Assembly (NCBI RefSeq): GCF_014635285.1
Contig: NZ_BMCR01000007.1
Span: forward strand, 124,001 to 188,000
Length of the DNA: 64,000 nucleotides
Origin: Stappia taiwanensis
Lineage (GTDB): Bacteria > Pseudomonadota > Alphaproteobacteria > Rhizobiales > Stappiaceae
Direction: 5' to 3'
The position numbers were made by a program, and so were the translations under genes. The notes beneath the pieces were generated by a model that did not search any database, was not told where the DNA came from, and saw nothing but the letters and a program-made list of their open reading frames with translations. Positions 1 through 64,000 of the stretch are shown in pieces; the first letter of the stretch is position 1; the number at the start of each line of letters is the position of its first letter.

Positions 1-87
1 AGGCGATCACCGAAGATGATGCCGGAAACATGCACATCGGTGCTCCCGCGAGCGGGAAGCGGAGACTGGAGGGGGGTTAAGCTGAGG

Positions 88-187
88 TGGGAGGCTGGCA
101 CGATGACCCGTGCCGCGACTCGTTGGGGCTGCTTCCTTCCGGACCTGACCCGGTTGGCGAGTGGCTCGTCCACCACCAACCTCCCGG
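88..187 (-). ncRNA. ffs: Signal recognition particle RNA, small bacterial type (4.5S)
   Basis: The minus strand carries the near-invariant SRP RNA apical domain, GGTCAGGTCCGGAAGGAAGC (around 132-151), where Ffh binds. The outer ends can pair: GGGAGG near 185-180 with CCTCCC near 90-95, giving the expected hairpin of about 100 nt. The RNA forms the SRP with Ffh and targets nascent membrane proteins to FtsY and the membrane. It lies about 115 bp beyond the end of the acyl-CoA synthetase gene on the same strand. In many Hyphomicrobiales ffs sits next to dnaX-ybaB-recR, so dnaX may lie just left of the window. The exact ends are inferred from the pairing. Confidence 0.93.
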
Positions 188-190
188 GCG

Positions 191-221
191 CATATATCGG
201 CGTTCATCGCCCCGTTTGCAA
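191..221 (-). promoter_or_regulatory. Probable sigma-70 promoter of the SRP RNA gene
   Basis: On the minus strand TTGCAA (216-221) stands 19 bp upstream of TATATG (191-196). The shifted reading GATATA (194-199) gives a 16 bp spacer. Either choice places the start within a few bases of the predicted 5' end of the SRP RNA near 185-187. Confidence 0.55.
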
Positions 222-300
222 GGGGAAATCCGGACAAATACGCCTCGGCTGTCCCGATTCGCCGTCCGTGCACAGCCTTGTCCCCATTGCAGGGGGTGGA

Positions 301-1941
301 TCAGGGCGCATGCGTGGCCTCATCCTCCGCCTGCCGGCGCAGGGTCTTGCGGATGATCTTGCCGGTGGTGGTCATCGGCAGAGCGTCGACGAAGGCGATC
401 TCGCGCGGGTATTCATGGGCGGCGAGACGCTGGCGGACAAAGGCCTGAAGCTCGGCGGCCAGCGCCGCATCCGCCGCATATCCCTCGGCAAGCACCACAT
501 AGGCCTTGACGATTTCCGTGCGCGCCGGGTCCGGCTTGCCCACCACTCCGGCCATCTGCACCGCCGGATGGCCGATCAGGCAGTCCTCGATCTCGCCCGG
601 GCCGATCCGGTAGCCGGAGGAGGTGATCACATCGTCGTCGCGGCCGATGAAGCGGATCCAGCCATCCGCGTCGCGGATGCCGGTGTCACCGGTCAGAAGA
701 TAGTCGCCGGCGAATTTCGCCTCCGTCGCCTGCGGGTTGTTCCAGTAGCGCAGGAACATCACCGGATCGCCCCGCCGTACGGCGATCGCCCCTTCCTCGC
801 CATCGGGCAGTGGCCGGCCCTCGGTATCGACGATAGCCAGATCGTGACCGGGCACCGCCCGCCCCATAATGCCGGGGCGTGGCGGCATCAGCGCGCCGCA
901 GGAGGAGACGATCATGTTGCACTCGGTCTGGCCGTAGAACTCGTTGATGGTGACACCAAACACCCGGAGGCCCCAGTCGAGCAGCTCCGCGCCGAGGGTT
1001 TCGCCGCCGCTGGCGATGGTGCGCATGTCGAGGCGCCAGCGTGCTCCCGGATCGTCGAAGGCGCGCATCATCTTCAGTGCCGTCGGCGGCAGGAAGGCGT
1101 TGCGGATGCCCTCGCTGGCAATCAGCTCGAAGGCGGCCTCTGCGGTGAACTTGCCAAAGCGCCGGGCGACGACCGGCACGCCGTGGTGCAGCGCCGGCAT
1201 CAACACGTCGAGCAGGCCCCCGATCCAGGCCCAGTCAGCCGGGGTCCAGATCCGGTCCCCCGGGCGGGGAAAGAAGTCATGGCTCATTTCCACGCCCGGC
1301 AGATGGCCAAGCAGCACCCGGTGCGCATGGAGCGCGCCTTTCGGCTGGCCGGTGGTGCCGGAGGTGTAGATCAGGATCGCCGGGTCTTCCGCGCTGGTCT
1401 TCACCGGCTCGAAGGTGTCCGGAAGCCCCTTTGCTTCCGCGTGGAGATCGCGGGTGCCGGGATGGGCGCCATCGATGGTGAAGACCTCGGCAAGGTCCGG
1501 CAGGTCCGGACGAATCGCCGCCAGTTTGGCCGCCCCGGCGGCGTCGGTGATGATCGCCCGGGCGCCGGAATCGCGCAGGCGGTAGGTCAGCGCCTCCTCG
1601 CCGAACAGCAGGAACAGCGGCAGGGAAATGGCGCCGAGCTTGAAGGCGGCAATATGGGTGGCGGCGGTCTCCACCGCCTGTGGCAGCAGGATCGCCACCC
1701 GGTCGCCGCGCGTCACGCCGCTGGCGCGCAGCAGCCCGGCGATCCGGTTGGACAGGCGGCGCAAGCCATCGAAGCTGACGGTCTGGCGGGTCCCGTCCTC
1801 GGCGATGCAGATCAGCGCGTCGCGCGTCGGGTCGCGCTCCGCCCATTTGTCGCAGACGTCGCGGCCGATGTTGTAAAACTCGGGGATCTGCCAGCGAAAC
1901 CGCGTCGTCAGATCATCGTAACTCTCGGCCGCTGGCAGCAT
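301..1941 (-). CDS. AMP-dependent acyl-CoA synthetase (acetyl/medium-chain type)
   Basis: A 546-residue adenylate-forming ligase that would activate a carboxylic acid to acyl-AMP and then acyl-CoA in the cytoplasm. The P-loop-like A3 motif YTSGTTGQPKG, the A5 motif YGQTE, the A7-type LLTGDTG and the C-terminal catalytic lysine context TTTGKIIRK are all present. Length and motif spacing fit the acetyl-CoA synthetase/ACSM branch, but the substrate cannot be read from sequence. The start at 1941 is preferred because GAGGGGGG lies just upstream of it. In-frame starts at 1971 and 2055 exist but have poorer ribosome sites. The gene is divergent from the HIT gene. Confidence 0.9.
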   Translation of the reverse strand: MLPAAESYDDLTTRFRWQIPEFYNIGRDVCDKWAERDPTRDALICIAEDGTRQTVSFDGLRRLSNRIAGLLRASGVTRGDRVAILLPQAVETAATHIAAFKLGAISLPLFLLFGEEALTYRLRDSGARAIITDAAGAAKLAAIRPDLPDLAEVFTIDGAHPGTRDLHAEAKGLPDTFEPVKTSAEDPAILIYTSGTTGQPKGALHAHRVLLGHLPGVEMSHDFFPRPGDRIWTPADWAWIGGLLDVLMPALHHGVPVVARRFGKFTAEAAFELIASEGIRNAFLPPTALKMMRAFDDPGARWRLDMRTIASGGETLGAELLDWGLRVFGVTINEFYGQTECNMIVSSCGALMPPRPGIMGRAVPGHDLAIVDTEGRPLPDGEEGAIAVRRGDPVMFLRYWNNPQATEAKFAGDYLLTGDTGIRDADGWIRFIGRDDDVITSSGYRIGPGEIEDCLIGHPAVQMAGVVGKPDPARTEIVKAYVVLAEGYAADAALAAELQAFVRQRLAAHEYPREIAFVDALPMTTTGKIIRKTLRRQAEDEATHAP

Positions 1942-2169
1942 GGATCCCCCCTCGGCGCGCTGGTGAGACATGCTGGCATCGTGCCGTCCTCCCCCAACGT
2001 CGCCCTCCTTTGAAAAAGACAGGCGAATGGAACGGCAGGGACGCGCGCTTGGCAAGTCTCAATCGGTGTCGTGTGCCTTTGCCGCCCGTGGTGGAGCGGC
2101 GCGCGTTGGGGGTGGTGCGACGGCAAGGGCGCGATATAGTGCCTGGGAACCTCAATGGATGGCCCTTGA

Positions 2170-2601
2170 ATGACGCCCTTTGTGCTTGATCCCCGGCTTG
2201 CGGCGGACACATTGCCTGTCGGCCTTCTTGGCCTGTGTGCAGTGCGGCTGATGAGCGATGCCCGCTTCCCCTGGCTGATGCTGGTGCCGCAGCGCCCCGA
2301 TCTGACCGAAATCCTCGACCTCGACGAGGAGGAGCGCGTGCTGCTGATGCGCGAGATCGCCGCCGCCAGCTCGGCACTGCGGGCGGTGACGGTCTGCGAC
2401 AAGCTGAATGTCGGCGCGCTGGGCAATCTGGTGCCGCAACTCCATGTGCATGTGATCGCCCGGTTCCAGGGCGATGCCGCGTGGCCCGGCCCGGTCTGGG
2501 GGCAGGGTGTGCCGCTGCCCTATGAAGAGGATGTGGCGGGAATGCTGATCCGGCGCCTGCGCGACGCGCTGGGCATGGCCCCCTCCGGGCCGGGGGCGTG
2601 A
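2170..2601 (+). CDS. HIT family nucleotide hydrolase/transferase
   Basis: A 143-residue histidine-triad domain protein. The triad region is QLHVHVIARF near residues 91-100, with the alphaproteobacterial WPGPVWG segment after it. HIT proteins hydrolyse or transfer nucleotide phosphoramidates and related nucleotidyl compounds; the substrate here is unknown. The whole protein is one HIT domain with no extension. nudC follows 58 bp downstream on the same strand, so the two are probably co-transcribed as a small nucleotide-housekeeping pair. Confidence 0.88.
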   Translation: MTPFVLDPRLAADTLPVGLLGLCAVRLMSDARFPWLMLVPQRPDLTEILDLDEEERVLLMREIAAASSALRAVTVCDKLNVGALGNLVPQLHVHVIARFQGDAAWPGPVWGQGVPLPYEEDVAGMLIRRLRDALGMAPSGPGA

Positions 2602-2659
2602 TACGTCCCGCCGCCTGCGACCGTCACCCATTGTTCTTCCGCCGGGATCTGACCCTTTC

Positions 2660-3619
2660 ATGACCTTGTGTTCCGCCACTCTTCCCGCCGCCGGTTTCGC
2701 CTTTCACGGCAATCCGCTGGAGCGCCTGTCCGAGCATCGCGGCGATGCGGACTGGCTCGCGCGCCACTTTTCGGCGGAGGCGGCCCGTTTCGTGCTGTTC
2801 TGCGACAAGCGCCCGGTGGTGGATGTGTCGGACCAGGGTGCGGGGCGCCCCTTGTCGGTGCTGCATCGGCGGGACCGCGCCGACCGGTTGTCGATGCGGA
2901 CGGAAGACAGTCTGCTGTTGGGCTTTGCTCCGGATGATGGCGCCCCGGTGTTCGCCGCGCCGCTGAAGATCGACGCGGACAAGCTGGAGACGCTGGGCGA
3001 ACCGCTCAAGCCGATCGACCTGCGCTCGCTCGCCCTGCAGGGCGTGCTGGAGCCGGGCATGCTGGGGATGCTGGCACAGGCCAGTGCGCTGCTTCACTGG
3101 CATGACACCCACCGGTTCTGTTCGCGCTGCGGCAGCCCTTCGGTGATGACGCTCGGGGGCTACCGGCGCGATTGTCCCGCTTGCGGCGGCCTGCATTTCC
3201 CCCGCACTGATCCGGTGGCGATCATGCTGGTGAGCGACGGTGAGCGCTGTCTGATGGGACGCACGCCGCAGATCGCGGAAGGGGTTTATTCCACCCTGGC
3301 CGGTTTCATCGAACCGGGCGAGACGGTGGAGGAGGCGGTGCGCCGCGAGGTGTTCGAGGAAGCGGGCATTCACGTGGGTGCCGTCACTTATCGCGCCAGT
3401 CAGCCCTGGCCGTTTCCGGCCTCGCTGATGATGGGCTGCCACGGGACGGCGACCAGCCGCGAGATCCACATGGATGAAAGCGAACTGGAGGATTGCCGCT
3501 GGTTTTCCCGCAAGGAGGTGCGGTCGATGATGGTGGGCACTCATGCCCAAGGGCTGATGATCCCGCCGCCGCTGTCCATCGCCCACTGGCTGATTCGCTG
3601 TTGGGTCGAGGAAACCTGA
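2660..3619 (+). CDS. nudC: NAD(H) diphosphatase, NudC type Nudix hydrolase
   Basis: A 319-residue protein that splits NADH/NAD+ into NMN(H) and AMP; E. coli NudC also removes NAD caps from RNA 5' ends. Order of parts: a variable N-terminal domain; a four-cysteine zinc ribbon (CSRCG and CPACG, residues about 154-175); then the Nudix box GFIEPGETVEEAVRREVFEE near 214-233 with its catalytic glutamates. The NADH-pyrophosphatase signature SQPWPFPASLM follows near residue 253. Length is close to the rhizobial norm. The full motif set makes the assignment firm. Confidence 0.95.
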   Translation: MTLCSATLPAAGFAFHGNPLERLSEHRGDADWLARHFSAEAARFVLFCDKRPVVDVSDQGAGRPLSVLHRRDRADRLSMRTEDSLLLGFAPDDGAPVFAAPLKIDADKLETLGEPLKPIDLRSLALQGVLEPGMLGMLAQASALLHWHDTHRFCSRCGSPSVMTLGGYRRDCPACGGLHFPRTDPVAIMLVSDGERCLMGRTPQIAEGVYSTLAGFIEPGETVEEAVRREVFEEAGIHVGAVTYRASQPWPFPASLMMGCHGTATSREIHMDESELEDCRWFSRKEVRSMMVGTHAQGLMIPPPLSIAHWLIRCWVEET

Positions 3620-3703
3620 GCCGCCCGGCAAAAACGCTTGTGATCGCCGCAAGCTGCACCTACCTGAGGCGATGACGTTCACCAACCGGGACCCTCGCGC
3701 CTC

Positions 3704-4408
3704 ATGATTTCCTCCGCGCTGCGCGCGCTCACGCAGATTTTCCAGCCCGAGCTGCGGGCGATCTTCTGGAAGACGCTGGGCTACACGCTGGCCCTGCTGC
3801 TGCTGGTCTGGATCGCGCTCAACGGCGCCGTCGCCTGGTTCGTGGCGCTGCCCTATCCCTGGCTCGATACCGCCCTGTCGATCCTGACCGGCATCGGTGT
3901 GATCTTCGTGCTCGGGTTCCTGGTGGCGCCGGTCACCGCCATCATCGCCGGCCTGTTGCAGGACGATATCGCCGAGGTGGTGGAGCGCGGCGACTATCCG
4001 GCCGATCCGCCGGGGCGGGCCCTGCCGATGGCGCAGGCGGTGCCGCAGGCGATCAAGTTCACCGGCATCGTCATCCTCGGCAACCTCCTGGCCCTGTTCC
4101 TCCTGTTGGTGCCGGGCGTCAACCTGGTCGCCTTCCTGCTGGTCAACGGCTATCTGCTTGGCCGCGAGTTCTTCGAATTCGCCGCCATGCGCTTCCGCTC
4201 GCCGGAAGAGGCAAAGGCCTTTCGCCGCGCCCATCGCGGCACGGTGTTTCTCGCCGGTCTGGCGATTGCCGGGTTCCTCGCCATCCCGCTGCTCAATCTG
4301 CTGACGCCGATCTTCGCCACGGTGATGATGGTGCATCTCAACAAGCGCATCACCGCTGGCAACCAAACCCGGTCGGCGCGGGCAGGGCGGCTGGGCAACC
4401 AGTCATGA
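3704..4408 (+). CDS. EI24 domain / CysZ-like inner membrane protein
   Basis: A 234-residue protein with about four hydrophobic stretches: residues about 25-50, 57-90, 120-155 and 180-210. The amphipathic region between them contains VVERGDYPADPPG, a pattern typical of the EI24/CysZ superfamily. Some members are sulfate channels, but many alphaproteobacterial members have no tested role, so transport of sulfate is only a possibility. It follows nudC by 84 bp and is convergent with the aquaporin gene. Confidence 0.8.
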   Translation: MISSALRALTQIFQPELRAIFWKTLGYTLALLLLVWIALNGAVAWFVALPYPWLDTALSILTGIGVIFVLGFLVAPVTAIIAGLLQDDIAEVVERGDYPADPPGRALPMAQAVPQAIKFTGIVILGNLLALFLLLVPGVNLVAFLLVNGYLLGREFFEFAAMRFRSPEEAKAFRRAHRGTVFLAGLAIAGFLAIPLLNLLTPIFATVMMVHLNKRITAGNQTRSARAGRLGNQS

Positions 4409-4466
4409 ATTGGTCGCCGCATTGCGATCGAGCTGACGCGGCATCCGTCTGCTGCAACGTCCCGCG

Positions 4467-5171
4467 TCAGCTCTCGTCTGGTGCAAGCAGCCCGGACTTG
4501 AACAACAGACCCGCCCCTGCCGCGCCAAGCAGTGGGGCAACGATGAAGAGCCAGAGTTGCACCACGGCCTGCGGGTTGGAGCCTGCGCCGATCAATGCCG
4601 GACCGATGGAGCGGGCCGGATTGACCGACACCCCGGTAACGTTGATGCCGACAATGTGGATTGCCGTTAACGTCAAGCCGATGGCGAGGCCGGCCAGGTG
4701 GTTCGGGGCGCCCTTCTGAGTGACGCCGAGGATGCACACGAGGAACAGGAAGGTTGCAACCGTCTCGAAAACGAGGGCGGACACCACACCATATTCCCCA
4801 AGATAGCCCGCTCCCCAGCCGTTCTGGCCGAGGCTTCCGTCCCAGCCGCTGGTCTTGCCGCTCAGAATCAGCGCCAGCACAGCGGCACCCGCGATGGCAC
4901 CCAGAACCTGGCTGACGACATATCCGACAAGCTCCGACAGCGGCATGCGGCCGGCGAGAAAGACGCCAAAGCTGACCGCCGGATTGACATGGCAGCCGGA
5001 GATCATACCGATGCCATAGGCCATGGCGACGATCGCAAGACCAAAAGCGAAAGCAATTCCAAGGATATCAATTGCGGTTGGCCCCGTCCCCATTCCGGCG
5101 ATAACAGCTGCGCCGCAACCAAAAAACACTAGAGTGAATGTTCCTATGAATTCGGCGATTGGCTTCTTCAT
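4467..5171 (-). CDS. aqpZ: Aquaporin Z-type water channel
   Basis: A 234-residue MIP-family channel. The two pore-forming boxes are present as NPAVSFG (near residue 63) and NPARSIG (near residue 183), with six hydrophobic spans arranged in two homologous halves. The residues around the second box (VNPARS) fit water-selective AqpZ rather than glycerol facilitators. The start at 5171 has GGAG twelve bases upstream. The gene and its 245 bp upstream region look less GC-rich than the neighbours by eye, which may mean later acquisition. It is divergent from sdhC. Confidence 0.93.
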   Translation of the reverse strand: MKKPIAEFIGTFTLVFFGCGAAVIAGMGTGPTAIDILGIAFAFGLAIVAMAYGIGMISGCHVNPAVSFGVFLAGRMPLSELVGYVVSQVLGAIAGAAVLALILSGKTSGWDGSLGQNGWGAGYLGEYGVVSALVFETVATFLFLVCILGVTQKGAPNHLAGLAIGLTLTAIHIVGINVTGVSVNPARSIGPALIGAGSNPQAVVQLWLFIVAPLLGAAGAGLLFKSGLLAPDES

Positions 5172-5311
5172 GAGGAATCTCCGATACTCGAGGAATCCTT
5201 TGAAATTTGCGTCAATAATATTTGGGTTTTTAGCCCTAACGCTACGGTATCATGAGTGCCGTGGTCACTCCAGTGGCAACAACAAAGCGTCAATCTGGCC
5301 AACAGGATACT

Positions 5312-5340
5312 TTGACGCCGCCCGATGTTGGCGCTAGAAG
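5312..5340 (+). promoter_or_regulatory. Candidate sigma-70 promoter of the sdh operon
   Basis: TTGACG (5312-5317) and TAGAAG (5335-5340) are separated by exactly 17 bp. The start would fall near 5347, giving a leader of about 70 nt before sdhC. The -10 element is imperfect. The palindrome at 5370-5387 lies just downstream, where a bound repressor could block initiation or early elongation. Confidence 0.45.
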
Positions 5341-5369
5341 GCGGGGATACAAGGCCCTGATATAGCTAC

Positions 5370-5387
5370 CGTTTACGTAAACGTAAG
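5370..5387. promoter_or_regulatory. ACGT-centred palindromic operator candidate upstream of sdhC
   Basis: CGTTTACGTAAACG (5370-5383) is a perfect 14-bp palindrome. It overlaps a second inverted repeat, TTACGT-AA-ACGTAA (5373-5386). It lies 30 bp before the sdhC start codon. The layout resembles the TTTACGT..ACGTAAA operators I recall for MerR-family LiuR regulators in proteobacteria, though that link is from memory. A related TTTACGTAAA stands directly before mdh at 17433. Confidence 0.5.
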
Positions 5388-5416
5388 GCGGCTTAGGGGA
5401 GACGGGAGAACAACCC

Positions 5417-5815
5417 ATGTCGGACGTCGGGATGAAGAACAGCCGGCCGCTGTCGCCGCATATCCAGATCTACAAACCCATTCTCACCATGGTCATGTCG
5501 ATCCTGCACCGGATCACGGGTGCGGCGCTTTACGTCGGCACGATCCTGGTTGCCTGGTGGCTGGTCGCCGCCGCCGCCGGACCGGAGTACTTCGACTTCG
5601 TCAACGAGCTGTATGGCTCGCTGTTCGGGCGGCTGGTGCTGTTCGGCTTTACCTGGGCGCTGGTGCACCACCTGATCGGCGGTCTGCGCCATTTCATCTG
5701 GGACATGGGCTACGGCTTCGGCCGCGAGGCACGCGAGTGGCTGGCGCGGGCGACGATCATCGGCTCGGTCGCCATCACGATCCTGCTCTGGGTCATCGGC
5801 TACGCGGTTCGCTGA
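5417..5815 (+). CDS. sdhC: Succinate dehydrogenase cytochrome b556 subunit
   Basis: A 132-residue membrane anchor of complex II with three transmembrane spans. It helps bind haem b and ubiquinone. The family signature RPLSPHIQIYKP is at residues 10-21 and the SdhC motif HRITG near residue 32. The histidines in HHLIGGLRHFIWD near residues 85-97 include the expected haem ligand. GGGAGA precedes the ATG. First gene of the sdh locus. Confidence 0.96.
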   Translation: MSDVGMKNSRPLSPHIQIYKPILTMVMSILHRITGAALYVGTILVAWWLVAAAAGPEYFDFVNELYGSLFGRLVLFGFTWALVHHLIGGLRHFIWDMGYGFGREAREWLARATIIGSVAITILLWVIGYAVR

Positions 5816-5827
5816 GGGAGAATGACG

Positions 5828-6211
5828 ATGAACGACATGCGCACCCCTCTTTCCAAGGTCGAGGGCCTCGGCTCGGCCAAGGAGGGCACCACCCATTTCT
5901 GGCACCAGCGGGTCACCGCCGTCGCCAATGTGTTCCTGATCTCCTTCTTCGTGATCCTGATCGTGGCGCTGCAGGGCGGCGATCACGAGGACGTGGTGGA
6001 GACCCTCGCCAACCCCCTCGTCGGGGTGCTGATGGTGCTGGTGATCCTGTCCTCCGTCTATCACATGAAGCTCGGCATGCAGGTGATCATCGAGGACTAT
6101 GTCCACGGTGAGGGCGCCAAGCTGATGGCGCTGATGGGCAATACCTTCTTCTCGGTTTTCATCGGCCTTGCGTCGGTGTTCGCCGTTCTCAAGATCAGCT
6201 TCGGAGGCTGA
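5828..6211 (+). CDS. sdhD: Succinate dehydrogenase membrane anchor subunit
   Basis: About 127 residues with three hydrophobic spans, and a loop [16 protein letters not shown] containing the likely haem/quinone-site histidine and tyrosine. The N-terminal segment ([18 protein letters not shown], then HFWHQR) is the typical alphaproteobacterial SdhD opening. GGGAG at 5816-5820 is well spaced for the ATG at 5828; the ATG at 5822 is only two bases from it, so the later start is preferred. It follows sdhC by 12 bp. Confidence 0.94.
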
Positions 6212-6216
6212 ACAAA

Positions 6217-8046
6217 ATGGCAGGACAAGCCTACTCCTTTGTCGACCACAAATATGACGTGGTCGTCGTCGGTGCCGGTGGCGCCGGCCTGCGCGCCACC
6301 CTCGGCATGGCCGAGCAGGGCCTCCGCACAGCCTGTATTTCCAAGGTGTTCCCGACCCGCTCACACACGGTCGCGGCCCAGGGCGGTATCGCCGCCTCGC
6401 TGCAGAACATGACGCCGGACTGCTGGCAGTGGCACATGTACGACACGGTGAAGGGCTCCGACTGGCTCGGCGACACCGACGCCATGGAGTACCTGGCCCG
6501 CGAGGCGCCCAAGGCGGTCTACGAGCTGGAGCATTACGGCGTGCCGTTCTCGCGCACCGAGGATGGGCGCATCTACCAGCGTCCGTTCGGCGGCCACATG
6601 CAGAATTACGGCAACGGTCCCCCGGTGCAGCGCACCTGCGCCGCCGCAGACCGCACCGGCCATGCGATCCTGCACACGCTCTACGGCCAGTCGCTGCGGC
6701 ACAACGCCGAGTTCTTCATCGAGTATTTCGCGCTCGATCTGATCATGTCCGAGGACGGGGTCTGTCAGGGCGTGATCGCCTGGAACCTCGACGACGGCAC
6801 GATCCACCGCTTCTCCGCCAAGATGGTGGTGCTGGCGACCGGTGGCTATGGCCGCGCCTATTTCTCCGCTACCTCGGCGCATACCTGCACCGGCGACGGC
6901 GGCGGCATGACCGCTCGCGCGGGTCTGCCGCTCCAGGACATGGAGTTTGTGCAGTTCCACCCGACCGGCATCTATGGCGCCGGCTGCCTGATCACCGAGG
7001 GTGCGCGCGGCGAAGGCGGCTATCTTGTCAACTCCGAGGGTGAGCGCTTCATGGAGCGTTATGCGCCCTCGGCCAAGGACCTCGCCTCGCGTGACGTGGT
7101 CTCGCGCTGCATGACCATGGAAATCCGCGACGGGCGCGGTGTCGGCAAGCAGAAGGATCACATCTTCCTGCATCTCGACCACCTCGATCCGGATATCCTC
7201 GCCGAACGCCTGCCGGGCATTTCGGAATCGGCGAAGATCTTCGCCGGCGTCGATGTCACCAAGGAGCCGATCCCGGTGCTGCCGACCGTCCACTACAACA
7301 TGGGCGGCGTCCCCACCAACTACTGGGGCGAGGTGCTGAACCCGACCAAGGACGACCCCAATGCGATCCAGCCGGGCCTGATGGCCGTCGGCGAGGCGGG
7401 CTGCGCCTCGGTGCACGGCGCCAACCGGCTTGGCTCCAATTCGCTGATCGACCTGGTGGTCTTCGGCCGCGCCGCCGCCATCAAGGCTGCCGAAGTGGTC
7501 GATCCGAAGTCCGCCGTTCCGACGCCGAACGAGGCGTGCTGCGACAAGATCATGGCCCGCTTCGACAAGCTGCGCCATGCCAATGGCGGCACCCCGACGG
7601 CCCGTCTTCGCGAGAAGATGCAGCGGGCGATGCAGGAAGACGCCGCCGTGTTCCGCACCCAGGAAAGCCTGGAGCAGGGCTGTCAGCGCCTGACGGCGAT
7701 CTGGGGCGAGCTCGCCGATCTCAAGGTCACCGACCGGTCGATGATCTGGAACTCCGATCTGGTGGAAACACTGGAGCTGGAGAACCTGATGGCCAACGCG
7801 ATCACCACGGTCCATGGCGCCGAGGCGCGCAAGGAAAGCCGTGGCGCCCATGCCCGCGAGGACTACAAGGATGGTCCGATGGGCGGTCGCGACGACGAGA
7901 ACTGGCGCAAGCACACGCTGGCCCGCGTCGACGAGGCCGGCAAGGTGACGCTCGACTATCGCGCGGTGGTCACCGAGCCGCTGACCACCTTCGAGGAAGG
8001 CGGCATCGACATGGCCAAGATCGCGCCGAAAGCGCGCGTCTACTAA
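6217..8046 (+). CDS. sdhA: Succinate dehydrogenase flavoprotein subunit
   Basis: A 609-residue catalytic subunit that oxidises succinate to fumarate at covalently bound FAD on the cytoplasmic face of complex II. The FAD-binding [12 protein letters not shown] is near residue 15; SHTVAAQGG includes the flavin-linking histidine. The active-site regions HPTGIYG and [11 protein letters not shown] are intact. Length is normal. GGAGG stands eight bases before the ATG. The usual partner sdhB is not next; two other genes intervene. Confidence 0.98.
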
Positions 8047-8280
8047 GCCGATGACCCAGCGCCGGGCACAGCAGGGACGGGACACCTTCGGCAGGAGCGC
8101 CCTTGCGGCGACCCTGTCGGCGGCGTCGGTCCCTCCGACTGTGGCCGGCGTACCAATGCCGCGCCGTGACGATGGCTGGTCCGCGCGGAACGACGCAAGC
8201 CTTGCCGGTTCCCTGACGACAGTCGCGGGCGGGATCGGCGGGCCTCTCAACCCGGGCGCGCTGTAGGACGCGATGTGCGC

Positions 8281-9141
8281 ATGGCGGCCGTGACTTTCGA
8301 CATCGACACCACGTCTCCTTTCGGCACCTATCCGGCCGAGGGGATCGGGCGTTTCGCCTGGCGCCTGGCGGACCGGCACGAATTGCCGGACCGGCTGCGC
8401 AAGCGCGTGCGTGCGCTCGTGGCCCGCTGCTTTCGCGGCCCCTATGACGCGGAGGCCGATGGCCTGCGGTTTCGCCTTTACCCCGGCAGCAACTACGACG
8501 ATCGCAAGATCTTCGCCCGTAGCCGGCTGCCGGAGAGAGCCGAACATGCGCTGCTGGCGCCGCGGTTTCGTGCCGGCGTGACCTTTGTCGATGTCGGGGC
8601 CAATGTGGGCAGCTACAGTCTCGATGCGGCCCGGCGCGGCGCCCGGGTTCTGGCAATCGAGGCCAATTCCGACACGGCGGAGAGGCTCGCCTACAATGTC
8701 GCCGCCAATGGCGCGACGACGGTGGAGATCGCCAATGTAGCCATTGGCGCGGAAGCGGGGACGCTGGCGCTCTGGCAGGAGCCGTCGAACTGCGGCTTCG
8801 CGACCCTTGTGCCTGATCTGACAACGGGAAAATGGGCCGGCGACTGGCGGTCGCGGCAGGTGACGGTGCGCCCCTTGCGCGATGTGCTGGCCGATCACCG
8901 GATTGCCCGCGCCGACGTGCTGAAGGTCGATGTCGAGGGCTTCGAGGACAGGGTGTTGATGCCCTTCGTGACCAGTGCACCGCGTCAGGCCTGGCCGCTG
9001 GCCATCCTGCTGGAGACCAACTGCCGGGAGCACTGGCAGGAGGATTGCCTGGCCGCGCTGATCGGCTGCGGCTATCGCCCCGCCGGCGAAACGGCGGACA
9101 ACATTCTTTTGACACTGGTGGATGAGGAGACCGGCACGTGA
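8281..9141 (+). CDS. FkbM family SAM-dependent methyltransferase
   Basis: A 286-residue protein. The FkbM core starts near residue 100 with the SAM-binding motif VDVGANVGSYSL and the acidic motif LAIEANSDTAERL. The family's LKVDVEGFE motif lies near residue 217. Such enzymes O-methylate sugars, lipids or natural products; the acceptor is unknown. The ATG at 8281 is chosen, with a GTG at 8275 also possible. It lies between sdhA and the CreD-like gene on the same strand with no obvious terminator, so it may ride on the sdh transcript. No other glycan genes are close. Confidence 0.85.
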   Translation: MAAVTFDIDTTSPFGTYPAEGIGRFAWRLADRHELPDRLRKRVRALVARCFRGPYDAEADGLRFRLYPGSNYDDRKIFARSRLPERAEHALLAPRFRAGVTFVDVGANVGSYSLDAARRGARVLAIEANSDTAERLAYNVAANGATTVEIANVAIGAEAGTLALWQEPSNCGFATLVPDLTTGKWAGDWRSRQVTVRPLRDVLADHRIARADVLKVDVEGFEDRVLMPFVTSAPRQAWPLAILLETNCREHWQEDCLAALIGCGYRPAGETADNILLTLVDEETGT

Positions 9142-9283
9142 CCTGCGTCTTGCCTCGCCCCTGTTCCCCGCTTTCCGTAAGTGGCCCGATTTCGGCCTGC
9201 TCTTGCCCCGATTTGCGCATAAAAGTGCCGTCGCTCTCAGATTTGCTCGCTTCGGTTGAATCTCGCGATCTGGAGTGTGACGT

Positions 9284-10690
9284 ATGAGCGAAGCGAACGC
9301 CGGTGCCGCCGGACGGTTGTTGTCAACGCGGCCAAGGGTGAACTCCCCGGGCATGAAATTCGTGCTGATCGGGTTCGTGACCCTGCTCCTGTTCATCCCC
9401 AGCCTGATGATCTGGGCGCTGGTTGAGGAACGGGAGAGCCGGGCGCGCGGCGTTGCCGAGGAGATCGCTCGCGGATGGGGCGATGCCCAGATGGTCAACG
9501 GCCCCTATTTGCTGGTGCCGTATCTGACCACCCGCGAAGTCCGCAGCGGCGGCGAGACCTTTCGGCAAACCGACCGCAATTACCGGCTGTTCTATCCCAA
9601 GACGCTGACCAACAAGGTCGAGGCCAGGGTCGAGGAGCGGAAGAAATCCATCTACACGCTGCCGGTGTTTCAGGGCCAGCTCGATCTGTCCGGCCGGTTC
9701 GAGCCAGCAGATATGGCCGCCTTTGAGCAGGAGGCGGACATTACCGTTCTTGCCGATCAGGCAACGCTGGTCATCGGAATCAGCGATATGCGCGCGGTAA
9801 AGAACGACGTGTCGCTTCAGCTCGACGGCGCCTCCGCCCGTCCCTTCCAGCCGGGGCTTGGCGCGCTTGACGCTTCTGGTGCCGTAGCGGGAAGGCGCCG
9901 CGCCGCATCGGGCGTCCATGTGCCGATTTCCGAGACGGAATGGCGTTCCGGCTTTGCCTTCCGGGTCGATCTTGCGCTGAATGGCTCCCAGTCACTGCAT
10001 TTCGCGCCCGCCGGCCAGAGCACCAATCTTCAGATTACCTCAGCCTGGCCGCATCCGGGCTTTACCGGGGCGTTCCTGCCCGACACCCGCAGCATCTCCA
10101 AGGACGGGTTCACCGCCTCCTGGTCGATCCCCTTCCTGGCGCGCGGTGTCCCCAAATCGCAGACCCTGACCCGCCTGCCGCTGACCGATCAGCCGCTGGG
10201 CGTCAGGTTCGTGCAGCCGGTCGATCTTTACCAGATGGTGGCCCGCTGCCTGAAATATGGTATCGGCTTCATCGCGCTGACCTTCCTTGCCGTGTTCATT
10301 CTGGAGCTTCGGGCAAGCTGGAGCATGTACTGGATCCAGTATCTGCTGGTCGGGTTCGCGCTGATGATCTTTTACCTGCTGCTGCTCGCCTTCGCCGAGC
10401 AGATCGGCTACGACTGGGCCTATCTTGTTGCGGCGACAGCGATCACGTTGCTGGTTGCCGCCTATGTGTCCGCCAATGGACGGGACCGGCGCGCTGGCGC
10501 GGTCATGGCCATTGTGCTTGCGACCATTTACGGGGTTTTGTATCTGCTGATGCGGGAGCAGGACTATGCCCTGCTGGTCGGTTCGGTCATTGCCTTCCTG
10601 GCGATTGCCGTGACGATGTTCGCCACGCGGAATGTGGAATGGTCCGGCGCTGCCGGACAGGCGCTTGAAGAATCTGCGAAAGAGGCTTGA
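9284..10690 (+). CDS. creD: CreD-like inner membrane protein
   Basis: A 468-residue protein resembling E. coli CreD (about 450 residues), an inner-membrane protein tied to colicin E2 tolerance and the CreBC regulon. One transmembrane span (residues about 24-48) precedes a large periplasmic domain with GPYLLVPY near residue 70. A cluster of hydrophobic spans follows from about 325 to the end. CreD's biochemical role is unknown. No creB/creC pair is nearby. It ends 4 bp before sdhB, so sdhB translation is probably coupled to it. Confidence 0.85.
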
Positions 10691-10694
10691 GGGT

Positions 10695-11477
10695 ATGGTA
10701 CAGCTGACGCTTCCCAAGAATTCCAAGGTTGCTGTGGGCAAGGTCTGGGACAAGCCGGCCGGCGCCAGCCAGTTTCACGAGTTCCGGATCTACCGCTGGA
10801 ACCCGGATGACGGGCGCAATCCGCGCATCGACACCTATTTCATCGACAAGGATGATTGCGGGCCGATGGTGCTCGACGGGCTGATCTACATCAAGGACAA
10901 GATCGACCCGACGCTGACCTTCCGCCGCTCCTGCCGCGAGGGTATCTGCGGTTCCTGCGCCATGAACATCGATGGCACCAACACGCTCGCCTGTACCAAG
11001 GGCATGGGCGAGATCGGCGAAGGGCCGGTGAAGATCTATCCGCTGCCGCATATGCCGGTGGTCAAGGATCTGGTGCCCGATCTGACTCGGTTCTACGCCC
11101 AGCATCGTTCGATCGAGCCATGGCTGAAGACGACGACGCCGGCGCCGGAGAAGGAATGGCGCCAGAGCCACGAGGACCGGGCCAAGCTCGACGGGCTCTA
11201 TGAGTGCATTCTGTGTGCCTGTTGCTCCACCTCCTGCCCGAGCTACTGGTGGAACGGCGACCGCTATCTCGGCCCGGCCGTGCTGCTGCAGGCCTATCGC
11301 TGGCTGATCGACAGCCGCGACGAGGCGACCGGCGAGCGGCTCGACAATCTCGAGGATCCGTTCCGGCTCTACCGCTGCCACACGATCATGAACTGCTCGC
11401 AGGCCTGCCCGAAGGGGCTGAACCCGGCCAAGGCGATTGCCGAGATCAAGAAGATGATGGTCGAACGCCGGGTCTGA
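10695..11477 (+). CDS. sdhB: Succinate dehydrogenase iron-sulfur subunit
   Basis: A 260-residue subunit carrying the three Fe-S centres that pass electrons from FAD to quinone. The [2Fe-2S] site is CREGICGSC plus a later cysteine in NTLACTKG. The [4Fe-4S] site is [12 protein letters not shown] and the [3Fe-4S] site CSQACPKG. The ATG at 10695 gives the family N-terminus [10 protein letters not shown]; an upstream in-frame extension overlaps the CreD-like gene and is not credible. A strong terminator follows. Separation from sdhA by 2.6 kb is unusual. Confidence 0.98.
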
Positions 11478-11521
11478 CACCGGACGTCCCGTCGGCCGCG
11501 CCGGCGGACCGCAAAGCGATG

Positions 11522-11550
11522 AAAGGCCGTCCCTCGGGGGCGGCCTTTTT
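11522..11550 (+). terminator. Rho-independent terminator of the sdh locus
   Basis: AAAGGCCG and CGGCCTTT form a stem around CCCTCGGGGG-type loop sequence and are followed by a run of T. It lies 44 bp after sdhB. Confidence 0.9.
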
Positions 11551-11623
11551 GCGTTGGGGCTTGCGCCTCCGTCCTGTGCATGCTTGAGTGTTCATTGTTT
11601 GTTCTTGGCGGCGGGGGGGAGTT

Positions 11624-12001
11624 ATGCACAAGAGCCGGTTGGCCTGTCTGGTGATCGATTGCGAGGGAACGGATGCGGGAACGCATGAGGCCTTTTGGGC
11701 CGCAGCCCTGGGGCGTGAGCGCGAGGCCGATCCGATTGATCCGAAATACCGCGATCTGACGGGCCCGCCGGGCGAGCTGCGGGTGCTGGTGCAGGCGGTC
11801 GACCATCCCTCGCGGGTACACCTTGATATCGAAACCGACGATATTCCGGCGGAGGTCGCCCGGCTGGAGCGGCTCGGCGCAACTCGCCTCCGGGAGATCA
11901 AGGGCTGGGTGGTGATGGAGGCGCCGAGCGGCCACCGCTTCTGCGTGGTCAAGCCGCAACGACCGGATTTCGCTGAGAATGCAACGGTCTGGAACGACTG
12001 A
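11624..12001 (+). CDS. VOC superfamily (glyoxalase/bleomycin-resistance-like) protein
   Basis: A 125-residue single-domain protein with the beta-alpha-beta-beta-beta pattern of the vicinal oxygen chelate fold. HLDIETDDI (near residue 66) and the C-terminal segment MEAPSGHRFCVV match the Glyoxalase_6 type subgroup. Its substrate is unknown, and not all typical metal ligands are obvious. GGGGGGAG before the ATG at 11624 supports that start over the in-frame ATG at 11588. Stands alone after the sdh terminator. Confidence 0.75.
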   Translation: MHKSRLACLVIDCEGTDAGTHEAFWAAALGREREADPIDPKYRDLTGPPGELRVLVQAVDHPSRVHLDIETDDIPAEVARLERLGATRLREIKGWVVMEAPSGHRFCVVKPQRPDFAENATVWND

Positions 12002-12050
12002 GGCGGCGGTGTGCCTTTAGGCGCGGTGCGACAAGCCCGCGTGCACCAAG

Positions 12051-12086
12051 AAAAAGCCCTTCAACCGGGGCCGATTGAAGGGCTTT
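12051..12086 (-). terminator. Rho-independent terminator of the MAPEG gene
   Basis: Read on the minus strand, AAAGCCCTTCAA and TTGAAGGGCTTT pair across a 10-nt loop and run into five T. It lies 26 bp past the MAPEG stop codon. The plus-strand reading lacks a T tract, so it mainly serves the minus strand. Confidence 0.88.
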
Positions 12087-12112
12087 GGGGCGCTTAAGTG
12101 GGGCGGTGTTCG

Positions 12113-12490
12113 TCAGCTCCACAGCGGGCTGGTGAAGATGGCGATGACGGAGGCAAAGCCCAGCCCCCAGCTTAGCGAACGCAGATTGGCCCGGTCGGTC
12201 CAGTAGCAGAAGATGTAGATCAGCCTGAGGCCGATGAAGAGGCCGGCGAGCCGGTCGATCCATTCGCCATCGCCGCCCTGCCACAAGCCGGCGATCACGG
12301 CAACGGCGAAGAAGGGGAAGGCCTCGAAGCCATTGGCCTGGGCGCTGGCGGCGCGGGCGCGGAACCCTTCGCGCCAGAAATCCGGATTGCGCGGGTTGGC
12401 GTTGTCATAGCCCTTGTCGAACTTGGCCGGCAGGGCGGACAGCATGGGCAGCAGGGCGGCAATGAGGACGCACCAGAGGGCGATGGGCAT
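12113..12490 (-). CDS. MAPEG family membrane protein
   Basis: A 125-residue protein with about four hydrophobic spans. The family signature is the first cytosolic loop with NPRNPDFW and then RARAASAQANGFEAFPFF, near residues 33-63. Eukaryotic MAPEG proteins are glutathione-dependent enzymes and eicosanoid factors; bacterial members are mostly untested. The nearby VOC gene might hint at detoxification, but that is only context. It has its own terminator. Confidence 0.88.
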   Translation of the reverse strand: MPIALWCVLIAALLPMLSALPAKFDKGYDNANPRNPDFWREGFRARAASAQANGFEAFPFFAVAVIAGLWQGGDGEWIDRLAGLFIGLRLIYIFCYWTDRANLRSLSWGLGFASVIAIFTSPLWS

Positions 12491-12735
12491 GAAAGCGTTT
12501 CCTTGATGGGAAAGGGGCGGGAGGAGCCGTTCGCGGCAGGTGGCGCAACCTGTCTTGCGCTCCGGCCCGCGTCAAGGCGGCGAAGCGGCGCGGGCAGGCT
12601 TTGATCTGGCGCATGGCGGCGAGCGGTCCGGCGGCTCTAGGGTCTGTCCGGACCGGTCGGCCGAGCGATGCAGAGGCCGGCCCGACGACCCATCACCCGC
12701 GAGATCATCGCGCGACATGTCAAGGAGACTGGATT

Positions 12736-13092
12736 ATGGCTGTGAGCGACTGGCAGGCCTTCATCACGCAAACCGATGCGCGGATGGGAGAGCTGCGCGG
12801 CGGCATCCCAGGGGTTGCCAAGGGCTTTCACGAGATCGCTCGTTCGGCGATTGGCGCGGGCGCGCTTGATTCGCGCACCAAGGAACTGATCGCGCTGGCG
12901 ATCGGCATTACCGTGCGCTGCGATGGCTGTCTTGCCTACCACGCCCGGGCGGCGGCGAAATATGGCGCGAGCCGGGAAGAGATCATGGAAGCGATCGGCG
13001 TGGCGGTCTACATGGGCGGCGGCCCGTCGATGATTTACGGCGCCGAAGCCCTTGCGGCCTATGACAGTTTCACCGAGGGCGACAAGGGCTGA
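12736..13092 (+). CDS. Carboxymuconolactone decarboxylase / AhpD-like protein
   Basis: A 118-residue CMD-domain protein. The motif CDGCLAYHARAA (residues about 59-70) supplies the CxxC plus histidine of AhpD-type thiol reductases rather than the decarboxylase active site. It is therefore likely a thiol-disulfide or peroxide-defence protein, partner unknown. AAGGAGA before the ATG at 12736 fixes the start; a longer in-frame reading to 12601 has no ribosome site. A second family member lies at 15236. Confidence 0.85.
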   Translation: MAVSDWQAFITQTDARMGELRGGIPGVAKGFHEIARSAIGAGALDSRTKELIALAIGITVRCDGCLAYHARAAAKYGASREEIMEAIGVAVYMGGGPSMIYGAEALAAYDSFTEGDKG

Positions 13093-13222
13093 GCCCGTTG
13101 CCACGATATTGTCGCGACAAAGCCAGATACACTCTCCGGTTTCGTCACACTGACGTTTTTCAATCGGCGTAAACCCCCTGTCACGGGCGGGGACGATTCG
13201 ATTTGAATGACGGAATGTGACG

Positions 13223-13678
13223 ATGGCGAAGACGGTTCTCTTTCTTTGCGATGACAATTCGGTGCTGAGCCCATTGGCCGAGGCCTATCTGAATGCCTTG
13301 GACAATGGCGCGATACGGGCCTTTTCCGCAGGCCTCGATCCGGCGCCGCGCCTTGCGCCCGGCGTCGGGCGCATCCTGTCCGAACATGGCATTCCCGCCG
13401 CCGGGCTGGAGCCCAAGCCCTGGGAGCTGTTCCTGCTGCCGCACGCACCGGCCCCGGATGTGGTCATCAGCCTGGCACCGGGCGTCGTTGAGCGCACCCG
13501 GCGGGCCTGGTCACCGCGCACGCGCACCTTCGAATGGCCCTTCGCGGCGGGGCCTTCGGCGGGCAAGGCAACGGGATCCGAAGCGGTGCGCGAAGCGTTC
13601 CGCAGCGTCCGCCGGGCGATCAATCGGGCTCATGACACCTGGTTGGGCGAAGCGGATGGCTGGCGCATCTCCGCATGA
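13223..13678 (+). CDS. Low-molecular-weight phosphatase / arsenate reductase-like protein, P-loop arginine missing
   Basis: A 151-residue protein with the LMW-PTP/ArsC fold pattern: beta strand VLFLC, a P-loop, PLAEA, then FSAGL and VISLAPG. The canonical loop is C-x5-R-S/T; here it reads CDDNSVLS, so the nucleophilic cysteine and the following serine remain but the phosphate-binding arginine is leucine. Catalysis as a normal phosphatase is doubtful. It may be a binding or regulatory derivative. The ATG at 13223 is used; a GTG six bases earlier is possible. Convergent with the GNAT gene. Confidence 0.75.
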   Translation: MAKTVLFLCDDNSVLSPLAEAYLNALDNGAIRAFSAGLDPAPRLAPGVGRILSEHGIPAAGLEPKPWELFLLPHAPAPDVVISLAPGVVERTRRAWSPRTRTFEWPFAAGPSAGKATGSEAVREAFRSVRRAINRAHDTWLGEADGWRISA

Positions 13679-13704
13679 TGAATACCGCGTGCTTGCCGAT
13701 CGGA

Positions 13705-14280
13705 TCAACGTCGGGCCTGCAGGCCCGGCCGGTCCGCCAGCGCGCCGAGAAATCCGAAGACATCTGCGATCTGCTCGCGAATCAGGCTGAACGGCGAATA
13801 GGCACGTGGCGCGATGCGGCCAACGATATCTCCCATCTCGAACGAAAGATCGGAGGTGAACTTGCGCGCCAGCTGCTGCATTGCCCGATTGGTGGCAAGG
13901 CAGTTCATGTAGATGTGACGGCAACCGCGATTGCGCGCGGCGATCAGGGTCAGCTCCATCAGCCGGGTGCCGACGCCGGTCTGCTGCCAGTCGGCTTCGA
14001 CAGAAAACGCCGCTTCGGCGGTGGTGCCATCGGGAAACATCCGCAGCTCGGCGACCGCGCGCAGGTATCCGTCCACGAAATAGCCGTGGATCAGCGTTTC
14101 CAGCGTGAAGCTGGTCTGGGCATAGCAGCGCAGGAAGGCATCGCTCGCCGGCATGGCGAAGCGGGACCGACGCCCTTCGGGCGTCAACCGCAGCAGATGA
14201 TCGCGAAACTGCGCTTGATCGGCGAATGTAAGTTTTCGGTAATATCCGGTGTGCTGGGTGGTGTCGGCGTTGCGCGGCAT
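13705..14280 (-). CDS. GNAT family N-acetyltransferase
   Basis: A 191-residue acetyltransferase-like protein. The acetyl-CoA pyrophosphate-binding motif is QQTGVGTRLM (near residue 103) and is preceded by the EAAFSVEADW strand. The N-terminal part (YYRKLTFADQAQFRDHLLRL) resembles GNAT domains in protein-acetyltransferase-like proteins. The substrate is unknown. AAGGAG eight bases before the ATG at 14280 fixes the start; the longer reading to 14544 is not supported. Confidence 0.82.
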   Translation of the reverse strand: MPRNADTTQHTGYYRKLTFADQAQFRDHLLRLTPEGRRSRFAMPASDAFLRCYAQTSFTLETLIHGYFVDGYLRAVAELRMFPDGTTAEAAFSVEADWQQTGVGTRLMELTLIAARNRGCRHIYMNCLATNRAMQQLARKFTSDLSFEMGDIVGRIAPRAYSPFSLIREQIADVFGFLGALADRPGLQARR

Positions 14281-14515
14281 CTCTGCGCTCCTTGTTGTTC
14301 GGGCGCGCCGCTTCTTGGGTCTCCCCAGACCATGGGGCACAAGATTGCCGCTCACTACGGCCTTTTCAAGGCCACCTGCCTTGCATTGGCCGCTATCAAC
14401 CCTTTGGTTACCAAAAAACGACAAGGATCGGCATGGGCAGCGGGGAGCCGCCTGCGCTAGGATGCCGGCCGCCGGGCCGAGGAAACAAGGCCGAAGAAAC
14501 AAGGAAGTGAACGAG

Positions 14516-15061
14516 ATGATCCGTACCGCGCCCGTGACCGCCACACTCTGTCTGGCCCTGGCTCTCGCCGGCTGTCAGCGATTGGGCTATGGCGGCAACC
14601 GGCCGGCGGCCCTGCCGGCGACCCCAACCCCGCCGGTCAGCAGCCAGCCACTGGAGCCGCTGGACCCGGTGCAGCAGGGCCAGATGGGTGCGCCTCTCGA
14701 TGGAACCATGCCGGACGGCAGCGGCACGCAAGTTGCCGGCGGCGCGCCCTTGTCCACCACCGCACCGGCTGGCGCGCGGGAGATCGGCCGCAGTGACATG
14801 CTGGGCGGCTGGTCGCTGGCCTCCGGGTCGGACAATTGCAAACTGTTCATGACGCTGACCACCTGGAGCGGCGGCTACCGTGCCAACTCGCGCGGCTGTA
14901 CCTCGCCGGCAATGCAGAAGATTTCCGCCTGGGATCTTCAGGGCAAGCAGGTGATCCTGAAGGACGACACCGGGGCGACGGTTGCCCAGCTCTACGCCAC
15001 CAGCGCCGAGAGCTTCAACGGGCGGGCCTCGACCGGCGCGCCGATTTCAGTCTACCGCTGA
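14516..15061 (+). CDS. Inh/Omp19-family protease inhibitor lipoprotein
   Basis: A 181-residue lipoprotein. The signal peptide ends in the lipobox LALAGC (cysteine about residue 20). A Pro/Gln/Ala-rich linker (about 25-80) leads to an Inh-type beta-barrel with GGWSLAS, DNCKLFM and SRGCTSP. The two cysteines of the barrel probably form a disulfide. Brucella Omp19 is an outer-membrane lipoprotein of this family that inhibits proteases; similar protection is inferred here. AAGGAAG before the ATG at 14516 supports the start. Confidence 0.82.
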   Translation: MIRTAPVTATLCLALALAGCQRLGYGGNRPAALPATPTPPVSSQPLEPLDPVQQGQMGAPLDGTMPDGSGTQVAGGAPLSTTAPAGAREIGRSDMLGGWSLASGSDNCKLFMTLTTWSGGYRANSRGCTSPAMQKISAWDLQGKQVILKDDTGATVAQLYATSAESFNGRASTGAPISVYR

Positions 15062-15235
15062 CGCAGATCGAGGCGGGGGCCGGCGAGGGAGCGCCGGTTC
15101 TCCGTCACAAGATCGCGGCACGACGGAGAAGGTGGGCGCTGTCGGGAAAACAGCGCTCCGCTCGGGGCGTTCCGCCCCCGGTGGGGTGCGTTGTTTCTCC
15201 AAGGGCGTGTTCCGCCGCCACGAGGGGGGAGAGCC

Positions 15236-15646
15236 ATGTCGATCTGGCCGGTGTTGAAGGATGAGGAGCTGTCGCCGCGGGCGGCTGCGGTGTTCGCCGA
15301 CATCAAGGCGGTCCGCAAGACCGATTTCATCAACAATTTCTGGCGCGTGCTCGCCAGTGATCCGGCTTTGCTGGCGCGCACCTGGGACAGCCTGAAGCAG
15401 GTGATGGCCCCGGGCGCGCTCGATCCGCAGGTCAAGGAAATGCTCTATGTGGCGGTGTCGATCGCCAATGGTTGCGAGTATTGCATTCGCTCGCATACGG
15501 CGGCGGCTCGGGCCAAGGGCATGAGCGAGGCGCAGCTCGGCGAGTTGCTGGCGGTGGTCGGCATGGCGAGCGAGACCAACAGGCTCGCCACCGGCCTGCA
15601 GGTGCCGGTGGACGAGGCCTTTCTTCCCGACCCGAAAACCGACTGA
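15236..15646 (+). CDS. Carboxymuconolactone decarboxylase / AhpD-like protein
   Basis: A 136-residue CMD-domain protein. The redox motif CEYCIRSHTAAARAKGM (residues about 79-95) is typical of AhpD-like and peroxidase-related proteins. The N-terminal part (WPVLKDEELSPRAAAVF) matches a small alphaproteobacterial subgroup. A thiol-dependent antioxidant role is likely, but the partner is unknown. GGGGGGAGAGCC before the ATG at 15236 fixes the start. It differs clearly from the paralogue at 12736, so it is not a recent duplicate. Confidence 0.85.
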   Translation: MSIWPVLKDEELSPRAAAVFADIKAVRKTDFINNFWRVLASDPALLARTWDSLKQVMAPGALDPQVKEMLYVAVSIANGCEYCIRSHTAAARAKGMSEAQLGELLAVVGMASETNRLATGLQVPVDEAFLPDPKTD

Positions 15647-15839
15647 CCTTTTGCCCGGACGGAGGTCTGCGGGGAGCCTTTCTGGGGCGCTTTCTGGAGA
15701 CCGGGTGTTGCATGCCGGGGGCCGGATTGGCTATCAGCGGCAAAACACCTCTTGCGGGGAGACATCGTGACCTCTTCTTCCATCCGCAAATCGTGCAGCG
15801 CTGTCCGCGCCGTGCCGACCCTTGTCTGGACCCTGGCCC

Positions 15840-17021
15840 ATGGATGAGCTGCAGCGCCGTTCCGAATCGCAGCGCAGTGAGGCGATCCCGGTCGCCCACA
15901 CGGTGGCCGGCCGCTACGGCGCGCTGATCGCCGCTGGCGAAATCGAGCATGATTCGGCCCAGGACAAGGTGGTGCACGCCCTCGATGCGCTGAACGAGGT
16001 GCTGGCGGAAACCGGTCCGGCCTCGAAGAAAAGCGCCCTCGGCTGGCTGTTCGGCCGGCGCGGCGCGGCGAAGGCGCCGGTGCGCGGGCTTTATGTCTGG
16101 GGCAAGGTCGGCCGTGGCAAGACCATGTTGATGGACCTGTTCTTTGACATTGCCGTGCCGCGCAAGAAGCGCCGGGTTCATTTCCATGAGTTCATGGCCG
16201 ATGTGCACGAGCGGGTCCATGCGGTGCGGGCGCAGATTCGCGATGGGGAAATTTCCGGCGATGATCCGATCCCGCCGGTGGCCGCGGCGATCGCCGAGGA
16301 AACCCGCCTGCTGTGCTTTGACGAATTCACGGTGACGGACATCGCCGACGCGATGATTCTCGGCCGCCTGTTCACCCGCCTGTTCGAACTCGGCGTGGTG
16401 ATGGTCGCCACCTCCAACGTCGATCCGGACGATCTTTATCGCGACGGTCTCAATCGCGGCCATTTCCTCGGGTTCGTGGCGCTCTTGAAAACCCGGGTGG
16501 ATGTGCTCTGTCTCGATGCGCGCACCGACTACCGGATGGAGAAGCTGGCCGGGGCGCCGCTCTACCTGACCCCGCTTGGGCCGGAGGTGGAGGCCGGGCT
16601 GGAGGAGCTCTGGCGCAAGCTGACCCACGGTCTGCCCGCCCATTCGGAGGAGCTGGAGGCCAAGGGGCGCCGGATCCCGGTCACCCGGACGGCGGCGGGC
16701 GTCGCCCGCTTTACCTTCGCGGAACTGTGTGAGCAGCCGCTTGGCGCCGCCGACTTCCAGCGCATTGCCTTGTCCTATCACACCATCGTGCTGGAAGGCG
16801 TGCCGGTGATGGATCTGCCACAGCGCAATGCGGCCAAGCGCTTCATCAACCTGATCGACACGCTCTACAACAACCGCAACAAGCTGGTGCTGTCGGCGGC
16901 GACCGAGCCGGACGGCCTTTATATCGCGCGAACCGGCACGGAATGCTTCGAGTTCGAGCGCACGGTCTCGCGTCTGATCGAGATGCGCTCGCGCGAATGG
17001 TTGCAGGACCCGGCGGGATAG
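15840..17021 (+). CDS. zapE: Cell division ATPase ZapE (AFG1 family)
   Basis: A 393-residue AFG1-type AAA ATPase. Walker A is GKVGRGKT (near residue 88), followed by FHEFM and the family's Walker B LLCFDEFTVTDIADA near 160. An asparagine sensor is in ATSNVDPDDLY. The C-terminal end (TLYNNRNKLV) is the family signature. In E. coli ZapE associates with FtsZ and the Z ring. It precedes mdh as in other alphaproteobacteria. An in-frame ATG six codons upstream (15822) is also possible. Confidence 0.93.
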   Translation: MDELQRRSESQRSEAIPVAHTVAGRYGALIAAGEIEHDSAQDKVVHALDALNEVLAETGPASKKSALGWLFGRRGAAKAPVRGLYVWGKVGRGKTMLMDLFFDIAVPRKKRRVHFHEFMADVHERVHAVRAQIRDGEISGDDPIPPVAAAIAEETRLLCFDEFTVTDIADAMILGRLFTRLFELGVVMVATSNVDPDDLYRDGLNRGHFLGFVALLKTRVDVLCLDARTDYRMEKLAGAPLYLTPLGPEVEAGLEELWRKLTHGLPAHSEELEAKGRRIPVTRTAAGVARFTFAELCEQPLGAADFQRIALSYHTIVLEGVPVMDLPQRNAAKRFINLIDTLYNNRNKLVLSAATEPDGLYIARTGTECFEFERTVSRLIEMRSREWLQDPAG

Positions 17022-17352
17022 ACCCGTTACGTGCCACGAAAGGTGAGGCGGCAAGGCGGGGCCGCAATCGCGTAAAATTGACTGCAATGGTATGAATGAA
17101 TTTGTTCGGATGCGAGGCGAAAAGCTGCAGGAAACCGTCCGGTTTTCAAGGCTTTGCAACGCTGCAGGCGGGCCAAATTCATCATATCCTCGCTTTGCCT
17201 CAGCCTCTTGCTCGTTTGTGCGGGGACGCTCAACCGGCTTCGATCTGCTGCGTCAACCCGCTCAACCGAGCGGCACGCCCGCTCTTCGCGTCTTTTCTGG
17301 CAGCTCATCGCCGGTTGAACGCCATTTGCAGCCCATTTTACGGGTTTGCGGC

Positions 17353-17386
17353 CTAATCCTTCGATTAGCTTGCGCCTCGGGCGCAA
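17353..17386 (+). repeat. Tandem hairpins in the mdh leader
   Basis: CTAATC-CTTC-GATTAG (17353-17368) and TTGCGCC-TCG-GGCGCAA (17370-17386) are two perfect inverted repeats one base apart. They lie 72 bp before the mdh start and have no T tract, so they could act in RNA or as protein sites. Confidence 0.5.
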
Positions 17387-17432
17387 AGAGGTTAGTGCCA
17401 TGCCCGACCGTCACGAACGGCCGATGCTCCAT

Positions 17433-17442
17433 TTTACGTAAA
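17433..17442. promoter_or_regulatory. TTTACGTAAA palindrome before mdh
   Basis: A perfect 10-bp palindrome ending 15 bp before the mdh ATG and overlapping the purine-rich ribosome site. It shares the TTTACGTAA core with the larger palindrome before sdhC at 5370. Confidence 0.4.
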
Positions 17443-17454
17443 GGGAAGCAATAG

Positions 17455-18420
<966 letters not shown>

Positions 18421-18430
18421 GGGATTTGAC

Positions 18431-18455
18431 CGGGAGGCCGAACGGCCTCCCGTTT
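18431..18455 (+). terminator. Hairpin between mdh and sucC
   Basis: CGGGAGGCC-GAAC-GGCCTCCCG is a perfect 9-bp stem with a tetraloop. Only TTT follows, so it probably gives partial termination or 3'-end protection of mdh mRNA rather than a full stop. Confidence 0.65.
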
Positions 18456-18498
18456 CGTATGACGCGAACAGTCTCCAACCCAACGGGGGGATAGACGC

Positions 18499-19698
18499 AT
18501 GAACATTCATGAATACCAGGCCAAGCAGGTCCTGAAGGCCTATGGCGCGCCGGTCGCCGAAGGCGTTGCCATTTTCACCGCCGACGAGGCGGAAGCAGCG
18601 GCCAAGGCGCTGCCGGGTCCGCTCTGGGTCGTCAAGTCGCAGATCCACGCCGGCGGCCGCGGCAAGGGCAAGTTCAAGGAACTGGGCCCGGACGCCAAGG
18701 GCGGCGTGCGCCTTGCCTTCTCGCTCGACGAGGTCAAGGCCCATGCCGCCGAGATGCTCGGCAACACGCTGGTGACTAAACAGACCGGCCCGGCCGGCAA
18801 GGTCGTCAACCGCCTTTACATCGAGGACGGCGCGGACATCGAGCGTGAGCTTTATCTCTCCATTCTCGTCGACCGCACCTGCGGCCGGGTGGCCTTCGTG
18901 GTCTCCACCGAGGGCGGCATGGACATCGAGGCCGTTGCCGAGGAAACCCCGGAGAAGATCCACAATCTGCCGATCGACCCGAGCACCGGTGTCACCGAGG
19001 CGGATGCGGCCAAGCTGTGCGACGCGCTGGAGCTGACCGGCGCGGCCCGCGAGGACGGCATGAAGCTGTTCCCGGTGCTGTACACCGCCTTCATCGAGAA
19101 GGACATGAGCCTGCTTGAGGTCAACCCGCTGATCGTCATGAAGGACGGCCGGCTCCGGGTGCTCGACGCCAAGGTGTCCTTCGACGGCAACGCCCTATTC
19201 CGTCATGACGACATCATGGCCCTGCGCGACGAGACCGAGGAAGACGCCAAGGAAATCGAGGCGTCCAAGCACGACCTTGCCTATGTGGCGCTCGACGGCG
19301 ACATCGGCTGCATGGTCAATGGCGCCGGCCTTGCCATGGCGACCATGGACATCATCAAGCTCTACGGCGCAGAGCCGGCGAACTTCCTCGATGTCGGTGG
19401 CGGCGCCTCCAAGGAGAAGGTCACGGCCGCGTTCAAGATCATCACCTCCGATCCGAACGTGAAGGGCATTCTCGTCAACATCTTCGGCGGCATCATGCGC
19501 TGCGACGTTATCGCCGAGGGCGTGGTCGCTGCGGTGAAGGACGTCGGGTTGCAGGTGCCGCTGGTCGTGCGCCTGGAAGGCACCAACGTCGAGCTCGGCA
19601 AGAAGATCATCAACGAAAGCGGACTGAACGTCATCGCGGCGGATGATCTCGACGATGCCGCCCAGAAGATCGTCAAGGCCGTGAAGGAGGCCGCCTGA
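18499..19698 (+). CDS. sucC: Succinyl-CoA synthetase beta subunit (ADP-forming)
   Basis: A 399-residue beta subunit with an ATP-grasp N-terminal domain ([11 protein letters not shown] at residues 2-12; [13 protein letters not shown] near 51) and a CoA-ligase C-terminal domain with [10 protein letters not shown] and [10 protein letters not shown]. It couples succinyl-CoA cleavage to nucleoside triphosphate synthesis with SucD. Its stop overlaps the sucD start by one base, so the pair is translationally coupled. An AACGGGGGGATAGACGC leader gives a good ribosome site. Confidence 0.98.
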
Positions 19699-20606
19699 TG
19701 TCCATCCTCGTCAATAAAGACACCAAGGTTATCGTTCAGGGCCTGACCGGCAAGACCGGTACGTTCCACACCGAACAGGCTCTGGAATACTACGGCACCA
19801 AGATGGTTGCCGGCGTGCATCCCAAGAAGGGCGGCGAAACCTGGTCGTCCGGCATGGAAAGCGCGGCGGAGCTGCCGATCTTCGCCTCCGTTGGCGAAGC
19901 CCGGGACGCGACCGGCGCCGATGCCTCCGTGATCTACGTGCCGCCGGCAGGCGCCGGGGCCGCGATCATCGAGGCGATCGATGCGGAAGTGCCGTTCATC
20001 GTTTGCATCACCGAGGGTATCCCGGTGGCCGACATGGTCAAGGTCAAGGCGCGGCTCGAGAAGTCGAACTCGCGTCTGCTCGGTCCGAACTGCCCGGGCA
20101 TCCTGACCCCGGAAGAGTGCAAGATCGGCATCATGCCGGGCTCGATCTTCAAGAAGGGCTCGGTCGGCGTCGTCTCGCGTTCGGGCACGCTGACCTATGA
20201 GGCGGTGTTCCAGACCACCAATGCCGGCCTTGGCCAGACCACGGCGGTGGGCATCGGCGGCGATCCGGTCAAGGGCACCGAGTTCATCGACGTTTTGGAG
20301 ATGTTCCTCGCCGACGACGAGACCCAGTCGATCATCATGATCGGCGAGATCGGCGGTTCGGCCGAGGAAGAGGCCGCCCAGTTCCTCAAGGACGAGGCCA
20401 AGAAGGGCCGCAAGAAGCCGATGGCCGGGTTCATTGCCGGTCGCACGGCGCCTCCGGGCCGCACCATGGGCCACGCCGGCGCGGTGATCTCCGGCGGCAA
20501 GGGCGGCGCGGAAGACAAGATCGCGGCGATGGAAGAGGCGGGCATCCGCGTCTCCCCGTCTCCGGCGAAGCTTGGCGAGACGCTGCTTGAGGTTCTCAAG
20601 GGCTGA
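19698..20606 (+). CDS. sucD: Succinyl-CoA synthetase alpha subunit
   Basis: A 302-residue alpha subunit. The N-terminal CoA-binding Rossmann domain begins [12 protein letters not shown] at residues 14-25, and NCPGILTP lies near 129. The phosphorylated active-site histidine is in [12 protein letters not shown] near residue 256. It forms the enzyme with SucC. Followed by a 212-bp gap full of inverted repeats before sucA. Confidence 0.98.
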
Positions 20607-20618
20607 GGAAAAGATTTT

Positions 20619-20738
20619 CGCGATCACCGCATTTTAACCGTGATCGCGGGAGCATATGCGGGCACGGGTGCTTCCCCACGGGGAATTTCCCGTGTACCGA
20701 TTGAAGGAGACCTGCGCGGGACACGCCCCGCGCGGGTC
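20619..20738 (+). repeat. Three consecutive inverted repeats in the sucD-sucA gap
   Basis: Repeat 1 is CGCGATCAC (20619-20627) with GTGATCGCG (20640-20648). Repeat 2 is CACGGG (20663) with CCCGTG (20689), enclosing TTCCCC-AC-GGGGAA. Repeat 3 is a 12-bp stem of 20709-20720 with 20727-20738, with one G-T pair and a 6-nt loop. None has a T tract. They may tune sucA expression relative to mdh-sucCD. Confidence 0.6.
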
Positions 20739-20818
20739 TATTCCATATCCGTTCTCTGGGGCGCTGCGTGAAAGGGCTCCCCTCAAATAGGCGGGCGGGG
20801 CAAAACCTCGCTGTGGAG

Positions 20819-23803
<2,985 letters not shown>

Positions 23804-23872
23804 GTGGAGCGGTTCACAGATTAGCGCGGCCGGGCGCGTCCCGCGCCGCTGTCCGATGAAAGAGAAATGATC

Positions 23873-25387
23873 ATGGCGACCGAAATTCGAGTTCCCACTC
23901 TGGGCGAATCCGTTACCGAGGCGACCATCGCCCAGTGGTTCAAGAAGCCGGGTGACGCGGTCAACGCGGATGAGCCGATTGTCGAGCTGGAAACCGACAA
24001 GGTGACCGTGGAAGTCCCCGCTCCCGCCTCCGGAACCCTTTCCGACATCCTCGTCAAGGAAGGGGATACGGTCGAGGTTGGCGCCCTTCTGGGGCAGATC
24101 GCCGAAGGTGCGGGTGCCGCGGCGCCGGCCAAGGCCGCGGCCCCTGCGGCCGACAAGCCGGCGGCGAAGAGTGCGGCTCCGGCGGCCGAGACCATCGACG
24201 TGCTCGTGCCCTCCGCAGGTGAGAGCGTCACCGAGGCCGAGGTCGGCGAATGGTTCGTCAAGGTCGGCGACAGCGTCAAGGTCGATGAGACCCTGGTGGA
24301 GCTGGAGACCGACAAGGCGGCCCAGGAAATTCCGGCTCCGCAGGCTGGCACCGTGGTGGAAATCAGCGCCAGCACCGGTGACACGGTGACCCCGGGCCAG
24401 CTGCTGGCCCGCATCGCCGTTGGCGCCGGCGCAGCCGCCGCCGCTTCGGCTGCCGCGGCTGCGCCTGCACCGGCCGCCGCTGCTGCCGGTTCGTCCATGC
24501 CGCCGGCTCCCTCCGCTGCCAAGATGATGGCGGAAAAGGGCTTGTCGGCCGATCAGGTTGCCGGCTCCGGCAAGCGTGGCCAGGTGCTGAAGGGCGACGT
24601 GATTGCCGCCGTTGCCGCCGGCATGACCGCGCCGGCACAGGCTGCCGCCCCGGTTGCCGCCCGGCCGGCCTCGCTCCCCGAGGACGAGGTCCGCGAAGAG
24701 CGGGTGCGGATGACCAAGCTGCGCCAGACCATCGCCCGCCGGCTCAAGGACGCCCAGAACACGGCGGCCATGCTGACCACCTACAACGAGGTGGACATGG
24801 GCCCGGTGATGGAGCTGCGGAAGACCTACAAGGACCTGTTCGAGAAGAAGCACGGCGTCAAACTCGGCTTCATGGGTTTCTTCACCAAGGCGGTCTGCCA
24901 TGCGTTGAAGGAAATCCCGGCGGTGAACGCCGAGATCGACGGCACCGATATCATCTACAAGAACTACTGCCACGTCGGCGTGGCGGTGGGCACCGACAAG
25001 GGCCTGGTGGTTCCGGTGGTGCGCGATGCGGATCAGATGTCGATCGCCCAGATCGAGCAGGAGATCGGCAACCTCGGCCGCAAGGCGCGCGACGGTAAGC
25101 TCGGTATGGCCGACATGACCGGCGGCACTTTCACCATCTCCAACGGTGGTGTCTACGGCTCGCTGATGTCCTCGCCGATCCTCAACGCGCCCCAGTCGGG
25201 CATCCTGGGCATGCACAAGATCCAGGAGCGTCCGATGGTGGTCAACGGCCAGATCGTGGCCCGGCCGATGATGTATCTGGCGCTCAGCTACGATCACCGC
25301 ATCGTCGACGGCAAGGAAGCGGTGACCTTCCTGGTGCGCGTCAAGGAGAGCCTGGAAGACGTGCAGCGGCTGGTGCTGGATCTCTAA
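23873..25387 (+). CDS. sucB: 2-oxoglutarate dehydrogenase E2, dihydrolipoyl succinyltransferase with two lipoyl domains
   Basis: A 504-residue succinyltransferase core enzyme. It has two N-terminal lipoyl domains, with lipoylation lysines in ETDKVTV (about residue 43) and ETDKAAQ (about 150), each followed by an Ala/Pro-rich linker. A peripheral subunit-binding domain ([17 protein letters not shown], about 211-227) and the catalytic domain ending in [12 protein letters not shown] complete it. Most E2o proteins have one lipoyl domain and about 400-420 residues, so the second is notable. An alternative ATG lies two codons upstream at 23867. Confidence 0.96.
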
Positions 25388-25432
25388 AGCATGTTCCCGA
25401 GAAGCGTGTACGGTTTTCGGGAAAGAACCTGC
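25388..25432. repeat. Copy of a rhizobial palindromic intergenic repeat
   Basis: Directly after sucB the segment AGCATGTTCCCGAGAAG and CGGTTTTCGGGAAAGAAC form an imperfect palindrome (TTCCCGA pairs with TCGGGAA). It resembles the AAGCATG..CGGAAAAGTG..GGTTTTCCG unit that I recall as scattered widely through Hyphomicrobiales genomes. Only one copy was noticed here. Confidence 0.5.
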
Positions 25433-25450
25433 GCAAGAGGCTAAGGGCGC

Positions 25451-25485
25451 GGCTCCTTCAGCGGCCTTCTTTCGCTGAAGGAGCC
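25451..25485 (+). terminator. Strong hairpin after sucB
   Basis: GGCTCCTTCAGCG (25451-25463) and CGCTGAAGGAGCC (25473-25485) form a perfect 13-bp stem with a 9-nt loop. No T run follows, so it may be a Rho-assisted 3' end or a processing signal for the suc mRNA. Confidence 0.55.
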
Positions 25486-25513
25486 CCGACACCTGCCGGC
25501 GACGGAGGGGACG

Positions 25514-26128
25514 ATGGGGCTGGAATTCCTGATCACCGCGCTGGTCGTGGTTCTGATACCGGGCACCGGCGTCCTCTACACGCTCGCCACCGGCCTTGCC
25601 TTCGGGCAGCGCCACGGGATCGCGGCAGCCTTCGGCTGCACGCTGGGAATTCTGCCCGCGATCCTCGCTTCCGTGCTTGGCCTGGCGGCGCTGCTGCACA
25701 CCAGCGCGCTGCTGTTTCAGGCGCTGAAATACGCCGGGGCGGCCTATCTTTTGTATCTGGCCTGGCAAACCTTGCGGGAAACCGGACCGCTGCGCCTTGG
25801 CGCTGCGGCCGGCGCTGCCCCCGGGCTCGCGGCGGTGGTGCGCACCGGCGCGCTGATCAATGTTCTCAATCCAAAACTGTCGGTGTTCTTCCTGGCCTTC
25901 CTGCCGCAATTCGTGGACACAGGGCGCGCCGGGATGACCCTTGAGATGCTGCGGCTCGGCGGCGTCTTCATGGCGCTGACCTTGGTGGTTTTCACCGGCT
26001 ACGGCATCTTCGCCGCGGCCGTTGGCGCGCGGCTCTCGCGCTCCGCGTGGCTGCTGGCCTTTATGCGCCGCACGGTCGCCGTTGCCTTCGCCGGCTTCGG
26101 CCTGCGGCTCGCTTTGGCCGACCGTTGA
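25514..26128 (+). CDS. LysE/RhtB family amino acid exporter
   Basis: A 204-residue inner-membrane exporter with about six hydrophobic spans. The family's N-terminal motif is LIPGTGVLYTLATGLAFGQRHG (first half PGTGVLY at residues 16-22), and LINVLNPKLSVFFLAF lies near residue 113. It would export an amino acid or related metabolite; substrate unknown. It sits between sucB and lpd, separating two subunits of one enzyme complex. A second member of the family lies at 49206. Confidence 0.9.
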   Translation: MGLEFLITALVVVLIPGTGVLYTLATGLAFGQRHGIAAAFGCTLGILPAILASVLGLAALLHTSALLFQALKYAGAAYLLYLAWQTLRETGPLRLGAAAGAAPGLAAVVRTGALINVLNPKLSVFFLAFLPQFVDTGRAGMTLEMLRLGGVFMALTLVVFTGYGIFAAAVGARLSRSAWLLAFMRRTVAVAFAGFGLRLALADR

Positions 26129-26191
26129 CCGCCTGACCTCCGCCCGGTGTTCCGGGCGCCGACAGCAAGCTTGAATGAAAAGGCGAACGAA

Positions 26192-27616
26192 ATGTCACAG
26201 TTTGATCTTGTCGTCATCGGCACCGGCCCTGGTGGATATGTCTGCGCCATCAAGGCGGCCCAGCTCGGCCTGAAGGTGGCCGTGGTGGAAAAGCGCACCG
26301 TGCGTGACGGCGACAGCGCCGCCCATGGCGGCACCTGCCTCAATGTCGGCTGCATTCCCTCCAAGGCGCTGCTGCACACCTCGGAGCTGTTCGAGGAAGC
26401 GGGCCATCATTTCGAGGGCTTCGGCATCAAGGTCGGCAAGCCGAAGCTCGACCTGAAGGCGATGATGGCGCACAAGGACAAGACCATCGACGCCAACGTG
26501 TCCGGCATCGATTTCCTGTTCAAGAAGAACAAGGTCACCGTTTATCAAGGCACCGGTCGCATTCTCGCCGCCGGCCAGGTGGAAGTGACCGCTGCCGATG
26601 GATCGACCCAGACCGTTGAAAGCCGCTCCATCGTCATCGCCACCGGCTCCGATGTTGTGTCGCTGCCGGGGATCGAGATCGACGAAAAGCGCGTGGTGTC
26701 CTCCACCGGCGCGCTGGAGCTGGAGAAGGTGCCGGGCAAGCTGGTGGTGATCGGCGCCGGTGTCATCGGCCTGGAACTGGGCTCGGTCTGGCGCCGTCTT
26801 GGCGCCGAGGTCACCGTGGTGGAGTTCATGGACAAGATCCTCGGCCCGATGGACGCGGATGTGTCGAAGAACTTCCAGCGGATGCTGAAGAAGCAGGGCA
26901 TGGACTTCCACCTGTCGTCCAGGGTGACGGCGGTCGATACCTCCGGCAAGACGCTGAAGGTCACGGTGGAGCCCGCTGCCGGCGGTGAGGCAAAGACGCT
27001 TGACGCCGATGTGGTGCTGGTGGCGATCGGTCGCCGTCCGGTGACCGAGGGGCTTGGCCTCGATGCGGTCGGTGTCGCCCTTGACGAGCGCGGCCGGGTG
27101 AAGACCGACGGGCACTACCAGACCAATGTTCCGGGCATCTATGCCATCGGCGATGTCATTGCCGGTCCGATGCTGGCCCATAAGGCCGAGGACGAGGGCG
27201 TCGCGTTGGCCGAGATCCTCGCCGGCCAGGCCGGGCACGTGAACTACGGCGTGATCCCGGGCGTGGTCTACACCAGCCCGGAGGTGGCCGAGGTCGGCCG
27301 CTCCGAGGAGCAGCTCAAGGCGGATGGGGTCGACTACAAGGTCGGCAAGTTCGCATTCATGGCCAATGGCCGGGCCAAGGCGATGGGGCACTCGGACGGC
27401 TTCGTCAAGGTGCTGGCCGACGCGAGCACCGATCAGGTTCTCGGGGTGCATATCATCGGCCATGGCGCCGGCGAAATGATCCACGAGGCGGCCGTTCTGA
27501 TGGAATTCGGCGGCTCCTCGGAGGACCTGGCGCGTACCTGCCACGCCCATCCGACCATGAGCGAAGCGGTCAAGGAGGCGGCGATGGCCGCCTTCGACAA
27601 GCCGATCCACGCTTGA
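26192..27616 (+). CDS. lpd: Dihydrolipoyl dehydrogenase (E3)
   Basis: A 474-residue flavoprotein disulfide reductase that reoxidises the lipoyl groups of 2-oxoacid dehydrogenase complexes. The FAD motif is [12 protein letters not shown] (near residue 8), the redox-active disulfide is CLNVGC (about 49-54), the NAD motif is [13 protein letters not shown], and the C-terminal catalytic dyad is in HAHPTMSE. The ATG at 26192 is chosen because it gives the family start [10 protein letters not shown]; a longer reading to 26147 lacks support. Confidence 0.97.
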
Positions 27617-27631
27617 GCCTGATCTGACATT

Positions 27632-27666
27632 CCCGGGCCGGTCTTCTGCCGGCTCGGGCCTTTCTT
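27632..27666 (+). terminator. Rho-independent terminator after lpd
   Basis: CCCGGGCCGG and CCGGCTCGGG form a 10-bp stem with one G-T pair and a 7-nt loop, followed by CCTTTCTT. It closes the TCA block. Confidence 0.8.
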
Positions 27667-27684
27667 GCCTGTGTCTGCATCCTC

Positions 27685-28086
27685 TCAGTCGCGCATCATG
27701 ATCGCGCGGTGAAAGGCTTTCGGCTCCCTAGGGTCATGTGGGACGGTGGTGACCCGCGCCTCGATGCGCTCGCCCATGCGGACGATGACGATTTCGCGGG
27801 CACTGAAAAAGCCTTCGAAACGCGCGAACAACCGCCCATCGGCCCGGCGGGAGGCCTCGGTCCAGCCCCATTTGCAGTCGCGCGGGGCGCAGTGGGTAAA
27901 GGCACGCATTCGCGCCATGACCTCACCGTCGATACAGGCGCTGGTGACCTCGATCCGTCGAATCTGGCGGGTTTGCGCCGCCGGATTGACCCAGCTTCCC
28001 GCTTCGGGAATGCGGCAATGCTCCTCATCCGCCAGAGCTGGCGTGGTCAGCAGCAGGCTGAGTAGGGGAAGAGCCGAAACGCGCAT
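27685..28086 (-). CDS. Exported protein of unknown function
   Basis: A 133-residue protein not recognised as any named family. A signal peptide MRVSALPLLSLLLTTPALA is followed by a mature part with four cysteines, including HCAPRDCKWGW near residue 70, which suggests disulfides in the periplasm. A longer start at 28128 overlaps the xerC stop as ATGA and would allow coupling, but it adds 14 charged residues before the signal peptide. It lies immediately downstream of xerC on the same strand. Confidence 0.7.
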   Translation of the reverse strand: MRVSALPLLSLLLTTPALADEEHCRIPEAGSWVNPAAQTRQIRRIEVTSACIDGEVMARMRAFTHCAPRDCKWGWTEASRRADGRLFARFEGFFSAREIVIVRMGERIEARVTTVPHDPREPKAFHRAIMMRD

Positions 28087-28124
28087 GCGCGATTCTGTTC
28101 TACCCTCACGTGTTCCGTCAATCG

Positions 28125-29093
28125 TCATCTCGCCGGTTTGCCGGCACCGGCGCGCGGATGCGCCCGGTCATAGACATCGAGCAGCCGCGCCGCATCGACC
28201 TCGGTGTAGATCTGCGTGGTAGAAAGGCTCGCGTGGCCGAGCAGCTCCTGAATGGTCCGCAAATCGCCGCCGCCGGCCAGAAGGTGGGTGGCGAAGGAAT
28301 GGCGCAGGGCATGCGGGGTGGCGCTGTCGGGCAATCCCAGGGCGCTGCGGAGCCGGGCCATGGCGTATTGAACGATGCGTGGATTGAGGGGCCCGCCGCG
28401 CACGCCGAGAAACAGCGGCCCATCGGGCGCGGGCGTGTACGGGCAGGCGGCGAGATACGCCTCTACCGCCTCGCCGACGATCGGCAGCAGCGGCACGATC
28501 CGCTGGCGCCCACCCTTGCCGGTGATCCGCAAGGAACGGCTTTCCTTGCGCGGTGCGCTGGCACCGGTCAGCGACAGCGCCTCGCCCAGCCGCAGGCCGC
28601 AGCCGTAGAGCAGGGTGAAGACGGCTGCGTTGCGCGCGGCCACCCAGGGCGCGGTATCCAGGCCGCAATCGGCATCGACAATGGTCAGGGCATCGCTGGC
28701 GGCAACCGGCTTGGGCAGCGAGCGCGGCTGGCGCGGAGGGCGGACGGCGGCGGCCGCCGCCGCATTGACGTCGCCGCGCCGCTCCAGAAATCCAAGGAAG
28801 GAGCGGATGCCGGCAAGGCCGCGAGCGAGGGTCCGGCTCTGGCTGCCGCCCTGGCGACGCCGAGCGAGAAAGGCACGGAAATCAGCCGGGCGCAGCTCGG
28901 CAAGATGGGTGAGCGCGGGCGGTTCGCCCTGATGACCGGTGAGGAAGCGCAGGAATTGCCGCACATCCCGCTCGTAGGCGATGAGCGTCTTGTCGGCGAG
29001 CCGGCGCTCTGACCCGAGATGATCGAGCCAGTCGTCGATTGCCGCATTTACATCGGCACGGGCACAGACAAGGAGCGAATCATCGTCGGTCAT
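28125..29093 (-). CDS. xerC: Tyrosine recombinase XerC
   Basis: A 322-residue tyrosine recombinase. The N-terminal SAM-like core-binding domain (residues about 15-110) precedes the catalytic domain. Its active-site set is complete: arginine in GCGLRLGE, lysine in GKGGRQR, HALRHSFATHLL, histidine in LLGHASLS and the nucleophile in TQIYTEV. It would resolve chromosome dimers at dif with XerD. It lies in the core gene order lpd-xerC-tal-priA, and no integron or phage genes are near, so it is the housekeeping recombinase. Confidence 0.92.
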   Translation of the reverse strand: MTDDDSLLVCARADVNAAIDDWLDHLGSERRLADKTLIAYERDVRQFLRFLTGHQGEPPALTHLAELRPADFRAFLARRRQGGSQSRTLARGLAGIRSFLGFLERRGDVNAAAAAAVRPPRQPRSLPKPVAASDALTIVDADCGLDTAPWVAARNAAVFTLLYGCGLRLGEALSLTGASAPRKESRSLRITGKGGRQRIVPLLPIVGEAVEAYLAACPYTPAPDGPLFLGVRGGPLNPRIVQYAMARLRSALGLPDSATPHALRHSFATHLLAGGGDLRTIQELLGHASLSTTQIYTEVDAARLLDVYDRAHPRAGAGKPAR

Positions 29094-29167
29094 GCGGACA
29101 ATGGTAGCACGCTGACGGACCGGCGGCGGGTGCCACCGCCGGTCCACGCTTTCAGGGGAAAGGGCGC

Positions 29168-29821
29168 TTAGAGGATGCTCTGGCCGGTCTTGGCCCAGTC
29201 GGCGAGGAACTGCTCCAGCCCCTTGTCGGTAAGCGGATGCTTGACGAGGCCCTTCAGCACCGCCGGCGGCACCGTGGCGACATCGGCGCCGACCAGCGCG
29301 CATTCCTTGACGTGGTTGGCGGAGCGGATCGAGGCGGCTAGAATCTCGGTCTCGAAGCCGTAATTGTCGTAGATCACCCGGATTTCCCGGATCAGATCCA
29401 TGCCGTCGGTGTTGATGTCGTCGAGCCGGCCGATGAACGGCGAGATGAAGGTCGCCCCGGCCTTGGCGGCGAGCAGCGCCTGATTGGCGGAAAAGCACAG
29501 GGTGACATTGACCATCCGGCCTTCGCCCGTCAGCACGCGGCAGGCCTTCAGCCCATCGAGGGTCAAGGGCAGCTTGATGGCGATGTTGTCGGCGATCTCG
29601 GCGAGCTTGCGCCCCTCGGCGATCATGGCCTCGGCGTCCGTGGCGGTGACTTCGGCGGAGACGGGACCGTCGACCAGCGCGCAGATCTCGGCAATCACCT
29701 CGGTCATCGGCCGGCCGGCCTTGAGGATCAGCGAAGGATTGGTGGTCACGCCGTCGAGAAGCCCGGTCGCGGCCAGTTCCTTGATGTCCGCTGTGTCCGC
29801 GGTGTCGACGAAGAATTTCAT
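29168..29821 (-). CDS. Transaldolase / fructose-6-phosphate aldolase (TalC type)
   Basis: A 217-residue single-domain TIM barrel of the small transaldolase group. MKFFVDTAD opens the protein, GVTTNPSLI follows near residue 24, the Schiff-base lysine is in NIAIKLPLT near residue 84, and [11 protein letters not shown] lies near 126. The short length fits TalC or FSA rather than classic transaldolase. Which of the two reactions dominates cannot be told. Divergent from priA. Confidence 0.93.
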
Positions 29822-30114
29822 GGCGTGTCTGGCTCCTTGGCTGAACGGTCCGGGCTCTGGCGGCCGGACGCATCAGGGTCGCACCGCCGCGGGCGGCCGG
29901 TGTGATATGTCTGGGTGGCCGGTCATCCCCTCGGGCGCCGGCTTTTGCCTGCATATCGCAGGACGGCCAGCGGCGACAGCCCCGATTCGTGCGAAAAGGG
30001 CGAAACCGCCTCGTCCTTGCCCCGGATTTGCGACATTGTGGCCCGTCCCGATTCGCGGGCGGGCCCTAAAGGTGCGTCCGCCGCGCCGCCAATGGACCCT
30101 TGCAAGCGACCCAG
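29822..30114. other. Divergent gap between the transaldolase and priA genes
   Basis: A 293-bp gap that must hold both promoters, though no convincing -35/-10 pair was found. It contains one strong hairpin at 30040-30065, GGCCCGtCCCG-ATTCG-CGGGCGGGCC, whose nested stems are interrupted by one bulged T. No gene seen. Confidence 0.5.
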
Positions 30115-32355
30115 ATGACGCAGACGCCTCTTCCGAAAGCTCAAGCCCGCACCATGGTGCAGGACCTGTTTGGCGGGTCGGCCCGTCCGCTGGTGCGGGT
30201 GCTTTTGCCGGTCGCGGTCGCCGAGCCCTATACCTACCGGGTGCCGGAGGGGATGGCGCCCGGCCTCGGATCGATCGTCCGGGTGCCGCTTGGGCCGCGT
30301 GAGGTGATCGGCGTCGTCTGGGCGGTGGATGTGGCCACACCCGTCTCACCCGGGCGGCTGAAGGATCTGTTGCATCACTATGATCAGGCACCGCCGCTCG
30401 ACGACGCCTTGCGGGCGCTGATCGATTGGGTCGCCAACTGGACGCTGGCCTCGCCGGGCATGGTGCTGCGCATGGTGCTGCGGTCGGAGGAGGCGCTGGA
30501 GCCGGAGGCGCCGGTTCCCGGCGTACGGCGGATCGAGGCGGCGCCGCCGCCCGAGCGGCTGACTGCCGCCCGCAAACGGGTGCTCGACACCATGGAGGAT
30601 GGCTTCGCCTGGTCGAAGAGCGGGCTTGCCCACGCTGCCGGCGTCAGCGCTTCGGTGATCGACGGGCTGATCGCCCATGAGGTGCTGGAGGTGGTGCAGA
30701 TGCCGGCGGTCCCGCCGGTGCCGGCTCCGGATCCGGACTGGGCGCCGCCAACACTGACGGCAGCGCAGCAGGTGGCCGCCGACCGGCTTGTCAAGGCTGC
30801 TAGCGGCGGGTTCCAGACCTTCCTGATCGATGGTGTGACCGGCTCGGGCAAGACGGAGGTCTATTTCGAGGCGGTCGCCGCCGCGCTGCGCGCCGGGCGG
30901 CAGGCGCTAATTCTGATTCCCGAGATTGCCCTGACCAGCGCGTTTCTGGAGCGATTCGAGCGCCGTTTCGCTGCCAGGCCCGCCGAATGGCACTCGGAAA
31001 TCTCGCCGAAGCAGCGTGCTCGTGTCTGGCGCGGCGTTGCCACGGGCGATGTCCGGGTGGTGGTCGGCGCCCGCTCGGCCCTGTTCCTGCCGTTCCGCGA
31101 ACTGGGCCTGATCGTCGTCGATGAGGAGCATGACGGCGCCTACAAGCAGGATGACCGGGTTCCCTACAACGCTCGAGACATGGCGGTGGTGCGGGGCCAT
31201 CTCACCGGTTTTCCGGTGATTCTCGCCTCGGCCACCCCCTCGGTGGAAAGCCAGGTGAACGCGGAGGCGGGGCGCTATCAGCGGCTGGAGTTGCCGGAGC
31301 GTGCCCTCGGCGCCAACATGCCGGAGATCGTGGCAATCGACATGCGCCAGGACGGACCGGAGCGCGGCCAGTGGCTGGCGCCCACCCTGCGCCGGGCCAT
31401 CGCCGAGGCGCTGGCCGACGGGGCCCAGTCGCTCTTGTTCCTGAACCGGCGAGGCTATGCACCGCTCACCCTGTGCCGCTCCTGCGGCCATCGCTTCCAG
31501 TGCCCCAATTGCAGTACCTGGTTGATCGAACACAGGTTTCGCGGCCAGCTCGCTTGCCATCACTGCGGCCATGTGGAGCCGAGCCCGGATCACTGCCCTT
31601 CTTGCGGCGGCACGGACTCGCTGGTGCCCTGCGGGCCGGGGGTGGAGCGCATTGCCGAGGAGGCCGGCGATCTGTTTCCCGATGCCCGGGTGCTGGTGCT
31701 GTCCTCCGATCTGCCGGGCGGCGCCGAACGGATGAAGCGGGAAATGAAGGTGATCGAGGAGGGGGGCGCGGACATTGTCGTCGGCACCCAGTTGGTCGCC
31801 AAGGGGCACAATTTTCCGCTGATGCGGCTGGTGGGCGTGGTCGACGCGGATCTCGGCCTTGCCAATGGCGACCCGCGCGCCGCCGAGCGGACTTTCCAGC
31901 TTCTGGCACAGGTGACGGGGCGTGCGGGGCGGATCAGCGGCCAGGGCCACGGGATGCTGCAGACCTACGCGCCCGAGCATCCGGTGATCCGGGCGTTGGC
32001 GCGCGATGACCGCGCCGCCTTCTACAGGGCGGAGATCGCCGCCCGCCGGGCAGCACATCTGCCGCCTTTCGGCCGGATGGCGGCGTTGATCATCTCTGGC
32101 CAGGACAAGGCCGCCGCCGCCGCCCATGCGCGTGCGCTGGCGCTGTGTGCGCCGCGTGATCCCGCCCTGACTGTGCTCGGTCCGGCGGAGGCGGCGCTGG
32201 CGCTGGTACGCGGGCGCCACAGGTTCAGGTTGCTGGCGATGACCCCCCGCGCGACCGACCTGCAAGGGTTGTTGCGGGCGTGGCTGAAACAGGCGCCCAA
32301 GCCCCGGGGCAGCGTGCGCCTCCAGGTTGATGTCGATCCGCAGAGCTTTCTTTAG
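30115..32355 (+). CDS. priA: Primosomal replication restart helicase PriA
   Basis: A 746-residue superfamily-2 helicase that reloads the replisome at stalled forks. Order of parts: N-terminal 3'-DNA-binding domain (VLLPVAVAEPYTYRVP); Walker A GVTGSGKTEVY near residue 238; DEEH-type Walker B VDEEHDGAYKQ near 337; a zinc-binding insertion with CRSCGH, CPNC, CHHCGH and CPSCG; and VGTQLVAKGH. The ATG at 30115 is preferred over an upstream TTG at 30100. Confidence 0.96.
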   Translation: MTQTPLPKAQARTMVQDLFGGSARPLVRVLLPVAVAEPYTYRVPEGMAPGLGSIVRVPLGPREVIGVVWAVDVATPVSPGRLKDLLHHYDQAPPLDDALRALIDWVANWTLASPGMVLRMVLRSEEALEPEAPVPGVRRIEAAPPPERLTAARKRVLDTMEDGFAWSKSGLAHAAGVSASVIDGLIAHEVLEVVQMPAVPPVPAPDPDWAPPTLTAAQQVAADRLVKAASGGFQTFLIDGVTGSGKTEVYFEAVAAALRAGRQALILIPEIALTSAFLERFERRFAARPAEWHSEISPKQRARVWRGVATGDVRVVVGARSALFLPFRELGLIVVDEEHDGAYKQDDRVPYNARDMAVVRGHLTGFPVILASATPSVESQVNAEAGRYQRLELPERALGANMPEIVAIDMRQDGPERGQWLAPTLRRAIAEALADGAQSLLFLNRRGYAPLTLCRSCGHRFQCPNCSTWLIEHRFRGQLACHHCGHVEPSPDHCPSCGGTDSLVPCGPGVERIAEEAGDLFPDARVLVLSSDLPGGAERMKREMKVIEEGGADIVVGTQLVAKGHNFPLMRLVGVVDADLGLANGDPRAAERTFQLLAQVTGRAGRISGQGHGMLQTYAPEHPVIRALARDDRAAFYRAEIAARRAAHLPPFGRMAALIISGQDKAAAAAHARALALCAPRDPALTVLGPAEAALALVRGRHRFRLLAMTPRATDLQGLLRAWLKQAPKPRGSVRLQVDVDPQSFL

Positions 32356-32370
32356 CCATGATCGAAAATG

Positions 32371-32399
32371 GCAAATGCCGTTGAGTCCGCTGCATTTGC
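32371..32399. repeat. Inverted repeat between priA and atpH
   Basis: GCAAATGC (32371-32378) and GCATTTGC (32392-32399) are perfect complements 13 bp apart, without a T tract. It lies just past priA, so it may be a weak end signal or a site in the atp promoter region. The rest of the 260-bp gap holds no visible gene. Confidence 0.4.
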
Positions 32400-32615
32400 G
32401 GGGCGCGTGGCGGCATTTCCGGCTGCATGAGCGCGAAATCAGCCATGCGGCTATGTTGCGCCGCTCGGAAGCCTGTGCTAATCGGAGCGCGGCTTTGCGG
32501 GGGCGAAAAGCCTTTGGCTGCTCCCCGATCCAAGAAAGTTTCAGTTTTCCAAGGCCTTGCAATCAGCATTGCTGAGAGCTTCGGCTGCAAACCTGCGTCA
32601 GAGAGCACGGACCCT

Positions 32616-33175
32616 GTGACCGACAACGTATCTCTCATTTCAGGTGTGGCTTCCCGCTACGCGGCGGCACTGCTCGATCTGTCAGAGGAGCAGGGCTCCG
32701 TGGCAGACGTCGAGAAGGCCCTGACCGCTTTCGAGAAGCTGCTCCAGGACAGCGACGACCTCAGCCGTCTTGTCACCAGCCCCGTCCTGACCGCCGATGC
32801 GCAGCTGAAGGCGTTGACGGCGGTTCTGGACAAGGCCGGCATTGGCGGGCTCGCCGCTAACTTCCTCAAGCTCGCGGCGCAGAACCGGCGGTTGTTCGCC
32901 GTGCCGTCGATGATCGCCGCTTTCCGCGTCGATCTGGCGCGGCGGCGTGGTGAGCTTTCGGCGGACGTGGTTTCGGCCAGCGAGCTGTCCGATGCGCATG
33001 TTGCGGCGCTGAAGGAAGCGCTCAACGCGGCGACCGGCAAGTCCGTGACGATCACGGCGAAGGTGGATCCCTCCCTGATTGGCGGCCTGGTCGTCAAGGT
33101 CGGGAGCCGGATGATCGATACTTCGCTCAAGACAAAACTCAATTCCCTCAAGTTCGCGATGAAAGAGGTCGGCTG

Positions 33176-33176
<1 letters not shown>
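32616..33176 (+). CDS. atpH: ATP synthase F1 delta subunit
   Basis: A 186-residue stator subunit joining F1 to the peripheral stalk. The N-terminal [15 protein letters not shown] and C-terminal [19 protein letters not shown] are the two family signatures. A GTG start at 32616 gives the usual length; the in-frame ATG at 32427 would add 63 unsupported residues. Its stop shares one base with the atpA start. First gene of atpHAGDC; the Fo genes are elsewhere, as is usual in this order. Confidence 0.95.
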
Positions 33177-34705
<1,529 letters not shown>

Positions 34706-34740
34706 CGCATCACTGACGGCACCTGGAACAAGGGGCGGCC

Positions 34741-35622
34741 ATGCCGAGCCTGAAGGACTTAAGAAACCGGATCGCCTCCGTGAAGGCGACGCAGAAGATC
34801 ACCAAGGCCATGCAGATGGTGGCCGCGGCGAAGCTGCGTCGCGCTCAGGAGGCGGCGGAGGCCGCGCGGCCCTATGCGGAACGCATGGAAGCCGTGCTGG
34901 CAAATCTCGCCACCGCGTTCGAGGGACGCGAGGATGCGCCGGCACTGCTCGCCGGAACGGGTCGTGACGATGTGCATATGCTGCTCGTCGCCACGGCGGA
35001 ACGCGGCCTGTGCGGCGGCTTCAACTCCTCGATCGCCAAGCTGGCGCGCGACCGTGCGCGCTCGCTAATCGCTGCTGGCAAGACGGTGAAGATCGTCTGC
35101 GTCGGCAAGAAGGGCTTCGACAGCCTGAAGCGCGATCTTGGCGCCCATATCGTCAAGACCGTCGAGCTGCGCCACATCAAGCGCGTCGCCTTCCACGATG
35201 CCGATGAGATCGGCACCATGGTCCGGCAGATGTTCGCCGATGGTGAGTTTGACGTCTGCACCGTGTTCTACTCCCGGTTCCAGTCGGTGATCAGCCAGAT
35301 CCCGACGGCACAGCAGCTCATCCCGGCCACCTTCGAGGGCCAGGGCGAGAGCGGTGCGGACCGTGGAGTGGTCTACGAATACGAGCCGGACGAGGGGGAA
35401 ATCCTCGCCGAATTGCTGCCGCGCAACATCTCGGTGCAGATCTTCCGCAGTCTTTTGGAAAACGCGGCCTCCGAGCAGGGCGCACGGATGAGCGCCATGG
35501 ACAACGCCACGCGCAACGCGGGCGAAATGATCGACAAGCTGACGCTGAACTACAACCGCCAGCGTCAGGCTCAGATCACCAAGGAGCTGATCGAAATCAT
35601 CTCGGGCGCCGAGGCGCTCTGA
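34741..35622 (+). CDS. atpG: ATP synthase F1 gamma subunit
   Basis: A 293-residue central rotor subunit. The N-terminal coiled-coil helix contains [20 protein letters not shown], and the C-terminal helix has the family signature [13 protein letters not shown]-like segment (here [17 protein letters not shown]). The middle Rossmann-like domain has [11 protein letters not shown]. It follows atpA by 35 bp. Confidence 0.97.
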
Positions 35623-37071
<1,449 letters not shown>

Positions 37072-37095
37072 GGCAACGAAGGATCGAGGCACGAC

Positions 37096-37503
37096 ATGGC
37101 GGGAGCATTCCAGTTCGAGCTCGTCTCCCCGGAGCGGCTTCTTCTCTCCGAGGAAGCCACCGAGGTTGTGGTGCCGGGCGCCGAGGGCGAGTTCGGCATC
37201 ATGGCGGGACACGCTCCGGTGATGTCGACCATGCGCCCGGGCGTCCTTCGGGTCGTCCGTGCCACCGGTGGCACCGAGCGTTACTTCATTCGCGGCGGTT
37301 TCGCCGAGGCTGGTCCGAAGGGGCTGACGGTTCTGGCGGAAATGGCCGTGCCGGTCGAGGATTTGAAGGCAGATGAGATCGCCTCGCAGATTCGCGATGC
37401 CGAGGAAGACGTGCGCGACGCCAAGGACGACGCAAGCCGCGAGAAGGCGGCAACGGTGCTGCAGCAGCTCCGCGATGCCGAGAATGTCCTGAAGACGCTC
37501 TGA
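37096..37503 (+). CDS. atpC: ATP synthase F1 epsilon subunit
   Basis: A 135-residue epsilon subunit of the rotor stalk, which couples rotation and can inhibit hydrolysis. The beta-sandwich domain contains FELVSPERLLL and GAEGEFGIMAGHAP, and the C-terminal helical part is rich in charged residues. It ends the operon and is followed by a terminator. Confidence 0.96.
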   Translation: MAGAFQFELVSPERLLLSEEATEVVVPGAEGEFGIMAGHAPVMSTMRPGVLRVVRATGGTERYFIRGGFAEAGPKGLTVLAEMAVPVEDLKADEIASQIRDAEEDVRDAKDDASREKAATVLQQLRDAENVLKTL

Positions 37504-37537
37504 ACGACGCGACGGCGACGTCACAAGGATTGATTAA

Positions 37538-37565
37538 CGCCCGGTGCCACGCGCCGGGCGTTTTT
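37538..37565 (+). terminator. Rho-independent terminator of the atp operon
   Basis: CGCCCGG and CCGGGCG pair around a 9-nt loop and run into TTTTT. It lies 35 bp past atpC. Confidence 0.9.
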
Positions 37566-37638
37566 CGTTGCTGAGGGGCCGATATAGGATGGGGCCGCGG
37601 CTCCCGGCGCGCAGGGAGCGGGAGCAGGGAGTTTAGGC

Positions 37639-38250
37639 ATGAACGCCGGCCCTCTACCGGAAGGGTTTCGCTTGCTGCCGGGCTATTTCGACCGGGCGGG
37701 GCAGGAGGTGCTTGTTGCCGCCATCCGTGAGGTCGTGGCGGCTGCCCCGCTGTTCACGCCTGTGATGCCGCGCACGGGCCGTCCGTTCTCGGTCCGTATG
37801 TCGAATTGCGGCCCGCTTGGCTGGGTGTCGGATCGTGAGGGCTACCGCTATCAGGCCCATCATCCGGCGACGGGCAGGCCCTGGCCGCCGATGCCCGGGC
37901 AACTTCAGGCTTTGTGGGCGGCGCTGGCGCCGGACCAGGCGCCAGCGCAGGCCTGTCTGATCAACTATTATCCGCCGGGCGCCCGGATGGGGTTGCATCA
38001 GGACCGGGATGAACGTGACTTTTCGGCGCCGGTGGTGTCGGTGTCGCTGGGCGCAACCGCACTCTTTCGCCTCGGCGGCACGACCCGCAAGGCGCCGACC
38101 CGCTCGTTCCGCCTGTCGTCGGGCGATGTGATGGTGCTGGGCGGGGAGGCAAGGCTCGCGTTCCACGGCGTTGACCGGATCCTTCCCGGCACCTCTACCC
38201 TGGTCAAGGACGATGGGCGGATCAACCTCACCCTGCGGCGGGTGGATTGA
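37639..38250 (+). CDS. alkB: Alpha-ketoglutarate-dependent dioxygenase AlkB
   Basis: A 203-residue Fe(II)/2-oxoglutarate dioxygenase that removes alkyl groups from DNA bases by oxidation. The iron ligands are in LHQDRDE (HxD, near residue 117) and FHGVDRI (near residue 175), and the 2-oxoglutarate arginine is in RINLTLRRV at the end. NYYPPGARMG precedes the HxD motif as in E. coli AlkB. No ada is nearby, so it is not in an adaptive-response operon. Confidence 0.93.
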   Translation: MNAGPLPEGFRLLPGYFDRAGQEVLVAAIREVVAAAPLFTPVMPRTGRPFSVRMSNCGPLGWVSDREGYRYQAHHPATGRPWPPMPGQLQALWAALAPDQAPAQACLINYYPPGARMGLHQDRDERDFSAPVVSVSLGATALFRLGGTTRKAPTRSFRLSSGDVMVLGGEARLAFHGVDRILPGTSTLVKDDGRINLTLRRVD

Positions 38251-38328
38251 CCGCACAGCACCAGGGCCCTCTGCTTGGGACGCGGTCCATGTGCGCAAGC
38301 GGCATCCATTTCGGGAGGCTGGAGCAGA

Positions 38329-38853
38329 ATGACGTTGGACGACCTTGAGGATGGTCTACGGAAGTTCGACGGCACGGCGATTTCGAGCCTGTCCGAAATA
38401 CGGGCGGCCTGCCGAGGCCGCGCGGGCTATCTCAACGAACTGGCCGCGTTTTGTGCTGATGCGCGGGCCTCGGTCTCCGCCGGTGCGACGTGGTTGCTCA
38501 AGGCGGAGTTGGCCGAGGGTGTGGAGCTTGCGCCAGAGGTGACGGCACAGATCGTCGGCGCGCTGGACAGGGTCGTCGGCTGGCAGGCGGCGCTTCATCT
38601 GTGCCAGTCGGTCGAAATGCTGGAGCTCACCTCGGCGCAGGCCGGGCGCTTTCTCGAGTGGGCAAGGGGCTATGCCGATCACGCCCGGCCGTTCCTGCGT
38701 GCCTGGAGCCTTCACGCGAGAGCGATCCTTGGACACAGATTTCCCGAGTTTGAAGATGAGGCTGCGATCGCACTGCGGACGGCCGAGGCGGATGCCGCCG
38801 CGTCCGTGCGTGCGCGGGCGCGGAACCTGCGCAAGCTGCTGGGCGCGAAGTGA
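38329..38853 (+). CDS. Hypothetical alpha-helical protein
   Basis: A 174-residue protein not recognised. It is soluble, without signal peptide or membrane span, and rich in Ala, Arg and Glu. Its pattern of repeated amphipathic helices (for example AAIALRTAEADAAASVRAR near residue 145) is reminiscent of HEAT-like or DNA-damage-linked helical proteins, but this is only an impression. GGGAGG and GGAG upstream of the ATG at 38329 support the start. It follows alkB by 78 bp and could be co-transcribed. Confidence 0.65.
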   Translation: MTLDDLEDGLRKFDGTAISSLSEIRAACRGRAGYLNELAAFCADARASVSAGATWLLKAELAEGVELAPEVTAQIVGALDRVVGWQAALHLCQSVEMLELTSAQAGRFLEWARGYADHARPFLRAWSLHARAILGHRFPEFEDEAAIALRTAEADAAASVRARARNLRKLLGAK

Positions 38854-38994
38854 AGATTAGATCAGCCTGGCTCGGGCGGTGGGGCAACGCTCCCTGAAAA
38901 CGATGAGGCCGCCGCCCGCACGTGGGGCGTCACCGGGCGCTACCACCGCGCGATAGCTCCCTTGTCTGTCTGTCAACCGACTGAGACGTCACAC

Positions 38995-40563
38995 CTAGGT
39001 CAAGACGGCGATGGCCAGCAGGCCGGCGATGATCCAGAGGGCGATTCGGCCCGAACGGGTGTGCCGGGCTTCCGCCTTGCCGATGGCCTCGGCAGTTTCC
39101 GCGTCGAACCGGAGCCCCTTTTCCGTCATCCGCTCGATCTCCCCGGAGAGCCGTCCGGCCCGGTCGGCGAGCAGCGGCAGGTCGGCGGCAAGGCGGCCGA
39201 GGGCGGCAAAGCCGCTGGCGGCATCCTGCAAGCGGCCCGTCGGTCCGAGATTGCGCTCGATCCAGCCGCGCACCACCGGTTCGGCCGTGTGCCACATGTC
39301 GAGATGCGGGTTGAGCGTGCGGGCGACCCCCTCGACCACCACCATGGTCTTTTGCAGCATGATGAGCTGGGTCTGGGTGCGCATGTTGAACAGCTCGGTG
39401 ACCTCCAGCAATTGGGTCAGCAGCCGGGCCATGGAAATCTCGGAAGCATCATGGCCGTGGATCGGCTCGCCGATAGCGCGAATCGCCTGGGCGAACACCT
39501 CCATGTCCTGATCGCGCGGCACGTAGCCCGCCTCGAAATGCACCTCCGCCACCCGTCGGTAGTCGCGGGTGATGAAGCCGAACAGGATCTCGGCAAGGAA
39601 CCGCCGTTCCGCCGGGCTGAGCCGGCCGGTGATGCCGAAATCGACCGCCACCAGCGTGCCATCGGCTTCGAGGAACAGGTTGCCCTGATGCATGTCGGCG
39701 TGAAAGAAGCCGTCGCGCACCGCATGGCGCAGGAAGGACTGGATCACGGTGGCGCCGACCGCCGGCAGATCGTGGCCATCGGCTTCGATGCCGGCCACAT
39801 CGGAGAGCTTGCGGCCCTCGATCCACTCCATGGTCAGAACCGATTTCGCCGTGCGCGGCCAATTGACCTCGGGCACGCGGAACCCGGGATCCTCGCGGGT
39901 GTTCTCGTTCATTTCCGAAAGCCCAGCGGCTTCCAGACGGAAATCCATTTCCAGTTCGACCGAGCGGGCGAGGGTATCGACGACGGCCACCGGACGCAGC
40001 CGCCGTGAGGGCGGATGCAGCCGCTCGATCGTTCGCGCGACCAGGTAATAGCTCTTCAGATCCCGGCGGAACCGCTCGGCAACGCCCGGACGCAGGATCT
40101 TGACGGCCACCTGGCGCAGTTCGCCATCATGGTCGCGGATCTTGGCGCGATGGACCTGGGCGATCGAGGCGGCGGCCACCGCCTCGCCGAAGTCCTCGAA
40201 CAGCGTCTCCACCGGCTGGCCGAGTTGCTCCTCGACCACGCGCCGGGCCTCCGCCATCGGAAAGGCCGGCAACTGGTCCTGCAGCGAGGTCAGGTCGGTG
40301 GCGATCTCCCGGCCGACCACATCGGGCCGGGTGGCGAGGAACTGGCCGAGTTTCACATAGGAGGGGCCGAGACGGTTGAGCGCATCGGACAGGCGCTTGT
40401 CGGCGGTCTTCCTGCGCACCGAGCGGCGTTCCAGCAAGCGGATGGTGCGAAGCGCCATGCGTTGGGCCGGCGGCAGATCGGGCAGGTCGACGATGCCGAA
40501 CACCCCTTCGCGGGCCATGACAAGGCCCGCGCGGGCCAGACGGAAGACTGCGATCAGCGGCAT
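38995..40563 (-). CDS. ubiB: Ubiquinone biosynthesis regulatory kinase-like protein UbiB
   Basis: A 522-residue member of the ADCK/UbiB atypical kinase family needed for ubiquinone synthesis. The family's KxGQ motif occurs as [13 protein letters not shown] near residue 71. The nucleotide lysine is in VAVKILRPG, and the catalytic region reads [12 protein letters not shown] with [10 protein letters not shown] after it. Hydrophobic helices at the C-terminus anchor it to the membrane. It follows ubiE by 7 bp, forming a quinone operon. Confidence 0.95.
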
Positions 40564-40570
40564 TGGTTTC

Positions 40571-41368
40571 TCAAATGGCCCAGGCGGAATGGAGGCAGGC
40601 GATGCCGCCGGAGTAATTGCGATAGGTGACCCGGGAGAACCCGGCCTCGCGGATCATCTCGGCGAAACGTTCCTGATGGGGAAACTTGCGAATCGATTCC
40701 ACCAGATAGCGATAGGGTTCGCCATCGCCGGTGATGACCCGGCCGATCGCCGGAATGGCATTGAAGGAGAACTGGTCGTAGATCCGGTCAAGACCAGCCA
40801 CATCGACCTGGGAGAACTCAAGGCAGAGGAACCGGCCACCGCGTTTCAGCACCCGGCGTGCCTCGCGCAGCGCCTGGTCGATGCGCGGCACATTGCGGAT
40901 GCCGAAGGCGATCGTATAGGCGTCGAAGCTGGCATCGGGAAAGGGCAGGTCCTCCGCATTGCCTTCGACGAAGCGAAGCCGATCGGCAAGGCCGGCCTTT
41001 TCCGCCCGGTCGCGGCCCACCGACAGCATCGAGCCGTTGATGTCGCAGACGACGGCCCGGGTGGCGGCGCCGCCCTGATTGACGATCCGGGTGGCGATGT
41101 CGCCGGTGCCGCCGGCCACGTCGAGCACCTTGAACCGGCGCCCTTGTGCGCGCGGCGGGGCCAGGGCCGCAACCATGGCGTCCTTCCACAGCCGGTGCAT
41201 GCCGCCGGACATCAGATCGTTCATCAGGTCGTAGCGGTCCGCCACCTGGTGGAAGACGTCGTTGACGAGCGTCTGTTTCTGCTCGCGCGCCACGTTGCGA
41301 AAGCCGAAGCTCGTCGCCATTTCCGGCCCGCGCGTGCGCGACCGGTCGCCCTGCGTGCTGCCCGCCAT
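40571..41368 (-). CDS. ubiE: Demethylmenaquinone/ubiquinone C-methyltransferase UbiE
   Basis: A 265-residue SAM-dependent methyltransferase that C-methylates the benzoquinol ring in ubiquinone synthesis. Signatures are [32 protein letters not shown], and the SAM motif [11 protein letters not shown], with FGIRNVPRI further on. GGAGACCGAAC before 41368 fixes the start; an ATG ten codons upstream and another at 41320 are in frame. Upstream gene of the ubiE-ubiB pair, divergent from mutM. Confidence 0.95.
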
Positions 41369-41662
41369 GTTCGGTCTCCGCTGAGGTTGTCCGGCCATGC
41401 GCCGGACCGATTGTTCCCGGACGGGCGGCCTGGCCAGAGCCCGGCCTCGTCCCGTCCGCCGATGCCTTACAGCATTTTGCCCAAGAGGTCACGAAGGCAC
41501 CACCTTTCCCCTGGCGACTGCGGCAATCCGCCGGCGGCCCGATGGTGCTTGAAGGAGAGTTTTCCCCGGGCGGTGCTTCCTGTATGCACGGGGCTTGAGG
41601 TCGGCGCCACAGCACGGGCGGCGGAGCCGCGTGGCTGGCGGAACAGGGGGACACCATCAATC

Positions 41663-42592
41663 ATGCCAGAGTTGCCCGAGGTCGAAACGGTTCGCCGTGG
41701 TCTTGCGCCGGTGTTCGAGGGGGCCGAGATCGCCAGCGTCTCGCAGAATCGGCCCGATCTGCGCTTTCCTTTCCCCGAGGACTTCGCCGCGCGGCTGACC
41801 GGCCGGCAGGTGGTGTCGCTCGGTCGGCGGGCGAAATATCTGCTTGCAGATCTCGACGATGCGGCGGTGCTGGTGATGCATCTGGGCATGTCCGGCGCCT
41901 TTCGCATCGAAACCGGCGAGGGGCGCGCGGATGCGGTGTCGCCCGTTCCGGATCTTGGTGCCTTCCGGGTCTATCCCCCCGCCGAGGCGCGCGCCCATGA
42001 TCATGTGGTGTTTCATCTGCGGTCGCCGACCGGCCAGGGCGCGCGGGTTCCCATGCGCATTGTCTACAATGATCCTCGGCGCTTTGGTTTCATGACCCTG
42101 ATCGAGCGCAGCGCGGTGGAAACCCACCCCTATTTCGCCAAGCTGGGGGTGGAGCCGACCGGCAACCAGCTCGATGCGGATCTGTTGGCCGCGCGCCTTG
42201 CCGGCAAGGCGACCTCGCTGAAGGCGGCGCTGCTGGACCAGCGGGTGATCGCCGGCCTCGGCAATATATATGTGTGCGAGGCGCTCTATCGCTCCGGCCT
42301 ATCGCCGACCCGCGCCGCAGGCAGTCTCGTCACCGCCAGGGGCCGGCCGACAGCCGCAGCGGGGCGGTTGGCGGTCGCCATCCGCGAGGTGATCGCCGAG
42401 GCGATTGCCGCCGGCGGCTCCACCTTGCGCGACCATCGCCAGGCCGATGGCTCGCTTGGCTACTTCCAGCACAGCTTTGCGGTCTATGGCCGGGAGGGGG
42501 AGCTCTGTCGCACCCCCGGCTGTACCGGAACCATCGCCCGGATGGTGCAGGGCGGGCGGTCGACCTTCTACTGTCCACGTTGTCAGAAGTAG
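41663..42592 (+). CDS. mutM: Formamidopyrimidine-DNA glycosylase
   Basis: A 309-residue bifunctional glycosylase/AP lyase that removes 8-oxoguanine and formamidopyrimidines. Mature catalysis uses the N-terminal proline of [20 protein letters not shown] supplies the conserved lysine, and the C-terminal zinc finger is CRTPGC then CPRC, complete. It is slightly longer than typical (about 270-295), with extra residues in the middle. Divergent from ubiE. Confidence 0.96.
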
Positions 42593-42758
42593 CCAGAATC
42601 CGGAAGCGACCTCGATGAGGGGGGGCGTCCCGGGGCCGGCGCGGGCCCTTGTGCGGACTGGCCGAAGGGCGCGGTTGCGACGGCTTCGTGCATCCGCTAC
42701 CCCTAGTCGCTGTAGCAGGAGCGGCGTCGGTGCCGCGCAAGATCCGCCGGGAGGTCTC

Positions 42759-43532
42759 ATGGGATACGAGAATATTCAGGTCGAGAAGCGGGGCCGCGTC
42801 GGCCTTGTCACGCTGCATCGGCCGAAGGCGCTGAATGCGCTGAATTCCGCCTTGATCGCAGAGCTGAACACGGCGCTTGCCCAGTTCGAAGGCGACGACA
42901 AGATCGGCTGCGTGGTGCTGACCGGCTCCGAAAAGGCCTTTGCCGCCGGTGCCGATGTCAAGGAGATGAGCACGCTCTCCTTCGTCGAGGCCTACAAGAC
43001 TGATTTCATCACCAGCTGGGATCAGGTCTCGCGCTTTCGCAAGCCGATCATTGCCGCGGTCGCCGGCTATGCGCTCGGCGGCGGCTGTGAGCTGGCGATG
43101 ATGTGCGATTTCATCCTGGCCGCGGACAATGCGCGGTTCGGACAACCGGAGATCACGCTTGGGGTGATGCCCGGCGCCGGCGGCAGCCAGCGGCTGACCC
43201 GCTTTGTCGGCAAGTCCAAGGCGATGGAAATGTGCCTGACCGGCCGGATGATGGACGCGGCCGAAGCGGAGCGCTCCGGGCTGGTCAGCCGGGTGCTGCC
43301 GGTGGACGAACTGGTCGACGAGGCGCTGCGGGTGGCGGAGAAGATCGCCGATTTCTCCATGCCGATCGTCATGATGACCAAGGAGAGCGTCAATCGCGCC
43401 TATGAGACGACCCTTGCCGAGGGCGTGCGGTTTGAACGGCGGATGTTCCACTCCATGTTCGCGACGGAAGACCAGCAAGAGGGCATGACCGCATTCGTCG
43501 AAAAGCGGGCGCCGCAGTTCAAGAACCGCTAG
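42759..43532 (+). CDS. Enoyl-CoA hydratase (crotonase family)
   Basis: A 257-residue crotonase close in pattern to short-chain enoyl-CoA hydratase (ECHS1 type). The oxyanion-hole segments are [10 protein letters not shown] and [12 protein letters not shown]. The two catalytic glutamates expected of true hydratases are visible in [11 protein letters not shown] and FGQPEITLG. It acts in fatty acid beta-oxidation. GGGAGG precedes the ATG at 42759. Position between mutM and rpsT is typical of the order. Confidence 0.93.
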
Positions 43533-43721
43533 GCGGCGGATTAGCTGGCCGCCGGGGCGGTTTTCGCATTGACGGCGGCCAGGTGTCCGACTATAAGCCT
43601 TGTCGACCGGTGGCGGCTCGTTTCGCCGCCGCTTTCGTTTGGCAGAGCTGGTTTCTCCAGGGTTCCTGTTGGAAGCCGCTCCGGCCGGACACAGTGTTCA
43701 CGTAACGCATCAGGACAGATA

Positions 43722-43988
43722 ATGGCCAACACCCCTTCGGCCAAGAAGGCGGCGCGGAAGATCGAGCGTCGCACGGCCATCAACAAGGCCCGCCGGACTC
43801 GGGTGCGCACGCACCTGCGCAAGGTTGAGGAAGCGATCGCTTCCGGTGACCAGTCGGCGGCGAACGACGCTCTCAAGACCGCGCAGCCCGAGCTGATGCG
43901 GGCCGTGACCAAGGGTGTCTTTCATCGGAACCTGGCGGCCCGGAAGATCTCCCGGCTGAACGCCCGGATCAAGGCGCTCAGCGCCTGA
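43722..43988 (+). CDS. rpsT: 30S ribosomal protein S20
   Basis: An 88-residue S20 protein that binds 16S rRNA early in assembly. The N-terminal [17 protein letters not shown], the strongly basic helical repeat and [27 protein letters not shown] are characteristic. It is followed by a strong terminator and then the dnaA upstream region, as in many rhizobia. Confidence 0.97.
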
Positions 43989-44013
43989 TATTTCCGACCC
44001 GCGCGAATTCAAG

Positions 44014-44041
44014 AACCCGGCCCTTTGGCCGGGTTTTTCTT
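44014..44041 (+). terminator. Rho-independent terminator of rpsT
   Basis: AACCCGGCC and GGCCGGGTT pair across a 4-nt loop and run into TTTTTCTTT. It lies 25 bp after the rpsT stop. Confidence 0.93.
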
Positions 44042-44089
44042 TAGCCGGCGCCTGCACGTCCTGCGCGTGACCGTCTAAATATCACCGCC

Positions 44090-44325
44090 GATTCGATGTG
44101 GCCGAATGAGACCGCAATTGTCATGGAAAGAATAATAAAAACAATGACATACATAGAGGTAGCGGCCACGGTTCTGGCTCGATGCGCGTTTGCCGGGAGT
44201 CAAGATTGATCTGTTAATTTTTTTTTTGATGCACATGTTTGTTGTTGGTTTCCCGGGTGAAGGGCGCAAAACGCGTTGAGTCCAAACGCCTTCCAAAAGC
44301 CCTTTCAAGCGGGCAGCGGTGAATC
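44090..44325. promoter_or_regulatory. Cluster of four GANTC (CcrM-type) sites upstream of dnaA
   Basis: GATTC at 44090, GAGTC at 44197, GAGTC at 44278 and GAATC at 44321. By chance one site per 256 bases is expected in unbiased sequence. CcrM methylates GANTC in alphaproteobacteria and its methylation state regulates cell-cycle genes. Confidence 0.5.
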
Positions 44326-44344
44326 AAGCTCGGCTGCATGGCGC

Positions 44345-44365
44345 TGGTTAATGCTTCGGTAACCA
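44345..44365. promoter_or_regulatory. CtrA-like box and inverted repeat upstream of dnaA
   Basis: TTAA-N7-GTAAC (44348-44363) differs by one base from the CtrA consensus TTAA-N7-TTAAC. The same stretch is a perfect inverted repeat, TGGTTA-N9-TAACCA (44345-44365). Confidence 0.4.
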
Positions 44366-44545
44366 TGTCCTGTTGCAGGCGGTCTGGGGCATGTGTATGT
44401 TCTTTTCATCGGGCGCCCGCCCGGGTAAATCGAACAAGAAAAAACGCGAGGGCCTCTGGAAGAGCAATGCTATATTTGTGCCGAAAATCAGATTGCGCAA
44501 TGTATCATGTGTTCTCAGGGTCCCTGTATGATGGATCCTGTGATC

Positions 44546-44563
44546 TGAGACTGGAAAGTCTCA
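44546..44563 (+). repeat. Perfect hairpin with GNRA-type tetraloop
   Basis: TGAGACT-GGAA-AGTCTCA: a 7-bp perfect stem closed by a GGAA loop. Only TTTCG follows, so it is not a normal terminator. It could belong to a small RNA or a long dnaA leader. Confidence 0.45.
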
Positions 44564-45202
44564 TTTCGTCCGGCTAACTGGCGATATCCATTACAATTCG
44601 ATGTTTTTCAGCTTGCTGAAGTCTTTTGGCAAGGGGTGGGTTATTTTGTCTGGTCAAGGTGAATATCACGCGTGGCCGGTATGTCCGATGAGGGGGCTGA
44701 CCCGGAGCGGGGGAACCCGTAAAGGGGAGGCGGAATGTTCGATCGACCGAACGTCGGGTCATCCTAGGGGAATGGCGGATGGGCCGGTCGATTGGCAGGA
44801 AGGTGCGACGATGAGGGGCTTGACGATGACAGCGCAATGGACTTTCTGTGCCGCTCCGGCGAGGTCGACCGCACTTGCGGACCTTGCCATGACCTGAGCG
44901 CGAGGGTCTTCCCCGGCACGCGCCGGCGCGGGATCCGCAGCCGATCACGACATAACTCCCGGGTCACATCGGCACCGGGCGGGACAAGGGCTAGCGCCCT
45001 GATCGCCCGCGTATTTCCGGTGGCAGAACCCGAAAGGGAAACAAGGCAACGGGGCAGGGTTCTCCCGCCCCGACGGCCGATGTCGCGCTTGCGACAGACA
45101 TCAGACGCCGCATTCGCGGCGAACACAAATGGGCCAAAACGGCGGCAACACGCGACGGGATCTGCGGCGGCGGACAAACCCGTTGGCATTGGAGGCGACA
45201 CG

Positions 45203-46678
45203 ATGAACTTGCAGGAACTGCCGGCACCCGAAATGACAGGGGCGGATCACTGGACCCGCGTAAAGAAGCGCCTTCGGGCCGAACTGGGCGAGGATGTGTT
45301 CTCGAGCTGGTTTGCCCGGGTGGATCTGGAAAACCATGCGGATGGCACGGTGCGCCTGTCGGTGCCGACCCGGTTCCTCAAGCAGTGGATCCAGTCGCAT
45401 TACCACGAGCGTCTGGTCGGCCTCTGGAAGCATGAATGCGAGGATGTCCATCGCATCGAGCTGACCGTGCGCGGTGCGGTGCGGGCCCGGCCGGCGAATG
45501 CTGCAGCCGCCGCCAGGTCCCTGTCGCCGGCAGCGCGCCCGGTTGCCGGCTCCGCCTCGATGACCGTGGTCGATGGCGGCCGCTCTCAGCCCCGGCCGGT
45601 GAGCGCGGCCCGCCCGAGCCCGGCGCAGGAGACCCGTGACGGTCTGGAGGGCGCCTCGCTCGACCCCAAGTACACCTTCGCCTCCTTCGTGGAGGGCGAA
45701 TCCAACGCGCTCGCCCTCGCCGCCGCCCGGCAGATCGCCACCGCCAGCGCCGTGACCTTCAATCCGCTTTACGTTCACGCCTCCGTCGGCCTCGGCAAGA
45801 CCCATCTGATGCAGGCGGTCGCCGCCGAGGCAAAGGCGGCCGGACGCCGGGTCCTTTACCTCACCGCCGAGCACTTCATGTATCGCTTCGTCGCCGCGCT
45901 GAAGGCCCAGTCGGCTCTGGCGTTCAAGGAGACCCTGCGGACCATCGACCTGCTTTTGATCGATGACATGCAGTTCCTGCACGGCAAGCAGGTGCAGCAG
46001 GAATTCTGCCATACGCTCAATGCGTTGATCGATGGCGCGCGCCAGGTCGTGGTTGCCGCCGACCGTCCGCCTTCAGATCTGGAGACCCTGGACGACCGGG
46101 TGCGCTCGCGCCTGGCCGGCGGTCTTGTGGTGTCGATCACGGAACCGGATTTCGGCCTGCGCCGGGCGATTCTCGGCAACCGGGTGGAGACGGTGCGCCG
46201 CGCTCATTCCGGCTTTGCGATTCCCGAAAGCGTGCTCGATTACGTGGCGCGGCATGTGGGCAACTCCGGGCGCGACCTTGAGGGAGCCCTCAACCGGCTG
46301 ATCGCCCATAACCAGCTGACCAGCCAGCCGGTCACCCAGGAGATGGCCGAGGCCACCTTGCGTGATCTGGTGCGCAACACCGAGCCGCGCCGGGTGAAGA
46401 TCGAAGACATCCAGCGGGTGGTATCGAAGCACTACAATGTGTCGAAGGCGGATCTCCTGTCGGCCCGGCGCACCCGCACCATCGTGCGCCCCCGTCAGAT
46501 CGCCATGTTCCTGGCGAAGATGATGACGCCGCGCTCGCTGCCGGAAATCGGCCGGCGGTTCGGCAATCGCGATCACACCACCGTGCTGCATGCGGTGCGC
46601 AAGATCGAGGAAATGAGCCGGGCCGACGCCAACCTGGCGCAGGAAATCGATCTGCTGCGGCGCATGCTTGACGCCTGA
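45203..46678 (+). CDS. dnaA: Chromosomal replication initiator DnaA
   Basis: A 491-residue AAA+ initiator. Domain I (residues about 15-95) is followed by a variable linker of about 50 residues. Domain III has Walker [11 protein letters not shown] near residue 195 and Walker [10 protein letters not shown] near 255. Domain IV carries the DnaA-box signature [14 protein letters not shown] near the end. GGAGG before the ATG at 45203 fixes the start; the open frame continues 137 codons upstream, but that part looks non-coding. Confidence 0.97.
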
Positions 46679-46699
46679 CGCGCAAGACGGATGAGCGGC

Positions 46700-46732
46700 A
46701 GCCGGCGTGAGGTGCGAAAGCCCACGCCGGCT
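46700..46732 (+). terminator. Terminator-like hairpin between dnaA and dnaN
   Basis: AGCCGGCGTG and CACGCCGGCT form a perfect 10-bp stem with a 13-nt loop. The following TGCCCTTTG has only a weak T tract, so some readthrough into dnaN is likely. Confidence 0.55.
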
Positions 46733-46879
46733 TGCCCTTTGTGGTGGCGGCCATGGTGTTGCAACCGCTCTTGCTTTTCCCTCAGCTTGCGGGCAGTGTC
46801 GATGCCCGTTTCGCTGTCGCGAACTCCTCCCCACATACGCGGCTTGTGAAGGCCGCCGCATCGGATGACGGACGATACA

Positions 46880-47998
46880 ATGAAAGTGACTCTTGAGCGG
46901 ACCGACCTCCTGAAGTCCCTGACCCATGTGCATCGTGTCGTCGAGCGCCGGAACACCATCCCGATCCTGTCCAACGTGCTGCTGCGCTGCGATGGTGGCC
47001 AGCTCGCCCTCAAGGCGACCGACCTCGATCTGGAGATTTCCGAGCAGATTCCGGCGCATGTGGAACAGCCGGGCGCGACCACCGTGCCCGCGCACATGAT
47101 CTACGACATCGTGCGCAAGCTGCCCGAGGGCGCGCAGGTTTCGCTGGAGACCTCCGGCGACAATGCCACGCTGGAGCTGCGGGCCGGCCGCTCGCGCTTC
47201 GCCCTGCAGATGCTGCCGGAAGCCGACTTCCCGGACATCACCGCCGGGGAGTTCAGCCACGCCTTCACCCTGACCGGGCGGGATCTGCGGCTGATCATCG
47301 ATTCGACCCAGTTCGCGATTTCCACCGAGGAAACCCGCTACTATCTCAACGGTATCTACATGCATACGGTGACGACCGACGCGGGAGAGCGGTTCCGCGG
47401 TGTCGCCACCGACGGACACCGGCTCGCCCGGGCCGAGGTTCCCGCGCCCGCTGGTGCGTCGGGCATGCCGGGGATCATCGTGCCGCGCAAGACCGTGGGC
47501 GAGATGCAGAAGCTGCTGGAGGATCCGGACGCCGAGGCGCAGGTGGAAATTTCCGAGGCGAAGATCCGCATCACCACCGGCAATGTGGTGCTGACCTCCA
47601 AGCTGATCGACGGAACCTTCCCCGACTACGGTCGGGTGATTCCGCAGAACAACGACAAGACGATGCTGGTCGACCGCGATGACTTCAAGGCGGCGGTCGA
47701 TCGTGTCTCGACCATCTCGTCGGAGCGTGGCCGGGCCGTCAAGCTGGCGATTTCCGAAGGCCGGATGGTGCTGACCGTGATCAATCCCGATTCCGGCTCG
47801 GCGACCGAGGAACTGGCGGTCGATTATGAATCCGATCCGCTGGAGATCGGCTTCAATTCCCGCTATCTGCTTGAAATCACGGGGCAGCTTCGCGGCGACA
47901 CGGCCAGCTTCTCCTTTGCCGATGCGGGCGCGCCGACCCTGATTCAGGATCAGGGCGCCGAGGACACGCTCTATGTGCTCATGCCGATGCGCGTCTGA
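46880..47998 (+). CDS. dnaN: DNA polymerase III beta subunit (sliding clamp)
   Basis: A 372-residue clamp of three repeated domains. The start MKVTLERTDLLKSLTHVHRV at 46880 matches the alphaproteobacterial norm in place and length; an in-frame ATG five codons earlier is possible. RNTIPILSNVLL and the C-terminal LMPMRV are conserved family features. It lies 201 bp after dnaA and 44 bp before recF. Confidence 0.97.
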   Translation: MKVTLERTDLLKSLTHVHRVVERRNTIPILSNVLLRCDGGQLALKATDLDLEISEQIPAHVEQPGATTVPAHMIYDIVRKLPEGAQVSLETSGDNATLELRAGRSRFALQMLPEADFPDITAGEFSHAFTLTGRDLRLIIDSTQFAISTEETRYYLNGIYMHTVTTDAGERFRGVATDGHRLARAEVPAPAGASGMPGIIVPRKTVGEMQKLLEDPDAEAQVEISEAKIRITTGNVVLTSKLIDGTFPDYGRVIPQNNDKTMLVDRDDFKAAVDRVSTISSERGRAVKLAISEGRMVLTVINPDSGSATEELAVDYESDPLEIGFNSRYLLEITGQLRGDTASFSFADAGAPTLIQDQGAEDTLYVLMPMRV

Positions 47999-48042
47999 CG
48001 GCCGTTTGGCGTCGTGACGCGGCGGCCGACAGGAGGCGCGCC

Positions 48043-49182
48043 ATGAGCGGGCCGGTCCATGTGGCGCTGCGTCGCCTCGCCCTGACGAATTTCCGCAGCT
48101 ACGAGACGTTCTCGCTGACGCTGGATGCCCCGCTGGTGGCTTTCGTTGGCGAGAACGGCGCCGGCAAGACCAATCTGCTCGAAGCGGTGTCGCTGCTGAC
48201 CGCCGGACGTGGCCTGCGCCGGGCGCCGCTGGGCGAGATCGCCCGCAAGGGCTCCTCCGGCGACTGGTCGGTCGCAGCGGTTGTCGATGGGCCGCAGGGC
48301 GAAACTCGCATCGGGGTCGGCCATCGGCCCGGCGAGACCGGCCGGCGTATTCGCATTGATGGGGCGGACGCGCGCAACTCCGAACAGCTTCTCGACTATC
48401 TGCGGGTTCTCTGGCTGCTGCCTTCCATGGATGGGCTGTTCACCGGCCCGGCCGGGGATCGGCGCCGATTTCTCGACCGGTTCGTGCTGGCGGTCGATCC
48501 GGGGCATGGCCGGCGCGTCGCCGATCTGGAAAAAACCCTGCGGGCCCGCAACCGGCTGCTCGATGGCAATGGTGCGCCGGAGTTTCTCGACGCGGTCGAG
48601 GCGCAGCTTGCCCCGCTGGCGGTGGCCGTGTGTTTCGCCCGGCGCGAAACCGTGGCGCTGCTCGCCGAGCGGGTCGCCGCCCAGGCGAGCCTGGGGTTGC
48701 CCTTCCCGCAGGCGGGCATCAGCCTGGATGGTCCCTTCGAAGAGGAGGCCGATGCCTGTGCCGCCGGCGATCTGGAAGACCGCTACCGCGCCCGGCTGGT
48801 CGAGACGCGCCGGCGCGATCGCGCCGCCGGTCGCACGCTCGACGGGCCGCACCGGTCGGATCTGAAGGTGCATCATCTGGCCAAGGATATGCCCGCCGGG
48901 CTTGCCTCCACCGGTGAACAGAAGGCCCTGTTGATCGGTCTGGTGCTCGCCCATGCGGAGGTGACCGCCGCCATGTCCGGAATGACGCCGCTGTTGCTGC
49001 TGGACGAGGTGGCGGCCCATCTTGACCCGAACCGGCGGGCGGCGCTGTTCGCCCGGCTTGCCGAGCTGGGGCCGCAGGTTCTGATGACCGGCACGGATCC
49101 GCTGCTTTTTTCCGCCCTGCCGCGCGAAAGCGAAGTATTTCAGGTCGCCAGCGGCAGCGTCACCCCCTATAGTCCGGGCTGA
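48043..49182 (+). CDS. recF: DNA replication and repair protein RecF
   Basis: A 379-residue SMC-like ATPase that helps RecR-RecO load RecA at gaps. LALTNFRSYETF opens the protein and Walker A is GENGAGKTNLLEA near residue 36. The signature region STGEQKALLIGLVLAHA and Walker B LLLLDEVAAHLD follow near the C-terminus. GGAGG lies nine bases before the ATG. Confidence 0.96.
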   Translation: MSGPVHVALRRLALTNFRSYETFSLTLDAPLVAFVGENGAGKTNLLEAVSLLTAGRGLRRAPLGEIARKGSSGDWSVAAVVDGPQGETRIGVGHRPGETGRRIRIDGADARNSEQLLDYLRVLWLLPSMDGLFTGPAGDRRRFLDRFVLAVDPGHGRRVADLEKTLRARNRLLDGNGAPEFLDAVEAQLAPLAVAVCFARRETVALLAERVAAQASLGLPFPQAGISLDGPFEEEADACAAGDLEDRYRARLVETRRRDRAAGRTLDGPHRSDLKVHHLAKDMPAGLASTGEQKALLIGLVLAHAEVTAAMSGMTPLLLLDEVAAHLDPNRRAALFARLAELGPQVLMTGTDPLLFSALPRESEVFQVASGSVTPYSPG

Positions 49183-49205
49183 AAAATCAAGGACTGTCTC
49201 ACCCC

Positions 49206-49823
49206 ATGGATATCACCGCCCTGATCGTCTTCGCATCGGCGCTTTTCGTGGCTGCCGTCATTCCCGGACCGGGGATCGCGGCGATTGTCGCGCGCGTTCT
49301 GGCGCGTGGTCGCGATGGAGCCCTGGCCTTCTGTTTCGGTGTTGCCCTGGGGGATGTGATCTGGCTCGGCCTGGCCGTCGCGGGGCTCGCGGTGGTGGCC
49401 AACACCTTCGCCACCGTTTTTCTGGCAATCAAGTACCTGGGCGCTGCCTATCTGGTGTATCTTGCCTGGAAGATGTGGCGGGCGCCGGCCGATGCGGGCA
49501 TGGCGAGCGTGGTCCGTCCGGCGAGTGAAAGCCGGCTCAATCTGGTGCTCGGCGGTCTGGCGGTCACCCTCGGGAACCCCAAGGTGATCGTGTTCTATCT
49601 GGCTCTCTTGCCGAACATCATCGCTCTGGAGACGGTGACGGTGCTCGGCTTCGTCGAGCTCAGTGCGGTCACCTTCGCGGTGTTGGCGGTGGTGCTTGGT
49701 GGCTATTGCCTGCTGGCGGAGCGGGCGCGGGGGCTGATGTCGAGCCCGTGGGCGGTCCGGCTGCTCAATCGCGTGGCAGGCTCGGTGATGGCCGGCGCGG
49801 CGGTGGCGATCGCCACCCGCTGA
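49206..49823 (+). CDS. LysE/RhtB family amino acid exporter
   Basis: A 205-residue inner-membrane exporter with about six hydrophobic spans. PGPGIAAIVARVLARGRDGAL (first half PGPGIAAIVA near residue 22) is the family's N-terminal motif, and GLAVTLGNPKVIVFYLALLP lies near residue 117. The substrate is unknown. It sits between recF and gyrB, an unusual place for a transporter. It is only distantly similar to the member at 25514. Confidence 0.88.
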   Translation: MDITALIVFASALFVAAVIPGPGIAAIVARVLARGRDGALAFCFGVALGDVIWLGLAVAGLAVVANTFATVFLAIKYLGAAYLVYLAWKMWRAPADAGMASVVRPASESRLNLVLGGLAVTLGNPKVIVFYLALLPNIIALETVTVLGFVELSAVTFAVLAVVLGGYCLLAERARGLMSSPWAVRLLNRVAGSVMAGAAVAIATR

Positions 49824-49978
49824 CGCGGCGCAAGGGGCCGTCCTGCCGCCTTTGCAAAGCCCGCAGGGCGCCTTCCGGGCGCGTATCGGAAATAGCGGCG
49901 ATGGTGGGCCGGGCTCGGCGAAAGCCGAGGTTGGTTGAACAGGTGTGTGAAGCCCGTATAACGGTTCTTCAACAGTGA

Positions 49979-52453
<2,475 letters not shown>

Positions 52454-52495
52454 CCCTTTGCAGGCGAAGTTTTCGCCCGCAACGGCAAAGACCCT

Positions 52496-52524
52496 TTGAC
52501 AAAGCCGGCCGCTGCCCCTATACG
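52496..52524 (+). promoter_or_regulatory. Strong sigma-70 promoter of rpsL
   Basis: A consensus TTGACA (52496-52501) is followed after exactly 17 bp by TATACG (52519-52524). The start would be near 52531, giving a leader of about 40 nt. It shows rpsL is transcribed independently of gyrB. Confidence 0.8.
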
Positions 52525-52570
52525 AAGCGGCCAAGACAGCAATCTCCTCAAAAACAAGCCGTATCGCACA

Positions 52571-52942
52571 ATGCCGACAATCAATCAGTTGGTTCGCCAG
52601 AACCGCAAGCCTATCGTCAAGAAGTCCAAGACGCCCGCTCTGAACGGAAATCCGCAGAAGCGCGCCGTCTGCACTCGCGTCTACACCACGACGCCGCGTA
52701 AGCCGAACTCGGCTCTGCGTAAGGTCGCTCGTGTGCGCATGACCAATGGCAACGAAGTGACCGCCTACATTCCGGGCGAAGGTCATAACCTCCAGGAACA
52801 CTCCGTCGTGCTCGTTCGCGGCGGCGGCCCGAACGACCTTCCGGGTGTGCGCTACCGCGTGATCCGCGGTGTGCTCGACACCCAGGGCGTCAAGGATCGT
52901 AAGAAGCGTCGTTCGCTCTACGGCTCCAAGCGGCCGAAGTAA
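52571..52942 (+). CDS. rpsL: 30S ribosomal protein S12, divergent form at a non-standard locus
   Basis: A 123-residue S12 with the core blocks [36 protein letters not shown] and LPGVRY. In E. coli mature numbering it differs at the decoding-centre loops: position 42 is Arg (TTTPRKPNS), and the loop normally read GGRVKDLPG is GGGPNDLPG, so 85 is Gly, 86 Pro and 87 Asn. Position 95 after Tyr94 is Arg rather than His. Asp88 and Pro90-Gly91 are kept. Positions 42 and 87 are the classical streptomycin-resistance sites. It has its own promoter and terminator and is not followed by rpsG-fusA-tuf, so it may be a second copy or a relocated sole copy. Codon use (CGT, AAG) suggests high expression. Confidence 0.95.
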
Positions 52943-52981
52943 GCACCAGCTTTTGTTTCTGGGTAGACCTGCTGCGATTTG

Positions 52982-53006
52982 CCCTCGGCTTCGGCCGGGG
53001 GTTTTT
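52982..53006 (+). terminator. Rho-independent terminator of rpsL
   Basis: CCCTCGGC-TTCG-GCCGGGGG forms an 8-bp stem (one T-G pair) with a UUCG tetraloop, followed by TTTTT. It lies 39 bp after the rpsL stop. Confidence 0.88.
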
Positions 53007-53163
53007 CGCGTTTGGCGGTAGCCTGTCGCGCGCTGCGTGCACAGGTTATCCGGAGCAGTGGCGGGTGAGGGGCCTTGCCGGACGTAAGGGGTCCGGAAAT
53101 GCCTGGGGGGCGGGGGCAGCCTTGTCCAGCGTTAGTGGCTGTTCTCGTACTTGCGGGTGCCAG

Positions 53164-53210
53164 CCATCAAAAAAGCCGCCCACGCGATCCGCGGGCGGCT
53201 TTTTTGATGG
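53164..53210. terminator. Bidirectional terminator with an 18-bp perfect stem
   Basis: CCATCAAAAAAGCCGCCC (53164-53181) and GGGCGGCTTTTTTGATGG (53193-53210) are perfect complements across an 11-nt loop. Both strands end in a T6 tract. It serves the minus-strand GcrA-like gene and backs up the rpsL terminator. Confidence 0.9.
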
Positions 53211-53250
53211 TCGGTCTCGGCTTTCGGCCGAGCGCCGGAACGTCTTGTCG

Positions 53251-53463
53251 TCAGGCGGCGATGCGCTTCTGCGCCCGGAAGGCGACCGGGGCGTTCTCGC
53301 GATTGCGACGACGCTCTTCCGGCGAGATGTAGACAAGCGCGCGGTGCTCGTCGCAGTAGGAAACGCCCGGCTCGACGCGGTTGCTGCAGGGGAAGGAATA
53401 GTTGCCGCCGGTGCCTTCGGCCCATTTGCATTGCCCGGAGCGGGGCAGACGAAGATCGGTCAT
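53251..53463 (-). CDS. Small GcrA-like zinc-motif protein (no HTH domain)
   Basis: A 70-residue protein. CKWAEG followed by FPCSNRVEPGVSYCDEHRALVY (core pattern C-x-W ... C ... YC-x2-H ... Y) matches the C-terminal zinc-type domain of the alphaproteobacterial cell-cycle regulator GcrA, the part that contacts RNA polymerase sigma-70. The N-terminal helix-turn-helix that reads methylated GANTC DNA is absent, leaving only about 11 residues before the motif. The C-terminal tail is Arg-rich. It could modulate sigma-70 or GcrA. A good promoter lies 126 bp upstream. Confidence 0.75.
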   Translation of the reverse strand: MTDLRLPRSGQCKWAEGTGGNYSFPCSNRVEPGVSYCDEHRALVYISPEERRRNRENAPVAFRAQKRIAA

Positions 53464-53588
53464 GAGTGCATCCCGTTGGTGTGGCCATCCGGCGGGGGTA
53501 AGCCCCGCGTCACGCCAACGGCGTGGGATGAGCGCTTGGACGACCGGCGAACCCTTGTGGCGCCAGTTCGAAAAAACCAGAGAGCTGT

Positions 53589-53617
53589 AATATAAGTGTC
53601 ATGCTGCACTGCGGCAA
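53589..53617 (-). promoter_or_regulatory. Probable sigma-70 promoter of the GcrA-like gene
   Basis: On the minus strand TTGCCG (53612-53617) is followed after exactly 17 bp by TATATT (53589-53594). The imperfect palindrome TGCTGCACTGCGGCA (53603-53617, plus-strand reading) overlaps the -35 element. Confidence 0.6.
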
Positions 53618-53643
53618 GCTTGGCCTCGGTATAGGTGCCATGC

Positions 53644-53659
53644 TTGCACTGCAGTGCAA
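53644..53659. promoter_or_regulatory. 16-bp perfect palindrome, candidate operator
   Basis: TTGCACTGCAGTGCAA is fully self-complementary. Its TGCACTGC core recurs at 53605-53612 in the imperfect palindrome over the promoter; the two centres are about 43 bp (four helical turns) apart, which fits cooperative binding of a dimeric regulator. Confidence 0.55.
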
Positions 53660-53801
53660 CAATCCGACGGCGATGGGGAACGCCGGCAACCATAACGAGG
53701 AGCCTGGTCGGAGCCCTTCCGGCAAGATGGAAAGAACGCCAGCCCTTCTTGTTTGTGCAAGCTCCCGGGCGAAAACCGCCCAGGTTTTGCGGCGACAGGC
53801 G

Positions 53802-54314
53802 TCAGTCCTTGTTTTCCCGCAGGTTCGTGACCGTGCGCCGGTTCTGCGCCCGGCATTCCTGTTCGGGGCAATCCCGCACCTTGCGCTGGGTCCCATAGCC
53901 CTTGGCCCAGAGGCGGCGCGGGTCCACGCCCTTGCTGATCAGATAGGCCATGGTGGCGTTGGCCCGGCGCGTGGACAGGGCCTTGTTGTCGGCGGCGCTG
54001 CCCGGGTCGTCGGCGAAGCCCTGGATCTTGGCGTACCAGTGCCGGTTTTCCTGGAGCCACGCGGCCTGCTTGTCGAGCGTCATGCGCGCGGTGTCATCGA
54101 TCTCCGCCGAGCCGGCGCTGAAATAGGTGCGCCGGCCGACGTTCAGCATGAAGGCTTCTTCGCTGCCGGGGGCGATCCTGGCGAAACCGACCGCCGGTGC
54201 GTTGGTCACATCCGGGGTCGCGACCTGCTCTGTGGTGTTGCAGCCGGCCAGCAGGGCAGCGCAAGCGGTCAGCATCAGGGCCCGTTTCACCCTGCTGGTG
54301 GCAAATGACGTCAC
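53802..54314 (-). CDS. OmpA/Pal-family outer membrane lipoprotein
   Basis: A 170-residue lipoprotein. The signal peptide ends in the lipobox LLAGC (cysteine about residue 25). The OmpA-like peptidoglycan-binding domain includes YFSAGSAEID, QGFADDPGSAADN, and the binding-site segment LSTRRANATMAYLISKGV (about 115-132). It probably tethers the outer membrane to peptidoglycan. The tail has two extra cysteines in RDCPEQECR. A GTG start with GGGAG upstream gives 54314. It follows the transpeptidase gene by 26 bp, so the two form an envelope pair. Confidence 0.88.
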   Translation of the reverse strand: MTSFATSRVKRALMLTACAALLAGCNTTEQVATPDVTNAPAVGFARIAPGSEEAFMLNVGRRTYFSAGSAEIDDTARMTLDKQAAWLQENRHWYAKIQGFADDPGSAADNKALSTRRANATMAYLISKGVDPRRLWAKGYGTQRKVRDCPEQECRAQNRRTVTNLRENKD

Positions 54315-54340
54315 GATGAAATGCTCCCTGAGATCGGTGG

Positions 54341-55003
54341 TCAGCCTTTGCTGGATTCGGGGCCGGACCCGGCGCCAAGGTGTTCCAGCACCAGAACGCG
54401 GGTGCCCAGCGGGCAGCGCTGGTACAGATCGACGATATCTTCCGGGAACATGCGAATGCAGCCGGACGAGACGTCCGAGCCGATGCTCCAGGGCTCAAGC
54501 GTGCCGTGGAGCCGGTAGCCCGTGTCGCCGCCCTTGTCGTTGTAGAGGTAAAGCGCGCGCGGCCCGAGCGGATTGTTCGGCGCGCCGCCCTTGACGAGCC
54601 GCGGCAGGTCCGGTTGACGCTTCAGCATGTCGGGTGGCGGCACCCAGCGCGGCCACAGGGCCTTGCGCTTGATCTGGGCGCGGCCGTACCATTTGAAACC
54701 GTCCCGGCCCACACCGACCCCGTAGCGCAAGGCGGTGTTGTTCTCCCAGATCCAGTAGAGATAGTGGTTGCGGGTGTCGATGACGACAGTGCCCGCCGGC
54801 TCTTCCGAATAGTATTTGACCATCTGCCGTTGCAGATGCGGCTTGATCACCTTGAAATTGGTGCGCCGGTAGGAAAAGCCGTTATCGGCAGTGGCGCCAT
54901 CGAACCATTTGGACGACGCCAGTGCCGGCACCGGCAGGCTTGCCGCTGCCAGCAGGGCGCCGGTACCGGCAAGCACGCTACGTCGTGACGGATGGCTGCT
55001 CAT
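54341..55003 (-). CDS. L,D-transpeptidase (YkuD family), exported
   Basis: A 220-residue YkuD-domain enzyme. The catalytic motif is HGTLEPWSIGSDVSSGCIRM (residues about 176-195) with the active-site cysteine. The signal peptide is twin-arginine-like (RRSVLAGTGALLAAA) and ends at ALA, so Tat export is possible. Such enzymes form 3-3 cross-links or attach lipoproteins to peptidoglycan; the adjacent OmpA-type lipoprotein is compatible with envelope remodelling. GGGGGGAG before the ATG supports the start. Confidence 0.92.
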   Translation of the reverse strand: MSSHPSRRSVLAGTGALLAAASLPVPALASSKWFDGATADNGFSYRRTNFKVIKPHLQRQMVKYYSEEPAGTVVIDTRNHYLYWIWENNTALRYGVGVGRDGFKWYGRAQIKRKALWPRWVPPPDMLKRQPDLPRLVKGGAPNNPLGPRALYLYNDKGGDTGYRLHGTLEPWSIGSDVSSGCIRMFPEDIVDLYQRCPLGTRVLVLEHLGAGSGPESSKG

Positions 55004-55109
55004 GCCGTTCTCCCCCCTCGGCCGGATTGACTGCTCAACTCACGCGCGTCAATCGTGACCGCAATCGATCTCTGAGTCGCAGATATTACGGTTCATTCTG
55101 ACGCAAAGG

Positions 55110-56777
55110 TCAATCCTTGGCCGTCTCCTGTCCGCCGGTTTTGGCCCCGGCCGCAGCCAGTTCGGCAGCGGTATCAAGGTCGAGCCGTGCCGGCGGGCCG
55201 ATCTCCACCTCGGCGCGCTGGTCCTGGTGCCGGTCGATCAGCGCTCGGGCGCCGGTGTCGCCTTCCAGTTGCGTGAGCGCATCGAAGAAGGCGCGATCCC
55301 AGAGGACCGGATTGCCCCGTTTGCCTTCGGCGGTGGCGACCACAATGGGTTTTCCGGCCCCGGGCGCATAGGCGGCGATTATCCGGTCGATGGCCTCCGC
55401 CGTGATGCCGGGCATGTCGGCAAGCAGGATCAGCGCGGCGTCGGTGTCCGGCGGCAGCGCGGCGATACCGGTACGGATCGAGCTGGCCATGCCGTCCGCG
55501 TGATCCGGATTGTGCACGAGAATAGCGTCGAGGCCGTTCAGCGCCGCGCCCACCGCATCGGCCATATGGCCGGTAACCACGGTCAGGGAGGAAATTCCGC
55601 TGGCCAGTGCTGCCCTGGCGGCGATGCGCACCAGCGGTTCGCCATCGAGCCGGGCCAGCAGCTTGTTGGTCTCGCCGGCGCGGCTGGAGCGGCCGGCCGC
55701 AAGCAGGATCGCTGCGACCTTGCGTGGGATCGGTGCGGCGTGATCCATGGCGTTCCCGCCTGTCTCCGCTTTTGCTGCAGGCGCCGCCGCGCGCGGCTGT
55801 GGCCGGGTGCCGATCTCCATCAGCAACCCACCAACACCGAGACCGGTGATGTCCTCCGGCCGGACCGGCAGATCCGCCATCATCCGGTCGAGAACCCAGT
55901 CGAAGCCGTTTTCCCTGGGGCTGCGGGCACAGCCCGGGGCACCGAGCACCGGTAGGCCTGAGAGCGCGCCAACAAGCAGCAGGTTGCCCGGGTCCACCGG
56001 CATGCCGAAATGCACCACCGTGCCGCCGGCGGCCTCGATCGCGGCCGGGATCACGTCCTTGCGGTCGACAATGGCCGAGGCGCCGAAAACGAGCAGCATC
56101 TCCGCGCCCTGGGCGGCAAGCGCCGTGAGTGCGGCGGCGACCGCCGCCGGATCATGGGCGACGCGCTCCTCGCCGATCAGCGTCGATCCGGAAACGGCAA
56201 GCCGCGCCTCGGTGATCCGGCGGGTCTTGTCGAGAACGGAGGGCTTCAGATGCGGGAGCTGTGTGGCCACCAGCCCGACCTTGCGCGGGCGGAAGGGGGC
56301 AAGGCGCACGGCCGCTCGCGCCGCCGTCTCGGCCTGGGCGATGAGCGGTTCGGCGACGGCGAAGGGAATGATCTTGGCAGTCGCCACCATCCGTCCCCGG
56401 GTGACCCGGGCGAAGGCGGGCAGCGTGGCGAGGGTGATCGCCGGATCGATCCGGTTGGCCGCGTTGACGGCTGGGGGATCGACCAGGAGAAGGCCGTCTT
56501 CCGCCGCAAAGAGGTTGACCCGGCCGGTGAAGGGCGGGTCGAGACGCAGGCCGCCGCCATCGGCAGCCCGGGCAAGCCGCTCGGCAGCCACATCCTCGTG
56601 GCAATCGCCGGGCTCCAGCCGGGCAACGACGACCTCGGAAATGCCAGTGGCCGCGATCAGGGCGATATCGGCGTCACTCAGGCGTTGTCCTTTTCGGAAG
56701 GTGGCGCCCTCAAGGCGCAGCGAATGGGCGAGCAGCGCCCCTTCCGCCTCGATTGTCGCCACCGGACCGAATTTCAC
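55110..56777 (-). CDS. Molybdopterin-binding and MocA-like nucleotidyltransferase fusion
   Basis: A 555-residue fusion. The N-terminal part (residues about 1-335) has a MoeA/MogA-like molybdopterin-binding domain with LVFGASAIVDRKD and LGAPGCARSPRENGFDWVL. The C-terminal part (about 350-545) is a MobA-type transferase with VAAILLAAGRSSRAG and LLADMPGIT, most like MocA, which attaches CMP to molybdopterin for xanthine-oxidase-family enzymes. Its GTG start overlaps the stop of the XdhC gene by four bases, so they are coupled. Confidence 0.88.
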   Translation of the reverse strand: MKFGPVATIEAEGALLAHSLRLEGATFRKGQRLSDADIALIAATGISEVVVARLEPGDCHEDVAAERLARAADGGGLRLDPPFTGRVNLFAAEDGLLLVDPPAVNAANRIDPAITLATLPAFARVTRGRMVATAKIIPFAVAEPLIAQAETAARAAVRLAPFRPRKVGLVATQLPHLKPSVLDKTRRITEARLAVSGSTLIGEERVAHDPAAVAAALTALAAQGAEMLLVFGASAIVDRKDVIPAAIEAAGGTVVHFGMPVDPGNLLLVGALSGLPVLGAPGCARSPRENGFDWVLDRMMADLPVRPEDITGLGVGGLLMEIGTRPQPRAAAPAAKAETGGNAMDHAAPIPRKVAAILLAAGRSSRAGETNKLLARLDGEPLVRIAARAALASGISSLTVVTGHMADAVGAALNGLDAILVHNPDHADGMASSIRTGIAALPPDTDAALILLADMPGITAEAIDRIIAAYAPGAGKPIVVATAEGKRGNPVLWDRAFFDALTQLEGDTGARALIDRHQDQRAEVEIGPPARLDLDTAAELAAAGAKTGGQETAKD

Positions 56778-57472
56778 GACCCGGCCTCCGGTTCCTTGCG
56801 CAGCGCGGCGATGACATTCGCCAGCACCGCGACGGCGATTTCCGCCGGGGAGGCTGCGCCGATATCGGCACCGATCGGCGCGTCGATCCGGGCAAGGTCG
56901 GCGGCGCTGACGCCGGCCTCCGCCAGCCGTTCCGCCCGCTTGCCATGGGTCTTGCGGCTGCCGAGCGCCCCCACATAGAAGCAGCCGGCGGCAAGCGCCG
57001 CCTGAAGCGGGAAATCGTCAATCTTCGGGTCGTGGGTAAGAGCCGCCAGCGCGGTGTAGGCATCGAGCGGCCGGGTTGCCAAAACGTCTTCCGGCCAGTC
57101 GGCGCAAAGCGCTGTCCCGGGGAACCGTTCCTCGGTGGCAAACGCCGTGCGCGGATCGATCACGGTGACATCGAAGCCGGACATCGTGGCCATCGGCACC
57201 AGCGCCTGACTGATGTGCACCGCGCCGATGATGACCAGCCGGGGCGGCGGCACGCTGACCGTCAGGAACAGGCGCTGGCCATTGGCCGCCTCGATCAGCC
57301 CCGATTTTCCGGACCGGAACCGGCGCGCCAGCTCCGTTGCCAGCGGGTCGGCGGAGGGCTCTTCGCCGCGCCGGACAAGGCGCTGGGCGCCGCTGTCCAG
57401 ATCGGTGACCAGAATGGCGGCACGGCGGTCCTCGCGCGCCTCGTTGAGCTGGGAGAGAAGGTGAAGATCCAT
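56774..57472 (-). CDS. XdhC family protein, Rossmann C-terminal half
   Basis: A 232-residue protein containing the XdhC Rossmann domain: LVIIGAVHISQALVPMA (near residue 79), TVIDPRTAFATEERF and YVGALGSRKTHGKR. XdhC proteins bind molybdenum cofactor, help sulfurate it and insert it into xanthine dehydrogenase/CO-dehydrogenase family enzymes. The N-terminal half usual in XdhC/CoxI is largely absent here but is encoded by the next gene upstream, so the two may act as a split XdhC. Confidence 0.88.
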   Translation of the reverse strand: MDLHLLSQLNEAREDRRAAILVTDLDSGAQRLVRRGEEPSADPLATELARRFRSGKSGLIEAANGQRLFLTVSVPPPRLVIIGAVHISQALVPMATMSGFDVTVIDPRTAFATEERFPGTALCADWPEDVLATRPLDAYTALAALTHDPKIDDFPLQAALAAGCFYVGALGSRKTHGKRAERLAEAGVSAADLARIDAPIGADIGAASPAEIAVAVLANVIAALRKEPEAGS

Positions 57473-57567
57473 GAATCAGATCCGCTCCGGCGCGTATTGC
57501 GGGTCGGGCTCGGCTGGCATTCTTGCGCCAGCGGCGGTCATGTCGGGGGAAAGGTGGGGGCGTGGCA

Positions 57568-57918
57568 TCAGCGGCGTGGGCCGGGGGCCACCGGTTCCAC
57601 ATAAACGCGAATGCGTCCGCCGCAGGACAGGCCGACCCGCCAGGCGGTCTCATCGGCGACACCGAATTCCAGCACGGTCGGCGTGCCGCTCTCGATCACG
57701 TCAGCGGCTTCGGCGACCACGGCCCCCTCGACGCATCCGCCGGAGACGGATCCTTCGAAATTGCCTTCGGAATCGATAACGAGATGGGCGCCGACCGGTC
57801 GCGGGGCGGACCCCCACGTCTCGATCACGGTCGCCAGCGCAACCTTGCGCCCGGCGCGGCTCCAGCCTTCGGCGAGCAACAGCGGATCGTCAGGGGAAGA
57901 AATCTGGTCTGTCGGCAT
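57568..57918 (-). CDS. XdhC/CoxI N-terminal-domain protein
   Basis: A 116-residue protein matching only the XdhC_CoxI domain: VALATVIETWGSAPRPVGAH (residues about 26-45), GSVSGGCVEGAV near 57, and FGVADETAWRVGLSCGG near 84. The cysteine in SGGCVEG is the one implicated in cofactor binding. It lies 95 bp upstream of the Rossmann-domain gene, so the pair is a split form. No molybdoenzyme gene is next to it. Confidence 0.85.
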   Translation of the reverse strand: MPTDQISSPDDPLLLAEGWSRAGRKVALATVIETWGSAPRPVGAHLVIDSEGNFEGSVSGGCVEGAVVAEAADVIESGTPTVLEFGVADETAWRVGLSCGGRIRVYVEPVAPGPRR

Positions 57919-57997
57919 GATGGCATCCTCCACGCTCGCCAATATAGGCCGGCGTGCGCGTCGGGGACAGGGGAGAGATGCCGCAGGTTGTGAGGGC

Positions 57998-58035
57998 GCC
58001 CATCCGCCGAAGCCCGAGTGGGGCGGCGGATGGGC
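57998..58035 (-). terminator. Terminator-like hairpin between pckA and the XdhC genes
   Basis: GCCCATCCGCCG and CGGCGGATGGGC form a perfect 12-bp stem with a 14-nt loop, ending 10 bp past the pckA stop. No T run follows on either strand, so termination may be Rho-assisted. Confidence 0.55.
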
Positions 58036-58045
58036 GGGGCCGATG

Positions 58046-59659
<1,614 letters not shown>

Positions 59660-60341
59660 GTTTCCGAAGTCCTTGTTTGCGTTTCACCGGCTTCGCCTGC
59701 GCTTGCGCGACATGCCCGGCCGTGGCCCGGCGCGGCGTTACCCGCTCCCCGTCCATAGGTGGATAGCCGCAGCCGGATGATCCAGCGCGGCGCCAAGTTT
59801 CGTTTTGAGCAATTCGAACCTAGAGGATGGGCCCTGCCGCAACAAGGACTACCGCGCTTTCATGCCGGAGGCTAAATCGATTAAATTTCGGGGATGATGA
59901 AATTTAGGGAGTTTACCCGGCAAACCGCCGGTTTTTGAGCCGGCGAATCCCGTCTTCGAGGGGGCTTGGGGAATGACCGGTGAGGCGGCGCCCTTGGCAT
60001 GATCCATCAGTCTCAAATGGACTTGTGGGCGTTTGCGGCTTGTGGATACTGGCAGAAGCGCGGGTGGGTTGCGGGCTTGCGTTTCTTTTCTGAGGACATC
60101 CCGGGGATTGTCGGGGCGCTGGCCAAGACCGCTGACGATCTGCTGGCCGGTGTTGCCGTATCGCTTGCCCGTTTTTCCCGCCAGGTCGGCATGCGTGCCC
60201 TTTCTTCGGGCCGGTCCGGTAAGGCGGCGAGACGGGGATCGGGCGGCCTCTTGCGCAATGCGTCATAATTTGTGCGCATTTTCACCGCCAAGGCTGGTAA
60301 ACCAAGACACGAATGGAACGAAGAGGATCAGGGCACCGATC
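59660..60341. other. Divergent regulatory gap between pckA and chvI
   Basis: A 682-bp gap without a credible gene. It contains an AT-rich stretch around 59870-59910 with the repeat TAAATTTC-N9-GAAATTTA, and a plus-strand stem CCGGC-AAACC-GCCGG with TTTTT near 59919-59938. The chvI frame stays open for 103 codons upstream, but that part looks non-coding. Confidence 0.6.
59882..59906. promoter_or_regulatory. Inverted repeat TAAATTTC-N9-GAAATTTA upstream of pckA
   Basis: Two perfect 8-bp arms 9 bp apart in otherwise GC-rich DNA, about 220 bp upstream of pckA and 435 bp upstream of chvI. Candidate operator for control of pckA or chvI. Confidence 0.45.
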
Positions 60342-61040
60342 ATGGCGACGATCGCGCTTGTGGACGACGACCGCAATATTCTGACATCGGTCTCTATTGC
60401 TCTGGAGAGCGAAGGCTACCGGGTGCACTCCTATACGGACGGCGCGGCGGCCCTTGATCGGCTGATCAGCGAGCCGCCGGATCTGGCGATTTTCGATATC
60501 AAGATGCCGCGTATGGACGGGATGGAGCTGCTCAGGCGGCTGCGCCAGAAGTCCGACCTGCCGGTGATCTTTCTCACCTCCAAGGACGATGAGATCGACG
60601 AGCTGTTCGGCCTGAAGATGGGCGCCGACGATTTCATCCGCAAACCCTTCTCCCAGCGTCTCCTGGTGGAGCGGGTCAAGGCGGTGCTGCGCCGGGTGCA
60701 GCCGCGTGATGCCACCGCGGCCAAGCCGGAGAGCGACAAGCTCTTGGAGCGCGGCGATCTGGTGATGGATCAGGAGCGGCACACATCGACCTGGAAGGGA
60801 ATGCCGGTTACGCTGACGGTGACCGAATTCCTGATCCTTTACGCGCTGGCGCATCGCCCGGGCGTGGTCAAGAGCCGCAATGCGCTGATGGACGCGGCCT
60901 ATGACGATCAGGTCTATGTCGACGACCGGACCATCGACAGCCACATCAAGCGTTTGCGCAAGAAATTCAAGCTGGTCGATGACAGTTTCGATATGATCGA
61001 GACCCTTTACGGCGTCGGCTACCGGTTCCGGGAAAGCTGA
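60342..61040 (+). CDS. chvI: Response regulator ChvI
   Basis: A 232-residue OmpR-type regulator. The receiver domain opens [21 protein letters not shown], the phosphorylated aspartate is in [13 protein letters not shown] (about residue 52), and the conserved lysine is in FIRKPFS. The C-terminal winged helix contains [16 protein letters not shown]. In Agrobacterium and Sinorhizobium it responds to acidity and envelope signals with ChvG/ExoS. chvG follows by 45 bp. Confidence 0.95.
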
Positions 61041-61085
61041 GCAATCGCGTGTTTCCCCGTTTGGGGAAGGCGCGGGAGATCGTGA

Positions 61086-63014
61086 ATGGCCATCGAGGCG
61101 CAGACAGGCGAAATGGACGGGACGCCCGGCCCTGACCTCAAGCGCGCGGATCAGCTTGACCGTGCTGCCGGGGGCGAGGCGGCGAGGCCGGCTGCCGAAG
61201 AGGCCGTGCCCACGGACGAGCGGCCGGCCGAAGCGGGCGCGCGCGCGCCCGGTGAGCGGTCCGGTCGCTTCCGCACCCTGGGCAATCGCCGGATCCGCCG
61301 CCGCTTGCTGAAGCGGACCGGCGGGCTGCTCGGGCCGTACCTGACCTCCTCGCTGACCCGCCGCATCGTCGTGCTCAACCTTGCCGGTCTGTGCGCGCTG
61401 CTCGTTGGCATCCTCTATCTCAACCAGTTCCGCGCCGGGCTGATCGACGCCAGGGTGCAGAGCCTTCTGACCCAGGGCGAGATCATCGCCGGGGCCATTG
61501 CCGCCTCCGCCACGGTGGAGACCGACGTCTTGATGGTCGATCCGGAGCAACTCCTGCAGCTTCAGGCCGGGGAGAGCCTGTCGCCGGCCGATGGCGCACG
61601 CCTGCTCGATTTTCCGATCAATCCGGAACGGGTGGCGCCGGTGCTGCGGCGGCTGATCTCGCCGACCAAGACCCGCGCCCGGATCTACGATCCGGAAGGC
61701 ATTCTGATTCTCGATTCGCGCCACCTTTATGCGCGCGGCCAGATCCTGCGGTTCGATCTGCCGCCGCCGACGGCGGAGGAGCCGGGCCTTTGGGAAAAGG
61801 TCTGGGCCGATATCAAGCTGTGGTTCCGGCGCGGCGACCTGCCGCTTTACGAGGAAATCGGCGCCGGCAACGGGCGCGCCTATCCGGAGGTGGAGGCCGC
61901 GCTCGCCGGCTCGCCGGCCAGCGTGGTGCGGGTGTCGCCGCGCGGGGAACTGATTGTGTCGGTCGCCGTCCCGGTGCAGCGCTTCCGGGCCGTGCTCGGC
62001 TCGCTGCTCTTGTCGACCCAGGGCGGCGATATCGATGCCATCGTTCGCGCCGAACGCATGGCGATCATGCGGGTGTTCCTCGTCGCTGCCGGCGTCACCG
62101 TGATGCTGTCGATCCTGCTGGCGGGTACCATCGCCGGGCCGGTGCGCCGTCTGGCCGCCGCCGCCGAGCGGGTGCGTCGGGGCATCAAATCGCGCGAGGA
62201 GATTCCGCAGTTCTCTGATCGTCAGGATGAGATCGGCCATCTGGCGCGGGCGCTGCGGGAGATGACCAACGCGCTCTATAACCGGATGGACGCGATCGAG
62301 ACCTTCGCCGCCGACGTGGCCCATGAGCTGAAGAATCCGCTGACCTCCCTGCGCAGTGCGGTGGAGACCCTGCCGCTGGCGCGCAATCCAAACTCCCAGG
62401 CCCGGTTGATGGAGGTGATCCAGCATGACGTGCGCCGTCTCGACCGGCTGATTACCGATATTTCCGATGCCTCGCGGCTCGATGCGGAACTGGCGCGTGC
62501 CGATGCCGGGCTCGTCGATGTCGCCGTGCTGCTGCGTGGTGTCTGCGATCTGGCCAACGAGCGCGGCGGGCCGGAGGCCGTGCCGGTGGAGGTGCACATC
62601 ACGCCCTCGCGCCGCGACCACCCCTATCGCATTCTCGGGCATGACAGCCGGCTTGCACAGGTGATCAACAACCTGATCGACAATGCCCGCTCCTTCTCGC
62701 CGGAAGGGGCAAGCGTGCGGATCACCGCCAGCCGGGCGGCGGATGCGGTGGTGATCATGGTCGATGACGACGGGCCAGGCGTGAAGCCCGATCTTCAGGA
62801 CCGGATTTTCGAGCGTTTCTATACCGACCGGCCCGAGTATGAGGAGTTCGGCAACAATTCCGGCCTTGGCCTGTCGATCTCGCGCCAGATCGTGGAAGCC
62901 CATCGCGGCACCATCATGGTGCGCAACCGGGAAGAGGTGGATCCGCGCACCGGCGAACGGCGGGTCTGCGGCGCCCAGTTCGTGATCCGCCTGCCGGCGG
63001 AGGACAAGTCATGA
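61086..63014 (+). CDS. chvG: Sensor histidine kinase ChvG (ExoS)
   Basis: A 642-residue membrane sensor. A polar N-terminal tail (about 85 residues) precedes TM1 (about 98-118) and a periplasmic domain of about 210 residues. TM2 (about 325-345) and a HAMP segment lead to HisKA with FAADVAHELKNPL (phosphorylated histidine about residue 416). The ATPase domain has NNLIDNARSFS, DDDGPGV and NSGLGLSI. Pairs with ChvI. It overlaps hprK by four bases (ATGA). Confidence 0.95.
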   Translation: MAIEAQTGEMDGTPGPDLKRADQLDRAAGGEAARPAAEEAVPTDERPAEAGARAPGERSGRFRTLGNRRIRRRLLKRTGGLLGPYLTSSLTRRIVVLNLAGLCALLVGILYLNQFRAGLIDARVQSLLTQGEIIAGAIAASATVETDVLMVDPEQLLQLQAGESLSPADGARLLDFPINPERVAPVLRRLISPTKTRARIYDPEGILILDSRHLYARGQILRFDLPPPTAEEPGLWEKVWADIKLWFRRGDLPLYEEIGAGNGRAYPEVEAALAGSPASVVRVSPRGELIVSVAVPVQRFRAVLGSLLLSTQGGDIDAIVRAERMAIMRVFLVAAGVTVMLSILLAGTIAGPVRRLAAAAERVRRGIKSREEIPQFSDRQDEIGHLARALREMTNALYNRMDAIETFAADVAHELKNPLTSLRSAVETLPLARNPNSQARLMEVIQHDVRRLDRLITDISDASRLDAELARADAGLVDVAVLLRGVCDLANERGGPEAVPVEVHITPSRRDHPYRILGHDSRLAQVINNLIDNARSFSPEGASVRITASRAADAVVIMVDDDGPGVKPDLQDRIFERFYTDRPEYEEFGNNSGLGLSISRQIVEAHRGTIMVRNREEVDPRTGERRVCGAQFVIRLPAEDKS

Positions 63015-63481
63015 GGCCCACGGTCCATGCTTCTTGTGTGCTGGTCGGGGCGGCCGGGGTGCTGCTGCGCGGCGCCTCGGGCGGCGGCAAGTCCCGGCTG
63101 GGCGATGAACTGGTGTCACAAGCCGCCTTGTGGGGGTTGTTCGCCCGTCACGTTGCCGATGACCGGGTGATCCTGACCTGCCATGCGGGGCGGCTCTGCG
63201 CCGAGGTGCCCCCGCCGATCGCCGGGCGGTGGGAGCGACGCGGCGAGGGAGTCGCCAGGGTGGAGCATGAGCCCCGGGCGGTGGTGCGGCTGATTGTCGA
63301 TCTGCGCGCGGGCGCGGATATTGACCGGTTTCCGGAGGCGGCGGCACGCACGGAACGGCTGTGCGGTGTGTCGGTGCCGCGTCTGGAACTTCCGCATGAG
63401 GATATTCCGCTGGCTGCCTCGCGCATTCTTGGCCACCTGCTGCGCGGCGGTGACGCTTCCTGGTCCGGATCGGCGGTCTAA
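63011..63481 (+). CDS. hprK: HPr kinase/phosphorylase, short alphaproteobacterial form
   Basis: A 156-residue protein equal to the catalytic C-terminal domain only; Gram-positive HPrK is about 310 residues. The P-loop is LLRGASGGGKSRLGDEL (near residue 18), and HVADDRVIL contains the catalytic acidic residues. In alphaproteobacteria it phosphorylates HPr on serine and feeds a regulatory rather than sugar-transporting PTS. Start overlaps the chvG stop, so translation is coupled. Confidence 0.93.
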   Translation: MRPTVHASCVLVGAAGVLLRGASGGGKSRLGDELVSQAALWGLFARHVADDRVILTCHAGRLCAEVPPPIAGRWERRGEGVARVEHEPRAVVRLIVDLRAGADIDRFPEAAARTERLCGVSVPRLELPHEDIPLAASRILGHLLRGGDASWSGSAV

Positions 63482-63633
63482 GCGGCCCGTCCGGCCTCAC
63501 GATGGCGGATAAACCGACATGAGGTGCCGATTTTCCTTGCACTGCGCGGCGGCCTTGCGGAAATTGGTCGCCCGGTGCACAAGGGCCCGGATGGCAATGA
63601 CGGTCCCGCTTGGGACCCCAAAACGGACAGGGC

Positions 63634-64000
63634 ATGATCGGTCTCGTACTCGTCACGCACGGACGGTTGGCGGAAGAATTCAAGTCAGCGCTGGAACATG
63701 TGGTCGGCCCCCAGGAACGGGTGGAAACGATCTGCATCGGTCCGGACGATGACATGGAGCGGCGCCGTCAGGATATTCTGGCCGCGGTTGAGGCGGTCAA
63801 CGATGGCGCCGGAGTGGTGCTGCTCACGGACATGTTCGGCGGCACGCCGTCCAACCTTGCGATTTCCGTCATGGACGGGCTGAACATCGAGGTGATCGCC
63901 GGCGTCAATCTGCCCATGCTGATCAAGCTTGCCAGCGTGCGCGCCGATGTCGGTGTCGCCGAGGCGGTGGATGAAGCGCGCAAGGCGGGGCAGAAGTACA
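63634..64000 (+). CDS. PTS EIIA component, mannose family (partial)
   Basis: The first 122 codons of an EIIA(Man)-type protein; the gene runs off the right edge. The phosphorylated histidine is His9 in MIGLVLVTHGRLAEEF, and the family segment LLTDMFGGTPSNLAISVM lies near residues 68-85. With hprK and, presumably, ptsH just beyond the edge it belongs to the regulatory PTS (often called manX/ptsM). About 150 bp with no gene separate it from hprK. Confidence 0.93.
   Translation, partial: MIGLVLVTHGRLAEEFKSALEHVVGPQERVETICIGPDDDMERRRQDILAAVEAVNDGAGVVLLTDMFGGTPSNLAISVMDGLNIEVIAGVNLPMLIKLASVRADVGVAEAVDEARKAGQKY

Follow-up and report, generated by a model that had tools for sequence, protein, structure and literature searches.

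A conserved 70-residue protein of the Stappiaceae and its likeness to the SID of GcrA

The gene and its conservation in the Stappiaceae

The window analysed here, a stretch of 64,000 nucleotides of Stappia taiwanensis DNA, contains a small stand-alone gene on the minus strand at 53251..53463, with its ATG at 53463, its last codon at 53254 and its stop at 53251-53253. The product of 70 amino acids has a core of residues 12-45 (53329..53430, minus strand), delimited by alignments, that resembles the sigma-interacting domain (SID), the sigma-70-contacting end of the cell-cycle regulator GcrA. This is followed by a charged tail, residues 46-53 (53305..53328, minus strand). Genes that carry such a domain and no DNA-binding half are referred to here as SID-only.

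A promoter-like site, TTGCCG-17-TATATT, is present about 125 bases upstream of the ATG (53589..53617, minus strand). It is a consensus match only, and is the one such site found, compared with a mean of 0.2 in shuffled sequences. On the other side of the gene, an 18-bp perfect inverted repeat with an 11-base loop and A/T-rich outer ends was recognized by eye at 53164..53210, between the convergent rpsL-like and SID-only genes. Judged by its sequence, it is likely to be a two-way intrinsic terminator; a terminator scan limited to loops of 3-8 bases does not list it. No RNA element was found at gathering score in 52900-54400.

The convergent neighbour at 52571..52942 (plus strand) is what we take to be a gene for a ribosomal protein S12 (rpsL)-like product. 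Upstream there are two genes on the minus strand, one at 53802..54314, presumably encoding an OmpA-like lipoprotein, and one at 55110..56777, which we take to be of the molybdenum-cofactor type (xdhC_mobA). The conservation of six window neighbours was checked across 23 named loci with 4-kb flanks. The xdhC_mobA-type gene lies upstream of the SID-only gene and shares its strand in all 23, and the lipoprotein-type gene is beside the SID-only gene in 12 of them. A gene that we take to be L,D-transpeptidase-like is also near it in 12 of the 23, and rpsL and gyrB, again named on our own assumption, are both within the fetched stretch in nine. The gap from the SID-only gene to rpsL is about 0.3-0.4 kb in two of these nine loci (L035 and L040) and about 1.8-2 kb in the other seven (L036-L039, L041-L043).

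The sequence-only reading, which gave no strand, had described a product of 70 residues, and the conserved start and length of the frame, its low dN/dS and its presence across the Stappiaceae show it to be a real gene. In a set made up of the window gene and those of the 23 named loci, in which some proteins are identical and none come from the divergent genus g6, all 24 products are 67-71 aa long and all 24 genes have an ATG five codons ahead of a conserved LPR. The window protein is 100% identical to that of Stappia indica SN13-18 (L035). Values of dN/dS were 0.021-0.173 in 13 of 14 pairwise comparisons, with saturated dS in the remaining one (first 56 codons). The motif GANTC does not occur in the 300 bases upstream of 20 of the 24 genes, the window gene among them; because these sites are mostly absent, the SID-only gene seems to be no GcrA/CcrM target itself.

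Exactly one SID-only match (E <= 1e-12) was found in each of 61 Stappiaceae genomes from 7 genera, the searched family (f1) being taken as Stappiaceae from the named loci (Stappia and Breoghania belong to the Stappiaceae, Hyphomicrobiales). An earlier, smaller search had given a strong match in 49 of 49 genomes. The gene is conserved, single-copy and under strong purifying selection, and is probably a vertically inherited core gene of the Stappiaceae.

Likeness to the C-terminal domain of GcrA

The pattern C-x-W ... C ... YC-x2-H ... Y of GcrA had been claimed for the protein from the sequence, and is seen as C12-x-W14 ... C26 ... Y36-C37-x2-H40 ... Y45, with K13 and V44 completing the start and end of the core. 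Is this a likeness to GcrA, or only the spacing of a few metal ligands? Profile searches place the protein with the GcrA C-terminal domain and with no better family. In a Pfam scan, positions 110-154 of the 155 in PF07750 (GcrA) were matched at E 6.8e-4, with a score of 20.5 bits, under the curated cut-off of 26.9. The NCBIfam model NF050816 (GcrA) matches in the same way, with 19.9 bits against a curated cut-off of 280. PF07750, alone among the families, was matched by all 26 aligned Stappiaceae members (best E 7.6e-6). The family profile aligned with 27 GcrA C-domains at 98.9% in hhalign, over 48 columns in which C-x-W ... F ... C ... YC-x2-H ... Y is common to both, the E of 1e-17 being that of a single profile pair and not a database E-value.

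A model was made from these 27 domains, the cores of which came from collected loci. Of 28 distinct cores, L080 was excluded as nearly a copy of L078. In 24 of the 27 a DNA-binding domain is recognized by pattern in the same frame and in two more (L098 and L099) by profile; the L100 row is a shortened copy with the same core as the full-length copy in the same stretch. The window protein scores 44.5 bits against this model and the 26 family members 41.7-50.9. Shuffles holding all Cys and His residues reached at best 20.0 bits (4980 scored of 5000) and full shuffles 10.6 bits (4666 scored of 5000), so the likeness to the GcrA domain exceeds the metal-ligand pattern. Of the window's 842 stop-to-stop frames of at least 40 aa, the one that holds the gene scores 43.0 bits and the next best 5.2.

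Searches of PDB sequences ranked two GcrA sequences first, weakly (E 0.077/0.28 and 0.046/0.17), with an unrelated third match at E 0.6 and 0.28, respectively. Two other small zinc domains were considered and rejected as the identity of the protein. WRC (PF08879) gave the window protein 14 bits where 28.6 are needed (E 0.042) and matched 17 of the 26 members (best E 0.017), and zf-TRM13_CCCH (PF11722) left the window protein unmatched and matched nine of the 26 (best E 0.0083). Neither Crl nor RbpA models were among the Pfam or NCBIfam matches to E 10.

The 48 aligned columns also bring out differences from GcrA (PF07750; NF050816; PDB 5YIX, 7YE1, 7YE2). The SID-only protein is without the N-terminal DNA-binding domain and the linker, and its first two cysteines stand one residue closer together. 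Of the 11 positions that are invariant in the 27 GcrA C-domains, eight (C, W, G, F, C, Y, C, H) are kept in all 26 family rows. The other three are not: P7 of GcrA is replaced by A15 in 26 of 26 rows (and by Thr in L070-L072 of genus g6), A37 gives way to another fixed residue, V44, and at the place of P11 the residue varies (G, A, T or S, with Pro in one row, L055). Since these three are not retained, the docking face may have changed. The charged tail reads I-x-x-E-E-R-R-R in 26 of 26 rows and has no fixed counterpart motif in the 27 GcrA C-domains; in genus g6 (L070-L072), which is absent from the 26 rows, it is different, E-T-P-E-Q-R-K. Residues C12, C26, C37 and H40 are candidate metal ligands, and zinc is suggested as the metal by the C-C-C-H pattern alone.

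Two AlphaFold models were made. That from a Stappiaceae-only alignment has a mean pLDDT of 64.1; its best Foldseek match has an E of 5.8, and no chain reached Z >= 2 among the three aligned of five. Adding GcrA domains to the alignment gave a mean pLDDT of 59.5, and this model returned only three PDB chains, all of them GcrA and all weak (E 2.2-4.7, Z 2.1-2.4), with a bias toward GcrA from the GcrA rows in its alignment. The tail forms part of a predicted helix, 48-57, in both of these low-confidence models, which are too poor to serve as proof of a SID fold.

The descent of the protein was considered as well. A tree of 46 columns puts the Stappiaceae SID-only family on a long branch, with a support of 0.505 for the split of the family, and gave no resolution as to descent from either GcrA paralogue. 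Searches for phage and plasmid relatives returned one phage and two plasmid records, none of them with an E below 6, and no viral relative was confirmed among 15 stretches matching patterns from the Stappiaceae alignment. One phage family of PHROGs, phrog_12262, of unknown function, matched over its C-terminal part at E 0.0043. On these comparisons, we regard the protein as a SID-only relative, homologous to the SID of GcrA. It is not a GcrA, since the defining DNA-binding half is missing and its scores are under both curated cut-offs.

GcrA, and further SID-only genes in the Alphaproteobacteria

The sequence-only reading had held that there is no DNA-binding domain, which agrees with the conserved start of the gene and with searches of the DNA nearby. 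With the GcrA DNA-binding domain of the same genome as query, tblastn against 52901-55100 gave a best E of 1.6, and a profile of 22 GcrA DNA-binding domains had no match at E <= 1 to any frame of 51501-56500. Is there a full-length gcrA elsewhere in the genome? Two copies were found, at C3:616464-616979(-) and C3:366515-367021(+), and there are two full-span PF07750 matches in all 14 genomes drawn from the genus of the window. GcrA is above the cut-off in all 61 Stappiaceae genomes, as a full-span match in 60 and as two pieces of one frame in the other (G043).

In an order-wide search, the best matches per Stappiaceae genome were 80.8-139.4 bits in the 20 of 20 drawn, which include sources of the query alignment. 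Outside the Stappiaceae the best among the matches listed was 44.9 bits, in a frame of 183 aa. At least 177 of the 397 genomes matched. A class-wide search matched at least 64 of 385 genomes, all except that of the window having at most 39.9 bits among the matches listed. Each of these searches scored up to 15 candidates in a genome, and distant SID-only genes may be missed. No gene was called SID-only on its frame length by itself, because the stop-to-stop frames of the Stappiaceae genes themselves span 70-225 aa.

SID-only genes were found outside the Stappiaceae in at least six genomes of four other alphaproteobacterial families: L127 (G492), L129 (G426), L135 (G704), L136 (G611), L087 (G485) and L143 (G710). 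All but L087 came from searches with PF07750 and with proteins. The GcrA DNA-binding-domain profile found nothing at E <= 1 in these six stretches. Like the Stappiaceae gene they encode about 63-73 aa with one GcrA-type SID; unlike it, they are from other families and have a different sequence round the Trp. Five of the six genomes also have GcrA matches that take in both halves of the family. The exception is G426, which is 98% complete and has no PF07750 match at E <= 1 besides its SID-only gene.

Four of these genes form a second SID-only family of 63 aa, from two alphaproteobacterial families (L129:1271-1459(-), L127:1543-1731(+), L135:1501-1689(-) and L136:1501-1689(-)). They have the motif R-G-C-L-W-P-[ML]-W ... 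YC-x2-H ... and an A-A end, and the other three are 56-63% identical to L129. Two of the four were scanned with PF07750 and scored 24.8 and 25.0 bits, slightly under the cut-off; hhalign aligned this family with GcrA domains at 96.7% and with the Stappiaceae family at 88.9%, the latter a distant likeness only. The other two are lone genes over the PF07750 cut-off, L143:1441-1659(+) with 41.5 bits and L087:2004-2195(-) with 29.9 bits. L087 adjoins what is presumably a groEL-like gene, and in other genomes of its family the matches listed are in frames of at least 109 aa. It came from 13 class stretches with mostly short frames, of which 11 are GcrA with a DNA-binding domain and one, L088 (G447), was set aside as too weak at just 10.3 bits.

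Three short SID frames are undecided: L118 (G136), L121 (G085) and L124 (G052), with 62.0, 52.5 and 29.3 bits. Their stretches have no GcrA DNA-binding domain at E <= 1; their starts are unsettled, so they were excluded from the count. L126 and L128, which are weaker or oddly framed, were likewise excluded, and L132 was left out.

The SID is also found behind other N-termini, at L119:849-1364(+), L122:1140-1763(-), L123:900-1484(+), L125:1544-2131(-), L131:783-1421(+) and in L120. Pfam scans of L119, L122, L123, L125 and L131 gave HTH matches below cut-off, except for HTH_23 in L131 (25.3 bits, with a cut-off of 24.6). The GcrA DNA-binding-domain profile is silent (E <= 1) in L119, L120 and L123 and very weak in L122 and L125, and matches L131 at E 6.5e-7. 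From their sequences, the products of these six may possibly be new sigma-recruiting regulators. Together with the SID-only genes of other families, the joining of the SID to HTH-like N-termini indicates that it acts as a module.

Possible roles of a SID without a DNA-binding domain

GcrA reads methylated promoters through its N-terminal HTH DNA-binding domain and is, to our knowledge, one of few activators acting through region 2 of the housekeeping sigma factor. What could its SID do alone? We lean, tentatively, towards the SID-only protein being a ligand of sigma-70 region 2 that does not bind DNA and that also competes with GcrA. It would fold round a metal held by C12, C26, C37 and H40, and would dock on region 2 of the housekeeping sigma as the SID of GcrA does. 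Because it cannot hold DNA, its action on RNA polymerase would precede the choice of a promoter, like that of Crl on sigma-S. In the Stappiaceae its seat would overlap that of GcrA; the more SID-only protein there is, the fewer polymerases would bear GcrA and the less would methylated GcrA promoters respond. At other promoters it would exert an effect of its own on sigma region 2, either positive or neutral. In favour of this reading are the homology to the SID beyond the Cys/His pattern, the eight kept positions, with all four Cys/His and the Trp among them, the single SID-only gene alongside GcrA in all 61 Stappiaceae genomes and the purifying selection. What weighs most against its simplest forms is the three unkept positions and G426; further points against it are the PF07750 score under the cut-off, the poor models and the distance between the SID-only families.

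Known ligands of region 2 offer precedents. GcrA binds sigma region 2 through residues 108-173, and RbpA and Crl act there too (PMC7403470). Crl activates as a region-2 ligand without contact with DNA, whereas GcrA, RbpA and GrgA use further, DNA-touching domains (PMC6917491). A lone GcrA-type SID would share the layout of Crl, but on the housekeeping sigma. The likeness to Crl is thus one of proposed mode, that of a small ligand of region 2 with no DNA contact (PMC6917491); Crl itself is gammaproteobacterial, acts on sigma-S and has no Pfam match in the SID-only protein. In the actinobacterial RbpA a SID also targets sigma region 2, and the SID alone gives partial activation; RbpA carries further domains (PMC7403470), and the SID-only protein has no match to RbpA in Pfam. 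GcrA, unlike Crl, activates via its DNA-contacting domain (PMC6917491), so a bare SID may do little alone.

Has the domain kept its hold on sigma-70 at all? The protein may instead be a repurposed fold, a metal-binding SID scaffold that has given up sigma-70 and binds another protein or RNA, with the charged tail as its new working surface. We consider this somewhat doubtful, though a serious alternative. The loss of three of the 11 GcrA-invariant positions, a tail that is not a fixed motif in GcrA, the PF07750 score under the cut-off, the long branch in the 46-column tree with its split support of 0.505, and the strong differences between SID-only genes of separate lineages are all in keeping with it, and the unkept positions together with G426 leave room for it. 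However, beyond Cys and His the protein still shares a Trp, a Gly, a Phe and two Tyr with the GcrA domain, and the joining of the SID to HTH-like N-termini in other genomes points to a lasting role in transcription.

Alternatively, competition with GcrA could be the whole of its function. A dedicated antagonist would occupy the GcrA site on sigma-70 with no activity of its own, as a natural dominant-negative by which the methylation-dependent cell-cycle programme is made stronger or weaker. The absent DNA-binding half, the presence of full-length GcrA in 61 of 61 Stappiaceae genomes and the GcrA matches over both halves in five of the six other SID-only genomes are what this predicts. The co-occurrence in the Stappiaceae is expected anyway, however, because GcrA is nearly universal in the order (at least 109 of 111 genomes), and G426 has a SID-only gene but no GcrA match, so competition cannot be the general role. 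We think such an antagonist unlikely.

An adaptor, with the SID docked on sigma-70 and a partner DNA-binding protein on the tail, would recruit polymerase to promoters beyond the reach of GcrA. The SID is joined elsewhere to N-termini with mostly weak HTH matches, and if a protein of that kind were split, the result would resemble the Stappiaceae gene; but the sole one of the six checked neighbours that is present in all 23 named loci is the gene we take to be of the molybdenum-cofactor type, which is not DNA-binding, and we regard this explanation as very improbable. It is hardly credible that an unrelated small zinc protein of the C-C-C-H type resembles the domain by chance, to which the sub-threshold WRC (E 0.042) and zf-TRM13_CCCH (nine of 26 members) matches might point, given how far the Cys/His-keeping shuffles fall short of 44.5 bits; a spurious ORF is ruled out by purifying selection and presence in all 61 Stappiaceae genomes.

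A wider proposal, which we put forward as speculative and on balance doubtful, is that the SID of GcrA is a free alphaproteobacterial module. It would have become fixed in at least two separate lineages as a stand-alone, DNA-binding-free cofactor of sigma-70 that re-tunes the GcrA/CcrM methylation circuit, and would elsewhere have been joined to new DNA-binding domains as sigma-recruiting regulators.

In the literature covered on stand-alone GcrA-type SID proteins, on GcrA in Stappia and on GcrA more generally, of which most subscription papers are outside, no such protein is described among the papers listed, and its absence from print cannot be claimed on that coverage. As a natural, single-copy SID of 70 residues without a DNA-binding domain, the protein is a clean tool for separating sigma docking from DNA reading. 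If it binds sigma-70, there would be an extra layer of control on the GcrA circuit, one that goes unmentioned in the literature covered here. These observations suggest that in the Stappiaceae a tiny SID-only protein may be a new way of tuning GcrA or the main sigma factor.
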